Positions 1 through 52,464 of a stretch of 52,464 nt of DNA are shown piece by piece (position 1 is the stretch's first letter; each line of letters opens with the position of its first letter). Source of the DNA: Opitutales bacterium (GTDB lineage Bacteria > Verrucomicrobiota > Verrucomicrobiia > Opitutales > Oceanipulchritudinaceae); assembly GCA_020831585.1 (NCBI GenBank), contig JAFIGE010000016.1:1-52464 (forward strand), in the 5' to 3' direction. A program made the position numbers and the translations under genes. The notes below the pieces were generated by a model, which saw only the letters and a list, made by a program, of their open reading frames with translations, was not told the DNA's origin and did no database searches.

Positions 1-123
1 GCGCGGCCGCAATCCCCGGGGGCGTCCACTGTACAAAGGGTACGCTTTGATCTTCGTGTAGGCGGCGCCCTGCCGCCGCCCACCCCCCCCCGCGAGAACT
101 GCGCCTTCCACCCGCGCGCTCAT
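1..123 (-). CDS. Possible 5' part of an unidentified gene, cut by window edge
   Basis: An ATG at position 123 on the minus strand opens a frame that stays open for 41 codons to the window edge, 31 nt after the stop of the upstream regulator. The first residues contain VEGAVLAGGGGRR, which faintly resembles the glycine-rich start of nucleotidyltransferases such as MobA (LAGGxSxRMG), but the downstream lysine context is poor. A run of nine C (plus strand, near 90) lies inside. In GC-rich DNA an open frame of this length is weak evidence, so this is only a candidate. Confidence 0.2.
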   Translation of the reverse strand, partial: MSARVEGAVLAGGGGRRQGAAYTKIKAYPLYSGRPRGLRPR

Positions 124-153
124 CCGTTGCAAAAATTTGGTCAGGTGACGGGA

Positions 154-1335
154 TTATTGCCCGCCCCGATTGCGCTGACGGGCGGATGGATGCGCTCCGG
201 CGCGGCGGCGGAAAGAAGAGGGGGCCTCCCCGGCAAATTGCTGGAATACGACGCTGAGCATCCGGCCATCGGCAAATCCGGCGGCGGCGGCGACATCGGC
301 GAGTTTGAGATCGGTTTCGAGAAGGAGGCGTTTGGCGTAATCAACACGGGCAGACTGCATCACGGCGTAGACCGTCTTGCCAAGAGCCGCCCGCGTGCGT
401 CGCTCGAGTTTCCGGCGACTGGCACCCACCAGCAAGGCGCAGTCTTCCACCGAGGACAAGCGGGCGATATCCCGCCGGATCAAGGCAAGCGCCCTTCCCA
501 CGAACTCATCCGGACACTCCGTTGCCTCCGTCGATGCCGCCACGTCGATCCTTAGCGGCGGGACGCTTTCCTCATGGTCCGAAGGCACGGTTTCCCCTTC
601 CATCAGGCGTTTCAAGAGAGCAGCCGCTTGAAAGCCAATGCGCTCCGTATCCAATACGACAGCCGAGAGGGAGAGTGGGCTGAGCTGCTGCTGCCATGGA
701 TCCTGATCAACTCCCAGGAGGGCGACTTCCTCGGGAACAAGGACATCCTGCAAAAGAAGAGACTCCAGGACCACCCGCGCTTCGTGCGTGTTAAAGACAA
801 AGAGGGCGCACGGTTTGGGCCAATCAGGATCGCGCCCGAAAAGCGTGCCCGCCTCCAGCTCCCGGCAAACATACCCGTCCCGGGCCAAACGGTCGCGAAA
901 GGCACGCCCCCGCCGCACAGCCGCCCAATGGGGCGGCTGCATCCCTCCCGCATAGTAAGCGAAGTGACGAAAAGGGCTTTGCAAAAAGAATTCGGCCGCC
1001 AAAGCACCCACCCTCTCATCGTCCGGTATGATCCGCGGTACTAGGGCCACCGGGGAACGGGCCGACACGCTCACGACGGCCCGTATTCCGCGGAGCCGAA
1101 CCAACCGCAGCGCCTCACCTTCGGCATCGATATCAGAGAAGTTGCCAATCACCCCGTCGACTTTTTCGACCCGGCGAAACTCGTGCCCGAGTTGCCCTTC
1201 GTGCGCCACATTCATCAGCCGCCAGGAGGGTTCCGCGAGCGCAAAGCGCAAGATCCCACGCTGGATGCCGCGCTGATGCTCATAAGCGGCATTGAGCGCC
1301 ACGTAGATATTCTTCTTCCGAGGTAAAGATTTCAT
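154..1335 (-). CDS. XylR-type AraC family transcriptional regulator with periplasmic-binding-like sensor domain
   Basis: Predicted cytoplasmic sugar-responsive transcription factor of 393 residues. Residues about 8-275 have the LacI/periplasmic-binding fold pattern of XylR-type regulators (the AYEHQRGIQRGILRFA start, the FFLQSPFRHFAYYAG segment and LLGVDQDPWQQQLSPLSLSAV near the end of the sensor). The last ~100 residues are an AraC-type double helix-turn-helix (RRKLERRTRAALGKTVY, KLADVAAAAGFADGRMLSVVFQQFAG). This architecture is abundant in Verrucomicrobiota, where it usually sits beside carbohydrate or surface-protein genes. It is divergent from the PEP-CTERM gene, and the shared intergenic region carries a 21-bp-spaced direct repeat that would suit an AraC-type dimer. 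The ligand cannot be read from the sequence; the xylose isomerase gene in this window is 26 kb away. The ATG at 1335 is the only sensible start. Confidence 0.9.
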   Translation of the reverse strand: MKSLPRKKNIYVALNAAYEHQRGIQRGILRFALAEPSWRLMNVAHEGQLGHEFRRVEKVDGVIGNFSDIDAEGEALRLVRLRGIRAVVSVSARSPVALVPRIIPDDERVGALAAEFFLQSPFRHFAYYAGGMQPPHWAAVRRGRAFRDRLARDGYVCRELEAGTLFGRDPDWPKPCALFVFNTHEARVVLESLLLQDVLVPEEVALLGVDQDPWQQQLSPLSLSAVVLDTERIGFQAAALLKRLMEGETVPSDHEESVPPLRIDVAASTEATECPDEFVGRALALIRRDIARLSSVEDCALLVGASRRKLERRTRAALGKTVYAVMQSARVDYAKRLLLETDLKLADVAAAAGFADGRMLSVVFQQFAGEAPSSFRRRAGAHPSARQRNRGGQ

Positions 1336-1403
1336 GGAAAACGCCTAGTAAACAGAGGGCCCGGCACCCAAACCCGATGAAAACACGAGGACGGAACCAG
1401 TGT

Positions 1404-1434
1404 CGGAAATCAGATAATCTTTGCCGGAAATCAG
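1404..1434. promoter_or_regulatory. Direct repeat with 21-bp spacing, candidate AraC-type operator
   Basis: The decamer CGGAAATCAG occurs at 1404-1413 and again, identically, at 1425-1434. The start-to-start distance is 21 bp, two helical turns, the same geometry as the AraC I1-I2 half-sites. It lies between the divergent regulator (start 1335) and the PEP-CTERM gene (start 1534). The repeat is seen directly; binding by the adjacent regulator is inference. Confidence 0.5.
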
Positions 1435-1533
1435 CAACGCAATTTCTTCCGCACGCGGTTATACTTGCCGGGGTTGTGAGCTCCATTGCCCGACGTTTAA
1501 CCGTATCCATTAAAAACAACCAGATTCGATCTC

Positions 1534-2304
1534 ATGAAAAAGACCTACTCCCTCCTCGCTTGCATGGCGCTGGTCGCCTCGACCGCTTCGGCGCAGGTGA
1601 CCGTCGTATATAGCCAAACATTCAACAACACGGTCAATGCGACTCTCATCAATATTCCCGGTTGGAACTGGGCCGTTAGCGACGGTGGCGACTCCGCTTC
1701 GACTGCACGGCAATTCAGCCGACTCTCCAACGGCACGGGGATCGGCGGCACTGCCGGGTTCGTCTACAATGCGCCCGCCGCTCAGGTTGGCGAGGTTGCC
1801 TCCCTCACATGGTACAATGGGGCGACCTTTTCGCAGGACACACTCGATTCCCTGAGCGTTTTCATCGGTCACAATAACAATGCCAACGAAACGCGCTTTG
1901 TTATCGAAATTGACGGCGCCGGCTGGTTCACGACCACCCAGGCGTGGACGAATAACGTCGGGGGCGGCGGGAACTTTGCCTCCCAAGCCGTCGAAGTGTC
2001 ATTGAATTTCACCACCACCGGCTCCGCCTGGCGCCCTTTGGCGTTTGATGGCAATGTTGGCGCGGCGAGCACCGGATTTGCCGTGTTCTCCGGCGACCAG
2101 TCGGCCAACGCCCTCGAAACCACGCTGCCTGCGGGTACGATCACGGCCGTGGGTGTCTACAACTACATCTACAACTACATGCCCGCCGGTTCCATCACCC
2201 GTTTCGACGACTTCGCCGTGGCCATCCCTGAGCCTTCGACCTACGCGGCGATTCTTGGACTTCTGGCCCTCGGCCTCCTCATCCACCGCCGTCGTCGCGC
2301 CTGA
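1534..2304 (+). CDS. PEP-CTERM sorting-domain surface protein
   Basis: A 256-residue exported protein. It has an N-terminal signal peptide (MKKTYSLLACMALVASTASA with AxA cleavage), a Ser/Thr/Gly/Asn-rich beta-type body and a C-terminal sorting signal: the PEPSTYAAILGLLALGLL segment followed by HRRRRA. That is the standard PEP motif, transmembrane helix and arginine cluster recognised by exosortase, so the protein is probably processed and delivered to the cell surface or extracellular matrix. No exosortase gene is present in the window. The body shows no recognisable enzyme motif. It is divergent from the AraC/XylR regulator and is followed by a strong terminator, so it is probably monocistronic and possibly controlled by that regulator. 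Confidence 0.88.
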   Translation: MKKTYSLLACMALVASTASAQVTVVYSQTFNNTVNATLINIPGWNWAVSDGGDSASTARQFSRLSNGTGIGGTAGFVYNAPAAQVGEVASLTWYNGATFSQDTLDSLSVFIGHNNNANETRFVIEIDGAGWFTTTQAWTNNVGGGGNFASQAVEVSLNFTTTGSAWRPLAFDGNVGAASTGFAVFSGDQSANALETTLPAGTITAVGVYNYIYNYMPAGSITRFDDFAVAIPEPSTYAAILGLLALGLLIHRRRRA

Positions 2305-2343
2305 CCGCGGCTCATTCGCTTCGCGCGCCCTACCTTCTTCCGT

Positions 2344-2383
2344 GTGGCCGGTCCAACCCTGTGTTGGCCCGGCCACTTTTTTT
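2344..2383 (+). terminator. Rho-independent terminator after the PEP-CTERM gene
   Basis: GTGGCCGG and CCGGCCAC form an 8-bp outer stem, continued by CCAAC/GTTGG after one mismatch, followed immediately by a run of seven T. It lies 40 nt past the stop of the PEP-CTERM gene. Confidence 0.9.
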
Positions 2384-2409
2384 CTCCCTCCGCACGCAAA
2401 CACGCTGCC

Positions 2410-2426
2410 TGGTAAATTTACTTGAC
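2410..2426 (+). repeat. Dispersed intergenic motif, copy a
   Basis: The sequence TGGTAAATTTACTTGAC lies between two convergent genes. It matches at most positions sequences at 40147-40163 and 40230-40246, and more loosely one at 43975-43987 on the minus strand. No -10 element follows at promoter spacing, so a plain promoter is unlikely. Confidence 0.4.
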
Positions 2427-2472
2427 AAAATGAGCGAATGTCGGACACAACCTGATGTTGAAAGGGATTAGA

Positions 2473-3249
2473 TTAGATTTCGTGAGGAGGGTTGAGGATC
2501 TCCAGCAATTTCCCATGGATTGCCGGATGAGCGACAAGGAGGCTGTCGGAGAGAGCGGGGTCGCCTCCGTGCCAATCGGTGGCGACAGCCCCGGCCCCGC
2601 GGAGAACGGGCAGGATGGCAGCGGTGTCCCAGAGATTCATGATGGGATCACACATGATGTCGGCTGCGCCGCGCGCGACCATGGTGTATCCGAAACAATC
2701 GCCCCAACTGCGATACATGCCGGTGGCGTCGAGAAGGGCTTGCCACCCTTCCGGGTTGCGGTGAAGGGGCGGGGACTTGGGGTCGGTGGTGAGCAGAAGA
2801 CACTCCTTGAGGGGGGGCGGGGTGCGCAGACGCAGAGGACGGTCGCCGAGCCAGGCGGCCTCCGCATTACCGACAAATAGCTGCCCGGTCACAGGGAGGT
2901 GAATGGCTCCCCAAATCGGCTGAGTCCCTTGGCGCAGGCAAATGAGGGTGCCAAAGAGGGGAGATCCGGCGGCAAACGACTTTGTGCCGTCAATGGGATC
3001 CAGCACCCAGGTATATTCGGCTTCGTTCGCCGTCTCTCCAAACTCCTCTCCGATGATGCCATGGTCGGGAAAAGTGCGGCCGATCTCCCGTCGAAGAATC
3101 TCCTCCGCCCGGCGATCTGCGCAGGTGACGGGGGTCTGATCCGCCTTGAGTTCGACCTTGAGGTCGGGATCGGCAAACAGAGGGAGGATGGCTTCCGCGC
3201 TCACACGGGCCAAATGGGCGAGAAACGGGCGCATTTCGGAGGGTTCCAT
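2473..3249 (-). CDS. hisN: Inositol monophosphatase family phosphatase, histidinol-phosphatase-like
   Basis: Mg2+-dependent phosphatase of 258 residues from the ATG at 3249. It carries the family metal-binding motifs: GEEFGE (first metal ligand Glu), DPIDGTKSF (the DPxDGTxxF signature) and WDTAAILPVLRGAGA (the WDxAAxxxxxxxAG signature). The N-terminal VELKADQTPVTCADRRAE segment and the DGTKSF variant are closer to the histidinol-phosphate phosphatase (HisN) branch than to SuhB, so histidinol phosphate is the best substrate guess; inositol-1-phosphate or 3'-phosphoadenosine 5'-phosphate remain possible. A longer frame exists from 3357, but it would overlap the divergent exonuclease gene, and the family begins close to the chosen Met. 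No other his gene is nearby. Confidence 0.85.
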   Translation of the reverse strand: MEPSEMRPFLAHLARVSAEAILPLFADPDLKVELKADQTPVTCADRRAEEILRREIGRTFPDHGIIGEEFGETANEAEYTWVLDPIDGTKSFAAGSPLFGTLICLRQGTQPIWGAIHLPVTGQLFVGNAEAAWLGDRPLRLRTPPPLKECLLLTTDPKSPPLHRNPEGWQALLDATGMYRSWGDCFGYTMVARGAADIMCDPIMNLWDTAAILPVLRGAGAVATDWHGGDPALSDSLLVAHPAIHGKLLEILNPPHEI

Positions 3250-3334
3250 GGAGCCGCATTCAAGTCTTCCGTAGCCTGCGCGTGCAACCGCTAAATCCTT
3301 TGACTCCCCGTTAAGTCGGCCTGACAGTAAATCG

Positions 3335-3991
3335 GTGAATTGGACCGCCGCCACCATCCATGTGATCGATTTCGAGGGTCACCGAAGCTATGGAGTGGTC
3401 GAGTATGGGGTCGCTTCCATCTGCCTGGGGAGGGTGACAGGGACCGCCACACGCTTGTGTGCACCGCTCGACCGCATCCGCGAGGAGGATGTGCGGGTGC
3501 ACGGTATCCGCGAGACGGATGCGGCGGGCAACCCACCCTTTTCCGCCGATTATGAGACCTTCGTGGAGTTGCGGCGCGGCGGGGTGTTTGCGGCACACAA
3601 CAAAGTGGTCGAACACGCCTTGCTTAAACACACGTGGGCTTATCCGCCCTTTGTGCCGGATTATCGGGGCAACGGCGGTGAAACCGCAGAATGGGGTCCA
3701 TGGATTGACACCCTGCGCCTTTACCAGCGGCTTTATCCGGATCTGCCGGGCCATGCGCTTGGTGGGCTGATTGACGCCTTTGGCCTCCGCGCGGAACTGG
3801 AAGAGTTGGCTCTGCTGCATTGCCCGCCCGCCCGCCGCAAGGCCCACTGTGCGCTCTACGATGCCTTGGCTTCAGCGCTCCTGCTGAGTCGCCTGCAAAA
3901 GGAGCCGCCGGTCGCGGATCGATCTCTCGCGCACCTGCTCGAATTGAGCGGGGAAACCCTCGCGGAGGCACCGGAGCTCTTTGCCGACTAG
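3335..3991 (+). CDS. DEDDh-type 3'-5' exonuclease (DnaQ-like)
   Basis: A 218-residue single-domain exonuclease starting at GTG 3335. The Exo I motif is IHVIDFEGH (DxE, residues about 8-16). An Exo II-like segment, FAAHNKVVEHALL, has Glu where Asp is usual. Exo III is HCALYDALASALLL, with the H-x(4)-D spacing of the DEDDh subfamily. It resembles DNA polymerase III epsilon-like repair or degradation nucleases rather than the replicative proofreader. It diverges from the HisN-like gene, the two starts being only ~85 nt apart. The substrate is not evident. Confidence 0.75.
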   Translation: MNWTAATIHVIDFEGHRSYGVVEYGVASICLGRVTGTATRLCAPLDRIREEDVRVHGIRETDAAGNPPFSADYETFVELRRGGVFAAHNKVVEHALLKHTWAYPPFVPDYRGNGGETAEWGPWIDTLRLYQRLYPDLPGHALGGLIDAFGLRAELEELALLHCPPARRKAHCALYDALASALLLSRLQKEPPVADRSLAHLLELSGETLAEAPELFAD

Positions 3992-4060
3992 CTGCTTCCA
4001 CGAGCCTTCGGATCGGCGGATTCCCCTCTATTTTCTCCTCGCAAGGCAGGAACGCAGCGG

Positions 4061-4903
4061 GTGGACTTCCTTAAAATGCCTATCTGGGAAGCGATTTTAT
4101 TCGGGTTGGTGCAGGGATTGACGGAGTTTCTCCCCATTTCCAGCACAGCGCACATCGTCATTTTCGGCTACATCGTGGGTCGAACGACGCCGGGTCTCGG
4201 TTTTGAGATTTTTTTGCACATGGCTTCGCTTCTCGCCGTGCTGCTGTACTTCCGTCAGGATCTCTATTGGGTGATCGGGGGGTTCTTCCGATGGGTCCTC
4301 GGCCGGGGAACCGGCGATGATGCCGTGGCTGGCCGCTTTGCCATCTATCTCGGTGTGGGAACCATCATCACGGGGGGGCTTGGCCTGATCATGATGAAGG
4401 TTCTCGGCGATACCATCAAAGCGCCGCCGGTGGTGGCCACAGCTTTGATCGGGACGGCCATTGCGCTGCTACTGGTAGAGCGGCTGCAACGGTTGGACGG
4501 CCGGGGGATGTCTCAACTGGGACTTCTCGATGCCATCCTTGTGGGTCTCGCGCAAACGGTGGCCGTTTTGCCGGGCGTTTCCCGCTCGGGGGCAACGCTG
4601 ATCGCGGGCCTGGCGCTGGGCTTGAACCGCGATACGGCGGTTCGCTTCTCCTTCCTCCTCGCCATTCCGGTGCTGGCGGGATCCTCTGTTCTCGCGCTCA
4701 AGGATATTTCGGGGGGGGAGTTTGCGGCCATCGGTCTTCCCGCCCTGATTGTGAGTTTTATTGTCTCTTTTATCGCTTCCTGGGTGAGCATTCTTTGGCT
4801 CATCGGCTTCCTGAAACAGAGACGCTTGTATTGGTTTTCCATCTACCTCGTGGCTTTGGCCATCTTTGTTTTTATAGCCTTTCCAAGCGGGCAGGCGTTC
4901 TAA
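4061..4903 (+). CDS. uppP: Undecaprenyl-diphosphatase
   Basis: Integral membrane enzyme of 280 residues that dephosphorylates undecaprenyl diphosphate to recycle the lipid carrier for peptidoglycan and surface polysaccharides; its loss or excess changes bacitracin sensitivity. Signature motifs are present: GLVQGLTEFLPISSTAHI near the N-terminus and LPGVSRSGATL in the second half, with about eight hydrophobic helices. Length matches the BacA/UppP family (about 265-285). The GTG at 4061 has an AGGCAGGAA sequence at good distance; an internal ATG at 4076 is an alternative start. Converges on the TolA/TonB-like gene. Confidence 0.93.
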   Translation: MDFLKMPIWEAILFGLVQGLTEFLPISSTAHIVIFGYIVGRTTPGLGFEIFLHMASLLAVLLYFRQDLYWVIGGFFRWVLGRGTGDDAVAGRFAIYLGVGTIITGGLGLIMMKVLGDTIKAPPVVATALIGTAIALLLVERLQRLDGRGMSQLGLLDAILVGLAQTVAVLPGVSRSGATLIAGLALGLNRDTAVRFSFLLAIPVLAGSSVLALKDISGGEFAAIGLPALIVSFIVSFIASWVSILWLIGFLKQRRLYWFSIYLVALAIFVFIAFPSGQAF

Positions 4904-5146
4904 GAGCCGCCCCGTGGCGCGGGCGCACGGCCCAATGCGAAAGTAAAAAGGGCCCGCAGGCCAATGGCGAAAAGGTGAGCCGGGTGATTCATCCCCGGAC
5001 CGCGACGGAGAGACGGCTTCGCACTCCCTGAATGCCTCCGGCGCCGGAGTGGGCTCGCGAGGGATTCGCCCCCCGCTGCCGCCGCGTGTCGACCGCTGAA
5101 GTCTGGTCGACAACGGAAGCGCAGCGGTTCTTCAGCAAAACAGAAT

Positions 5147-5944
5147 CTACCCGTCGGTACTGCGAAAGGTCGTAGTCCAGGTGTGGGCGCGGCCACTGGG
5201 GGGAGCGGGGAAACGCCCGATGCGATCAAAGGTGGCCCGGACTGATTGGTCGAAGGCGCGGTTGCCCGAGCTTTGCACGATATCCACTTGCGTGATGCGA
5301 CCCGTGGCATCCACTTGGAATCGGGCGACGGCGGCGAGGTCTCTCCCCGTAGGGTCAAACGCCGCGCGCAAACGGGCGCGGATGTCGTTCAGATAGTTGT
5401 CCATAGCCGACCGTTCGGTGGCGGAGCGCGCTTCATAATTTTCCACGCGGAGATCGGCGGCGCTGCGGAGGCGCTCGCGGATATCCGTCTGGATGCGCAC
5501 GTTGGGTACCGGGGACGGCGGCGGGCGCTGCGTGACGCGCTGGGTGCGGTCGGGCAGATTGCGGTCACGCGCCCAATCTTCAAAGCGGATCTGCCGGGGT
5601 GGCTCGGGCGTGGGGGGCGGCGGAGCGGGCGGCGGCGGAGCCACAGGTTCGGGAATGGGGGCCAGATTAACCGGCGGGGGCGCACGGAGATCTTCCACCG
5701 GATTCATTTGAAGCGGAGGAAGGGGCTCGGGTTCGGGTTCCGGGCGCGGGGGAGTTGGTTCGGCCGGAGTCGGCGCGAGTTCCGCTTCGGCTTCGGCGAG
5801 AGAGACCAGCTCGAAGACATGGACCGGCTCTTCTTTCTCGACCCGGCTCCAAAGGCTCAGGCCCACAATGGCAGCAACCACGATCACGTGGAGACCGAGA
5901 GAGAAGAAAAATCCATTGTTGGAACGATCCCTGTCCATGGTCAA
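5147..5944 (-). CDS. TolA/TonB-like energy-transducing protein
   Basis: A 265-residue protein with a short cytoplasmic start, one N-terminal transmembrane helix (FFFSLGLHVIVVAAIVGLSLW, 13-33), a long Pro/Glu-rich periplasm-spanning segment (about 50-125) and a C-terminal TonB/TolA-type domain (about 175-265; VARFQVDATGRITQVDIVQSSGNRAFDQSV). It would transmit proton-motive force from the TolQR/ExbBD motor to the outer membrane. It is the third gene of the operon and overlaps the preceding TolR/ExbD gene by 4 nt (ATGA). Whether it works as TonB (transport) or TolA (division and envelope integrity) cannot be decided; no tolB, pal or TonB receptor gene is present here. Confidence 0.85.
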   Translation of the reverse strand: MTMDRDRSNNGFFFSLGLHVIVVAAIVGLSLWSRVEKEEPVHVFELVSLAEAEAELAPTPAEPTPPRPEPEPEPLPPLQMNPVEDLRAPPPVNLAPIPEPVAPPPPAPPPPTPEPPRQIRFEDWARDRNLPDRTQRVTQRPPPSPVPNVRIQTDIRERLRSAADLRVENYEARSATERSAMDNYLNDIRARLRAAFDPTGRDLAAVARFQVDATGRITQVDIVQSSGNRAFDQSVRATFDRIGRFPAPPSGRAHTWTTTFRSTDG

Positions 5945-6354
5945 CGGGCACGAGTCTCCAGGCTGATTCGGGTCAGTTGGTAGGACTTGATCAGGTCCAT
6001 GAGATCCACCACAGCCTGGTAGCGCAGGTCGGCGTCGGCGCGAACGGAAATTACAGGGGGCGAGGGGTCCAGGGAAAAGAGTTCCAGGTTCTCCCGCAGT
6101 GTCTCGGGCGTGACGGGATCGCTGCCCCAGAAAATACGGCCTTCGGCATCGAGGGAAATCTCCTGCACACGCGGGCGCTCGGCGGTCTGCGGACGGGCGG
6201 TTTCCACGGGCAGGTTGATGTCGATGGATTGCTCCAACAACGGTGCCGTGATCATGAAGATGATGAGGAGGGCGAAGGCGAGGTCGATCAACGGCGTCAC
6301 GTTGATCTCAGACATGGCACCGAGGCGCTCACGGCGATGGAAGGTACGGGCCAT
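5941..6354 (-). CDS. TolR/ExbD biopolymer transport protein
   Basis: A 137-residue inner-membrane protein. After a short basic cytoplasmic start it has one transmembrane helix containing the essential Asp (INVTPLIDLAFALLIIFMITAPL), followed by a periplasmic domain with the family segment SVRADADLRYQAVVDLMDLIKSYQLTRISLETR. The Asp in PLIDLAF is the proton-path residue of ExbD/TolR. Its start overlaps the stop of the TolQ/ExbB gene by 1 nt (TGATG), and its end overlaps the TolA/TonB-like gene by 4 nt, indicating translational coupling and a 5:2:1-type motor complex. Confidence 0.93.
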   Translation of the reverse strand: MARTFHRRERLGAMSEINVTPLIDLAFALLIIFMITAPLLEQSIDINLPVETARPQTAERPRVQEISLDAEGRIFWGSDPVTPETLRENLELFSLDPSPPVISVRADADLRYQAVVDLMDLIKSYQLTRISLETRAR

Positions 6355-7061
6355 CAGGAAGGGTCTCCGCCTTTCGCTTCCAGTTCAATGCGGTCGGCCA
6401 CGTTGCTGGCAAAATTCTCCAGTTCGGTGATCATCATCTTCACCTGTGTGAGCAAAAAGTTGTATCCAAAGACCGACGGAATGGCCACAACGAGGCCGGC
6501 GACGGTCGTGAGGAGGGCACCGGATACGCCCGGAGCGAGGGCACCGATGTTTGCCGAGGCTTGCCCGGTGATCGCTCCGAAGGCATCCATCACCCCCCAA
6601 ACCGTGCCGAGCAGGCCCATAAACGGGGCCCCGGTCACAATCGACCCAAGCAAAATCATCTTGGTCTCGTAGCGCATACTCTCCCTCGCAACGGCACGCT
6701 GAAGCGCGTTTTCCACATGGCCCACGGCATAAGTACCGCCCTTCGCGCGGTGGTAGGCACCGAGTGCTTCGCGGGCCACGCCGGCATAGGGCCCCTTGGC
6801 TTTGCCGAGCTTCGGATCGATCCGCAGGATGCGTTCGGTCGCGCCCAACCGCTCTTCAATGGCGTTATTTGCATTCCGCAGCTTGGAGAGGTCCATGTAT
6901 TTGCCAATCATCACGGTCCACGCCACCAAGCTGGTGAAGATCAGAAGGATGATGATGACTTTACCCGCGAAGTTCGACTGGGCGTAGTAATCAAGAATGC
7001 CCGCCAAAGGCAGGCATTCGATAAAAAGATGGGCGGGTGGTGTCGGCAGAGTCCAATCCAT
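6354..7061 (-). CDS. TolQ/ExbB/MotA-family proton channel protein
   Basis: A 235-residue protein with three transmembrane segments (about 29-50, 140-165, 180-205). The conserved pore region reads GAPFMGLLGTVWGVMDAFGAI, then ISGALLTTVAGLVVAIPSVFGYNFL, matching the TolQ/ExbB TM2-TM3 signature (GLLGTVxGxMxAF, ALxTTxxGLxVAIP). It forms the stator channel with TolR/ExbD. The first gene of a three-gene operon. A TTG-initiated extension to 7085 is possible, but the ATG at 7061 is preferred. Confidence 0.93.
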   Translation of the reverse strand: MDWTLPTPPAHLFIECLPLAGILDYYAQSNFAGKVIIILLIFTSLVAWTVMIGKYMDLSKLRNANNAIEERLGATERILRIDPKLGKAKGPYAGVAREALGAYHRAKGGTYAVGHVENALQRAVARESMRYETKMILLGSIVTGAPFMGLLGTVWGVMDAFGAITGQASANIGALAPGVSGALLTTVAGLVVAIPSVFGYNFLLTQVKMMITELENFASNVADRIELEAKGGDPS

Positions 7062-7233
7062 AGTGGTAGAAGCCAAGTTAGACAACCACTTGGGCGGGCC
7101 AATTCAAAAAAAGAAAACGAAGCCGTAACCTTGTTGTTTGTCCGCTGAGCCCGCTGCAATCCCGTGGCGGTCTCGCCTGGCCCGGACACGCATAGCGCGG
7201 CTTTGAGCCGGAAGAATTGAGCCGCCGTCCCGC

Positions 7234-8724
7234 TCAGCGCCAACTCACGCCGTGCATGGAACCCGTTTCGAGGAAACGCTGGTGCATGCCATAGGCGCGG
7301 CTGAGGGTTTGCGGCGTGTGGCCGTTGCGCACGTCGGAGCTGTAGCTGCGGAGTTCGTCCCGGAAATCGGGGTGGGCACACTTCTCGATGATCTCGGCGG
7401 AGCGCTGGTGCGGATCTTTGCCGCGGAGGTCGGCCACGCCCTGATCGGTCACAATCACCTGCACGCTGTGTTCGCTGTGATCGAGGTGACTGCACAGGGG
7501 CACGATGGGGCTGATCCGGCCGCCTTTGGCGAGGCTCGGGCAGGTGAAGATGGAGATGTAGGCATTCCGCGTGAAGTCACCGCTGCCGCCAATCCCGTTC
7601 ATCATGCTGCTGCCCATGATATGGGTGCTGTTCACGTTGCCGAAAAGGTCGACCTCGATGGCCGTGTTCACGGAAATGATGCCGAGGCGGCGGACGAGTT
7701 CCGGGCTGTTGGAAATCTCCTGCGGGCGCAACACCATGCGGCGGCGGAAGAAGTCGAGGTTTTTGTAGATGTGGTCGAGGACTTCGTTGCTCACGGTGAG
7801 CGAAGTGCCGCTGGCAAAGGTGAGTTTGCCCTTTTCCATGGTCTCGATCACGCTGTCCTGGATAACCTCCGAATACATCTCAAAGGGCGGGATCTCGGGG
7901 TGCTCACCGAGTGCGCCGAGGACGGCGTTGGCGATATTGCCCACCCCGCTCTGGATGGGCAGGAAGGACTCGGGAATGCGGCCTGCGCGGATTTCCGAAG
8001 CGAGGAAGATGGCCACGTTTTCTCCAATCCGTTTGGTGATCGGATCCGCATCGCGGAAGGCCGCCACCTCGTCGGGCTCATCCGTGAACACAACCCCTGC
8101 GATGCGGCGGGGATCGATGCGCACAACGGTGTCTCCGCAGCGGTCCCGTGTGCGGTAAATTGGGATTTCCCGGCGGAAGGGCGGATCGGCCGGTTCAAAA
8201 ATGTCGTGCAGCCCGTATAGCTCGGTCGGGTGGTGGCTGTTGATCTCGATGATGACCTTTTCCGCGTGATTGAGGAAGGTATTGGATGCGCCCACGCTCG
8301 TCGTGAGGGTGATCTCGCCCTCCGCCGTCACTTCCGAGGCTTCGACCACCGCGTAGTGCAATTTGCCCAAAAACCCGTAGCGGATCCATTGCTGCAGCAG
8401 CGACAAGTGCATGTCGAAAAAGTGCGTGCGGCCCTCGTTGATGGCGTTGCGGAGGGCGGCATTGGACTGATAGGGGGTGCGCCAGGCGATGGCGTCTGCT
8501 GCCGCGAGAGCTCCGTCGAGGCTTTCGCCCGTTGATGCACCGGTGACCACGCCGATACGAAAGGGCCGGCCCGCCGCATGTTCCGCCATAGCGCGTGCAG
8601 CGATCGCCCGGGGCACGGCTTTCGCGGCGCCGGCAGGGGTGAATCCGCTGAAGCCCAGCGTCTGTCCATTCTGGATTAGAGAGGCCGCCTCTTCGGCGGT
8701 CAGTTCGGGAAAGGGAAGGCCCAT
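7234..8724 (-). CDS. Acetyl-CoA hydrolase/transferase family protein (succinyl-CoA:acetate CoA-transferase-like)
   Basis: A 496-residue cytoplasmic class I CoA-transferase of the Cat1/AarC type. Visible family features are GQTLGFSGFTPAGAAKAVP near the N-terminus, VGASNTFLNHAEKVIIEIN, IQSGVGNIANAVLGAL, MYSEVIQDSVI (probable catalytic Glu), GIGGSGDFTRNAYISIF and the C-terminal VIVTDQGVADLRG. Such enzymes move CoA between succinyl-CoA, acetate or related acids, or hydrolyse acetyl-CoA; AarC-type enzymes complete an alternative TCA cycle. Full length for the family (about 500). A -35/-10 pair lies just upstream. Neighbours do not further define the substrate. Confidence 0.9.
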   Translation of the reverse strand: MGLPFPELTAEEAASLIQNGQTLGFSGFTPAGAAKAVPRAIAARAMAEHAAGRPFRIGVVTGASTGESLDGALAAADAIAWRTPYQSNAALRNAINEGRTHFFDMHLSLLQQWIRYGFLGKLHYAVVEASEVTAEGEITLTTSVGASNTFLNHAEKVIIEINSHHPTELYGLHDIFEPADPPFRREIPIYRTRDRCGDTVVRIDPRRIAGVVFTDEPDEVAAFRDADPITKRIGENVAIFLASEIRAGRIPESFLPIQSGVGNIANAVLGALGEHPEIPPFEMYSEVIQDSVIETMEKGKLTFASGTSLTVSNEVLDHIYKNLDFFRRRMVLRPQEISNSPELVRRLGIISVNTAIEVDLFGNVNSTHIMGSSMMNGIGGSGDFTRNAYISIFTCPSLAKGGRISPIVPLCSHLDHSEHSVQVIVTDQGVADLRGKDPHQRSAEIIEKCAHPDFRDELRSYSSDVRNGHTPQTLSRAYGMHQRFLETGSMHGVSWR

Positions 8725-8731
8725 GATCTTT

Positions 8732-8759
8732 TGATTAGATTAGCTTAAGTTCAGGTCAA
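8732..8759 (-). promoter_or_regulatory. Candidate sigma-70 promoter of the CoA-transferase gene
   Basis: On the minus strand TTGACC (plus 8754-8759) is followed after 16 nt by TAATCA (plus 8732-8737), within 40 nt of the ATG at 8724. Pattern match only. Confidence 0.45.
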
Positions 8760-8826
8760 GAACCATTAGGAAGAGAAATCCTTTTGCAAGGGAAACCGCC
8801 CCATTGGAGCAAGAATTTGTCCAAAG

Positions 8827-9930
8827 CTATTGGCCGAGAAAACGGCGCTGCAAAGACGGCCACTCCGCCGACTGGGTGATTTCCAGGAGCGCGAGGTTGA
8901 TCTCGGTGAGGAGCGGCGAGCCCGCCGACAGGCCGAGGGCGTAGAACCCGGGCTGGAAATCATTCTCCAATACGACCAGACGACCGGGAAAGGTTTCGCG
9001 CACGAGGTGCCGGAGGAGGGCGGCATCATTTACAAACCCGTCCAGGCGGCCTTCGGCCACCGCCCGCATACCGGCCTCCGTATCGGGAAAGCCGACATGC
9101 GCCACGCCCTCGGATCGAAGAAAGGCCTCCGCCTGCGAGCCGGCGACCGTTCCCACACGCGCCCCGTATAGATCAGAAAAGGAACTGATGCGGGGGGTGA
9201 TCGTGCTCACCGTGAGAGAGGACGCCACCGCGCCGGTGAACACCGAAACGAGGAGCAGCGAGCTAAACATCCATACAAAACCAATAACCTTACCGAGGCG
9301 GGAGATCGGGTATTTATCGCCATACCCAACGGTCGTCATGGTCACTGCCGACCACCAGAAGCCGCTCCCCACCCCCTCGGCGACGGAGCCTCCAAAGTGC
9401 TCCGGGTTGCGCTGCCGCTCGGCCAACCAGATGATGAAACCCACTGCCATCAAACCGGCAAGCAGCGCACCCACGGCAATCAGAAACGGCCACGTGAACA
9501 GACTCTGCAAGATCGCCTGCCCGACCGAGCCGACGGCGGGCTTCGTTGCCACGCTGAGGCCGCCGCTGTAGAAAGAATGAGAGAAATCCATGAAGCGTTC
9601 CCGCTCCGCTGTCACCACCAGAGCAGCCGCCCCCACATCCGCTTCGCCTGCCCGGAGGGCGGCCAGCAACTCGCGGACCGTATAGGGTTGCAGCGTATAT
9701 TCGAGGTCCAGTCGGTCGGCGATCCGACGCCACAGCTCCACCGTCAACCCGGTCCACTCGCCATCCGCGCCCTCATAAGAAAAAGGCGGCGAAGGCGTCA
9801 CGCCCACGATAAGGGGCCGGGGCTCCTCTGCCCAACCCATGGCAGGGGCGGCAAAAAAAACGGTCAAGAGGACGGCATTTATCCATCGCTTCACTCCACT
9901 TAGGCTGATCCTCAGCATAAAATCACTCAA
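8827..9930 (-). CDS. GluR0-like ligand-gated potassium channel (SBP_bac_3 plus ion channel)
   Basis: A 367-residue membrane protein with the order signal peptide (to about residue 34), first half of an amino-acid-type periplasmic binding domain (LIVGVTPSPPFSYEGADGEWTGLTVELWRRIA), a transmembrane helix, pore loop MTTVGYGDKYP, a second transmembrane helix, then the second half of the binding domain (YGARVGTVAGSQAEAFLRSEG to the C-terminus). TVGYGD is the potassium selectivity filter. This split-binding-domain plan is that of the prokaryotic glutamate receptor GluR0 from Synechocystis, about 397 residues and also K+-selective. It would open a K+ path when an extracellular amino acid or similar ligand binds. 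The ligand is unknown; no partner gene is evident. Confidence 0.9.
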   Translation of the reverse strand: MSDFMLRISLSGVKRWINAVLLTVFFAAPAMGWAEEPRPLIVGVTPSPPFSYEGADGEWTGLTVELWRRIADRLDLEYTLQPYTVRELLAALRAGEADVGAAALVVTAERERFMDFSHSFYSGGLSVATKPAVGSVGQAILQSLFTWPFLIAVGALLAGLMAVGFIIWLAERQRNPEHFGGSVAEGVGSGFWWSAVTMTTVGYGDKYPISRLGKVIGFVWMFSSLLLVSVFTGAVASSLTVSTITPRISSFSDLYGARVGTVAGSQAEAFLRSEGVAHVGFPDTEAGMRAVAEGRLDGFVNDAALLRHLVRETFPGRLVVLENDFQPGFYALGLSAGSPLLTEINLALLEITQSAEWPSLQRRFLGQ

Positions 9931-9991
9931 AGCCGCACCGGTGCGAATGGCAAGCCCCTCGCTCCCCCCACGGGCATATCGGATTTAATTG

Positions 9992-10006
9992 TTCTGAAAT
10001 TTTATC
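9992..10006 (-). repeat. 15-bp AT-rich repeat, copy 1
   Basis: GATAAAATTTCAGAA on the minus strand, upstream of the channel gene. It is repeated exactly at 17729-17743, upstream of ychF and in the same orientation relative to the gene, with similar flanks (TTTAA tract, then CTTG/CCTG). It could be a shared upstream regulatory element or a remnant dispersed repeat. Confidence 0.5.
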
Positions 10007-10201
10007 TTGCCGCATTTGGGCATCTGCTTTGGGCTCCTAAGTGAGCAGGAAATTCTGTCGATGGTTGCGGTATCTGCGGTTGCCGTGCCACCCCCTTACT
10101 TCGATGTTGGCGCATCGATGCGCTTCTTCCCGTCGGCCCTGTCGCGAAGGGCGATCTCGACAATGGCCGTATTGCGCTCATGCGCCTGGGGAGTTTCCCC
10201 G

Positions 10202-10345
10202 TCATTCTGGCAGGCATACGCGACCCGCCCGTGCCCCGCAGGTGGGGCACTCGCCGCGACAATACCAGCGTTTCGTAAGCGGCATCGCCTCTCCAGTGAC
10301 AAACTCGTGACAAAATCCGTGATCACGCCCCAACGGCACAGCCAT
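10202..10345 (-). CDS. Candidate small Cys-rich protein (47 aa)
   Basis: A 47-codon frame from ATG 10345 to TGA 10204-10202. It encodes five cysteines and two histidines, including the cluster YCRGECPTCGARAG, which resembles a zinc-ribbon knuckle, and an upstream HGFCHEF. Third-position GC (about 65 percent by eye) is compatible with coding. There is no clear Shine-Dalgarno site and no recognised family. It could be a small zinc protein, a decayed gene end, or chance; low confidence. Confidence 0.3.
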   Translation of the reverse strand: MAVPLGRDHGFCHEFVTGEAMPLTKRWYCRGECPTCGARAGRVCLPE

Positions 10346-10395
10346 ACGCACGGGGTGCTTGCAACGATTGCGCAGATGGGTAGAGCTTGGAGTCT

Positions 10396-10782
10396 ATGGC
10401 TATTCGATTTTTACACACTCGCATTCGTGTGAGCGACATGGAACGCTCCATCGACTGGTATTGCCGCAGCTGCGGATACCGGGTCTTCAAGCGCAATGAC
10501 AAGTCGCCCGCTGGAAACCAAATCGTTCACTTGGAACTGCCGGGCAACGCGGCTATGCTGGAGCTGTGCTACTCGCCCGACTTCGACGTGAAATTTCCCG
10601 AGGATCTGATGCACACCTGTATCGGCGTGGATGACATCGTGGAATATTGCGGCAAGCTCGAGGCCGACGGCTTTGACATCTGGCCTTCCGACTGGAAAAC
10701 AAAATTTACCTCCGGTGGAATGAAGATGGCCTTCATCACCGATCCGGATGGCTACGAAGTGGAAATCCTTGAAAACAAGTAA
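10396..10782 (+). CDS. Glyoxalase/VOC superfamily protein, lactoylglutathione-lyase-like
   Basis: A 128-residue vicinal-oxygen-chelate protein. It begins MAIRFLHTRIRVSDMERSIDWYCR, the typical first beta-alpha unit (His as first metal ligand), has a Glu-containing LELPGNAAMLELCY strand, a second His in MHTCIGVDDI and the closing segment MAFITDPDGYEVEILEN (DPDGYxxEL-type with the last Glu ligand). All four metal-ligand positions of glyoxalase I (H, E, H, E) are therefore represented, which supports a methylglyoxal-detoxifying lyase, although other VOC enzymes share the fold. The ATG at 10396 fits the family start better than an upstream TTG. Located before the DUF486, nadD and rsfS genes. Confidence 0.85.
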   Translation: MAIRFLHTRIRVSDMERSIDWYCRSCGYRVFKRNDKSPAGNQIVHLELPGNAAMLELCYSPDFDVKFPEDLMHTCIGVDDIVEYCGKLEADGFDIWPSDWKTKFTSGGMKMAFITDPDGYEVEILENK

Positions 10783-10882
10783 GGACTGCAACGGGAGCTT
10801 GTTCCGGCGGTTGAGCGACTGCCGCTTCAGTTAGCCCAGAGGGCGTTCATTGCGGGTGACTGGGATTTTAAATCTTCGTTCC

Positions 10883-11229
10883 ATGAGCCATCCAATCATT
10901 TTCACGGTCGTTCTCCTTTCGATTGCCAACGTTTTCATGACCTTTGCCTGGTACGGGCATCTCCGCCATTTTCAGGCCTGGCCATGGTATGGAGTGGAGT
11001 GGTCTTCATCGCATGGGGATGCGCCTTTTTTGAATACCTCTTTCAAGTTCCGGCGAACCGTATCGGCTTCACAGCCATGACCTTGCCGCAACTGAAGATT
11101 CTTCAGGAAGTGATCACGCTCACCGTTTTTGTTCCCTTCGCCATGTATTATATGCACCAACCTTTCAAATTGGACTACATCTGGGCGGGCTTTTGTCTCG
11201 TCGGGGCCGTTTATTTTATTTTCCGTTAG
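10883..11229 (+). pseudogene. DUF486-family small membrane protein, frameshifted
   Basis: Two overlapping frames together encode a DUF486 (DMT-like) membrane protein of four helices. Frame one from ATG 10883 gives MSHPIIFTVVLLSIANVFMTFAWYGHLRHFQ and PWYGV; the other frame continues as VFIAWGCAFFEYLFQVPANR, the QLKILQEVITL segment and the closing LVGAVYFIFR. The break falls exactly on a tandem GGAGT duplication at 10991-11000. Removing one GGAGT restores one open frame of 113 residues with PWYGVVFIAWG reading through in register with the family. As given the gene is broken: either a real recent 5-bp duplication or a sequence/assembly error. Ends 4 nt before nadD. Confidence 0.85.
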
Positions 11230-11233
11230 GAAG

Positions 11234-11851
11234 ATGACGAGAACGCGCAAGGCCGGGCAGTCTCCCCTCCTGGGCATTTTTGGCGGGACTTTTGATCCCG
11301 TTCACCATGGCCACTTGCTCGTTGCGCAGGATGCCTTGGAAAGCGTCCCTCTGGAGAAGGTCATTTTTGTGCCGGCGGCCCGGAATCCTCTCAAAGGCTG
11401 GCAACCTGCCGCCAGCGACCGGCATAGATTGGAAATGGTGCGGCGGGCGATCGAGGGCGTGGAGCGTTTTTCCGTGGATCCTGTAGAGCTTGAGCGGGGA
11501 GGTCCCAGTTATGCCATCGACACGGTGGCAGCCTTGCAGGAAAGCCATCCACAGGCCCGTTTCGCCTGGATCATCGGAGCCGACCAGTTGGCCGATTTGC
11601 CAAAGTGGCACCGGTTTGATGAATTGGCCTTGCGGGTGACTTTCCTTGTGTTGGAGCGGCCTGGATACGAAAGCCGGGCACCATCCGGTTTGCCGGGTCA
11701 CTTGCGTTTGGAGTGGTTGCCTTCCCGTGCATTGGAAATCAGTTCCAGCGAAATCCGGTCACGGTGCGGGAAAGGGAAGCCGGTTGACTTTTTTCTGCCG
11801 GGGAGTGTAATTCAGTATATTCAAAATGAACATCTTTATCACCATACCTAA
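11234..11851 (+). CDS. nadD: Nicotinate-nucleotide adenylyltransferase
   Basis: A 205-residue enzyme of NAD biosynthesis that adenylates nicotinate mononucleotide to deamido-NAD. The nucleotidyltransferase signature GIFGGTFDPVHHGHLLVAQ (GxFxPxHxGH) is near the N-terminus, with FVPAARNPLK, IIGADQLADLPKWHR and the C-terminal ISSSEIRSR (ISSTxIR motif). The ATG at 11234 follows TAGGAAG. Downstream, rsfS begins 4 nt after its stop, the common nadD-rsfS pairing. Upstream frames are not conserved in the family. Confidence 0.95.
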   Translation: MTRTRKAGQSPLLGIFGGTFDPVHHGHLLVAQDALESVPLEKVIFVPAARNPLKGWQPAASDRHRLEMVRRAIEGVERFSVDPVELERGGPSYAIDTVAALQESHPQARFAWIIGADQLADLPKWHRFDELALRVTFLVLERPGYESRAPSGLPGHLRLEWLPSRALEISSSEIRSRCGKGKPVDFFLPGSVIQYIQNEHLYHHT

Positions 11852-11854
11852 CCT

Positions 11855-12241
11855 GTGTCTGTCCCGGAATTGAATGAAGAGGTGCGCGCCTGCTGTCAGG
11901 CGCTTGATGATAAAAAGGCGGAGGACATCACCGTTCTTCACCTCGGTCCGGAAAGTTCGCTGGCGGACTATTTCGTGATCGCCACCGGAACCAGTGACCC
12001 CCACTTGCGGGCTTTGGTGAACAATGTGGAAGCGACTCTGCGTGAGCGCCATGTGGAATGTGTGTCCTCGGAAAAAGCGAGCAAGTCCGGATGGATGGTG
12101 GTCGATGCTTACGACATCATTGTTCACGTTTTCACGGCAGAAACGCGCCGTTATTTTAATCTGGAGGGACTCTGGCGGGATGCCCGCCGCATTCAGGTGT
12201 CTTTTCCGCCTCCGGCGCGGGCTTCAGCGACCGCCCCGTAA
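11855..12241 (+). CDS. rsfS: Ribosome silencing factor RsfS
   Basis: A 128-residue RsfS/Iojap protein that binds ribosomal protein L14 and blocks joining of the 50S and 30S subunits when nutrients are short. Family segments: DDKKAEDITVLHLG, LADYFVIATGTSDPHLRALVNNVE and GWMVVDAYDIIVHVFTAETRRYFNLEGLW. Starts at GTG 11855, 4 nt after the nadD stop, which implies co-translation. The C-terminal Pro/Ala tail is not conserved. Converges on the cytochrome c maturation operon. Confidence 0.95.
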   Translation: MSVPELNEEVRACCQALDDKKAEDITVLHLGPESSLADYFVIATGTSDPHLRALVNNVEATLRERHVECVSSEKASKSGWMVVDAYDIIVHVFTAETRRYFNLEGLWRDARRIQVSFPPPARASATAP

Positions 12242-12393
12242 ACATCCCGGCGCGGCGGGCTTGTTTGGGAAAAAAATCTCTCGCGGAAAACGGATTGAAG
12301 AAAATCAACCCGTTCAGAATGAGGGCGACTCGTCCGCAGGAAGGATCTCCAGAACCCTTCACGATGGATCCGATGACGCGTTCGCCACTCTGA

Positions 12394-14274
12394 TCACTGA
12401 ACACCACCTGAAGCGGTCCCGCGCCGAATGAAACGCACCGGCGGCACCCATCCGAGGGCGATAAAGCCGAGCTGGGAAATGACAAACACCATGAGCCAGA
12501 CGAAGGCTTCATCCATGAAGCCGTAGCTGTGCAGCCCCACGCCCAGCATGTTTGTGCCAAACCAGGACCAGGCGGTGATGATGTTGCCGAAAATCGTAAG
12601 CTGCATGATGCCCGTGGGGGTGGCGAGCTTGGCCCAGCGGGCGTGCAGGATGAGCGCCACCCACAACACAATCATGAGCGCGCCGTTTTCCTTCGGGTCC
12701 CAGCCCCAGAAGCGGCCCCATGATTGATCCGCCCAAATCCCGCCCAGCACCGTGCCGACGAAGCTGAAAAAGAGGGCGAAACACAGGATGCCATACACCA
12801 TGCCGCTGATCGCTTTGCCCTGATCCTTCGGGATGCCGCCGAAAATGCGGTCCCGCACGATGTAGACGATGGCCAGACTCCCCGCGAGAAACACCGCCGA
12901 GTAGCCGATCGTCACCGTGGGCACGTGCGTCGCCAGCCAGAAGTTGGAATCGAGCACCGCCTGCATCATTTCAAGCGTATCCCCGGAATAGCTCAGATGG
13001 TAAGCGATAATCAATGTGCAAAAACCCACGGGAGCGGCGGCGGCGGCGGCAATGCCGTTGCGGAAAATGCGTTCGAGAACGAGGCAAAGAAGAACCGCCC
13101 CCCAGCCCACGAAAATCGCTGAGGAATAGAGGTTCGTCACAGGCGGGCGACCCTGGATATACATGCGGGCGAGCAGACCAAAGGTGTGGATCAGGAAGGC
13201 CACGAGGGTGATCCAGAAGGCCGCCGTGGCGAGGGTGCGGGGGTAGACCAGCCAGCTCGCGGCCGCTACGAGAAAGACGAGGACATACAGCACCTCGGCT
13301 GCCGTGAAGGGGTCGACAGTATTAAAGAAATGCTCGAACTGCACGCGCCCCGCATTCACCCCGCCGCGCTCGTGCAGGATCGGTTTGAGCTCGGCCACGA
13401 TACGGTTGAAGGTGGCTGCATCGCGGTTGGCAAAGGCTTCGGAAAGCAATGCGTATTTCTCCACGACCGGATCGATCACGCCGGTCTCCGTCGCTTCCAA
13501 AAGGCTCACACCGAGATTGCGCCACTCTGGAAATCCGGTCTCCGGAGCCACTTCGGGCGGCACGCTCTGCAAGGTAAGCGTTCGCGCGAGACGAGCGTAT
13601 TGAGTGGCGAAGAGGTTGATGGCGTTGGTCACCGTACGGTATTCTTCCGTCCCCGGTTCCTTTGTTGCCCGATCCGCCAAGGCCCGGCGGAGAATGGAAA
13701 AATTGACATCGTCGCGACCAAAGACCGGAGGCGGCACAAAGGTGTATGCCAAACTGTCGTAGAGCCCCACCGAGTCCGCCAATTTGACGAGCGCACGCTG
13801 ATAGGGATTACGCAACTGGGGTTCCTCGGGCACGCCCGTCCACTGGGCCTGCAGCGTGTCGAAGTGGGGAAGAATTTCCCGCAGCGAAACGTAATTCCGC
13901 TCTTCGTTGTCGACACCGAGAATCCCTGCTACCTGGGGGTGATCGACCCGAAAGATGCGCCGGTCCACCGCCGCACCGGGAGCAAGGACCAGCTCCGTAA
14001 ACCACTCGAGGGCGGACAGCCGGTCGCCCCCGTCGACCACACTGGACCGGTTGGCAATGAGCAGCAGGTTGGCGCGGGCGATTGAGTCGATGGGTTTTAT
14101 GCGGCCGCCCTCCTGGGCCGGCAGGCGCCCGAAGGCGGCCAGATCCAGCTCGGTGTTATAGCGCGGCGGCGTCAGTTGACGCACCAAAATGAGCCCCACG
14201 ATCAGGGTGAGCACCCCAAAAAGGATGCGCCGCACCTTGGGCGAGGCGTCTTTCATCAGGTCTGTCTGGCTCAT
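12394..14274 (-). CDS. ccsA: Cytochrome c assembly protein CcsA/ResC
   Basis: A 626-residue integral membrane protein of System II cytochrome c biogenesis that, with ResB/CcsB, exports and attaches heme to apocytochromes c. The first ~310 residues have one N-terminal helix and a large extracytoplasmic domain (residues about 35-305), longer than in typical CcsA. The C-terminal ~300 residues hold about eight helices with the heme-handling WWD motif WADQSWGRFWGWDPKENGAL and flanking histidines (AYHLSYSGDT, THVPTVTIGYSA, LHSYGFMDE). The start overlaps the stop of resB by 4 nt. The large extra N-terminal domain is a feature of CcsA in this and related phyla; its job is unknown. Confidence 0.9.
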   Translation of the reverse strand: MSQTDLMKDASPKVRRILFGVLTLIVGLILVRQLTPPRYNTELDLAAFGRLPAQEGGRIKPIDSIARANLLLIANRSSVVDGGDRLSALEWFTELVLAPGAAVDRRIFRVDHPQVAGILGVDNEERNYVSLREILPHFDTLQAQWTGVPEEPQLRNPYQRALVKLADSVGLYDSLAYTFVPPPVFGRDDVNFSILRRALADRATKEPGTEEYRTVTNAINLFATQYARLARTLTLQSVPPEVAPETGFPEWRNLGVSLLEATETGVIDPVVEKYALLSEAFANRDAATFNRIVAELKPILHERGGVNAGRVQFEHFFNTVDPFTAAEVLYVLVFLVAAASWLVYPRTLATAAFWITLVAFLIHTFGLLARMYIQGRPPVTNLYSSAIFVGWGAVLLCLVLERIFRNGIAAAAAAPVGFCTLIIAYHLSYSGDTLEMMQAVLDSNFWLATHVPTVTIGYSAVFLAGSLAIVYIVRDRIFGGIPKDQGKAISGMVYGILCFALFFSFVGTVLGGIWADQSWGRFWGWDPKENGALMIVLWVALILHARWAKLATPTGIMQLTIFGNIITAWSWFGTNMLGVGLHSYGFMDEAFVWLMVFVISQLGFIALGWVPPVRFIRRGTASGGVQ

Positions 14275-15500
14275 ATCGCCCCTCCTTGCTGCAAACGGGC
14301 TTCCCGGCGCTTCCGCCCTGCCTCAAAAAAGCTGATGATAAACTGCAGGAGCAGCCCCCCGCTGATCACCCCCGAGGCCACGTAGGGAATCCATCGGGCC
14401 GGGTTGCTCACCACCTGAAACATCGACTTCGTGTCGTTGTCCGCAAACGAGGCTTGGTAAAAGGTGAGACCGCTGTAGCGCAGGGGGTTGTTCATGAAGA
14501 TCAGGGCGTGGCGCGGAGGCATATCGGGGGATTCGATGATGCGCACATCGCTGGAGAAATTGAAAGGGATCTCCGTACCGGGATACCGGTCATGGCGGAA
14601 TTCGACCAACTCGATGTCGGCATCGAGGTATCGCCGCGAAAAGCGAAGCGCCAGTTCGTAAGTGCGCCCCTCGTATTCAAACATCTGCGGAGGAAAATAC
14701 TCCCGCATGGGTTCCCCCTGGCGAAAAACATTCGAGAGGAGGAACCGCCCACGCGGACCGCGCGGCGTGACCACATCAACCAGGGCCGTTGTGATATTGC
14801 GTTCGCCCTCACGAAAGGTCGGGGCGATTTGGATGAAGGTGAGTTCGCGCTCGGCCCCTACCCCTTCGGTGATGCGTAGATTGGGTGTGCCGGGAGGCCC
14901 CTCGGCCATCGGAAAAATGGCTGCGTTCTTTGCGAAGCCCACTACGCGCAGCCGAAAAGGCAGGGAATCGTGGCTGAGAACCGCTTCCCGGCGACTGAAT
15001 GCACTTACCGGCCAGCTGTAGACGCGAAAATGGTCGGGATCGGTGCGATCAACCACGACCAACTCATCATGGTGAAACGACTCCACATACCCTTTGCGCT
15101 CACCCTCGGCTAACCAGAGAAAGTATTCGCGCTGGCTGACTTGGGTCCAGAGTTGCCCCAGAAGCAAAAGGACCAGACCGGCGTGAATGAAGACAATACC
15201 GATTTTCTTATAACCCACCCGGTAATACCGGAAGTGCGCGAAGAAAAGGTTCAGCACGAGGAGCGGACCAATAAAATAGCCCCCTGGAAACGGGACCTCC
15301 AACCACCCCAGGCGCTCCGCGAAGGGTGCCTGCTGCGGGTAGGACCACGTCACGAAAACGTGCTCAAAATAGAGCTTCTGCGTATGGAAGATCCCGTAGT
15401 GAACTTGGTCCAGCGTGCCGAAGAACACGAGCACAACGGCGGCGGCGAGGAGCAGCACCGTGAGCTTGATACTGCTGAAAAAGGTGTAGAGGGCGCGCAC
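14271..15500 (-). CDS. resB: Cytochrome c biogenesis protein ResB (CcsB)
   Basis: A 409-residue ResB-family membrane protein, the partner of CcsA. It starts with IKLTVLLLAAAVVLVFFGTLDQV (classic ResB opening, SxKLxxxLLxxLxxxSxxGT), has further helices in the N-terminal third (FIGPLLVLNLFFAHF, IGIVFIHAGLVLLLLGQLW), a long extracytoplasmic domain (about 130-345) and a final helix after NNPLRYSGLTFYQASF, the conserved ResB segment. The start is GTG 15500, a few nt after the stop of the small membrane gene, and the end is coupled to ccsA. Confidence 0.9.
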   Translation of the reverse strand: MRALYTFFSSIKLTVLLLAAAVVLVFFGTLDQVHYGIFHTQKLYFEHVFVTWSYPQQAPFAERLGWLEVPFPGGYFIGPLLVLNLFFAHFRYYRVGYKKIGIVFIHAGLVLLLLGQLWTQVSQREYFLWLAEGERKGYVESFHHDELVVVDRTDPDHFRVYSWPVSAFSRREAVLSHDSLPFRLRVVGFAKNAAIFPMAEGPPGTPNLRITEGVGAERELTFIQIAPTFREGERNITTALVDVVTPRGPRGRFLLSNVFRQGEPMREYFPPQMFEYEGRTYELALRFSRRYLDADIELVEFRHDRYPGTEIPFNFSSDVRIIESPDMPPRHALIFMNNPLRYSGLTFYQASFADNDTKSMFQVVSNPARWIPYVASGVISGGLLLQFIISFFEAGRKRREARLQQGGAI

Positions 15501-15505
15501 GGTCC

Positions 15506-15796
15506 TTATTTGTTGGAGGGAGTTGGGTGGCCTGAGGCACCGGGAGGCGACCGCCGGAAGATGCGGGGCAGCAACGGGATCAGCCCCAGAAAAAAGAGAA
15601 GCAAGGTCGTCGTCATGAGCCCGTGAAGGTTGGCCACCACCGGCACGATGTGGTCATAGCGCAGGGCGATACCGGTGAGATTGCCCACAACTGTGAGAAA
15701 GCCGCTCAGGGAGCAGAGGAAGAAAAACAAACTCACAAAGCCAATATCTTCAAAACGAAGCGGCTTCGTCGGCGGGGGCGGCTTGGACTCAGACAT
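15506..15796 (-). CDS. Small membrane protein of the cytochrome c maturation operon
   Basis: A 96-residue protein with a Pro-rich cytoplasmic start, two predicted helices (about 20-45, IGFVSLFFFLCSLSGFLTVVGNLTG in part, and 54-75, LHGLMTTTLLLFFLGLIPLL) and a basic, Pro-rich tail. Both helices carry polar residues (His in the second). It overlaps the upstream lipoprotein gene by 8 nt and precedes resB by 5 nt, so it is co-translated with heme-handling proteins and may assist them. No known family was recognised. Confidence 0.75.
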   Translation of the reverse strand: MSESKPPPPTKPLRFEDIGFVSLFFFLCSLSGFLTVVGNLTGIALRYDHIVPVVANLHGLMTTTLLLFFLGLIPLLPRIFRRSPPGASGHPTPSNK

Positions 15797-16454
15797 CCGG
15801 AAATTCGATTGTGCGCAAAAATTCCATAAAGCTGTCCCGTTCCCGCGCTACGAGAGCCGTCGGGCCGGTCAGACGGAAAAACCAGGAGGCCCCGGAATGG
15901 GCCGCAATCGCGGTCACCGTGCCCTGCGAGGGACCGTCGAACTCGACCAGAGTGAGATCAATTCCGCGCGCCGGGAGGACCTCTGTCGCCGCAGGCAAGT
16001 CCGCCTCGGAGATCGGACCGAGTCCGAGTTGACCGCGCCAGCGATTGATATTGGCAAGGAGCCCCCCAACGTCGCCCGGGAAAGACGTGATGGAGATATC
16101 ACCCTCCCCTTCCGGACCGGTCACCCGAAAGCTCCCCCGGCGCATCGCCGAAGCCACACCTTCTTGCCAGTGCCCCGGCACTTCAAAGGCTGGTCCGTCG
16201 CCGCCGAGATTCACCGCATTGGCCGGCAGCACTTGATCCACCATCGCATGCGAGGCGGGCCGCTCAAAGGTGGTCTCCGGAGCGGTTCCCTGGCGGTAGG
16301 CCTCGGTGCTCTCAGTGTTCGACTCCGAACTGCGCCGAACTTCGTAGACCCTGGGTTCGTTCCCGCCGCAGCCCACGAGAAAACTGCACAAGACGACGCC
16401 GGTCAAAGCCGTCCTTCCCCACCCCCGCGAGAAAATACTGCTTATCCTTAGCAT
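15789..16454 (-). CDS. Predicted lipoprotein, first gene of the cytochrome c maturation operon
   Basis: A 221-residue protein from ATG 16454. The signal peptide ends in a lipobox, FLVGC, so it is probably acylated at Cys and anchored in a membrane. The body contains ASAMRRGSFRVTGPEGEGDISITSFPG, LLANINRWRGQLGLGP and SWFFRLTGPTALV, a pattern I associate with uncharacterised secreted proteins of Verrucomicrobiota and Planctomycetota; no enzyme motif is seen. It overlaps the next gene by 8 nt. The role in cytochrome assembly is inferred only from the operon. Confidence 0.75.
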   Translation of the reverse strand: MLRISSIFSRGWGRTALTGVVLCSFLVGCGGNEPRVYEVRRSSESNTESTEAYRQGTAPETTFERPASHAMVDQVLPANAVNLGGDGPAFEVPGHWQEGVASAMRRGSFRVTGPEGEGDISITSFPGDVGGLLANINRWRGQLGLGPISEADLPAATEVLPARGIDLTLVEFDGPSQGTVTAIAAHSGASWFFRLTGPTALVARERDSFMEFLRTIEFPDV

Positions 16455-16564
16455 GGCTAATAAGAGTCCAAGCCTTGCGCTCGCTTTCAAGTGAAATCGG
16501 GCATCAGGCAGCGGGCTGATCTTGGCGATTAGCAAGGCTTATGCCCTGCGGGCTGTTCGCCTTT

Positions 16565-17665
16565 TCACCGGTTGAAGCGGAACTCGGCTACATCACCGTC
16601 CTGGAAGACATACTCTTTGCCTTCCATGCGCACTTTTCCGGCGTCGCGGGCGCCCGCCTTCGATCCGTAGTGCGCGAGGTCCCCATAGGCCACGACCTCC
16701 GCCTTGATAAAGCCCTTTTCGAAATCCGTATGGATCACCCCGGCGCACTCGGGCGCTTTCATGCCCTTGGTGAAGGTCCAGGCGCGCACTTCTTTTTCCC
16801 CGGCCGTGAAATAGCTGGCCAGACCCAGCAGATCGTAGGTCGCCCGGATCAGTTGGCTGACGCCGGAATCCTCCACCCCCATCTCGGAAAGAAAAGCCGT
16901 CGCCTCCTCCTCATTCATGTCGCTCAGATCGGCTTCCAGTTTCGAGCAAATCACGGCGATACCGGCGGCATGCTGGTCCCGCACATAGGCCTCCACCTTT
17001 TGCACAAAGGGATTGGCGTGGGGGTCGAGGAGATCGTCTTCGGCCACATTGCAGGCAAAGATCACGGGCTTCGAGGAGAGCAGACAGAAACTTTTCAGAC
17101 GCGGGCGCTCCTCCTCCGTCACGGGAAGGGTGTGTGCCGGATGGCCCTCATTGAGATGCGTCCGGAGGCGCTCGAGCAGGGCGACATTGGCCATCGCCTC
17201 CTTATCCTGGCCACGCGCTTTTTTGATTTGGCGCTCGTGCTGGTTCTCGACGGACTGCATGTCGGCCAGCACCAACTCCGTCGTAATCACTTCGATATCC
17301 CGAACCGGATCCACCGATCCCATGTTGTGGATGATATCGTCGTCCTCGAAGCAGCGCACCACCTGGATGACCGCATCCACCTCGCGGATATTGGCGAGGA
17401 ACTTATTCCCCAGTCCCTCCCCTTGGCTCGCCCCCGCGACCAGCCCGGCGATATCGACAAATTCGATTGCCGCCGGAATCACCACCTGTGTTCCCGCGAT
17501 CTTCCGCAGCACCTCCAGCCGCGCATCCGGCACCTGCACAATTCCCACATTGGGCTCAATCGTGCAAAACGGATAATTCGCCGCCTCCGCCTTCCGCGTA
17601 CGCGTCACCGCATTAAAAAGCGTGCTCTTTCCCACATTGGGGAGTCCTACAATTCCTGCCTGCAT
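16565..17665 (-). CDS. ychF: Redox-regulated ATPase/GTPase YchF (OBG family)
   Basis: A 366-residue P-loop protein: G1 GIVGLPNVGKSTLF, G3 DIAGLVAGASQGEGLGNKFLANIREVDAV, NxxE (CNVAEDD) at the G4 position typical of the ATP-preferring YchF branch, a coiled-coil insertion (about 125-200) and the C-terminal TGS domain ending KVRMEGKEYVFQDGDVAEFRFN. It interacts with ribosomes and stress pathways. Several upstream in-frame starts exist (to 17773), but GIVGLPNVGKS begins three residues after the Met at 17665, as is normal. Divergent from RAYT-1. Confidence 0.95.
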   Translation of the reverse strand: MQAGIVGLPNVGKSTLFNAVTRTRKAEAANYPFCTIEPNVGIVQVPDARLEVLRKIAGTQVVIPAAIEFVDIAGLVAGASQGEGLGNKFLANIREVDAVIQVVRCFEDDDIIHNMGSVDPVRDIEVITTELVLADMQSVENQHERQIKKARGQDKEAMANVALLERLRTHLNEGHPAHTLPVTEEERPRLKSFCLLSSKPVIFACNVAEDDLLDPHANPFVQKVEAYVRDQHAAGIAVICSKLEADLSDMNEEEATAFLSEMGVEDSGVSQLIRATYDLLGLASYFTAGEKEVRAWTFTKGMKAPECAGVIHTDFEKGFIKAEVVAYGDLAHYGSKAGARDAGKVRMEGKEYVFQDGDVAEFRFNR

Positions 17666-17728
17666 CTCGAATATAAAATCCTCCACCATGCCGACTCTGC
17701 ATCCCCGGTCAAGCGACGGTTTAAAAGA

Positions 17729-17743
17729 TTCTGAAATTTTATC
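17729..17743 (-). repeat. 15-bp AT-rich repeat, copy 2
   Basis: An exact second copy of GATAAAATTTCAGAA (minus strand), 64 nt upstream of the ychF start; see the copy at 9992-10006. Confidence 0.5.
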
Positions 17744-17763
17744 CTGGACAAAGATTTCCAGGA
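17742..17763 (+). promoter_or_regulatory. Hairpin overlapping the Shine-Dalgarno site of RAYT-1, with a 20-codon overlapping frame
   Basis: TCCTGG (17742-17747) can pair with CCAGGA (17758-17763), whose last bases are part of the AGGAGGGA Shine-Dalgarno sequence at 17760-17767. That site is placed best for an ATG at 17772, which opens a 20-codon frame (stop at 17834) out of frame with the transposase start at 17780. This could restrain transposase translation. The layout is visible; regulation is inference. Confidence 0.35.
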
Positions 17764-17779
17764 GGGAGACCATGGTTGC

Positions 17780-18781
17780 ATGTCAAGGTATACGAAAAGG
17801 CCGGTTTTGGAGGACGAGGTGTGTGTGCATGTGATGTCGCGGGTGGTGCAGAAGCGTTTCTTGATCGATGAACGGGGAATGGAGGAGATGCGGCGGATTT
17901 TGCGCACGCAGGCGACGTTCGCCGGATTGGATGTGATCACGTTCTGCTTTCTCAAGAATCACTTTCATATTCTGCTGCATGTGGATCCGGTGACAGCGCG
18001 TATGGAGGTGTCGGACGCGGAGCTGGTGCGCCGTTTCCGGGCGCTCTACGGAACAAAGCGCTCGCCCTCGCTGGGGGTGGATGGGGATGGATTGGCCGTT
18101 GTGCTGAGTCAGGCTTCAGAGCGGACAGCGGAAGTGAGGCGCAAACTGAAGGCACGCATGGGGAACGTCTCGGTCTTCATGCGGGAACTGAAGACACGCT
18201 TCACTTTCTGGTACAACGAAAACTTCAAAACCGTGGGCACCTTCTGGGCGGAACGCTTCCGCAGCGTCCTGGTGGAGCCCGGCTCCCCCGCCCTGCGTAG
18301 CGTGGCCGCCTATATTGACCTCAATGCGGTGCGCGCCGGGCTGGCGAAAACACCCCAGGTCTATCGCTTCTGCGGCCTCGGGGAAGCCGCGAACAACCCC
18401 AGAGCAAAGCTCGCCTACGCCTGGCTTTCAAGAAGACGCCACCCCCCCCCTAACACACGACCAAAAACAGCGGATGAAATTTTCCAGTCTTATCTCACTC
18501 ACGTTCAAAGAATTGTGACTCGTTTGGAGAACGAAAAAGCCGAGGCAGGAAAAGCCACCCTGGACACTCCCCCACCGCACGCGGTGCAGGAAGCACGCTC
18601 CGGTAACGAATACATGGGCAAGGGCTGCGCGGTGGGCACTTTTCAATGGATAGAGCAGCTCCTCGCGCCGAATGGCCTGCTCGGCTTCCTAAACCCAACG
18701 AAGCCCGGCAAGCCCAGGACGATTCCCGGCAGCTCCCTTTACTCCGCCAAACGGTGGCGAGGCAATGAAACGAATTCCTAA
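17780..18781 (+). CDS. REP-associated tyrosine transposase (RAYT)-like protein, copy 1
   Basis: A 333-residue Y1_Tnp/HUH-type protein related to IS200/IS605 transposases, single-strand DNA nucleases linked to REP hairpins. The HUH motif is KNHFHILLHV (about residues 60-69). The region MRELKTRFTFWYNENF then KTVGTFWAERFRSVLVE and AAYIDLNAVRAGL are the conserved second half. At the position I align with the first Tyr of the E. coli RRYVQY helix there is Phe; a Tyr lies one residue before the Asn. The C-terminal ~120 residues are variable. No terminal inverted repeats or target duplications are visible, as expected for RAYTs, which are usually single-copy, non-self-mobile genes. Divergent from ychF. 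Confidence 0.85.
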   Translation: MSRYTKRPVLEDEVCVHVMSRVVQKRFLIDERGMEEMRRILRTQATFAGLDVITFCFLKNHFHILLHVDPVTARMEVSDAELVRRFRALYGTKRSPSLGVDGDGLAVVLSQASERTAEVRRKLKARMGNVSVFMRELKTRFTFWYNENFKTVGTFWAERFRSVLVEPGSPALRSVAAYIDLNAVRAGLAKTPQVYRFCGLGEAANNPRAKLAYAWLSRRRHPPPNTRPKTADEIFQSYLTHVQRIVTRLENEKAEAGKATLDTPPPHAVQEARSGNEYMGKGCAVGTFQWIEQLLAPNGLLGFLNPTKPGKPRTIPGSSLYSAKRWRGNETNS

Positions 18782-18872
18782 CCGATCGGGCGACCAGTGC
18801 TCCCAAGGAAACTCCCAACGGCAGGGCGCACGGCCCAAAAGCCCGCCGAAATCCAAACGTGCCGGGGAGTGG

Positions 18873-18946
<74 letters not shown>

Positions 18947-19126
18947 GGCAGACCGGCTCACGACAACCACCAGCCAAATCAAATCAAGTCATCGGAAGAG
19001 GAAGGGATTTGTCAATGCCCGTCCGGTTCGGCGCAAATCCTACCGAAATGCCCTCCCGCAAATTTTCTTCGGCGAAAGGATTGACAGAGGGAGTTGGCCC
19101 GTCTTTTCTCTCCCGTTTTTCCCTTT

Positions 19127-19555
19127 ATGAAAACTTACTTGGCCAAGAAGTCCGAGGTGGAACCCAAATGGTATGTCGTGGATGCGTCCGGACAGGTCTT
19201 GGGTCGCCTTGCTGTGAAGATCGCCAACGTCCTTCGTGGGCGCCACCGCCCGACCTACACTCCCCACTGTGATACAGGGGATTTTGTCGTCGTGATCAAT
19301 GCCGATAAGGTGGTGGTGACCGGTCGCAAGGAAACCGATAAGGAATACATGTCCTACAGCGGCTTCTGGGGTAATGAAAAACGCCGCAGCGTGGCCGAAT
19401 ACCGTGCCAAGCGTCCGGAGTTCATCATCACCCATGCCGTCAAAGGCATGCTGCCCAAAAACCGCCTCGGCTCCGCCCAACTCAAGAAGCTGCGTGTCTT
19501 CAAGGGTGCCGAACACACCCACGAAGCCCAACAGCCCGAGCCCCTCAACGTCTAA
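19127..19555 (+). CDS. rplM: 50S ribosomal protein L13
   Basis: A 142-residue large-subunit protein. Conserved segments: WYVVDASGQVLGRLAVKIANVLRGRHRPTYTPHCDTGDFVVVINADKV, then YSGFWGN and AVKGMLPKNRLG with LRVFKGAEHTHEAQQPEPL at the C-terminus. Start at ATG 19127. A TTGACA at 19081-19086 may be the -35 of the rplM-rpsI promoter, although the -10 is weak. Followed 15 nt later by rpsI, the universal L13-S9 pair. Confidence 0.98.
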   Translation: MKTYLAKKSEVEPKWYVVDASGQVLGRLAVKIANVLRGRHRPTYTPHCDTGDFVVVINADKVVVTGRKETDKEYMSYSGFWGNEKRRSVAEYRAKRPEFIITHAVKGMLPKNRLGSAQLKKLRVFKGAEHTHEAQQPEPLNV

Positions 19556-19570
19556 ACTTTACCCAGTCGC

Positions 19571-19975
19571 ATGACCACGGAAACCACCAACCTCTTCCTC
19601 GGCACTGGCCGCCGCAAGCGCGCCTCCGCCCGTGTCCGCCTCTTTGCCAATGGATCCGGCAAAATCACGATCAACGGCAAGACGATCGAAGACTACCTTC
19701 CCGGCGAAAATATCGTGCGCGCCGCCGAAGCTCCCCTGCACACCGTCAACAAGAAGAGTGAGTTCGATGCCATCGTGAGCGTCCAAGGCGGCGGCCCCCA
19801 CGGCCAAGCCACCGCGATCGCCCTCGGCATCGCCCGTGCCCTCGAGAAGTTCGACGGTGAGCTCCGTGGCGACCTGAAGCGTGCCGGTCACCTCATGCGT
19901 GACCCCCGCCGCCGCGAGCGCAAAAAGGCCGGTCAACCCGGTGCCCGCAAGCGCTTCCAGTTCAGCAAACGTTAA
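19571..19975 (+). CDS. rpsI: 30S ribosomal protein S9
   Basis: A 134-residue small-subunit protein. Conserved segments: GTGRRKRASARVRLFANGSGKITINGKTIEDYLP, VQGGGPHGQATAIALGIARAL and the C-terminal tail ending RKRFQFSKR, whose terminal SKR contacts P-site tRNA. Transcribed with rplM and followed by a strong terminator. Confidence 0.98.
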   Translation: MTTETTNLFLGTGRRKRASARVRLFANGSGKITINGKTIEDYLPGENIVRAAEAPLHTVNKKSEFDAIVSVQGGGPHGQATAIALGIARALEKFDGELRGDLKRAGHLMRDPRRRERKKAGQPGARKRFQFSKR

Positions 19976-20010
19976 AATTTCCGCTCCCTCCCAGGGACTG
20001 TTCCCTTTTT

Positions 20011-20063
20011 CGCCCTCCCTTCCCTGGTTACCTTACCGCGGGAACGGAGGGCGTCTTTTTTTT
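20011..20063 (+). terminator. Rho-independent terminator after rpsI
   Basis: CGCCCTCC (20011-20018) pairs with GGAGGGCG (20046-20053); the stem extends after one mismatch with TTCCC/GGGAA. It is followed by TC and a run of eight T. A shorter AGGGA/TCCCT hairpin with five T precedes it, so termination may be double. It separates the ribosomal genes from the arg operon. Confidence 0.85.
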
Positions 20064-20079
20064 CAAGGATCCACATTTC

Positions 20080-21102
20080 ATGATCGAGACCGGTATTGTC
20101 GGTGCCTCCGGGTATTCCGGAGAAGTTCTTGTGCGCCTCCTCGCAAAGCACCCCCGTGTGCGCCTGACGACGCTTGCCGCCCGCTCCCTCGCCGGTCGGT
20201 CTCTGGCAGAAGCCATGCCCTCCATGGCCGACATCCCGGGCGATCTATCCTTTATCGGGGCCGATCCCGCGGCCTTGGCGGCCTCTTCCGTGGAGGTCTT
20301 CTTTCTCGCCCTGCCGCACGGTGTGGCCAGTGAATTCGCCCTCCCCCTTGTCGAAGCGGGCAAGGTGGTGATCGACCTCAGTGCCGATTTTCGCCTGCAC
20401 GACGCCGCCCTCTACCGCGAAGCCTATGGAGCTGACCACCCGGCCCCCGAACGCCTGGCCTCCACCCCTTACGTCATACCCGAGTTGGCCGCGCCCGGCT
20501 GGGAAGCGGCTTCCCTCATCGCCTGCCCCGGTTGCTACCCCACGAGTGTGCAACTGCCCCTCGTGCCCCTCCTGCGCACGGGCTGTATCGAAAGCCGCGA
20601 TCTCGTTATCAACAGCGTCAGCGGCGTTTCCGGAGCCGGACGCAAAGCCACCGAGTTTTACAGCTATTGCGAGCGTGAGGGCAGCGTGACGGCCTACGGT
20701 ATTCCGCGCCACCGCCACGCGGTCGAGATCGAGGAACAACTTGGGCACGCCGCGAAAGAGGCCGTCACCGTGCAATTCGTGCCCCATCTCGTGCCCATGG
20801 TGCGCGGAATTCAAACAACCATTATCGCCCGCGCCGCCGTGTCCGCCGCAGAGGCGCGGGAAGTCCTCCGGCAGCACTACACCGACACCCCGTTTGTGCG
20901 CCTCCTCCCGGCGGGTAAATTTCCCGATACGCGGGCCGTTGCCCACACCAACCGTTGCGACCTTTCCCTCACACACGATCCGCGCACGGGCCACTTTATT
21001 CTCAACAGCGCCATCGATAATCTCCTCAAAGGCGCCTCCGGCCAAGCCATCCAGATACTCAACGGAAAATTTGGCTGGCCCGCCACCGACGGTCTTCTCT
21101 GA
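20080..21102 (+). CDS. argC: N-acetyl-gamma-glutamyl-phosphate reductase
   Basis: A 340-residue NADPH-dependent enzyme, third step of arginine synthesis. Rossmann start GIVGASGYSGEVLVRLL; catalytic Cys in IACPGCYPTSVQLPL; further family segments VSGVSGAGRKATEFYSYCE, HRHAVEIEEQL and VPHLVPMVRGI; C-terminal NAIDNLLKG-type segment (SAIDNLLKGASGQAIQILN). First gene of argC-argJ-argB-argD-argF, all on one strand with short spacing; argJ starts 5 nt after its stop. Confidence 0.97.
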   Translation: MIETGIVGASGYSGEVLVRLLAKHPRVRLTTLAARSLAGRSLAEAMPSMADIPGDLSFIGADPAALAASSVEVFFLALPHGVASEFALPLVEAGKVVIDLSADFRLHDAALYREAYGADHPAPERLASTPYVIPELAAPGWEAASLIACPGCYPTSVQLPLVPLLRTGCIESRDLVINSVSGVSGAGRKATEFYSYCEREGSVTAYGIPRHRHAVEIEEQLGHAAKEAVTVQFVPHLVPMVRGIQTTIIARAAVSAAEAREVLRQHYTDTPFVRLLPAGKFPDTRAVAHTNRCDLSLTHDPRTGHFILNSAIDNLLKGASGQAIQILNGKFGWPATDGLL

Positions 21103-21107
21103 AAGCC

Positions 21108-22346
21108 ATGAGCCACCTCACACCTGTCAACCCATCCCACGGCCTCGTCGACGTGCCCGGCTTCCGCGTTGGCGTGACCGCCTGCGACATCCGCAATAAA
21201 GGCAACGATCGCCTGGACCTCACCCTCCTCGCGAGTGACCGGCCCGCCGCCGCCGCCGCCGTCTTCACGCGCAACCGCTTTGCCGCCGCGCCCGTTCTCC
21301 ACGGTCGCCGCCTGCTCGCCGGGGGCCGCCCTGTCCGCGCCATCGTCGCCAACAGCGGCAACGCCAACGCCTGCACCGGCCAAGAGGGCATGGCCGACAC
21401 CGAAACCATGGCCGCCCACACCGCCTCCGCCCTCGGCTGCGAAGACCACGAAGTCTTCGTCTGCTCCACCGGCCGCATCGGCGAGCGCCTTCCGATGGAA
21501 CGCATCAAAGCCGGCATCGCCCGCGCCGCAACCGGCCTCAGCGATGCCCCCGAAGCCGGTTGCAAAGCCGCCGACGCTATCCTCACGTCCGATACCCGGC
21601 GGAAGGTTGTGACCGTTCGCACCCAAATCGGCGGCCGCACCGTGACGGTAGCCGGCATCGCCAAAGGCGCCGGCATGATCCAGCCCGACATGGCAACGAT
21701 GCTCGCCTTCATCGCCACCGATGCCAGCATCCCCGCCCCCGATCTGCAAAGCTTCCTTACCACCGCTGTCGGCCCGACCTTCAACGCCGTCACGGTCGAT
21801 GGCGACACCTCCACCAACGACACCGTCCTCCTCCTCGCCAACCACATGAGCGGCGTGACCCTGGAAAGCGCGGCCGACCGCGCCGCCTTCGCCGAAGCCC
21901 TCCTTCACGTCTGCGACGACCTCGCCCGCAAAATCGTCGGCGACGGCGAAAAAATCACCAAAGTCGTCGACCTCCGCGTGGAGGGAGCCGCCACTCAAGC
22001 CGATGCGGAAAAAGTGGCCCGCACCATCGGCAACTCCCTCCTCGTCAAATCCTCCTGGTTCGGCGGTGATCCCAACTGGGGCCGCCTCCTCGACGCCGCC
22101 GGATACGCCGGGGTCGACTTCGATCCGGACCGCGTCGTCCTCGATTACCTCCCTTGCGAAAAAGGCGATCCCGTCCCCGTCTTTGCCAAGGGTCAGGCGA
22201 TACACGCCAACAAACCTCTCTGGAAAGCCCTCGTGGCCGCCCCGCAATTCGGCATCCGCCTCCATCTCGGCGGGGGCGAGGCGACCTTTCGCCTCCTCGC
22301 CTCCGACCTCACCGACGGCTACGTCAACTTCAACAAATCCGAATAG
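21108..22346 (+). CDS. argJ: Glutamate N-acetyltransferase / amino-acid acetyltransferase (ArgJ)
   Basis: A 412-residue ornithine acetyltransferase that transfers acetyl from N-acetylornithine to glutamate, giving the cyclic acetyl pathway; no argA or argE is seen in the window. N-terminal PGFRVGVTACDIR, NSGNANACTG, and the autoproteolysis site KGAGMIQPDMATMLAF (Thr of MAT-ML is the nucleophile). Then DGDTSTNDTV, GEKITKVVDLRVEGA and DPNWGRLL, with a C-terminal YVNFNKSE. Whether it also uses acetyl-CoA (bifunctional) cannot be read from the sequence. It ends 4 nt before argB. Confidence 0.97.
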   Translation: MSHLTPVNPSHGLVDVPGFRVGVTACDIRNKGNDRLDLTLLASDRPAAAAAVFTRNRFAAAPVLHGRRLLAGGRPVRAIVANSGNANACTGQEGMADTETMAAHTASALGCEDHEVFVCSTGRIGERLPMERIKAGIARAATGLSDAPEAGCKAADAILTSDTRRKVVTVRTQIGGRTVTVAGIAKGAGMIQPDMATMLAFIATDASIPAPDLQSFLTTAVGPTFNAVTVDGDTSTNDTVLLLANHMSGVTLESAADRAAFAEALLHVCDDLARKIVGDGEKITKVVDLRVEGAATQADAEKVARTIGNSLLVKSSWFGGDPNWGRLLDAAGYAGVDFDPDRVVLDYLPCEKGDPVPVFAKGQAIHANKPLWKALVAAPQFGIRLHLGGGEATFRLLASDLTDGYVNFNKSE

Positions 22347-22350
22347 CCCC

Positions 22351-23241
22351 ATGTCCACCGCGATCGACATCCACACCAAGACCGAAGTGCTCCTCGAAGC
22401 CCTTCCCTATGTGCAGGCCTTTCGCGGCAGCACCTTCGTCGTGAAAGTCGGCGGCTCCTTCATGGAGGCCGAAGAAGCGCAACGAAGCGTGGCCGGCGAC
22501 CTCGTCTTCCTCGCCGCCATCGGGATCCGCGTCGTCGTTGTGCACGGGGGCGGCAAAGCCATCTCCCGCGCCATGGAGGCGGCCAACATCCCCCCCGTCT
22601 TCCGCAGCGGCCTGCGCGTCACCGACGGGGCCACCGTCTCCATCGTCGAGCGCACCCTCAACACCGAAATCAACGCCTCCGTCGTCCGCTACCTTCAGGA
22701 TAAAACCGGCCTCGCCACCGGCGTCTTTGGCCAAGACGTCTTCCGCGTCGAAACCCTCCGCGAAGACAGCGATGGCAATCCCCTCGACGTCGGCTTCGTC
22801 GGCCGGGTCGTCCATGTGAAGCCCTATGAAGTCGAGGCGCACCTCGCCGCCGGGCGTATCCCCGTCGTCTCTCCCGTGGGCATGGACACTTCCGGGCAGT
22901 TCCACAACGTCAACGCCGATGCCGCTGCCGCCGCCCTCGCCGGTGCCCTCAAAGCCCGCCGCCTCGTCTTCCTCTGCGACGTGCCCGGCCTCCTCCGAGA
23001 CCCCAAAGACCCCTCCACCATCATTTCCACCCTCCACGTCGGCGAAGTCGCCGCGCTCCGCCAAGCCGGTGTAATCGGCAGCGGCATGTTACCCAAAGTC
23101 GAAAGCGGAGTCGCCGCCCTGCACGAAGGCGTGCGCCGCGTCCACTTCATCGACGGCCGCCTCGCCCACAGCCTCCTCCTCGAAATTTTCACAGACGAAG
23201 GCATTGGCACCGAAATTGTCTCCGGCCAAGATGCTCCATAA
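22351..23241 (+). CDS. argB: Acetylglutamate kinase
   Basis: A 296-residue amino-acid kinase. KVGGSF (ATP-binding Lys), VVVHGGGKAIS, FRSGLRVTDG, VNADAAAAALAGALKARRLVFLCDVPGLLRD and GSGMLPKVESGVAALHEGVRRVHFIDGRLAHSLLLEIFTDEGIGTEI are standard. The long N-terminal helix (IDIHTKTEVLLEALPYVQAFRG) is the type linked to arginine-inhibited hexameric enzymes, so feedback inhibition by arginine is likely. The ATG at 22351 lies 4 nt after the argJ stop; longer in-frame extensions would run through argJ. Confidence 0.97.
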   Translation: MSTAIDIHTKTEVLLEALPYVQAFRGSTFVVKVGGSFMEAEEAQRSVAGDLVFLAAIGIRVVVVHGGGKAISRAMEAANIPPVFRSGLRVTDGATVSIVERTLNTEINASVVRYLQDKTGLATGVFGQDVFRVETLREDSDGNPLDVGFVGRVVHVKPYEVEAHLAAGRIPVVSPVGMDTSGQFHNVNADAAAAALAGALKARRLVFLCDVPGLLRDPKDPSTIISTLHVGEVAALRQAGVIGSGMLPKVESGVAALHEGVRRVHFIDGRLAHSLLLEIFTDEGIGTEIVSGQDAP

Positions 23242-23321
23242 TCGGATTCTTCAAAAGAATCGTCACTCGATCAAACCGCCTCCCAGCTCCCGTCACCCTC
23301 CCACTTTCCACCCCCCGAGCC

Positions 23322-24548
23322 ATGTCCCTCACCGCCGCCAAAGTCACCTCCGCCAAAGTCGCCGCGCTCTACGATGCGCACGTCATGAAAAACTACGGCA
23401 AAGCCCCCTTCACCATCGTGCGCGGTGAGGGGAGCTACGTATGGGATGCGGAGTCGCGGCGCTATCTCGACTTCAGCACGGGTATCGCCGTCAATACTCT
23501 CGGGCACGGCCACCCCCACTGGATCCGTACCGTGCAGGAACAGGCCGCCCGCCTCACCCACGTGAGCAACCTCTTCCACGTTGAGGGTCAGGGCCGCCTC
23601 GCTGCCCGCCTCTGCGAACGCGCCGGCCGCGGCCGCGTCTTTTTCTGCAACAGCGGCGCGGAAGCCAACGAATGCCTCCTCAAGCTCGCCCGTCTTTGGG
23701 GGCGCCAACGCGCCGGAGGCAAAGAAGGCGTCTGCTACGAAGTCATCACCGCCACCAACTCCTTTCACGGGCGCACCTTCGGGGGCATGTCCGCTACCCC
23801 CCAGGAAAAAGTGCAGGGCGGCTTCCGGCCCCTCGTGCCCGGCTTCCGCCACGCCGAGTTCAACAACCTCGCCGCCTTTGAAGCGGCCATGACCGACCAG
23901 ACCGCCGCCGTCTTCGTGGAAACCATCCAGGGCGAAGGCGGTATCCATCCGGCCACGACAGAATTTCTCTGCGGCTTGCGCGATCTCTGCGATGCCCGCG
24001 GTTGCCTCCTCATGATCGATGAAGTGCAGTGCGGAATCGGGCGCACCGGCCATTTTTTCGCCTACGAGGCCGCAGGGATCACCCCCGACGCCATCGGTAT
24101 GGCCAAAGGCCTCGGGGGCGGCTTCCCCATCGGAGCCGCCTGGGTCCGCCAAGGTTACGATGAACTCTTCACCCCCGGCTCACACGGCACCACTTACGGC
24201 GGAGGTCCCCTTGCCTGCGCCGCCGCCAACGCCGTCATCGACGTCATCGAGGAAGAACACCTCCTTGACCGGGTACGCGAGCAAAGCGCCATCTGGAAAG
24301 GACAACTCGACGACCTCATCCGCAAGCACCCCGCCCGCCTCAAAGGCCTCCGCGGGCGCGGCTACCACATGGCCCTCGTTGTCGACGGCGACCCCCTCGA
24401 CCTCGTTGCCCTCTTCCGCAGCCACGGGCTCCTCTGCGTGCGCGGCGGCACCGATGCCATCCGCCTCATGCCCCCCCTCACCGTTTCCCCGGCCGAACTC
24501 ACTGCTGCCGTCGACATAATAGACCTTGCCCTTGGCACGGCCGCCTGA
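23322..24548 (+). CDS. argD: Acetylornithine aminotransferase
   Basis: A 408-residue class III PLP aminotransferase. FSTGIAVNTLGHGHP, FFCNSGAEANE (phosphate-binding segment), TNSFHGRTFGGMSAT, VETIQGEGGIHPA, MIDEVQCGIGRTGHFFAYE (the Asp binds the PLP ring nitrogen), MAKGLGGGFPIGA (Schiff-base Lys) and GTTYGGGPLACAAA. It converts N-acetylglutamate semialdehyde to N-acetylornithine and may also act as DapC in lysine synthesis. Eighty nt separate it from argB. Confidence 0.96.
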   Translation: MSLTAAKVTSAKVAALYDAHVMKNYGKAPFTIVRGEGSYVWDAESRRYLDFSTGIAVNTLGHGHPHWIRTVQEQAARLTHVSNLFHVEGQGRLAARLCERAGRGRVFFCNSGAEANECLLKLARLWGRQRAGGKEGVCYEVITATNSFHGRTFGGMSATPQEKVQGGFRPLVPGFRHAEFNNLAAFEAAMTDQTAAVFVETIQGEGGIHPATTEFLCGLRDLCDARGCLLMIDEVQCGIGRTGHFFAYEAAGITPDAIGMAKGLGGGFPIGAAWVRQGYDELFTPGSHGTTYGGGPLACAAANAVIDVIEEEHLLDRVREQSAIWKGQLDDLIRKHPARLKGLRGRGYHMALVVDGDPLDLVALFRSHGLLCVRGGTDAIRLMPPLTVSPAELTAAVDIIDLALGTAA

Positions 24549-24581
24549 TTTTCTGCCTCCACACTCAAACGCCGTTCAGCC

Positions 24582-25523
24582 ATGTCCCAGAGTTTTCTCC
24601 AGTGCACCGATATCCACAAGGGTGACCTCGAAGCCCTCTTCCACCAAGCCGCCGCCCTCAAGCACGAACGTCCCCGCGGCCATGCCCCTTACCTGGAAGG
24701 GCAAACCTGGGCCCTCATCTTCCACAAACCCAGCACCCGCACCCGCGTATCCTTCGAAGTCGGTCTGCACGAACTCGGCGGCCACCCCCTCTACCTCGAA
24801 CAAAGCCAAACCCAAATGGGCCGCGGCGAAACCGTCGCCGACACCGCCAAGGTCCTCTCCCGCTATGTGCGCGGCATCATCATCCGCACCTTCGACCACG
24901 CCCTCGTCGAAGAACTCGCCCGCGAAGGCTCCGTGCCCGTTGTCAACGGCCTCACCGACCTCTTCCACCCCTGCCAAGTTTACGCCGACGCTTTCACCCT
25001 CAGCGAACGCTGGGGCATCGAAGACGAACGCGCCAGCTCCCTCCAAGGCCGCAAACTCGCCTTCATCGGCGACACCGCCTCCAACATGGCCAACTCCTGG
25101 ATCCTTGGCGGGGCCCACTTTGGCATGGAAATCGCCCTCTCCGGCCCGGAAGCCTTCCGCCCCAAGCCCGAAATCGAAGCCCGTCTTAAAACCGCCGGTC
25201 TCCCCCTCAACTACACCTTCACCACCGATCCCGCCGAAGCCGCCCGCGATGCCGACGTCATCTACACCGACGTCTGGGTGAGTATGGGAGACGAAGCCGA
25301 ACGCGAAGCCCGCCTCAAAGCCTTCCGCCCCTATCAGGTCGACGAGCGCCTCATGGCCCTCGCCAAGCCCGACGCCTATTTCATGCACTGCCTCCCCGCC
25401 CACGAAGGCGAGGAAGTCACCACCGCCGTCTACCGCGGCCCCCAATCCATCGTCCTCGACGAAGCCGAAAACCGCCTCCACATGCAAAAGGCCATCCTCC
25501 TTTACCTCGTCGACGACCGCTGA
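24582..25523 (+). CDS. argF: Ornithine carbamoyltransferase
   Basis: A 313-residue anabolic OTCase making citrulline. Carbamoyl-phosphate site KPSTRTRVSFEVGLHELGG (STRTR motif), FDHALVEELA, VVNGLTDLFHPCQ (HPxQ), FIGDTASNMANSW (ornithine domain) and the HCLPAHEGEEV motif with its catalytic Cys. Typical length. Last gene of the arg cluster; argG and argH are not in the window. No clear terminator is seen in the 100 nt before RAYT-2. Confidence 0.97.
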   Translation: MSQSFLQCTDIHKGDLEALFHQAAALKHERPRGHAPYLEGQTWALIFHKPSTRTRVSFEVGLHELGGHPLYLEQSQTQMGRGETVADTAKVLSRYVRGIIIRTFDHALVEELAREGSVPVVNGLTDLFHPCQVYADAFTLSERWGIEDERASSLQGRKLAFIGDTASNMANSWILGGAHFGMEIALSGPEAFRPKPEIEARLKTAGLPLNYTFTTDPAEAARDADVIYTDVWVSMGDEAEREARLKAFRPYQVDERLMALAKPDAYFMHCLPAHEGEEVTTAVYRGPQSIVLDEAENRLHMQKAILLYLVDDR

Positions 25524-25622
25524 GCACCTTTCCCTCTTCCCTCTCATCACTTCACTTAAAAAAATAATTTTGCAGTCTGATTATTGGTTGACTTAAGGAG
25601 CAGCGGCGACGAGATTGAAGGC

Positions 25623-26597
25623 ATGCGAATCAAGATGCGTAAGCAGTTGGGTGTATATCACTGTGTGAGCCGGGTGGTGGACCGGCGGCGGGTGCTCGGA
25701 GATGTGGAGCGAGAGGTGATGCGCAAGATCCTGTGGCGGGTGGCGGACTTTTGTGGGGTGGAGCTGCTCACTTATTGCCTGATGGGCAATCACTTCCATG
25801 TGCTGGTGCGGGCAGGGAAGGAACAGGGTGCGGCGAGCGATGCGGCGGTTTATGCGCGGGCCGAGGGCTACTATGCCAGCGGACAAAGCTTGGCGCAAAA
25901 GGAGTATTGGGCGGAGATTGAGCGGGCTTACCGAAAAGGGGGCGAAGATTGGACCGGGTGGGCGGAGCGCCTGCGGGCACGGATGGGGGATGTGTCGTGG
26001 TTTATGCGGCTGTTTAAGCAGGGGTTCTCGGTGTGGTTCAACCGGCGGGGAGATCGCACGGGGACGCTCTGGGAGAGCCGTTTTACGAGCGTGTTGGTGG
26101 AGGATGCGCCGCTGGCAGTGGCGACGGTGGCCGCTTACATCGATTTAAATCCGGTGCGGGCGGGGCTGGTGAAGGATCCGAAAGATTACCGGTGGTGCGG
26201 GTATGCGGAGGCGCTGGCGCGGGGAAAACGGAGGCGTCCGTCGCTTTGTTGTTTGTTTCAGGCGAAGGATTGGGCGGAGGCGCTGGCGCGGTATCGCCTG
26301 ATCCTGTTCAACAAGGGGGCATCGGGGAAACCGGGGCAGGCTTCGATTTCGCCGGAGGCGCGAAAAGCGGTGCAGGTGCAGGGCGGGCGGTTGGGCCTGG
26401 GGTCGCTGGTGCGGCACCGGGTGCGCTACTTCACGGCGGGAGCGGTGGTGGGGAGCCGCGCATTTGTGGAGGCATGCTTTGCGGATTTCCGTGAGCGGTT
26501 TGGGCGGAATCGGAAGAAGGGGGCGCACGCAATGCGCGGAGGCGACTGGGAGGGACTGACGAGTCTGCGGGATTTGCGAAAAGACTCTATGGGATGA
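25623..26597 (+). CDS. REP-associated tyrosine transposase (RAYT)-like protein, copy 2
   Basis: A 324-residue Y1_Tnp/HUH protein. HUH motif GNHFHVLVRA (about 58-67); then MRLFKQGFSVWFNRRGDRTGTLWESRFTSVLVE and AAYIDLNPVRAGLV. Phe replaces Tyr at the position I align with the E. coli RAYT nucleophile helix. The C-terminus ends MRGGDWEGLTSLRDLRKDSMG, nearly the same as the gene end seen at 52400-52464, so those two belong to one subfamily. The ATG at 25623 is preferred over an upstream TTG at 25584. The GC-rich, G-strand-biased composition differs from the preceding C-strand-rich arg genes. Confidence 0.85.
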   Translation: MRIKMRKQLGVYHCVSRVVDRRRVLGDVEREVMRKILWRVADFCGVELLTYCLMGNHFHVLVRAGKEQGAASDAAVYARAEGYYASGQSLAQKEYWAEIERAYRKGGEDWTGWAERLRARMGDVSWFMRLFKQGFSVWFNRRGDRTGTLWESRFTSVLVEDAPLAVATVAAYIDLNPVRAGLVKDPKDYRWCGYAEALARGKRRRPSLCCLFQAKDWAEALARYRLILFNKGASGKPGQASISPEARKAVQVQGGRLGLGSLVRHRVRYFTAGAVVGSRAFVEACFADFRERFGRNRKKGAHAMRGGDWEGLTSLRDLRKDSMG

Positions 26598-26784
26598 GGT
26601 GAGGGGAATCTTCCCAGTCAATCAAGCATGGCCCGCCAGCGGAATCAGGGAATGGCGACAACGCACGACCCTGCTCCACTGAACATTAAGGGAATGGAGA
26701 GCCCCATCCGGGGTTCATGCGCAAAATCGAGACGCCCGGGCGAGCAAAGATTCCGCACGGTCGCTCCAACTGATCCCGCAGAAC

Positions 26785-28092
26785 TCAGATAAACTCGTTG
26801 AGGAGGTTTTCGAGCATTTCCTGGCGACCGCTGGCGAGGGTGGGTTCGCCGTTGCCGAGGGCATACTCAGACAACTCCTGCAGGGTCACCTCGCCCTTTT
26901 CTATGCGCGCGCCGAGACCCGAGTCGAAGGAGGCGTAGCGTTGCTTAACGAATTCATCAAAACGACCGTCGGCGCGGATGGCGGCGGCGATCTTGAGGCC
27001 GCGGGCAAAGGCATCCATGCCGCCGACGTGGGCATGGAAGAGGTCTTCCGGCTCATGCGATTCGCGACGGCGTTTGGCGTCGAAGTTGAGGCCGCCAGTG
27101 GTGAAACCGCCCATGCCGAGAACCACGAGCATGATCTCTGTGGTGAGGTAGAGGTCGGTCGGGAATTGGTCGGTGTCCCAGCCGAGAAGGGTGTCACCGC
27201 GATTGGCATCGATGCTCCCGAGTGCGCCTGCGGAGGCCGCCACGACCAGTTCGTGGCGCATGGTGTGGCCGGCGAGGGTGGCGTGGTTGGTCTCGATGTT
27301 GAGCTTAAAGTGGGGCAGGAGGTTGTATTCGCGGAGAAAGTTTAGACAGGCCGCCGAGTCGCTGTCGTATTGGTGCGTGGAGGGTTCGCGGGGCTTGGGC
27401 TCGATGTAGAACTGCCCCTTGAAGCCGATGGCCTTTTTGTAGTCGACGGCGAGGTGAAGGAGGCGGGCGAGGTGGTCCAACTCGCGCTTCATGTCGGTGT
27501 TGAGGAGGGTGGCGTAGCCTTCCCGGCCGCCCCAGAAGACGTAACCTTCGCCACCGAGGGCGTGGGTCGCATCCATCGCCGCCTTGATCTGCGCCGCCCC
27601 GTAGGCAAAGACATCGGCCGAGGGTGAGGTGCCCCCGCCTTGAGCGTAACGCGGGTGGCTGAAGAGACAGGCCGTCCCCCAGAGCAGCTTCTTGCCGGTG
27701 GCCTTCTGCATTGCCCCGAGCTTCTCGACGACCTTTTCAAGGGCTGCGTTGGAGGCGGCCAGGTTGTTCAGCTCAGGCGCGATGTCGCGGTCGTGGAAGC
27801 AGTAGCGGTCGATACCGCACTTATCCAAAAACTCGAAGAAGACGTCCACGCGCTTGAGGGCGTTGTCCACCGTGGAGGACTTGTCGTCCCAGGGCATGAG
27901 GGCGGTGCCGCCGCCGAATGGATCGCTCAACTCGTTGCGCATGCAGTGCCAATAAGCGGCGGCAAAGCGCAGGTGCTCCGCCATGGTTTTGCCTTCAACG
28001 ACAGCATCGGCGTCGTAGTGACGAAAAGCGAAGGGGTTACGCGTTTGCGGGCCTTCGAAGCGGATTTTCGGGACATTCGGGAAGAAGCTCAT
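26785..28092 (-). CDS. xylA: Xylose isomerase
   Basis: A 435-residue metal-dependent aldose-ketose isomerase (D-xylose to D-xylulose). Class II length and motifs: [33 protein letters not shown] (catalytic His with Asp), [25 protein letters not shown] (metal Glu), [40 protein letters not shown] and [14 protein letters not shown]. No xylulokinase or xylose transporter gene lies nearby, so its pathway partners are elsewhere. Divergent from the roadblock cassette with a 222-nt intergenic region. Confidence 0.97.
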
Positions 28093-28314
28093 GGTTTTGA
28101 ATGAAGCGTGAGAATTTTGAGGTTACCCCCCTGTGAAAGAGAACCATGCGCAAGGATTCAATCGAATTCGGTGCACACTGAGGATTAGTTTTGCTCAGCA
28201 AGGCTCTCTCCCAACAAATCTATGGCGGGGAGGTTTTGTTAAATTTTTGCAGCGAAAAGGGCCCGCTTTTGGTCGTCTTCGGGCATTGGCACTAACGATG
28301 CGGACAGTGAGGCT

Positions 28315-28620
28315 ATGCAACCACTCGACTACCCACACTTGGAGAGCAAAGGATTCATCGGAGCCATCGAATGCACAGATACCGGGGTGACGATACAGTC
28401 CAGCGGGGAGGAGGTGGAGCTCCTCGGCCAGGTGCTTGGTTACGTTACACAAATTGGGAACATGATCGGCGAGTCCTTCGGTTTGGACAACCTGGAGGAG
28501 GCTCATCTCATCGGATCAAACACCACGGCTGTTTGTATCCCTCTGGAAGGCAATCATCTCGGTGTCCTCTGTTCAAATCGAGCGCAGATCGATAGCCTCA
28601 TCTCCGAAATCCTCAACTAA
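28315..28620 (+). CDS. Roadblock/LC7-like domain protein A
   Basis: A 101-residue single-domain protein. The pattern of a short helix, a beta pair with GFIGAIECTDTGVTIQSSG, a long helix (EVELLGQVLGYVTQIGNMIGESFG), then AHLIGSNTTAVCIPLEGNHLGVLCSNRAQID and a final helix matches roadblock/LC7 (MglB-like) domains, which dimerise and regulate small GTPases or act as scaffolds. The ATG at 28315 follows GAGG. First gene of a three-gene cassette (9 and 43 nt gaps). No MglA-type GTPase is present nearby. Family assignment is by fold pattern, not by a diagnostic motif. Confidence 0.65.
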   Translation: MQPLDYPHLESKGFIGAIECTDTGVTIQSSGEEVELLGQVLGYVTQIGNMIGESFGLDNLEEAHLIGSNTTAVCIPLEGNHLGVLCSNRAQIDSLISEILN

Positions 28621-28628
28621 GCCGGTAT

Positions 28629-29207
28629 ATGGTCGAAAAAGTCATCAAAAACGTGCTTGAGCTGAGCGGGGTCGATGGAGCCTGCATCCTCGATAAGCGC
28701 GGGACGCTCCTTCACAACTCTCTGCCTCCTTACTTTATCGCGGATTTTCTTGAGGATTTGTCTCGGCGTATCTTGTCGATGTATGAGGCGGTGGACGAGA
28801 ATTACTTACCCTGCGACGACTATCTGCTCAAGTTCCCACAGAAGTTCATCCAGATCCGCAGGAGCCGTACGATTTTGCTCATCGTCATCGTCGACCCCGG
28901 GGTAAACTTGGTGTCTCTGAGAATGGTGACCAATATCGTGCTCAAGCACGTGACTCCAAAGATCGTCGGAGAGTTGCGGGCAGGGGTGCAACAGGAAGCC
29001 GAGACACGGGCGTCGCCCGAGACCCCGGCACCGGCTCCGATTGAAGCCGTTAAGCCCGCTCCCGTCCCGCCGACTTTACCCGAGCCTCCGCCTTTGCCGA
29101 AGATCCCGCCCAAGGAAGCCGAGCTTGAGCCAGTGGCCACAGAGGCTTCCCCCGCCCCGGCGATGCCGCCCCCGAAAAAGCGCTTCTACCGCGGAGTGGA
29201 ATATTAG
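28629..29207 (+). CDS. Roadblock/LC7-like domain protein B with Pro-rich tail
   Basis: A 192-residue protein. Residues 1-115 look like a second, divergent roadblock-type domain: VIKNVLELSGVDGACILDKRGTLLHNSL, a long helix (FIADFLEDLSRRILSMYEAV), KFIQIRRSRTILLIVIVDPGVNLVSLRMVTNIVLKHV. Residues about 125-182 are a Pro/Ala/Glu-rich linker, ending in a basic aromatic tip KKRFYRGVEY that may dock a partner. It starts 9 nt after protein A, so a heterodimer of the two is plausible. No enzymatic motif. Confidence 0.6.
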   Translation: MVEKVIKNVLELSGVDGACILDKRGTLLHNSLPPYFIADFLEDLSRRILSMYEAVDENYLPCDDYLLKFPQKFIQIRRSRTILLIVIVDPGVNLVSLRMVTNIVLKHVTPKIVGELRAGVQQEAETRASPETPAPAPIEAVKPAPVPPTLPEPPPLPKIPPKEAELEPVATEASPAPAMPPPKKRFYRGVEY

Positions 29208-29250
29208 AGCGGAGACCCCGTTCGTCTGACCCGCAGAACCAAAGCCTTCC

Positions 29251-30585
29251 ATGATCCACGTATTCACCCGTGATGCCCGCTTGCGGGGCCGTCTGGCTCT
29301 CCTTCTCCGGGAGTTGGGGCATAGCGCGCAGTTTTTTGAAAGCGTGGTAGACTCAGTGGAGGCAGCAAGTAGTCGCCCAAGATCCCTCTTGATCAGAGAC
29401 ATTGCGATGGCGGAGGAGGCCGGGGCTTTGCAGTCGTCGACAAAGGAATTACCCGAGGTATGGGTAGAGGCACCTGAGCAGCTTTCTCAGGATTCGGTAA
29501 GGGGTCGACCTGCCAACTCCGAGTTCTACGTTTTGCTTCCTCAGCAACCAAACCGGGCTAAAGAACGGTTGCGCTCAGCAATCAATCAGGCCCTCGTCCG
29601 GGGACCGCAGACCCTGCGTTTGCATCGGGACGCGTCCCTCCGGCCTCCCGCTTCCGTCCCTGCGCAAGCACGATCTTCCGCCAACTTTACGCAAAGCCGC
29701 TTTGGCCGGGGATCAACCGCGCAAGCTCAGGTAAGCGGGACGCCCCGTGCCCGCCCATCCGTACCGGAACGTCCGCTTGGGCAACCTGCGGTCCCCTCGC
29801 CAAAGCCGGCGGCGCCCTCCCCTCCCCGCTATCTCATTGCTGAGAGCGTGGCAGCCAGGAGCCTCCTCACGCGCCTGCGCACGGCAAAGAATTTCCAAGC
29901 TGCGCTCGTCTTCCACGGGCCGGCCGGTGCGGAGTTTGAAACCGCCGCCCGGGAGGTAAACTATCTGGTCAACGGCGACCGCGAAACCCTGGCTTTCATC
30001 CCGCCCGACGATTTTTCGATTGAGCGCCTCGTCCAGATGGAACGGGCCTGTGAAAGCTCGAACGGACCGCGTCTATGTTTTTTACAGCATTTAGAGGAGA
30101 TCCGCCCGGAACCAGCCCGCCACCTGGCGGAAATCGTCCAGCGTCTGAAAAGGGCCCCGCGCCCTCCCCTTCGGCTGCTCACCGCGCTCAAAAAAGGGCA
30201 AGGCTTTCTCGATCCAGTGGCCGAGCAAATTGTGGAAACGCTGCTCACGGATCTCCCCCGCCTCGAACTGCCGCCGCTCTCGCAACGGTTGGAGGACATT
30301 CGGCCGCTTGCCCTGCGCCTTCTCAGCACCATGCTCGAAGCGCACCCGTTTTTGGTCGTCCGGGAGATTTCGCCCGAGGCCCTCACCTTCCTTGAAGAGC
30401 AAAGCGGGAGTCTACAGTTCGCCGAGCTGGTGGGCCTCCTGAGAAACGCCTTTGCCCTGGCTTCACGCCCCGTTCTCGGGGTGGCTGAACTGACCGGGCT
30501 TCTCGACTCCGACCATGCTGGCCGCCACCTCCTCGAAAGCGCGGCGGACGAGCACTGCTTCCCGAATGCGGGACAGGCCGGCTAA
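29251..30585 (+). CDS. Degenerate NtrC-like protein: receiver-like domain plus non-catalytic sigma-54-type AAA+ domain
   Basis: A 444-residue protein. Residues 1-115 resemble a response-regulator receiver (HVFTRDARLRGRLALLLRELGHSAQFFESV, RSLLIRDIA), but the phospho-acceptor Asp context is not clear. Residues 125-192 are a Pro/Ala/Arg-rich linker. Residues 193-420 follow the order of a sigma-54 activator AAA+ domain, from YLIAESVAARSLLTRLR through PPLSQRLEDIRPLALRLL (the PLRxRxEDI segment, retained) to AELVGLLRNAFALA (WPGNxREL-like). Walker A is HGPAGAEFET instead of GESGTGKE, the Walker B aspartates are absent and there is no GAFTGA loop or DNA-binding HTH. It therefore should not hydrolyse ATP or remodel sigma-54. 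Third gene of the roadblock cassette; probably a signalling scaffold. Confidence 0.7.
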   Translation: MIHVFTRDARLRGRLALLLRELGHSAQFFESVVDSVEAASSRPRSLLIRDIAMAEEAGALQSSTKELPEVWVEAPEQLSQDSVRGRPANSEFYVLLPQQPNRAKERLRSAINQALVRGPQTLRLHRDASLRPPASVPAQARSSANFTQSRFGRGSTAQAQVSGTPRARPSVPERPLGQPAVPSPKPAAPSPPRYLIAESVAARSLLTRLRTAKNFQAALVFHGPAGAEFETAAREVNYLVNGDRETLAFIPPDDFSIERLVQMERACESSNGPRLCFLQHLEEIRPEPARHLAEIVQRLKRAPRPPLRLLTALKKGQGFLDPVAEQIVETLLTDLPRLELPPLSQRLEDIRPLALRLLSTMLEAHPFLVVREISPEALTFLEEQSGSLQFAELVGLLRNAFALASRPVLGVAELTGLLDSDHAGRHLLESAADEHCFPNAGQAG

Positions 30586-30913
30586 CCCGTAAATCCGCCC
30601 CTTCAGCGGCACCGCAGGGAGTCTCCCGCTTGTTCACACAGCGTGTGGAAGAAATGGGGATAAATTTATCGCGATCCGGCTTGTCGTTCAGGCGGAAAAA
30701 TGACCGGATAGCCTCTGAAATCAGCGGTTCGCCCGTCCCCGATGATTTTTCTTAAACTATACCGTTGACTCTACATCTTGGGCTTACCTACCTTCCTTAC
30801 CCCTATATATTGTGGTTAGCTGTCTCGATCTTTCTGCTTTGAATGCCCGAGTTAACCCCTTATCTGGTGATCCGACACAAACTCTGCACGCGATAAATTC
30901 CGCACCTGAATTC
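30586..30913 (+). promoter_or_regulatory. nrdBA upstream region (328 nt)
   Basis: No gene is seen between the cassette and the nrdB start. The last 150 nt hold two NrdR-box-like sites (annotated separately), a TTGACT at 30765-30770 that could be a -35, and a ~100-nt probable leader. Translation from TTG 30812 in the nrdB frame is possible but would start inside the second box. Confidence 0.5.
30771..30815 (+). promoter_or_regulatory. Tandem NrdR-box-like operator
   Basis: CTATATATTG at 30803-30812 fits the NrdR box core CWATATATWG at every position, with TGG following. CTACATCTTG at 30771-30780 matches 8 of 10. The two are 32 nt apart, three helical turns, as in known paired NrdR boxes. Repression of nrdBA by NrdR when dATP is high is inferred. 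Confidence 0.7.
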
Positions 30914-32005
30914 ATGGAAACGACGACCTATAAAATTGGCGAAAAGACCTTCATTCTCGACCGCGCGAAAGCCGAAGCCGCCTATGCCGCCAAGCGCGTG
31001 ATCAATGGCCGCGACACGATGTTTTTCAACATCCTCCCCCTCAAATACCAGTGGGCCTACGACCTCTACCGCACCATGAAGTCGAACCACTGGGAACCGG
31101 AGGATGTGCCCATGCAAAAAGACGTCGAGCAATGGCGCGACACCTCCGGATACATCACCGACATCGACCGCTGGATCATCAAAATGGCCATCGGCTACTT
31201 CAGCGCCGCTGAAGGCATTGTGGGCGATAACATCATCCATGTCACCCGCGAAGTCGTCACCGCCCCCGAGCTGAAGCTGGTCCTCGGCCGGCACGCCCAC
31301 GAGGAAAATATCCACGCCGACAGCCTCGTCTACATGATCAGCTCCCTCGGCCTCAACCCGCACGAGTGTGAGGCCATGTTTGAGGATATTGAGACCATCC
31401 GTGCGAAAAACGACCTCCTCGTGAAGAACAGCCGGGACCTCCGCAAGGATCTCGATTTCAAAGACTTGCGAAACCAGCAAGAACTCGCAAAAAACATCTT
31501 TCTCTTTGGCCAGTGCATGGAAGGCACGCAATTTTACGGCCTCTTCGGTATGGTCCTCAGCCTATACCGGCAGGATAAGTTCACCGGTATCGGCCAGATG
31601 TTCCGCTACACCCTGCGCGACGAGTCCAACCACATCGACCTCTTTAAGCACCTCCTCCTCGATCTGGTGGACGAAAACCCCGGCATCTGGACCAACGAAT
31701 TCCAGGAGGAGCTGGTCAGCCTGATGAAAGAAGCCGTGCGCCTCGAAAAGGCCTTCATTGCCGACTGTTTGCCGGTCAACAGCGTCGGTCTCAGTTGCGA
31801 CGAGTTCGCCCAATACATCGACTACATCGCCGACCGCCGCCTCGAGAGCGTGGGCCTTTCGCCCCTCAACCCCGGCGTCAAGAATCCGCTTCCCTGGCTC
31901 GCCGAGCTCATGGATATGCAGAAAGAGCAGAATTTCTTCGAGGGCCGCGTGACCGATTACCAAAAGTCCAGCGCCCTCGGGGTCGTCGACGACGACGAGC
32001 TCTAG
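30914..32005 (+). CDS. nrdB: Ribonucleotide reductase class I R2 subunit, subclass Ic-like (radical Tyr replaced by Leu)
   Basis: A 363-residue ferritin-like R2 protein that supplies the oxidant for deoxynucleotide synthesis by NrdA. Metal ligands are E100 (GYFSAAEGIVGDNI), E131 and H134 (HEENIHADSL), E203 (CMEGTQFYG), E237 and H240 (RDESNHIDLF); their spacing (31, 3, 72, 34, 3) is close to Chlamydia trachomatis R2. The radical tyrosine position, four residues after H134, is L138 (codon 31325-31327). R2 proteins with Phe, Leu or Val here form subclass Ic and use a Mn/Fe-type metal oxidant in place of a Tyr radical. The first ligand is Glu rather than the usual Asp. ATG 30914 is chosen because upstream residues are not conserved. 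nrdA follows 118 nt downstream. Confidence 0.93.
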   Translation: METTTYKIGEKTFILDRAKAEAAYAAKRVINGRDTMFFNILPLKYQWAYDLYRTMKSNHWEPEDVPMQKDVEQWRDTSGYITDIDRWIIKMAIGYFSAAEGIVGDNIIHVTREVVTAPELKLVLGRHAHEENIHADSLVYMISSLGLNPHECEAMFEDIETIRAKNDLLVKNSRDLRKDLDFKDLRNQQELAKNIFLFGQCMEGTQFYGLFGMVLSLYRQDKFTGIGQMFRYTLRDESNHIDLFKHLLLDLVDENPGIWTNEFQEELVSLMKEAVRLEKAFIADCLPVNSVGLSCDEFAQYIDYIADRRLESVGLSPLNPGVKNPLPWLAELMDMQKEQNFFEGRVTDYQKSSALGVVDDDEL

Positions 32006-32123
32006 GCTCCCCGCAACCGTTGCTTTCACTTTCGCGGGGGGTGGCTCGATCCGCCCACCGCTTCACGCATTCCGCCTTCCAACGACCTCTCCCAAACAAC
32101 ACACCCCGTATTCCATCGCCGCC

Positions 32124-35100
32124 ATGCTTAAACATCCTGCTTACGAAGAAGATCTCGCCCTCAAACGCTTTGCCACCGCTCCCGCCGACTCCAAACCACG
32201 CTTTGACTGGCGCGGAGTCGTGAGTGCCGACGCCATCCAACCCGCCGATGGCAAAGGGGCCGCCGTCAAGGTGCGCGTGAACGACGTCCTCCTCGACTTC
32301 GATCTCGCCCAAGTCGCCGAAACCGTCGGCGACGCCCTCACCAACCTTCTTCTCTCCCGCGACGAAGAAGAGGATACCATTTACTCCGACAAGAACCGCG
32401 AATTCGTCGGCGCGGTGGCACAAACCGTGGCCGACCGCCTCACGCAACTCGCCAAAGAAGGCAAGTCCCTCACTCTCAGTGAGCGGGAAATCTATCTCCT
32501 CACGGAAAAGACCCTCATCGAGCGCAACGCCCCCGATGTCGCCAAGAGCCTTCTTCTTCTGCGCAGTGCCGGAAGTGAGCCCGAGTCTCTCCCGCTCCTG
32601 GTGCGCGTCATCCGCCGCAACAACCAGGAAGTCTTCTGGGATGAAAACAAAGTCGAGGTCGCCGTGCGCAAAGCCTTCCTCACCCTCGGGTTCGACTCCG
32701 AGCCAGCCGTGCCCGTGAGCAAGGCCGTGACCGAGCGCATCCGCGCCCTCAATGTCTCCCGCGTGCACATTGAGGAAATCCAGGACATCGTGCAGGAAGA
32801 ACTGATGCGCCAGGGTCACTTCAAGGTCGCCGAAGCTTACATCCTCTACCGTGCCCACCGGCGCGCCCTTCGCGACACCGAAACCACCGCCGCCGAGTCC
32901 GACGACAGCCGCCAGGAGAGCATGATCTTCCTCTCCCGCGAAGACGGCACCAACGTCTTCTGGGACGGCTCCGACCTCCGCGCCCGCATCGATTATGGTA
33001 TGATCGGCCTCGACCTCTGCCTCACCCGCGAAGAAATCGAAGTCGAACTCCGCCGCTCCCTCTACGCCGAGATGAAGGAAAGCGACCTCCGCCGCACCAT
33101 CATCCTCAACGCCAAAAGCCTCACCGAGCGCGATGCCGACTTCGGCAAATTCGCCGGGCGCATCCTCCTCACCTACATCTACGAGGAAGTCCTCGACTGG
33201 AACATCAACGAGCACGGCATTGGCCGCCTCAAAGAGTTCCACCAAAAAGCCTTCAAGCGCTACCTGCAGCACGCCGTGCGCATCGAGCGCCTCAACCCCG
33301 AGTTGCTCCACCGCTACAACCTCGACGCCCTCTCCGAAGCCCTCGATCCGGGCTCCGACATGGACTTCGATTTCCACGGCATCAAGACTCTCTACGACCG
33401 CTACCTCATCGTCGATAAAACGGCGCGCAATGCCCGCCGCCTCGAAACGCCCCAGTTCTTCTGGATGCGCGTCGCCATGGGCCTCTTCATCCGCGAAGAA
33501 TCGACCCCGGAAGATTGGGTGATCCGCCTCTACAATCTCTACAAGGGGCGCCGCTTCTGCTCCAGCACCCCCACCCTCTTCAACAGCGGCACCCTCCACA
33601 GCCAGCTCTCCAGCTGCTACCTCTACAAGGTCGACGACTCCATCGAGAGCATTATGCTCCGCGGTATTGCCGAAAACGCCTTCCTCTCCAAGTGGGCCGG
33701 GGGCCTCGGCGGCTCCTGGACCTCCGTCCGCGGAACCGGGTCCTACATCAAGGGCACCAACGGCGAGAGCCAAGGCGTCATCCCCTTCCTCAAGATGCAC
33801 AACGACCAGCTCGTGGCCGTCAACCAGGGGGGCAAACGCAAGGGCTCCGGCTGCGCCTACCTCGAAACCTGGCACAACGATATCTACGACTTCCTCGAAC
33901 TGCGCCGCAACGTGGGCGACGACCGCCGCCGTACCCACGATATGAATACAGCCAACTGGGTGCCCGATCTCTTCATGAAACGCCTCACCCAGCGCGGAGA
34001 GGACGGCGCGAAAAAACATTGGACCCTCTTCCGCGCCAACGAAGCCGCCGACCTCCACGACCTCTACGGCAAAGCGTTTGAGGAACGCTATGAGCACTAC
34101 GAGGCGCTCGCCGAACAAGGCAAAATCTGGAGCCGAAAAGTAGAGGTCGTGGACCTCTGGAAGCAAATGCTCAAGATGCTCTTTGAGACCGGCCACCCCT
34201 GGATCACCTTCAAGGACCCTTGCAACGTGCGCAGCCCTCAGGATCACTGCGGCGTCATCCACAGCTCCAACCTCTGCACCGAGATCACCCTCAACACCAG
34301 TGCCGACGAAACCGCCGTTTGCAACCTCGGCTCCGTCGTCCTCGAAAACCACCTCCGGGAAGACGGTAGCCTTGATCTCGAACTCCTTCGCGAGACCGTC
34401 CATACCGCCGTGCGGGCGCTCGACAACGTCATCGACATCAACTTCTACCCCACCGAAGCAGCCCGCAACGCCAACCAGCGCCACCGGCCCATCGGACTCG
34501 GGGTCATGGGCCTGCAAAACGCCCTCTACCTCAAAGGGGTTCCCTTCTGCTCGGAGGAAGCGGTCGCCTTCAACGACGAATTCATGGAAGCCATCGCCTG
34601 TTTCGCCTACGAAGCCTCCAGCGACCTCGCAGCTGAACGCGGCACCTATAGCAGCTACCGGGGCTCCAAGTGGGACCGGGGCCTCCTCCCGCAGGACACC
34701 CTCGCCCTTCTCGAAGAAGAGCGCGGACTCCCCGTGGAAGTCCCCCGCGGCGGTAAGCTCGACTGGACCCCCGTGCGCGAAAAAATTGCCCGCCAAGGCA
34801 TGCGCAACTCCAACGTCCTCGCCATCGCCCCCACCGCCACCATCTCCAACATCGTCGGCTCCACACCTTGCATCGAGCCGACCTACAAAAACATCTACGC
34901 CAAGAGCAATCTCGGGGGGGACTTCGTCATCCTCAATCAATTCCTCGTCAAGGAGCTCAAAGCCCGCAACCTCTGGAACGACACCATGCGCGACCAGCTC
35001 AAGTATTTCGACGGCGACCTCGACAAAATCGAAGGCGTCCCCGCCGATCTGCGCGAGCGTTACCGCACAGTCTTCGAAGTCGACTACATCTGGGTCATCC

Positions 35101-35378
35101 GCGCCGCCGCGCGCCGCCAGAAGTGGATCGACCAGAGCCAGTCGGTCAACCTCTGGCTCGGCAAGCCCGACCTCAAGACCCTCTCGCACATGTACCGCGC
35201 CGCCTGGAGCCAGGGACTCAAGACCACGTATTATCTCCGCACCCTCGGTGCCTCCAACATCGAGAAAGCCACTGTGGCCATGAAGGCTGAAGTCCGGCCC
35301 AAAGCCTCTGCCGAAGCCGTCGCCGCCTGCTCCCTCGAAGCCCGTATGCGGGGCGAAGAGTGCGAAGCCTGTCAATGA
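32124..35378 (+). CDS. nrdA: Ribonucleotide reductase class I large subunit (R1) with ATP-cone(s)
   Basis: A 1084-residue catalytic subunit. Residues about 45-150 look like a degenerate ATP-cone (ending LLTEKTLIERNAPDVAKSLLLLRSA); residues 158-250 are a canonical ATP-cone (VRVIRRNNQEVFWDENKVEVAV to VAEAYILYRAHRR) that senses ATP/dATP. The barrel follows: FCSSTPTLFNSGT (first redox Cys), SSNLCTEITLN (N, catalytic C and E), CNLGSVVL (second redox Cys), GVMGLQNALYLKG and NVLAIAPTATISNIVG. The C-terminus CEACQ carries the CxxC pair that reduces the active site. Multiple N-terminal cones also occur in chlamydial R1, consistent with the class Ic R2 upstream. Confidence 0.96.
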   Translation: MLKHPAYEEDLALKRFATAPADSKPRFDWRGVVSADAIQPADGKGAAVKVRVNDVLLDFDLAQVAETVGDALTNLLLSRDEEEDTIYSDKNREFVGAVAQTVADRLTQLAKEGKSLTLSEREIYLLTEKTLIERNAPDVAKSLLLLRSAGSEPESLPLLVRVIRRNNQEVFWDENKVEVAVRKAFLTLGFDSEPAVPVSKAVTERIRALNVSRVHIEEIQDIVQEELMRQGHFKVAEAYILYRAHRRALRDTETTAAESDDSRQESMIFLSREDGTNVFWDGSDLRARIDYGMIGLDLCLTREEIEVELRRSLYAEMKESDLRRTIILNAKSLTERDADFGKFAGRILLTYIYEEVLDWNINEHGIGRLKEFHQKAFKRYLQHAVRIERLNPELLHRYNLDALSEALDPGSDMDFDFHGIKTLYDRYLIVDKTARNARRLETPQFFWMRVAMGLFIREESTPEDWVIRLYNLYKGRRFCSSTPTLFNSGTLHSQLSSCYLYKVDDSIESIMLRGIAENAFLSKWAGGLGGSWTSVRGTGSYIKGTNGESQGVIPFLKMHNDQLVAVNQGGKRKGSGCAYLETWHNDIYDFLELRRNVGDDRRRTHDMNTANWVPDLFMKRLTQRGEDGAKKHWTLFRANEAADLHDLYGKAFEERYEHYEALAEQGKIWSRKVEVVDLWKQMLKMLFETGHPWITFKDPCNVRSPQDHCGVIHSSNLCTEITLNTSADETAVCNLGSVVLENHLREDGSLDLELLRETVHTAVRALDNVIDINFYPTEAARNANQRHRPIGLGVMGLQNALYLKGVPFCSEEAVAFNDEFMEAIACFAYEASSDLAAERGTYSSYRGSKWDRGLLPQDTLALLEEERGLPVEVPRGGKLDWTPVREKIARQGMRNSNVLAIAPTATISNIVGSTPCIEPTYKNIYAKSNLGGDFVILNQFLVKELKARNLWNDTMRDQLKYFDGDLDKIEGVPADLRERYRTVFEVDYIWVIRAAARRQKWIDQSQSVNLWLGKPDLKTLSHMYRAAWSQGLKTTYYLRTLGASNIEKATVAMKAEVRPKASAEAVAACSLEARMRGEECEACQ

Positions 35379-35415
35379 GGGGCACGCCTTCATCCCCCAT
35401 TCGATTTTGATGCCT

Positions 35416-35452
35416 AAAGCGCGCGCTCCTATGAAGGGGGCGCGCGCTTTTC
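35416..35452 (+). terminator. Rho-independent terminator after nrdA
   Basis: AAAGCGCGCGC (35416-35426) pairs perfectly with GCGCGCGCTTT (35440-35450), with a 13-nt loop and TTTT at the end, 38 nt after the nrdA stop. Confidence 0.88.
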
Positions 35453-35844
35453 GTTTACGGCCGCGCCTTCATTGCCGAACTCAATCTCGCCTGAAATCGA
35501 CAGTGCCTTCGCAGTCGGCCAGGCTCAGGACTCCTTACTTCGGTGAAGTGATCTAGACACTTTTTGGACACGCAACGCGTTTCATCATCTCGCCGCGTGG
35601 CGGGCATCTTCCGTAGCAGGGTGGCCATTTTGGCCCCCGGCTCTGCGGCGAGGGAAAGGCGGAGGTAGCGGAGATTCCCACACCGCCCCGAAAAACCGCA
35701 GACGCAACGCGCTGACCCCAAGATAGGATCGCGCTACGGGGCGAGCAGGCCGCAGGATGAGAAAGTCGCGTCGAACGGACCTCCACAAAGCGGAAAGCCA
35801 GTGCACCAGGAGCCCTGAAATGGGAAATCCCGCCGCCCCCGTCC
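35453..35844. other. 392-nt intergenic region without a convincing gene
   Basis: Open frames here on the minus strand (for example a basic 57-codon frame from an ATG near 35628) have no family pattern. The stretch lies downstream of the ParB-like gene and downstream of nrdA. No RNA gene or repeat family was recognised. Confidence 0.6.
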
Positions 35845-36663
35845 TTACAAAGCCGTCGCTTGGCGTTGCGCGGCAAGCCATCTCTCCAGACGGGCAATAG
35901 CCTCCGGCCGTTTGGGATCGGTCGGCGGCATGCGCTCCAACACACCGATGGCGGTCTCGACATAATCCATCGCGGTGGCACTGGAAAGCTCCTCAAGCTC
36001 CCGGAAGGGAGCCTCCCCGCGCCGAATCATGGCGCGGGCCTCCGCTTCGATTTCTTTGGAAGACCCGCCCGGTTGCGTGAAATCTGCGCTCGGCTTCGGC
36101 TTGCCGCTTCCCCCGCCCTGGCCCGCACTGGAAGACTTTTCGGTGACACCCCGTGGTTCCCTCTCGATGGCCGCAGGGTATTGCTTCCCGTCGCGCCCGG
36201 TCACCGTCTCCCGTTTCTCGATGCGCTCCTCCTTCACCATCTTACTCCGGCAACGGCGTACGAGATCGTCGGACACCCGGCAGAGCTCAGCGAGAACCGA
36301 ATTGGACAGCTCCGGCCACTCTTCCAGAGCAATTTCAACGGCATTGCGCTTGTCCGCGATGGAGCGGTAAAGGCCGTTCGTCGCATTGGCCCCCAAGGCA
36401 AAGCGCAGGGCATCTGTGCGCGCGCCCTCATGGACCTCCGCGCGAATCGTCGTCGCCTTGTTGCGCTGGGCGGCGAGGACGCGGTGAAACCCGTCCGCCA
36501 GCCAATACTTCGCCCCGTCAAAAAAGAGCGTAACGGGCGGAAACTCAGCACCATTGGCCATTTCCTCGGCGTAGCTGCTGACGGCATCGTCGAGCGTGGC
36601 GAAGCGGGCTTGGGTGCCCCCGTAAATATCGATGCGTTCAAGAGCGATTTCTTCAATTTTCAT
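35845..36663 (-). CDS. ParB/sulfiredoxin-like domain protein
   Basis: A 272-residue protein. Residues 1-90 are a ParB N-terminal-like domain: IALERIDIYGGTQARFATLDDAVSSYAEEM then FPPVTLFFDGAKYWLADGFHRVLAAQ (ADGFHR corresponds to the GERRxxA nucleotide-binding region). Residues 95-160 are helical (GLYRSIADKRNAVEIALEEWPELSNSVLAELCRVSDDLVRRCR), resembling a ParB-type helix-turn-helix. A low-complexity Gly/Ser/Lys linker follows, then a C-terminal helical region. There is no ParA neighbour, so it is not an obvious chromosome-partition ParB; such orphan proteins are commonly of unknown function. The ATG at 36663 fits the domain start. Confidence 0.75.
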   Translation of the reverse strand: MKIEEIALERIDIYGGTQARFATLDDAVSSYAEEMANGAEFPPVTLFFDGAKYWLADGFHRVLAAQRNKATTIRAEVHEGARTDALRFALGANATNGLYRSIADKRNAVEIALEEWPELSNSVLAELCRVSDDLVRRCRSKMVKEERIEKRETVTGRDGKQYPAAIEREPRGVTEKSSSAGQGGGSGKPKPSADFTQPGGSSKEIEAEARAMIRRGEAPFRELEELSSATAMDYVETAIGVLERMPPTDPKRPEAIARLERWLAAQRQATAL

Positions 36664-36779
36664 GAGCCAAAAAGCCCTCGTTTCTGGGCCAGGGTGGGCA
36701 AGCAGACAATGGGAAAATGACCTTTTCCACACGAATCCCCGCCCGCCCGCTTGTTCCGCCACTTCCCGGAGACCGGCTA

Positions 36780-36822
36780 AAAAAAGACGCCCTCGCGAAT
36801 ATGTGGCGAGGGCTGTCTTTAT
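36780..36822 (-). terminator. Bidirectional rho-independent terminator
   Basis: GCCCTCGC and GCGAGGGC form the core stem, extended by AAAGAC/GTCTTT with one bulge; T-runs occur on both strands. It probably ends transcription of the radical-SAM activase gene before the ParB-like gene. Confidence 0.8.
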
Positions 36823-36851
36823 TTGAATGCTGTCTGTTTCAGCATTCCACT

Positions 36852-36915
36852 ACTTATCTATCTAACTATCTGTTCCTATACTATCTGTACTATCTATCTA
36901 TCTATCTGTATGCTG
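36852..36915. repeat. Imperfect TATC/CTAT tetranucleotide-repeat tract
   Basis: About 60 nt made mostly of TATC units, in blocks separated by TG or AC (for example four consecutive CTAT units near 36890-36907). Strikingly AT-rich for this GC-rich DNA. It is noncoding and lies about 190 nt upstream of the ParB-like start. Confidence 0.85.
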
Positions 36916-36977
36916 TCTTATTCGTTTTGCTGTCTGTCGTTCCGGGATATCGTTCCTCCCGGTGGGAAAAAGTGGTT

Positions 36978-37733
36978 TCATCCGGCGGTTACCAGCGGCG
37001 CGCGGCGCTTCTTCGTCGCCGGCATGGGCACGGCTTCTTCATTGCGGCGGATCTCAAAATGGCGAATGCGGGATTTCATGAAAGGTCGCAGTTCTTCAAT
37101 CACGCGCGGCGGAAAGGCGGGACGCCCCCGCAAACTGGCCTGTAATGCGCCCTCCGAGACAAATTCCTGGATGACATAGCGTTCGCTCCCGCGCAGGCTC
37201 TCGGCAATCGTCTTGATCTCCCGCACGGTATGCATTCCCGGCACAACGGTTGTCCGAAACTCATAGGGAATCCCCGCGTTGCGGATCAGCCACACACTGC
37301 GCCGAATAGCTTCCGCATCGACCGGGCGACCCGTTAATTGCGCGTAGTTCGGCAGCGGAGCCTTCACATCCATGGCGATGTAATCGAGGAGTTCGTCGCG
37401 CAGAAGCGCTTGGATGACCTCCGGCCGGGTACCGTTGGTGTCGAGCTTCACAAGGAGGCCCAGCGACCGGATCTTCCCGACAAACTCAACCAAATCCCCC
37501 TGAAGCGTGGGCTCTCCGCCTGTTATCACTACCGCCTCCAAACGATCCTGCCGACGCAGAAGAGCGGAAAAAATCTCTGCCTCCGGAATGGCCCGTTCAA
37601 AGCACTCCGGCAAAACCATCGAAGGGTTGTGGCAGAAAGGGCATCGCATGTTGCACCCCTGTGTGTAGACCACTGCCGCGACCCGGTCAGGGTAGTCCAC
37701 CAAAGATGTTTTCTGAAAAGCTCCTATACGCAT
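36978..37733 (-). CDS. Anaerobic ribonucleoside-triphosphate reductase activating protein (NrdG2-type radical SAM)
   Basis: A 251-residue radical-SAM glycyl-radical activase. Begins MRIGAFQKTSLVDYPDRVAAVVYTQGCNMRCPFCHNPSMV, with the CxxxCxxC cluster site and the YPG-like opening of the NrdG2 (TIGR02495-type) branch; then VVITGGEPTLQ and LLVKLDTNGTRPEV. The C-terminal basic tail (MPATKKRRAPLV) is extra. Its usual partner NrdD (class III reductase) is not in the window. The ATG at 37733 is chosen. It suggests a capacity for anaerobic dNTP synthesis in addition to the class I enzyme nearby. Confidence 0.88.
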   Translation of the reverse strand: MRIGAFQKTSLVDYPDRVAAVVYTQGCNMRCPFCHNPSMVLPECFERAIPEAEIFSALLRRQDRLEAVVITGGEPTLQGDLVEFVGKIRSLGLLVKLDTNGTRPEVIQALLRDELLDYIAMDVKAPLPNYAQLTGRPVDAEAIRRSVWLIRNAGIPYEFRTTVVPGMHTVREIKTIAESLRGSERYVIQEFVSEGALQASLRGRPAFPPRVIEELRPFMKSRIRHFEIRRNEEAVPMPATKKRRAPLVTAG

Positions 37734-37867
37734 GACGAGAATTGAGGATACGCCCAAAGATCACAGCGTTCCTAATGGCCTGCAATAAAAACATTAGTTT
37801 TTTTAATGGCTATTAGCCAACAGAATCCACCCCATCAGAAAACATGCGTTGAGCCGGGCGAAAGCGC

Positions 37868-40033
37868 TTATGAGGAGCGCTTGACCTGCTGGAGGCGGTC
37901 AAGAACGATACCCGGCGTAAGCAACTCGGGAAGAATCAAGGGCTCCTCGACGCCCGGCCCGTAGAAGAGATTCACCGGTATGGCCGCCCGCCCAATCTCG
38001 CGCAGGGCATTGGTGATGCGCGGATCGTGGTTTGTCCAGTCCGCGCGGAGAGCAACGATCTCGTTCGCCCTGAACTGTCGGCGCACCTCATCGGAAGCAA
38101 ACACGACGGCCTTGTTCGATTGGCAGGTAACGCACCAGCGCGCGGTAAAATCCACGAAAACAATGCGGCCCTCGGCAGCCAAAGCCTCCGCCTTGCCCGG
38201 TTCCCACTCTTGCCAAACAACCATGGGGGCATCCTCCGAAGCGGAAGCAAATGGACGCGGATAGCCCAGATAAATTCCCATAAGCAGCGTGACCACGGCA
38301 AGCGCGTACCCTGTGCGCCGCACCCGCGCCGCCCGGTAAGCCGCGCCCCACCGGCCATAGATCCAAGCTGCGGCGGCCACCAGAAGCAGCCCACCGAAAG
38401 CCACGCCGAGCGCCGTTTCCGCGAACCCATTGGTATACACCAACTGGCCCGCCAAAACCCAAATCAGATAGGCGACCGCCCCATAAATCAAAAAGGACAT
38501 GCCCTGCTTGAAGCTCTCCATCCAGGCACCGGGACGAGGCAACATCTGCACAAGGCGGGGAAAGGCTGAAAGGAAAAGATACGGGCCGGAGAGCCCCAAG
38601 GCCATCGCCGTAAAGGCCAGAAACTGCTGCGCCGGCGGCAGAGCCATGAGCGCCCCCAGGGCCGTCCCCAGAATGGGCGCGGAACACGGCGTGGCCACCA
38701 CTGTGGCGAGAATTCCACTGAAGAAGGACCCTGAATAGCCACTCTTCCCCGTGAGATCACTGCCCACACCCACGACCGATTGGCCGATCTCAAAGACGCC
38801 GCTCATGTTCAGCCCGAAGAGAAGCAGCAGAACGATCAGAATGAAATTGAACCCCGGCTGTTGCAACTGAAAGCCCCATCCCAGTTCCTGCCCGCCGATC
38901 GTCAGGCCAATGAGCAACCCCGCAAGCACCCAAAACGACGCCAACACGCCCAGCGTGAAAACCAAACCATGCAAAACAACCGTGCGCCGATCTTCCCCTG
39001 CCTGGTTCACAAATCCCATAATCTTGATACCGATGATGGGAAACACGCAGGGCATGAGATTCAGGATAAGGCCGCCGATAAAAGCAAAGAGCAGGATCAT
39101 CCAAATGCTCCCGGTGCCCGCAGCAGGCGGCGGAGAAGCCAGATCCGTCTCGGCCAGGAGGGATACCACCCGCTCCGGTGGAGAAGGAAGAAGAGGCACA
39201 TCGACATGCAGCGCCCGGCGCGGGAGGTCCTCCCGCCACGACCCGGTTGTGCCCAAGACCCCCTGCAAACGATCACCCGTTGCCGTCGACGCAGGATCGC
39301 GCTCAAAACGGAACAGCGCGGTGCGCTCCGTCGGCCGCGCCGGCGTTTGCGTGAGCTCCACCTTGATCAGCAACTCCGCGTCAAAAAAATAAAGATCCTC
39401 CGGCAAGGTCCCCTCCGCACGCTCAACCAGCAGATAGATCGCCGCACTCTCATCCGTGAAAGCTGTGAGCGTCACACCCTCCCCTTCCACCGGGCGCAGA
39501 GTCTCGGCCTCGGTAAAGAGACGTCTCCACTCATCGCGGGCAGGTCCGGGATCGGCTGAAATGGGTAACGTCAGCATAAGCTCCGCTGACCCGGGAACAC
39601 ACTTGGTGTCCGTGCACATGAGCCAGGAAGCCACCGCCCGGAATGTAACGGTCTCGCCGGGTTGCGCGCCTTCCGGAATCCGCATCTCCACGGGAAGGAC
39701 CATCTCATCCTCGTAGACATACTCGATAAAACCGAGCGTCTCGTAGGGTTTGGGCATGGGCCAGAGAATCTCCCCCGCCTCAAAACCCTCCGGCAAATCC
39801 CACTCAATGCTCGGCGCATAACCCGTGGCCGTGATCTTCCAATACGTGTGCCACGATGGATCGTGGAGCAAACGCAAGCCAATGAGAGCCGTCGAACCCG
39901 GACGCAATCCGTCCTTCGCGCTGATCAACTCAGCCTCGACCTGCCCATCCCGCACCGGCCCGCCGGCGACGGCCCCCAAAGGCAACCACGCCAACAAAAA
40001 ACACAAAAAGCTCTTCTGAAAATACCTGCGCAT
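37868..40033 (-). CDS. dsbD: Thiol:disulfide interchange protein DsbD/ScsB-like
   Basis: A 721-residue membrane reductase moving electrons from cytoplasmic thioredoxin to the periplasm. It has a signal peptide, an N-terminal periplasmic domain with LHDPSWHTYWKITATGYAPSIEWDLPEGF and SWLMCTDTKCVPG (the paired Cys of the ScsB/DsbD-alpha type), eight or so helices from about residue 315 with LNLMPCVFPIIGIKIMGF and VATPCSAPILGTALG (the two membrane redox Cys), and a C-terminal thioredoxin domain with ARWCVTCQSNK. ATG 40033 has GGGAG at good distance; GTG 40042 is the alternative. It may support the System II cytochrome c pathway, which needs reduced heme-binding cysteines. Confidence 0.92.
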   Translation of the reverse strand: MRRYFQKSFLCFLLAWLPLGAVAGGPVRDGQVEAELISAKDGLRPGSTALIGLRLLHDPSWHTYWKITATGYAPSIEWDLPEGFEAGEILWPMPKPYETLGFIEYVYEDEMVLPVEMRIPEGAQPGETVTFRAVASWLMCTDTKCVPGSAELMLTLPISADPGPARDEWRRLFTEAETLRPVEGEGVTLTAFTDESAAIYLLVERAEGTLPEDLYFFDAELLIKVELTQTPARPTERTALFRFERDPASTATGDRLQGVLGTTGSWREDLPRRALHVDVPLLPSPPERVVSLLAETDLASPPPAAGTGSIWMILLFAFIGGLILNLMPCVFPIIGIKIMGFVNQAGEDRRTVVLHGLVFTLGVLASFWVLAGLLIGLTIGGQELGWGFQLQQPGFNFILIVLLLLFGLNMSGVFEIGQSVVGVGSDLTGKSGYSGSFFSGILATVVATPCSAPILGTALGALMALPPAQQFLAFTAMALGLSGPYLFLSAFPRLVQMLPRPGAWMESFKQGMSFLIYGAVAYLIWVLAGQLVYTNGFAETALGVAFGGLLLVAAAAWIYGRWGAAYRAARVRRTGYALAVVTLLMGIYLGYPRPFASASEDAPMVVWQEWEPGKAEALAAEGRIVFVDFTARWCVTCQSNKAVVFASDEVRRQFRANEIVALRADWTNHDPRITNALREIGRAAIPVNLFYGPGVEEPLILPELLTPGIVLDRLQQVKRSS

Positions 40034-40146
40034 ATTGAACACTCCCGTGGGACCGAATCACCCCACCCTTTATTCCCAAACCCTTGCCGACGCCCCCCGC
40101 CTCAGCAACCGCGAAAAAGCACCAACAACCAAAATATGTTTAAACC

Positions 40147-40163
40147 CGGTCTATTTACTTGAC
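40147..40163 (+). repeat. Dispersed intergenic motif, copy b
   Basis: CCGGTCTATTTACTTGAC-type copy in the 251-nt gap between the DsbD-like gene and the TPR gene; see copies at 2410, 40230 and 43975. Confidence 0.4.
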
Positions 40164-40229
40164 GAACGAAAGGCAGGAACACCGAAAGGTTGAGATGATC
40201 TTCCCATCGGTGAAAGTGCATAATGCTAA

Positions 40230-40246
40230 CCGGTATATTTAATTGA
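40230..40246 (+). repeat. Dispersed intergenic motif, copy c
   Basis: A CCGGTATATTTAATTGAC-type copy, 83 bp downstream of copy b in the same orientation. A looser relative (CCGGTGTAATTATTCAAC) lies at about 40276-40293, across the end of the TPR gene. Confidence 0.4.
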
Positions 40247-40284
40247 CACCACCAGTGGAAATCGTGGCCGGAAATCCGGTGTAA

Positions 40285-42855
40285 TTATTCAACAACCATT
40301 TGTGGATTGAGGCGGGCGCGGGCGAGAGCGGCACCAGGGAGGGAAGCGTCGAGGACGAAGTGATAAAGGGATTGGGCCTGATCGGCGTCACCATCGGCCT
40401 CGAGGGCGGCGGCGAGTTCGAAGACGGTTCGGGCGAGCCAGTAGCGTCCCTGGGCCTGAAGATGCGGAATATCGCGAACGAGGGCCGGATCGAAGGCTGT
40501 GTAAAGCCGCCACCACGTGCGCAACGCGCGGTCGCCCCGACCGAGGAGACGCAGAGCCAACCCCGCTTTGAAGCCCGCTTCCACACGCACATCCTCGGAA
40601 AGACGGGCAGAGAGAAAGAGCTCTTCGTAAAGGCCGGCGGCATCTTCAAGGGAGTTGCGATCGGTGCTTCCGCGCGCCAGCAGCGTATCGGCGCGGCTGA
40701 GATCGATCCGGAAACGCTCGGGGTGGTCCGGATAGAGGCGGCGCATGCGGTCGTAGAGAAGGAGCGCCGTGCTGAAGTCGTTGAGGCGGCGGGAGAGATC
40801 GGCTTGGCGGAGGCGGGCGTGGAAGGCCAAGGGGTGACTCGGGTAGCGCTCCACGATGAGTTCGAGGATGGATATGGCATCGCGGAAGTTGCTGGGTAGC
40901 CCTTGCCGCTCCGATGTAAGCGCTGCTTCCCAAAGAGCAATGGGGGCGGAGTCGCTTCCGGGGAACTGGTCGGCCAGACCGACAAGAAGCTGTTGCGCCC
41001 GGTCCAGCCGATCCATCTGTCCGAAGTCCCGGGCCGTGATTAAGACGGAGAGGATGACCGCTCCGGAGGTGGGATAGCGCTCGCGCAAGAGCTCGAAAAC
41101 AGCCAGCCCGGCATCCGGTTGACCGAGCGCGTAAAACGCCTCCCCTTTCAAAAGCAAAGTAAAGCTGGCGAGTTCATCGCGGGATACCTCGGTAAAGGCT
41201 TCGGGCGAACTTTCGTCCATGAAAGCGAGCAACTCGTCGGCGAGAAGGGGCACTTCATCCGCCCTTCCCGCTTCAAGCGCCAAGCGGCCCTGCGCCCACA
41301 TAAAACGCATCGCCAACCCCGGGGGCAGATCAGCCCTTTCCTCCGTCAAAACAGCCTGTACCCGATCAAGTGCCCTTGTTGCCTCCCCGCTTCTCCGGAG
41401 AGAATCCAGCGTGTTCCACTCCAGACGCCAGCGCTGCTCCTCGCTCAGGGCAAGGTTCAGGCGCGGATCGGCCAGGAGAAGCTCGGCCTCGTTGAACTCT
41501 TGCAGGCGAAGGAGCGCCTCCAACCAGGGAGCAAGGACGTGGGCCTGCTCATTCGCGGGCAAAAGGGGAAAGGCGCTGGCATACAACTCGACCGCATTGG
41601 CGTAATCCCGATTGAGAAAAAAGCAATCGCCCATGAGCGCTTCCAATCGTGCCTGCTCCGCCCCGTCGGCTACCAAAGCGCGCAAGCGATTGAGGTAATC
41701 CGCCGCCGTGCGGTAGCGGGGCGGATCGCGCGACCAGTTCAGGTAGGCTAGCAAACGGAGGGCATCCGCCACGAGCGGGGACCCGGGAAATTCATCAAGG
41801 ATCGCGCGCGCATCCAGTTCCGCTGCGGAAAAATCACCCCGCAAAGCGTGAAGAAGCCCGCGCAGACCGAGCATGGATTCACGCAAATCATGCTGCGGCT
41901 GGTCACGCAGCAACCCCGAGAGAAACTCCATAAACTCCGGCCGGTCGGCACCCCCGATCGGGCCGCGGGCCAAGAGCCGAAGAGCCTGTTCGCGCATCGT
42001 CCGATCCGCATCGAGCCCCACCAATTGACGCAGCGCCAAACGACCGCGCCCACTATTCTCGCCCGCCATGACCCCCAGAAGAAGAAGAAACGTGGGCCGC
42101 AAGCCGCTCTCCTCAACTCCCGGCGTGCGCAACTGGCGTTCGATGACATCCGCCGCATCCGCCGCACGATCCGTGCGGTAAAGGGCGATCGCCAGAAGCC
42201 GGGCCGCTTCAAAACCACCCCGCTGCCCGCGCATAGAACGCTCCACCGCACGCAACTCCGAAATAGACTCCTCCCGCGCGGGTTGGCGCATAAGCTCTTC
42301 GCGAAGCCGAATGATTTCAAAGTGAATAGCCAGCGCCGGTGTGGTTGCCTGAGCAGCGGCCCGCCGAAAGGCAGCGGAAGCGCGGGGCAGATTTCCCTCA
42401 TCGGCAAAGAGCAGCGCCTCCAGAAGAAAAAACCACGCCCGGTCTGCTTCGATCAGATCCTCCCGCGTTATGCTCCGTTGGATCTCGCGCGCTTCCTCCC
42501 GGCGACCTTCAAAATAGGCCAACAATGCACGCCGAAGCCCCCACTCCGCTGTATCCGGAAGATCCGGTTCATCGAGAATCCGGGAAGCCTCTGCAAATGC
42601 CCCCGTGGCCAAAAGCGCACTCACCTGGAGCAACTGAAGCTCCGTGCCAACATTCTCCGACTCCCGCAAAATGCGCAAAGCCAAGCGCGGAAAGCCCTGA
42701 TCAAGAGCCGCGCGCGCCGCCAGCGTCCGCCAGGTCTCGTCCACTCGAAGCGATTCAGATGTTGCAGGAGAAACGGCAAACGGCACCTCTTCAGCGAGCG
42801 CTGACAACGCCCCCAAAAGAGAAACGACGACCCACATCCACCTGCGCAAACTCAT
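40285..42855 (-). CDS. Large exported TPR-repeat protein
   Basis: An 856-residue protein with an N-terminal signal peptide (MWVVVSLLGALSALAEE) followed by nearly continuous alpha-helical repeats of the TPR/Sel1 type (for example AALDQGFPRLALRILRES, DCFFLNRDYANAVELYASAFPLLP, AFYALGQPDAGLAVFELLRERYPTSGAV, RLNDFSTALLLYDRMRRLYPDHPERF). The later repeats (YPSHPLAFHARLRQADLSRRLND) resemble YbgF/CpoB or BamD-like TPRs, suggesting a periplasmic scaffold in envelope biogenesis or polymer export. No enzymatic domain. Function unknown. Confidence 0.8.
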   Translation of the reverse strand: MSLRRWMWVVVSLLGALSALAEEVPFAVSPATSESLRVDETWRTLAARAALDQGFPRLALRILRESENVGTELQLLQVSALLATGAFAEASRILDEPDLPDTAEWGLRRALLAYFEGRREEAREIQRSITREDLIEADRAWFFLLEALLFADEGNLPRASAAFRRAAAQATTPALAIHFEIIRLREELMRQPAREESISELRAVERSMRGQRGGFEAARLLAIALYRTDRAADAADVIERQLRTPGVEESGLRPTFLLLLGVMAGENSGRGRLALRQLVGLDADRTMREQALRLLARGPIGGADRPEFMEFLSGLLRDQPQHDLRESMLGLRGLLHALRGDFSAAELDARAILDEFPGSPLVADALRLLAYLNWSRDPPRYRTAADYLNRLRALVADGAEQARLEALMGDCFFLNRDYANAVELYASAFPLLPANEQAHVLAPWLEALLRLQEFNEAELLLADPRLNLALSEEQRWRLEWNTLDSLRRSGEATRALDRVQAVLTEERADLPPGLAMRFMWAQGRLALEAGRADEVPLLADELLAFMDESSPEAFTEVSRDELASFTLLLKGEAFYALGQPDAGLAVFELLRERYPTSGAVILSVLITARDFGQMDRLDRAQQLLVGLADQFPGSDSAPIALWEAALTSERQGLPSNFRDAISILELIVERYPSHPLAFHARLRQADLSRRLNDFSTALLLYDRMRRLYPDHPERFRIDLSRADTLLARGSTDRNSLEDAAGLYEELFLSARLSEDVRVEAGFKAGLALRLLGRGDRALRTWWRLYTAFDPALVRDIPHLQAQGRYWLARTVFELAAALEADGDADQAQSLYHFVLDASLPGAALARARLNPQMVVE

Positions 42856-42930
42856 CCGCGCACCCTACGCGAGGCCACCGTCCCGTCAATCCGCATCCCC
42901 GGTCTGCACCACCAATCCGCCAATCCCATC

Positions 42931-43932
42931 TTACATCCTCCCATTCGCGGCAAAGCACGCCTCCCCCTCGCACTCGCCCACCTGCACCGCCCCCTTCGCA
43001 CGCTGAACGAACCCCTTTTCGCTTCTCGCCCTCACAAAGGCATCCACAAAACTCTGTGTGCCAATCACCGCGCCCTGCGTCATATATCGTAGACGACAGC
43101 CCAGCATTTCCGCAATGCTTACACCCCCACGGCGTTCTTTCACAGCGGCCGCTTTGATCGGCGAAACCGTGCCCCCCTTTCGCGGATCCGAGCCGCTCAC
43201 AAAGAGAAACTCACGATAACGCGCGGCTACCGTAACCACAGAATCGCTTCGTTGATCACGAATGCGTGCCCAGAGCCCATAGGTTTTCCACTCGCCGGAC
43301 CCCATGGCTGCTCCATAGCCGCTGAATCGGTAATCCTTCGGATCGTCCACCACACCCGCCCGCACAGGATTCAGATCAATGTAGGCCGCCACCATCCGCA
43401 CAGCGGCCCGGGTGTTCTCCACCAGGACACTCCGAAACCGCCCTTCCCACAGCGTCCCTGCACGATCATACTTTCGATTGAACAAAATCGAGTATCGCTG
43501 CTTCAGGATCTTCATGAACATCGGTAGCGCACCCATTCGCCCAATCAACAAAGCACGCATGGCCTCGCGCACCTCCCCACCCGCCCGAAGTGCCCCTTCA
43601 ATTCGCGCCATCGAGAGGGGTTGACCCTTGCGCTCCTCCCCGTAAAGCAAGCGCGCTCTCGCCAACAAAACCTCATCACTGAGGTCACCCACCTGGCCCG
43701 GCACCTCGATCAACAAGTGGAAATGATTCTCCATAAGCGCGTAAGTGATCACCTCCAACCCGCAAAACCCGGCGACTCGCCCAAGCAAACCGCGAAAGGC
43801 CTCTTTCTCCACATCAGAAAGGAGAAAGGCGCGCCCACATACCCGGCTCACAACATGGTAAATCGCATCCAACCCCCCGCCCACCCCGGCCCGGGGCATC
43901 CGTCGACTTTTTTTTGGTATCAGATTTTTCAT
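42931..43932 (-). CDS. REP-associated tyrosine transposase (RAYT)-like protein, copy 3
   Basis: A 333-residue Y1_Tnp/HUH protein from ATG 43932 (an in-frame start exists at 43971). HUH motif ENHFHLLIEV; nucleophile-helix region MKILKQRYSILFNRKYDRAGTLWEGRFRSVLVE, here with Tyr at the position occupied by Phe in copies 1 and 2; AAYIDLNPVRAGVV follows. A C-terminal extension contains VSIAEMLGCRLRYMTQGAVIGTQSFVDAF, also seen in copy 2 (LVRHRVRYFTAGAVVGSRAFVEACF). It lies between the TPR gene and the envelope operon. A CCGGGTAAAATTTTATTGAG motif precedes it. Confidence 0.88.
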   Translation of the reverse strand: MKNLIPKKSRRMPRAGVGGGLDAIYHVVSRVCGRAFLLSDVEKEAFRGLLGRVAGFCGLEVITYALMENHFHLLIEVPGQVGDLSDEVLLARARLLYGEERKGQPLSMARIEGALRAGGEVREAMRALLIGRMGALPMFMKILKQRYSILFNRKYDRAGTLWEGRFRSVLVENTRAAVRMVAAYIDLNPVRAGVVDDPKDYRFSGYGAAMGSGEWKTYGLWARIRDQRSDSVVTVAARYREFLFVSGSDPRKGGTVSPIKAAAVKERRGGVSIAEMLGCRLRYMTQGAVIGTQSFVDAFVRARSEKGFVQRAKGAVQVGECEGEACFAANGRM

Positions 43933-43974
43933 AGCGCCTTCATTCCAAATCAAAACCTGTTCATTACTCAATAA

Positions 43975-43987
43975 AATTTTACCCGGT
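43975..43987 (-). repeat. Dispersed intergenic motif, looser copy d upstream of RAYT-3
   Basis: CCGGGTAAAATTTTATTGAG on the minus strand spans about 43968-43987 and resembles CCGGTnwATTTAmTTGAC at 2410, 40147 and 40230 if one or two bases are inserted. It points towards RAYT-3. Confidence 0.3.
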
Positions 43988-44013
43988 ATGCAATTTTTGC
44001 GTTCACGAGGGGA

Positions 44014-44625
44014 TCAATCCCGCGAAAAGACGCGGCGAAGTATTTGCCAGAGAGTGGGACGGGGTGGTGGCGGCGAGGGAAGGCGGGGGTCCGCGACGGT
44101 CGCCTCCTCCGGGGGCCGCTCCGGGGTTGGGGGTGGGAAGCTGGGAGACGTTTCGGCGGGAGCGGCTGCTTCTGCTTCCGGAGTTTGGTGATCGTTGATC
44201 GCTGCGGTTCGGGGCGGGGTGCCGACGGCGGGCCAGCGCGCAACGCCTTCCTCCAGGTCAAAGCGCAGGATGTAGACGAGGCTGTTGGAGAGGGCCTCGC
44301 GCTGCTCAATGACGTCCGCGCGTATATCCAAAAGCACCCGTTTGGCCTCGCGGGCGGCGGCGAGAGTTTCGACCGGACCAAAGTAGTAACGCAGCGCTTC
44401 ATGTGCGTAGACGACGAAATAGCCCGGCACTCCGAGAGACTCGGCGGATGCGGGAATGCCCGGATAGGCCGCCTCGAAGGCGTCCGCCCGCATGATCCCG
44501 CTCGCTTCGATGGCTTCAACTGGCAGGATGCGTGATTGCGCCAAAGAACCCGCGGGAAGAAGCGCCAGGGCAAGGAGGGGGGCAAGGCTGAACCGGAAGA
44601 CGCACCGCATGGAAGGTTCCCGCAT
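44014..44625 (-). CDS. Exported protein of unknown function with Pro-rich C-terminus
   Basis: A 203-residue protein from ATG 44625, 4 nt after the stop of the preceding gene. Signal peptide (CVFRFSLAPLLALALLPAGSLAQ), then a compact region (about 30-120) with GIPASAESLGVPGYFVVYAHEALRYYFGPVETLAAAREAKRVLLDIR, and a Pro/Glu-rich tail ending in TLWQILRRVFSRD. A much longer in-frame extension exists but runs through the upstream gene without any conserved pattern and is rejected. Third gene of a three-gene operon; role unknown. Confidence 0.75.
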   Translation of the reverse strand: MREPSMRCVFRFSLAPLLALALLPAGSLAQSRILPVEAIEASGIMRADAFEAAYPGIPASAESLGVPGYFVVYAHEALRYYFGPVETLAAAREAKRVLLDIRADVIEQREALSNSLVYILRFDLEEGVARWPAVGTPPRTAAINDHQTPEAEAAAPAETSPSFPPPTPERPPEEATVADPRLPSPPPPRPTLWQILRRVFSRD

Positions 44626-44629
44626 GGTG

Positions 44630-45301
44630 TCAGAAGTCGGTGGGGCGGGTGTTGCCTCCTGAACCCGGACGCACGGGAGGGTTGCGCGGTTGCTCGGGTT
44701 CGGGGATCGCCGAGGATTCATCGGGTGGACGGGGAGGTGGCGCATCGACCGACCGATCCTCCGGCTCGCGCGGCGGGGGCGGGGTTCCGGCGGGGCGGTC
44801 GTTGGGCGGGCGCTCGCTCGAAGCAGTGGGGGGAAAGGACGGAACGACGGGAGGCGTGTGTGTATCCAAAATTTCCGGACGGTCCGGCAGGACCGGGCGA
44901 TTAATGGGGCTGCCTCCGCCGATGACCACTTCAGGCGGCGGGGGCAGATCGGAAAGGTCACCCTCGCCCCCAAGCCCGGCGAGGTTGCCGTTTTCCCGCG
45001 CATCCGCCTCGCCCGCAAGACCGCCATCCGAAGCTTCCGTTCCGTTTGCCTCCCGCTCGCCATGGCCTCCAGCCGCTCCGCTGCCGGAGGTGTCGGCCGT
45101 CTCCCCGGCCGGGGTTTGGGTTTCGGCCGCAGCCGGTGAGCCGCCCGCCATGCCGGAGGTCCGCCGACCGTCAAAGATATCAGGGTCTGGCCGCGGAAGC
45201 GAAGCGGCCGAGAGCAGCCCCACCGAAAGCAAGAGGGAGAGTCCCCCAAAGATTCCTCGCCAAAGCAGGCTCATTATCCCTTTGGACCGGGCCGGTCTCA
45301 T
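44630..45301 (-). CDS. Exported Pro/Gly-rich, probably disordered protein
   Basis: A 223-residue protein. N-terminal hydrophobic signal or anchor (LLWRGIFGGLSLLLSVGLLSAASL), then a mature part almost wholly of low complexity: Gly/Ala/Glu-rich (about 50-110) and Pro/Arg/Asp-rich (about 115-223), with PPPP tracts. The start overlaps the stop of the preceding TPR gene (ATGA). Probably an envelope linker or scaffold partner; no family recognised. Confidence 0.7.
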   Translation of the reverse strand: MRPARSKGIMSLLWRGIFGGLSLLLSVGLLSAASLPRPDPDIFDGRRTSGMAGGSPAAAETQTPAGETADTSGSGAAGGHGEREANGTEASDGGLAGEADARENGNLAGLGGEGDLSDLPPPPEVVIGGGSPINRPVLPDRPEILDTHTPPVVPSFPPTASSERPPNDRPAGTPPPPREPEDRSVDAPPPRPPDESSAIPEPEQPRNPPVRPGSGGNTRPTDF

Positions 45302-47037
45302 TGCCGTTCAGTCGGGATCAGGCGAACCACAGGTGTGGCCTCGCCGGCCCGGACAATGAGCTCGACATCCACGGACCGGTAGCGCGCTTTGGCCCCCCGC
45401 ATGCGATAGCGCCCGGGGAGCAACTCCACCACCTCACTGCGGCCCATGATCGCGGGCGCGCGGTTTTGCGGACCCGTGTAGCCGACAAGGGTGCGACCAT
45501 CGGTTTCGATGCGCACGGGCACCGGCCGACTCTGGCGGTCAAGCAACTCCCGCAACGCTTCCTGTTCCATCGTGAGGCTGACGAAGCCGGGCTTGTTCGC
45601 GAGAGCGTTATTAAAAAGCGAGATCGCCTCCTGATAGTTGTGGTTGGCGGCAGCGGTGGCGGCGGCGTTTACGTTGAAATGAAAGGCTTGTTCCGCACGC
45701 AGGACGGTGCCCGTGCGCTCGATGCCCCCGACAACTTCGGGCCGGTCAAAACCGAGGGCGAAGAGATCGAGGTAGATCTGTCGTGCACGCGGCCAATCAT
45801 TGGCGATTTCCGCCTCCCGGGCCGCACGCAGGCCGATCTGCAAACGCGCCGCACGCCGCTCGGCGGCGAAGGCCTCGGCCTGCTCACGCACACGGCTGTT
45901 GGCCGGGTAGCGCTGGCGAAGGGTGTTGATCTCCGCTTCAGCGGCATCCCAACGACCGGCCTGCTGGAGCGAGGCGACGCGTGCCAACGCCTCGGTGACG
46001 GCTTGATCTTCAAGTTTTCGATCAATGCGGGAGAGAGCCTGCTGGGCGTCAGCGGCGAGCGGATCGAGCTCCAGTGCCCGCGCGTAGAGCGTGCGCGCGT
46101 TGGCGAGATCGCCCGCCGATTCCTCAGCCTGTGCGCGGGTGAGAAGGAGAAGGACGTCGGCGATAGTGGCAGCCCGGCGCGCCCCGATGACGGCGGCTTC
46201 CTCGTCGGGGAGGCGTTGAAGAATGCGTTGGAAGATCTCCTGCGCGCGGGGGCCGTCCCCGTCCGCGAGGGCCTGTCGGCCGGAACGCAGGGCGTTGTCG
46301 AGTTGGGTCTGCGCGGCGGCGGTGGCGGCCTCCAGTACGGCGAGGGCCTCCCGCGCCCGATCCCGGGCCTCGACAAAACGGGCCGCGCGGTAGGCCTCCT
46401 CGGCCCCCTGATGCAAATCGGTCGCTCCCTCCAATCCCCGGGGATTGTAGGCGCGGGCAACGCGGGCGGCGGCATAGCGGGTTTCAAAGGTTTCGAGCAA
46501 CTCCTCTGCTTCCGTCTCCGCGCGCATGTCCGAGAGAAGGCGCTGCACCCCTTCCCGCACCGCAGTGAAGCGCGCGGCGGCGGCATCCCACTCTCGCCGG
46601 CCAAGGGCGCGATCGCCATCGGCAAAGCTCCGTTCGAGAGCGAAGAGCCGCTCCGCTCCTGGTCCGCCGGCGATCTGCCGACGGGCATTTTGCAGCGCGG
46701 ACTCCGCAGCGGTCCGCGCGGCCTCCGCAGCTGCCCGCGGTGGAGAAAGCGGCGGTGGGCTCTCGGGCAAAGGGGTTTCCGGAGGCCCCACGAGGGCGGC
46801 CTCGTCCTCCACTGGCCACTCCTGCAAGACGGTATAGACGCGCCAGCCAAACCAGGCCGCGAAGGCAACAACCACGACCAGACCAATCCAGACCCAACGG
46901 CGGCGGGGAGGCGGGGTTCCCACGCCAGGGGGTGGCGCAGCTCCCCCGGAAGATCCGCCCGGAGGGGGGGATCCGGGCGCGGCGGAGGGATCCCAGTGAA
47001 GGATTTTCCGCCGCTTGGCTGGCCCGTCTTCGGACAT
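45298..47037 (-). CDS. Membrane-anchored TPR protein with PEGA-like C-terminus
   Basis: A 579-residue protein. A cytoplasmic Pro/Gly-rich start (1-47), one transmembrane helix (WVWIGLVVVVAFAAWFGWRVY, about 48-68), then Ala/Arg-rich helices and TPR-like repeats (LANARTLYARALELDPLAADAQQAL, AGRWDAAEAEINTLRQRYPANSRV, HNYQEAISLFNNALANKPGFVSL). The C-terminal ~80 residues (PVRIETDGRTLVGYTG, VELLPGRYRMRGAKARYRSVDVELIVRAGEATPVVRL) look like a PEGA-type beta domain. First gene of an operon with two exported low-complexity proteins. Confidence 0.75.
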   Translation of the reverse strand: MSEDGPAKRRKILHWDPSAAPGSPPPGGSSGGAAPPPGVGTPPPRRRWVWIGLVVVVAFAAWFGWRVYTVLQEWPVEDEAALVGPPETPLPESPPPLSPPRAAAEAARTAAESALQNARRQIAGGPGAERLFALERSFADGDRALGRREWDAAAARFTAVREGVQRLLSDMRAETEAEELLETFETRYAAARVARAYNPRGLEGATDLHQGAEEAYRAARFVEARDRAREALAVLEAATAAAQTQLDNALRSGRQALADGDGPRAQEIFQRILQRLPDEEAAVIGARRAATIADVLLLLTRAQAEESAGDLANARTLYARALELDPLAADAQQALSRIDRKLEDQAVTEALARVASLQQAGRWDAAEAEINTLRQRYPANSRVREQAEAFAAERRAARLQIGLRAAREAEIANDWPRARQIYLDLFALGFDRPEVVGGIERTGTVLRAEQAFHFNVNAAATAAANHNYQEAISLFNNALANKPGFVSLTMEQEALRELLDRQSRPVPVRIETDGRTLVGYTGPQNRAPAIMGRSEVVELLPGRYRMRGAKARYRSVDVELIVRAGEATPVVRLIPTERQ

Positions 47038-47060
47038 GGGATTTTCAGCAGGAGAGCGGC

Positions 47061-47606
47061 TTAGCGCACGCGCAGGCCCGCGATGAAAGCTTGGAAATTT
47101 TTCGCCTGGCGCTCCAGGCGGGCGGCGAGGTCGTCGTCCCCAGGATTGCCCTCTTCCTTGAAATACCGGCTCGCTCCGGCGAGGAAAACGCGCTCGTTGA
47201 AATTAAAGGCGTTTCGATAACCAAAAATCATTTGCAACTGTTCCACGGGGCGAAGTGCGCCAAACTGCCCTGCGGCCACGCCGATATAGGCGGCCGGACG
47301 ACTCTCGAAGGCTTCGGGAAAAGGAAGCATATCGATGAAGAGCTTGAGGGCACCGGGGAAGCCGCCATTGTATTCCGGCACCACGATGACGAGGCCGTGG
47401 GCGCGCAGGACGGGCTCGACGAAGGCTTCCTGAAAGCCGCTTGGCTTCTCCGCGTAGGCACCGGGCGAGAGGAGCGCGGGCGGGAGGTCCTTGAGATCGA
47501 GGAGGTGTGTCTCCGCCCCGAGCTGACGGTGGATCTGGGCCACGTACCGGGCGATGCGCGCGGAGTGGCTGCCTTCACGATTGGTTCCGGAAATAACGGT
47601 GATCAT
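47061..47606 (-). CDS. NADPH-dependent FMN reductase family protein
   Basis: A 181-residue flavodoxin-like oxidoreductase. ISGTNREGSHSARIARYV is the FMN phosphate loop (GTxRxxS), VIVVPEYNGGFPGALKLFIDML is the conserved PEYNxxxPGxLKxxID motif and AAYIGVAAGQFGALRPVEQL follows. Likely reduces quinones, azo compounds, chromate or free FMN; the natural substrate is unknown. ATG 47606 gives the normal family start. Divergent from the dapF homologue, with starts only 80-90 nt apart. Confidence 0.9.
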   Translation of the reverse strand: MITVISGTNREGSHSARIARYVAQIHRQLGAETHLLDLKDLPPALLSPGAYAEKPSGFQEAFVEPVLRAHGLVIVVPEYNGGFPGALKLFIDMLPFPEAFESRPAAYIGVAAGQFGALRPVEQLQMIFGYRNAFNFNERVFLAGASRYFKEEGNPGDDDLAARLERQAKNFQAFIAGLRVR

Positions 47607-47695
47607 CTCCGAGCACTGTGGGGGCTCTTCAACCACATTGCAACCCCCTGACAAAGGCCTTGCGGCTCTCCGTCCCATCGGACGAAATGCGCGCG

Positions 47696-48544
47696 ATGAA
47701 ATTTTCCAAATACCACGCCCTTGGAAACGACTACCTGGTCCTCGATCCGGCCGACGCCCCGGCCCTTCCCGATGAGCGGGCGATTCGCCTGATCTGCCAC
47801 CGCAACTTCGGCCTGGGCTCGGACGGGATTCTCTACGGGCCCCTACCCTCCTCGGTTGCCGATGTAGGCTTGCGCATCTACAATCCCGATGGCAGCGAGG
47901 CGGAAAAGAGCGGCAATGGTCTGCGCATTTTCTCCCGCTATCTGGTGGACATCGGGCGCATGGGGGAAGCGGCGTTCACGGTGGAAACGCCGGGGGGGGT
48001 CGTCGAATGCGTGGTGGACAAGCGGGGGCTCATCACGGTGGAAATGGGAACGGTGACCTTTTCCTCGGAGAAGATTCCCGTGCAGGGTCCGACGCGCGAG
48101 GTTCTCAACGAGGAAATCACAGTGGGTGGGGAAACGCTCCGTTTTTGCGCGGCGTCGATCGGCAATCCCCACTGCGTGCTGACGGTGAAAAAAGTCTCGG
48201 CGGAGCAAGCTCACCGGCTGGGACCTCTCATTGAAACGGAAGCCCGCTTTCCCCGGCGCACAAATGTGCAGTTTCTCGAAGTGATCGACCGGGCCAACAT
48301 CCGCATTGAGATCTGGGAACGCGGAGCCGGTTACACCCTCGCCTCGGGCAGCTCTTCGAGCGCGGCGGGAGCGGTGGCCAAGCGGCTGGGCCTTGTCGAC
48401 GAAGACATCACGGTACACATGCCCGGCGGGCAAATCCAGCTCCACATCGACGTGCATTTTGCCGTGCGCATGACCGGGCCCGCGACACGCGTGGCAAAGA
48501 TGATTTTCGATCCCGGAGCCCTCAACGAACCGGCGGTGCGCTGA
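47696..48544 (+). CDS. dapF: Diaminopimelate epimerase homologue lacking both catalytic cysteines
   Basis: A 282-residue DapF-fold protein. The opening KYHALGNDYLVLD, the IYNPDGSEAEKSGNGLRIF segment, IGNPHCV and WERGAGYTLASGSSSS align with DapF. In DapF, two Cys in GNGxRC and ACGTG act as acid and base; here they are I78 (SGNGLRIF) and S217 (TLASGS), so the normal two-base mechanism is not available in this form. I recall DapF-annotated sequences with the same GNGLRIF/ASGSSS pattern in other bacteria, so this may be a subfamily, not a damaged gene. It may be a different epimerase/isomerase, or a DapF working by another mechanism. MRAM at 47687 is an alternative start. Confidence 0.85.
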   Translation: MKFSKYHALGNDYLVLDPADAPALPDERAIRLICHRNFGLGSDGILYGPLPSSVADVGLRIYNPDGSEAEKSGNGLRIFSRYLVDIGRMGEAAFTVETPGGVVECVVDKRGLITVEMGTVTFSSEKIPVQGPTREVLNEEITVGGETLRFCAASIGNPHCVLTVKKVSAEQAHRLGPLIETEARFPRRTNVQFLEVIDRANIRIEIWERGAGYTLASGSSSSAAGAVAKRLGLVDEDITVHMPGGQIQLHIDVHFAVRMTGPATRVAKMIFDPGALNEPAVR

Positions 48545-48588
48545 GGGAGGGGCGTCGCGGGGAGGAGCCGATAGCCGCCTCCGCCCGT

Positions 48589-48966
48589 TCAGGCGTGGCG
48601 GAACTCGTGGCCGGCCCGCTGCAAGATGTCGACCGCCTCCTCAAACCGGTTTTCCGGAACGACCATGTAGTCCGTGTCGAAGGTGGAAATGGAGAAAATG
48701 CTGATCTGCTTGGTCGCCAGGGGCATGGAGAGCGCGGCCAGAACTCCGGGCAAATCGAAAGGGATTTGACCATCGACGTGAAACGCGCGCCATCCGTGCG
48801 TGGCTTCGATCTTCTCCGGAATGACCGACGAATCGCAGAAAATGGAAAGCTCTGCCGTCGTGCGCGTGATCGAGTAGAAAGCGCTGCCCCACACCCATTC
48901 AGGGATCGGGATCGAAGGAGAGAAGTGAACGACAGCCAATTCTTGAGGGAGGATGCAGAGCTTCAT
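48589..48966 (-). CDS. ACT-domain protein (CASTOR/ACT_7-like)
   Basis: A 125-residue protein made of two ACT-like halves. MKLCILPQELAVVHFSPSIPIPEW and the ending ISIFSISTFDTDYMVVPENRFEEAVDILQRAGHEF match small stand-alone proteins with the ACT_7 domain, related to the arginine sensor CASTOR. Such proteins probably bind an amino acid and regulate a partner. It lies 18 nt downstream of the SDR fusion gene on the same strand and converges on the dapF homologue. Confidence 0.85.
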   Translation of the reverse strand: MKLCILPQELAVVHFSPSIPIPEWVWGSAFYSITRTTAELSIFCDSSVIPEKIEATHGWRAFHVDGQIPFDLPGVLAALSMPLATKQISIFSISTFDTDYMVVPENRFEEAVDILQRAGHEFRHA

Positions 48967-48984
48967 GTCAAATTTGAGAGAAAA

Positions 48985-50667
48985 TCAGGTCTCTGCGGAA
49001 GTCGACTTTGTCGCGGCTTTTTTTGTTGTTTTGCGGGCCGCTTTTTTGGCGGGTGCCTTTTTGGCCGCAACCTTCTTCGTGGCGGTCTTCGTGGTCGCCG
49101 CCTTTTTGGTGGCTTTCTTGGCGGCTACTTTCTTGGCAGCGGCTTTCTTCGTGGCTGCGGGAGCTCGCGCGGCCGGCTCTTCGGACTTTGATGCCCTCGC
49201 GCCGGGCGGGGCCGACGGGCGGGCCGGAGCGGCAGGGGCCGGAGGCGTCGAGAAGGCCCCGTCTTCGCGCCGGGCGGAGGGGAACGGAATCTTGCCCGCG
49301 CTCTCCAAGGCTCCCGGACGCGGCTTCCGGCGGCGTTTCTTCGCGGGGGTTGAGTCTTCGGGGGAGGAAGGCGGCTTCGTCCCGGTTGATGGTTGAGATT
49401 CTCTCGCAGGCGGCGAATCCTTCCGGGACTCCGCAGCCGGGGCCGGAGCGGCCGCGCGGTCACCGGTCCGGGCGCGGTCGCGGTCACGGTTATCGGGACG
49501 GTCGCGGTTATCGGGACGGTCGCGGCCGCGGTCGCGGTTATCGGGACGATCACGGTCACGGCCGGGGTCACGGTCACGGTTTTCGGGACGGTCGCGGTCG
49601 CGGTTATCGCGGCGGTCACGACCGCGGTTGTTCCGGTCATCCCGACGCCGATCCGACCGATCATCCTCCCGCCGGGGCGGCGGGGATCCGGTCTGGGAGC
49701 CCTCCTTGCGCTCTTCCGGCGCTTTCGCCTCCGGAGCATCTTGTTGCTCGGAACTTTCTCTTTCGCGGGGAGGGGTATCGGCCCCCTGGCCTTCCTCCAC
49801 CTCATCCTCGTGACGACCGCGGCGACGACGGCCTCGGCGGCGACGCTTCTTTTCCGCGCGTTCGGCATCGCGGGCGTCGAGTTCGGCGTTTTCGTTCTCT
49901 TCCTCCGCTTCAATCACCTCGCGCGGGACGGTGTAAGGAATCGGCTGCGGTTTCGGGTAAGGCAGTTCACGCACCGGAGGCACGGGCTTTTCAACGATGC
50001 GTTGCGGACGGAGAACGATCTCCGTGATGATATTGCCACTGCGGTTGAGGGCGAGATCGGCGACACACTGGGCCACAACGGCCGGATCGATCAGAGTCTG
50101 CGGGGTCTGTCCCTCGGCAGGCCGCACATCCACGGGGCGCCAGCGGTTGGGCTCGGGACAGATGGTTGTGACCTTCACGCCGGCATCGCGCCATTCCTGG
50201 AAGAGCTGCTCGCCCATCCAGCGGAGGCCGCCTGTGGTGGCCGCGCCAACGGCTCCGCCGCGGCCCGTCTCGGGAGTGGCGGAAGCGATGTTGACGATCA
50301 ACCCCTGAAGGGTTTGCAGACCCGCGAGAGCCTCGCGCACGACAATGAGCGGACAAAGCAGATTGACCGCCAGGCTGCGCTGAAGCTGGGCGGTGGTGGC
50401 CTGACGGAGGTCTTCGGGCGGGTAGACCTTGGCGTTATTCACCACCAGGCAAACCGCCTTTTCCTTGGCGACGATCTCCCGGACCGCCTTTTCCACCTGT
50501 TCCGGTTCGGCGAGGTTACAGGAGACCGGCTTGAAGGCCACATTGTCGAACGGCATGTTCGAAAAATCGCCCCCGAGGCCATACACACTAAAACCCTGAT
50601 CAATCAGGCGACGCGAAATGGCAGCCCCGAGGCTGGAAGACGCACCCGTCACTATAGCTACATCCAT
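48985..50667 (-). CDS. SDR-like pseudoenzyme fused to Arg/Asp-rich repeats and a histone-H1-like tail
   Basis: A 560-residue protein. Residues 1-240 are a short-chain dehydrogenase fold: VTGASSSLGAAISRRLIDQG (nucleotide loop with Ser for the usual Gly), VVNNAKVYPP (NNAG altered), LIVNIASATPETG, then GGAVGAATTGGLRWMGEQLF, where the catalytic YxxxK appears as GxxxT; WRDAGVKVTTICPEP follows. The Tyr and Lys needed for catalysis are missing. Residues 240-345 are charged linker with KKRRRRGRRRRG. Residues about 345-400 are Arg/Asp/Asn repeats (RDRPDNRDR units). The last ~55 residues are a KKAAAKKVAAKK-type tail like bacterial histone-H1 proteins. The open frame and start at 50667 are clear. This suggests a nucleic-acid-associated scaffold with an NAD(P)-binding-like head. 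The ACT gene follows by 18 nt. Confidence 0.85.
   Translation of the reverse strand: MDVAIVTGASSSLGAAISRRLIDQGFSVYGLGGDFSNMPFDNVAFKPVSCNLAEPEQVEKAVREIVAKEKAVCLVVNNAKVYPPEDLRQATTAQLQRSLAVNLLCPLIVVREALAGLQTLQGLIVNIASATPETGRGGAVGAATTGGLRWMGEQLFQEWRDAGVKVTTICPEPNRWRPVDVRPAEGQTPQTLIDPAVVAQCVADLALNRSGNIITEIVLRPQRIVEKPVPPVRELPYPKPQPIPYTVPREVIEAEEENENAELDARDAERAEKKRRRRGRRRRGRHEDEVEEGQGADTPPRERESSEQQDAPEAKAPEERKEGSQTGSPPPRREDDRSDRRRDDRNNRGRDRRDNRDRDRPENRDRDPGRDRDRPDNRDRGRDRPDNRDRPDNRDRDRARTGDRAAAPAPAAESRKDSPPARESQPSTGTKPPSSPEDSTPAKKRRRKPRPGALESAGKIPFPSARREDGAFSTPPAPAAPARPSAPPGARASKSEEPAARAPAATKKAAAKKVAAKKATKKAATTKTATKKVAAKKAPAKKAARKTTKKAATKSTSAET
49474..49635. repeat. Short tandem DNA repeats inside the SDR-fusion gene
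   Basis: Imperfect repeats of an 18-bp unit (CGGTTATCGGGACGGTCG on the plus strand) and shorter GGTCGCGG/GGTCACGG units encode the Arg/Asp/Asn-rich segment. Two near-identical units are adjacent at 49487-49530. The copy number is likely to vary between strains. Confidence 0.8.
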
Positions 50668-50895
50668 GAAATTACTTTGAAAAGTGGTTTGTTTGGGGGA
50701 AGGAGATCGAAGCGGTATGTGAAGCCGGATTCATTGAAGTTTCGAACCTTCTTTCCCGTTAAAAAAAACAAGGTGGCTAACACGCGACTTAACTGATTGC
50801 AAGCGGGCCTTTACGGGCTCGCCGGAACGAGCCGACTTTTGAGTCTGTCGCATCAAGATAGGGCCTTAATCAGCCTTGCACCAAACCCTGCTTTC

Positions 50896-51711
50896 TCATG
50901 AAGCCATCAGTTTGTTTCGCTCCATCCACCCTTTTAAACATTCCGCAAATGCCTCCGGGCGGTCAAAGTGGACATTGTGACCGGCTTCCGCGATTGTTTC
51001 GAGAACAGCATGGGGAAAGATTTCGCGGATACGCGGAAAGTCGTCTGCGGAGACAAAGCGCGAGCGCCCCCCCCTCACAAAAAGCGTGGGGCCTGCAAAA
51101 CGGTCTGGCGGACAAACGCCCTCGCGAAAGAGCTGCGGGAGAGCGGCCTGCAGAGCTTCCAGGTTCACCGCCCAGACAAAGGCCTTGGACGCTGGATCAC
51201 GGACGAGGTTCGTTGTGAGAAACTTCCGGAAGGCCCAGTCGGGAATATCCGAAGCGAGCCGTTCTTCGGCCTCACCGCGCGAGGCGAGGGTGGTCAGGTC
51301 GAGCGCCCGCAGAACAGCAAACTCGTGTTCCCAGCGTGGCGGATAGGCCTTTGGAGAGATATCCACAACGACCAGCCCCGCCACCGATTCCGGATGATCG
51401 ACCGTGTACCGCATGGCCACCTTTCCGCCCATGCTGTGCCCCATCAGAAGCGGTTGACTTATGGCCTCCCGGGCCAGAAAAGCCCCCAGATCACGCGCCA
51501 TCACAGGATAGCTCATCTCGGGACTGTGCCCGCTGGCCCCGTGGTTGCGCAAATCAAGCGTCCACACGGCGAAGTACTCACTGAGTTGCCGGGCCATGGA
51601 TGCCCAGTTACGCCGGGAACCGAGCATGCCGTGCATAACCACGAGGGCGGGGCGGTCGCGGTCGCCCAACAGCTCAGCGTGAAGCGGTATGGTCTCAGGG
51701 TTGGCGTTCAA
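50896..51711 (-). CDS. Alpha/beta hydrolase (YbfF-like esterase)
   Basis: A 271-residue hydrolase. LHAELLGDRDRPALVVMHGMLGSRRNWASM (oxyanion-hole HGxxG), VWTLDLRNHGASGHSPEMSY, the nucleophile elbow MGHSMGGKVAMRY (GHSMGG), VSADDFPRIREIFPHA and the final His in ETIAEAGHNVHFDRPEAF complete the Ser-Asp-His pattern. Similar to E. coli YbfF-type thioesterases/esterases. The start is uncertain: no ATG fits, and TTG 51711 is the best position just before the conserved NPETIPLHAELLG; the open frame continues far upstream through the preceding gene. Probably co-transcribed with the gene at 51761-52321. Confidence 0.85.
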   Translation of the reverse strand: MNANPETIPLHAELLGDRDRPALVVMHGMLGSRRNWASMARQLSEYFAVWTLDLRNHGASGHSPEMSYPVMARDLGAFLAREAISQPLLMGHSMGGKVAMRYTVDHPESVAGLVVVDISPKAYPPRWEHEFAVLRALDLTTLASRGEAEERLASDIPDWAFRKFLTTNLVRDPASKAFVWAVNLEALQAALPQLFREGVCPPDRFAGPTLFVRGGRSRFVSADDFPRIREIFPHAVLETIAEAGHNVHFDRPEAFAECLKGWMERNKLMAS

Positions 51712-51760
51712 CGGCGGAAAAGGTCGGCAAAAGGGGTGGAACGAAGAGCCCGAGCGCAGC

Positions 51761-52321
51761 TCATCGCTCTGAACGCCCTGCCCGTTGGCGCGGGACCGCA
51801 CCCGGCTCAACGGAGTGATTTCGGCGAAAAACATAGCGGTTGAAATCCTGCATGGAGAGCTCTTCGAGAGCAATGCCCACAGCTTCTTCGCGAAAGGGCA
51901 TACGCACCACCGGTCGGTCATCAAGCAACCGCGCGCGGTTGTGGGTTCCCCAGCGAGGGTGAACATCAGGTGCCCGTGCACCACCCGGCGACCACTTTTG
52001 GGCAATCTCCACAGGCACGCGGCTATCGGTTGCCGCTGACACCGGAGGCTCCACAAACCGGGGCACGCCCTCCCAGCGGGCCGGCGGGGCGGGCGTTTCG
52101 TCGATCACGCGGGCTGTCGGTGCCGTCCAACGGGCTTGTGGAGCGGCAGGTTGATCACCCGCGCGCCTTACGGAAGCGGACGGCGCCGGCTGGCTCGCGG
52201 GCGTCCGCGAGGGAGCCGGCTCAATGACCCGATCAACCGCAACAGGCAGAGCATCGCCCCATCCCATCGGCATCCAAATGAACAGGGCGAAGGAGCAAAG
52301 AAAAACGGGAGTCCGACGCAT
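51761..52321 (-). CDS. Exported protein of unknown function
   Basis: A 186-residue protein with a signal peptide (TPVFLCSFALFIWMPMGWGDALP), a Pro/Ala/Arg-rich central region (about 35-105) and a C-terminal part with DRPVVRMPFREEAVGIALEELSMQDFNRYVFRRNHS. No family recognised. Its stop is about 50 nt before the best start of the alpha/beta hydrolase on the same strand, so the two may be co-transcribed. Confidence 0.7.
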   Translation of the reverse strand: MRRTPVFLCSFALFIWMPMGWGDALPVAVDRVIEPAPSRTPASQPAPSASVRRAGDQPAAPQARWTAPTARVIDETPAPPARWEGVPRFVEPPVSAATDSRVPVEIAQKWSPGGARAPDVHPRWGTHNRARLLDDRPVVRMPFREEAVGIALEELSMQDFNRYVFRRNHSVEPGAVPRQRAGRSER

Positions 52322-52399
52322 CTTCGGAATCCTCTGTGAAACGGAGACGGCGTAAAGAAGATTCAGTCCACCGAAGCGCCGATCTCCGCTCGAAGGCCC

Positions 52400-52464
52400 T
52401 TACAAATTTTGCAAATCGCGCAAGGCATAGAGGTCCTCCCAGTCCCCCCCGCGCAATGGCGGCG
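52400..52464 (-). CDS. C-terminal end of a fourth RAYT-like gene, cut by window edge
   Basis: The minus-strand frame from the window edge to the TAA at 52402-52400 reads PPLRGGDWEDLYALRDLQNL. This closely matches the C-terminus of the RAYT at 25623-26597 (MRGGDWEGLTSLRDLRKDS). The rest of the gene lies beyond the window. Confidence 0.75.
   Translation of the reverse strand, partial: PPLRGGDWEDLYALRDLQNL

Follow-up and report, generated by a model that had tools for sequence, protein, structure and literature searches.

What two small roadblock-type proteins and a degenerate NtrC-like AAA+ protein might do together is the question raised by three neighbouring same-strand ORFs in a bacterium related to Coraliomargarita, within a 52,464-nt stretch of DNA (the window). 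The ORFs, present where the initial annotation had placed them, encode R1 (101 aa; 28315..28620, + strand), R2 (192 aa; 28629..29207, + strand) and N3 (444 aa; 29251..30585, + strand), separated by 8 nt (R1-R2, annotated as 9 nt) and, as annotated, by 43 nt (R2-N3). The same annotation had described the trio as two roadblock-like proteins and a degenerate NtrC-like AAA+ protein, a description confirmed by family profiles and by models of R1 and N3, and had proposed a signalling or polarity module of non-catalytic parts that may pair with a GTPase encoded elsewhere. We favour, with a probability of roughly 0.55, a different reading, in which the trio regulates ammonium transport under nitrogen control, its roadblock scaffold presenting a T-loop-like peptide to the transporter Amt. 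The main clues to this reading (an Amt neighbour in relatives, a sigma-54-like site and a GlnK-like tail) fall beyond the annotated coordinates or in the last residues of R2.

The roadblock assignment differs in strength between the two small proteins. R1 is predicted to have the roadblock fold, as structure prediction had been expected to reveal: its AlphaFold2 model (pLDDT 87.8) matches roadblock structures including a Thorarchaeota roadblock protein, MglB and MP1/p14 (Foldseek, best E 1.1e-6, TM about 0.78). Window R1 alone has no Pfam match, and with E values up to 1 Robl_LC7 is matched by 6 of the 25 members of its family, the lowest value being 1.5e-5. R2 is placed tentatively in the Roadblock/LC7 superfamily by Robl_LC7 matches that are weak throughout: 15 of the 25 proteins in its family give E values of 0.1 or lower, the best only 0.0011, and stay below the curated cut-off; the window copy scores 17.1 bits (E 0.0045), where the cut-off is 23. 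Neither window protein thus passes the curated cut-off, and a profile search of the window's genome with PF03259 returned no match, indicating that the plain Pfam model does not reach sequences as divergent as R1 and R2. The profiles of R1 and R2 align with each other over 33 columns only (probability 32%), and sequence searches of solved structures with R2 and N3 as queries gave no relevant match.

N3 consists of a putative pseudo-receiver and a putative pseudo-NtrC AAA+ domain. The window protein alone gives weak matches to NtrC-type regulators (best E 3.8e-6) and to AAA_lid_14 (E 0.057); across its family of 17, with E values up to 0.1, AAA_lid_14 is matched by 14, Sigma54_activ_2 by 10 and Response_reg by 8 (best 8.7e-15). 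The predicted structure (pLDDT 78, pTM 0.56, residues 119-183 below pLDDT 50) matches NtrC1 at E 1.8e-14 with a whole-chain TM of only about 0.4, while matches of the AAA+ domain alone reach about 0.66-0.69 of the target. N3 thereby shares the receiver and AAA+ architecture of NtrC/NtrX-type enhancer-binding proteins and, unlike them, shows no Walker A, Walker B, GAFTGA or HTH. A pattern search for Walker A, GAFTGA and the hydrophobic-DE form of Walker B found them in 0 of 17 members; the Walker A segment is degenerate in the window (HGPAGAEFET, 29914..29943, + strand; common family form GEEGSEFELxARE), and window N3, which stops shortly past the lid region, has no match to an HTH family in Pfam. 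The motif losses, the missing HTH and the AAA+ fold claimed in the initial annotation are all borne out, and the kinds of family it named do surface in the profile searches, Robl_LC7 weakly in the R1 and R2 families, and Sigma54_activ_2 and Response_reg in that of N3. A gene following rhodopsin in locus L012, which looked by eye like a degenerate NtrC, was rejected as an N3 homologue (profile probability 4.5%, no Pfam or NCBIfam match).

The trio is a conserved operon, more than a chance arrangement. A sample of 372 genomes of one order contains 27 R2 places in 21 genomes, including 20 loci with the R2 type found in the window (the Amt/N3 type), and N3 accompanies it in 17 of the 20, so that the synteny anticipated for the trio is found. 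The three exceptions (L010, L011 and L050) are all linked to an Amt gene and keep R1, R2, its C-terminal tail and Amt. In a sample of 367 genomes across the phylum, R2 occurs in eight, every one from the same order and already in the order sample, and no R2 relative was found in the viral contigs searched. Seven pairs of relatives from two groups, the window excluded, give dN/dS values of 0-0.035 for R1 and 0.04-0.08 for R2, at dS values of 0.8-2.5 that are near saturation; in the same pairs, N3 has dN of 0.087-0.136, with dS saturated in five of seven. In locus L053, R1 is preceded by a 684-aa gene that resembles a PAS gene on visual reading.

The pairing with a Ras-like GTPase encoded elsewhere finds its precedent in MglB, a roadblock protein that acts on MglA. 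MglA/MglB also work with a receiver-domain protein, RomR (PMC6785124). Conservons (CvnA-D) likewise contain a roadblock protein, the genes for a histidine-kinase-like protein, a roadblock protein, a DUF protein and a Ras-like GTPase lying together according to a passage of PMC13343842. Unlike both systems, the trio contains no GTPase gene, nor did visual inspection of its neighbours, covering the window and some other loci, reveal one. In the 21 R2 genomes, PF00025 and PF08477 detect no small Ras-like GTPase in frames shorter than 364 aa at E up to 0.001, leaving matches only in frames of 364 aa or more; most of these resemble IF-2 (about 850 aa), judged by frame length alone, and in one genome a 1021-aa frame clearly matches Roc (E 4.7e-21). 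Divergent GTPases may have escaped both models. Control genomes calibrate this search poorly, because PF00025 also finds matches in E. coli. A gene interpreted by eye as mreB is oriented divergently to the trio in three genomes (L058-L060), which may indicate a link to cell shape there and would suit a polarity function. The GTPase reading, however, also leaves the Amt linkage and the sigma-54-like site described below unexplained, and we consider it very improbable. What stands of the original proposal is an uncharacterised, non-catalytic module recurring across genomes; its polarity function with a GTPase partner, and the co-occurrence of an MglA-like protein, are not supported by these searches.

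The gene next to the operon points to ammonium transport instead. An Amt gene (PF00909, above its cut-off) is the next gene in 14 of the 20 loci, and in a tree of 58 Amts (from 67 matches, leaving out five long-frame and four partial ones) the 14 linked Amts form a supported clade of 15 with one unlinked Amt. This and three further unlinked Amts, assigned by identity rather than by the tree, make up four unlinked Amts of the linked kind. The linked Amts share a C-terminal extension (...HGNEAY[AP]DFxxYxD...), which a pattern search of the final 60 residues detects in 13 of 14 and which lies further in within the odd extended frame of the fourteenth (L050), and the pattern DFxxYxD is found in 0 of 44 unlinked Amts. 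The gene glnK adjoins only four linked Amts and is absent beside the other ten, whose genomes carry glnK beside other amts; it follows all four unlinked Amts of the linked kind. The window is among the six loci without an adjoining Amt, and the two Amts of its genome belong to other clades, one with glnK and neither with the DFxxYxD extension. The linkage is established for the family and not for the window copy.

A second connection to nitrogen metabolism is a sigma-54 (-24/-12) promoter-like site upstream of R1 (TTGGCACTAACGATGC; 28286..28301, + strand), which scores 11.1 out of a possible 12.7 under a hand-entered weighted consensus. At thresholds chosen after the scores were seen, 18 of 20 loci have such a site no more than 70 nt from R1 at 10.3 or more, window included and L010 and L011 falling below, compared with 1.7% of random windows of 70 nt, 7 of the 279 called gene starts and 0 of 4 opsin-type loci; at 10.9 or more, the figures are 15 of 20 loci and 0.5% of random windows. 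Many amt-glnK operons in the sampled relatives also have a sigma-54-like site, as does the glnK-linked amt of the window genome (L118), the only one of its two Amts with one; three of the four unlinked Amts of the linked kind (L171, L172 and L174) have no clear site. The window genome encodes RpoN, and the pattern-predicted promoter suggests that the trio is apparently nitrogen-controlled. The site lies so near the ATG that the R1 mRNA may be leaderless.

The same site is compatible with a role in nitrogen transcription, in which N3 acts as a poison or decoy for activators of the NtrC type, with R1-R2 holding it at Amt as a nitrogen sensor. Two N3 relatives (members from L054, E 3.4e-17, and L062, E 8.6e-12) are indeed nearest to NtrC among curated families, whereas window N3 is nearest to PgtA. 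N3 is missing from three linked loci that retain R1, R2, tail and Amt, and is therefore not core to the system; the decoy also gives no account of the T-loop-like tail, and we regard it as unlikely.

That tail carries the main argument for a regulator acting on Amt itself. After residue 118, window R2 continues into a proline-rich linker (28983..29180, + strand; 28% proline) and ends in the peptide RFYRGVEY (29181..29204, + strand), and the pattern R-x-[FY]-R-G-x-x-Y forms the C-terminal end of all 20 R2 proteins of this type. The tip of the GlnK T-loop reads Y46-R47-G48-x-x-Y51, and the window tail YRGVEY compares with YRGSEY in the GlnK of the same genome. The pattern [FY]RGxxY ends none of the other 3683 ORFs, and with its stop codon (CGN arginine codons) it is unique in the 5.28 Mb genome; among 588 called genes from loci rich in glnK, since amt regions were fetched, it occurs in 10 R2 proteins, 30 GlnKs (in the T-loop) and one other protein. 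The likeness comprises four positions only, and in so short a peptide it can be accidental: Glu50 of GlnK is kept in one of 20 tails, that of the window, the aromatic residue is Phe in 11 of 20, and an invariant Arg at position -7 of R2 stands opposite Glu44 of GlnK. R2 is not itself a PII protein by sequence: a phmmer search with the genome's own GlnK (E up to 1e-5) matched none of the window's ORFs. Binding of N3 was rejected as the main purpose of the tail, since loci without N3 retain it.

Passages of PMC4274968 and PMC3198391 describe how GlnK T-loop tips enter the Amt pore, which Arg47 blocks; E. coli GlnK R47A still binds AmtB according to PMC4274968, so that the arginine is not essential for binding. 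The tail might alternatively compete with GlnK, or for its modifying enzyme GlnD, which acts on Tyr51, and so relieve inhibition of Amt. The C-terminal Tyr of R2 occupies the Tyr51 position and four operons keep glnK beside the trio-linked Amt, but 10 of 14 linked Amts have no adjoining glnK; competition may occur in trans with the glnK products encoded beside other amts, and we judge such a relief mechanism decidedly unlikely.

Related R1-R2 pairs occur in other contexts. A sister type, whose R2 ends in IWG, precedes rhodopsin in four loci, and a third type forms part of a larger fusion protein that contains an FGE-sulfatase domain (the L067 fusion lying outside the domain scan). A general rhodopsin link was rejected, as rhodopsin occurs in 46 of 372 genomes but follows only 4 of 27 R2 places. 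Both types would suit a scaffold role for R1-R2, in which the pair places or gathers membrane proteins (Amt, rhodopsin) but does not gate them, its C-terminal peptides being sorting or docking tags; such a scaffold does not predict that the Amt-type tag should resemble the GlnK T-loop tip, and seems improbable. Possible, if somewhat doubtful, is a broader idea in which the roadblock pairs of the order form a general transport-gating kit, each scaffold bearing a partner-specific peptide, a GlnK T-loop mimic for the ammonium channel and an IWG end for rhodopsin. If so, the kit would include the first T-loop mimic outside the PII proteins, and GTPase-independent roadblock regulators of transporters in bacteria.

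In the plug model that we favour, nitrogen shortage would lead RpoN (sigma-54) to turn on the trio operon alongside the amt-glnK operons. R1 and R2 would form a roadblock dimer or higher assembly, and the proline-rich arm of R2 would carry its copy of the GlnK T-loop tip to the cytoplasmic mouth of Amt, docking on it and probably plugging it. The tail would serve the linked Amt clade as GlnK serves others, the DFxxYxD extension would offer a second contact, and N3 may be a sensor or assembly platform timing tail presentation. In the window genome, where the promoter-like site and tail are kept, the trio would act in trans on the two other Amts. Points against this model are the six loci without an adjoining Amt, the four linked operons that keep glnK and the three loci without N3.

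The closest known system is GlnK/PII-AmtB, which shares with the trio the amt linkage, the sigma-54-type site and, in its Amt-plugging tip with Arg47 and Tyr51 (from passages of PMC4274968 and PMC3198391), the pattern [FY]-R-G-x-x-Y. By contrast, R2 is of roadblock type, has no known nucleotide or 2-oxoglutarate site, and bears the peptide not in a loop but at its free C-terminus, after the proline-rich linker. The sP36 protein of Methanosarcina mazei, likened here by description only, is a non-PII protein acting on AmtB, as R2 is proposed to be, but comes from an archaeon, is 61 aa long and mediates the inhibition exerted by GlnK1, according to a passage of PMC10714827. Eukaryotic Ragulator (MP1/p14) also combines two different roadblock proteins into a scaffold, and the R1 model resembles its chains; R1 and R2 would pair similarly, and the trio differs in lacking a Rag GTPase. 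Among the literature matches listed, from a search in which subscription papers lay largely outside, no report links roadblock proteins to ammonium transporters or GlnK, or describes a roadblock-type mimic of the AmtB-binding T-loop; for Verrucomicrobia, queries on roadblock proteins with rhodopsin gave no match, and those on roadblock operons with transporters no report of a trio link.

It is common for roadblock proteins to have no GTPase gene nearby: in 2014, a survey counted 328 MglB homologues uncoupled from an MglA gene, with no characterised orphan at that time, as stated in a passage of PMC4316618. One such group now gains a concrete, testable job. Known control of Amt rests mainly on PII proteins. 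A roadblock protein carrying the PII plug peptide would be a case of convergent mimicry of one of the best-studied bacterial signalling contacts, and the trio may be a new way of controlling ammonium uptake.

R1 (28315-28620), R2 (28629-29207) and N3 (29251-30585) are co-directional genes separated by 8 nt (R1-R2) and 43 nt (R2-N3), encoding two roadblock-type proteins and a pseudo-receiver/pseudo-NtrC AAA+ protein. R1 is predicted to adopt a roadblock fold, its AF2 model (pLDDT 87.8) matching roadblock and MglB structures in Foldseek at a best E of 1.1e-6. R2 contains a roadblock-like part and then a proline-rich arm, the former recognized through weak sequence matches (E up to 0.1 in 15 of 25 relatives). 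N3 contains a receiver-like domain, a low-confidence linker and an NtrC-like AAA+ domain, and none of the 17 N3 family members has Walker A, GAFTGA or a hydrophobic-DE Walker B. The window N3 receiver, read by hand from alignment and model, retains an aspartate where strand 3 ends and has Leu-Pro in place of the expected conserved Lys-Pro of strand 5. Small-GTPase searches, which divergent GTPases could escape, gave no small Ras-like frame in the 21 R2 genomes.

Across a 372-genome sample of the window's order, a profile search located 27 R2 places in 21 genomes. Of these places, 20 are of the trio type, 4 precede a rhodopsin gene, 1 (L064) has no recognized R1 and 2 (L066 and L067) lie within a larger protein. 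In a phylum sample of 367 genomes, R2 is present in 8, all from the window's order. The named relatives comprise Coraliomargarita sp. SDUM461004 together with six MAGs labelled Puniceicoccaceae, Opitutales, Opitutia or Opitutae. Each of the 20 trio-type loci contains an adjoining R1, 17 contain N3, and 14 have an ammonium transporter gene (amt) next in the operon. In two groups of relatives, R1 and R2 show the substitution patterns of purifying selection; for N3 in the same groups, dN is low, with dS mostly saturated. That the trio is a real operon is practically certain. The neighborhood varies: loci L058-L061 (family f14) contain the trio without adjoining Amt, R1 in L058-L060 being divergent from a gene taken by eye for mreB, and a 684-aa gene, PAS-domain-like by eye, lies directly upstream of R1 at L053:5930-7984. 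The window also contains three IS200-like (Y1_Tnp) transposase genes of ~335-345 aa (17780-18781, 25584-26597 and 42931-43971), possibly of RAYT type; one of the three precedes the trio by two genes.

The 14 linked Amts and one unlinked Amt (genome G328) make up a 15-row clade, with support, in a tree that covers 58 of the 67 Amt matches from R2-carrying genomes. They share a C-terminal extension, DFxxYxD, found by pattern in 13 of 14 and further in for the 14th (L050, an odd copy whose Amt frame is extended and which has an in-frame TAG close to R2), and in 0 of 44 unlinked Amts. A linked-Amt query against the window's order (E up to 1e-140) retrieved 18 genomes, four of which carry a trio-kind Amt away from R1-R2, assigned by the tree for G328 and solely by 60-64% identity for G036, G015 and G008. 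G328 has the trio elsewhere in its genome, and the profile search gave no R2 match in the other three. The gene for GlnK, the PII protein that plugs Amt by its T-loop tip, follows all four unlinked trio-kind Amts and 4 of the 14 linked Amts (L054-L057); for the remaining 10, none is present in the fetched locus, which covers at least 1.6 kb beyond amt. Counting against an Amt function, 6 of the 20 trio-type loci have no linked Amt. Overall, we give a probability of about 0.8 to Amt being the partner of the trio across the family. Elsewhere in the order, Pfam detects Amt fused to a SpoIIE phosphatase or a histidine kinase (L122 and L142).

In the window's genome, no trio-clade Amt was found, and there are two other Amts, one with glnK. 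The window trio either acts on these two or is retained for a different reason. The 61% identity of its R2 to Coraliomargarita R2, together with the intact frames, speaks for a trio in use, and we lean towards Amt as the partner of this copy.

The trio operon is very probably under nitrogen control. Of the 20 loci, 18 have a sigma-54-type -24/-12 site no more than 70 nt from R1 that scores at least 10.3, with weights entered by hand and thresholds picked once scores were known. The distance to the ATG is 11 to 34 nt in 16 of the 18, the exceptions being L061 (7) and L054 (50, scored from the homologous ATG). The same score is reached in 1.7% of random 70-nt windows from these loci, 7 of 279 called gene starts (which may include some R1 genes) and 0 of 4 opsin-type loci; at 10.9 or above, the figures are 15 of 20 loci versus 0.5% of random 70-nt windows. 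The window site scores 11.1, and rpoN lies on a different contig (L152). Among unlinked amt genes, 16 of 25 starts tested have a site of at least 10.9 within 250 nt (background, 2.1% of random 300-nt windows), by hand tally 16 of 22 having glnK and 0 of 3 lacking it; a clear site is absent from three of the four unlinked trio-kind Amts.

All 20 trio-type R2 proteins end in the eight residues R-x-[FY]-R-G-x-x-Y, and no other of the 3703 mechanical ORFs of at least 60 aa (window and 66 loci) terminates in [FY]RGxxY. Anywhere in the 588 called genes of the same loci, where glnK is over-represented owing to the retrieval of amt regions, the motif occurs in 10 R2 (the gene caller overlooked some), 30 GlnK and 1 other protein. 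In GlnK it comprises residues 46-51, the T-loop tip, which, according to published work, enters the Amt pore with Arg47 as the block, Tyr51 being the uridylylation site (PMC4274968, PMC3198391, PMC8395244). The window tail YRGVEY differs from its own genome's GlnK (YRGSEY, L118) at 1 of 6 positions. However, the match involves four positions of a short peptide, 1 of 20 R2 tails retains GlnK Glu50, the invariant R2 Arg three ahead of R-G aligns with GlnK Glu44, and E. coli GlnK R47A still shows AmtB binding (PMC4274968). On its roadblock scaffold, R2 may offer Amt a peptide resembling the T-loop, N3 being a putative non-catalytic controller; insertion of the tail into the Amt pore is a tentative suggestion, somewhat under even odds. 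In L054-L057 (R1-R2-N3-amt-glnK), the GlnK T-loop stretch reads YRGNEYRVDF, compared to YRGSEYTVDF in the other GlnK proteins compared.

Two further types of R1-R2 pair occur. In the fused type, R1 is followed by an R2-like domain inside a ~670-690-aa protein (L013:380-2618, additional to the 27 places; L066:1495-3754; L067:6539-8786), with an FGE-sulfatase domain (Pfam) in the two scanned (L013 and L066). In the rhodopsin type, a second pair in the window's genome (L012:8505-11923, contig C245) lies ahead of a bacteriorhodopsin-family gene that is in pieces, its reading frame shifting at a stretch of G near 9617-9627, either genuinely or through an assembly error. After it come a 357-aa protein without family assignment and a receiver-like one (weak match). 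In three other genomes (L049, L063 and L065) the pair precedes an intact rhodopsin. Compared among themselves, these three rhodopsins reach E 4e-82 or better, versus 2e-36 at best for the other rhodopsins compared (30 of 50 matches having loci, plus L155, L156 and a second L063 gene); the L012 pieces are grouped with them by gene context. A gene of ~230 aa lies directly upstream of the pair at L049:2432-3124 (no Pfam match) and L063:8803-9498. Since R2 ends in IWG in all four rhodopsin-type loci, none of which has a sigma-54-like site, the boldest reading suggested by these data is that the R1-R2 pair is a reusable adaptor, with the tail as its address.
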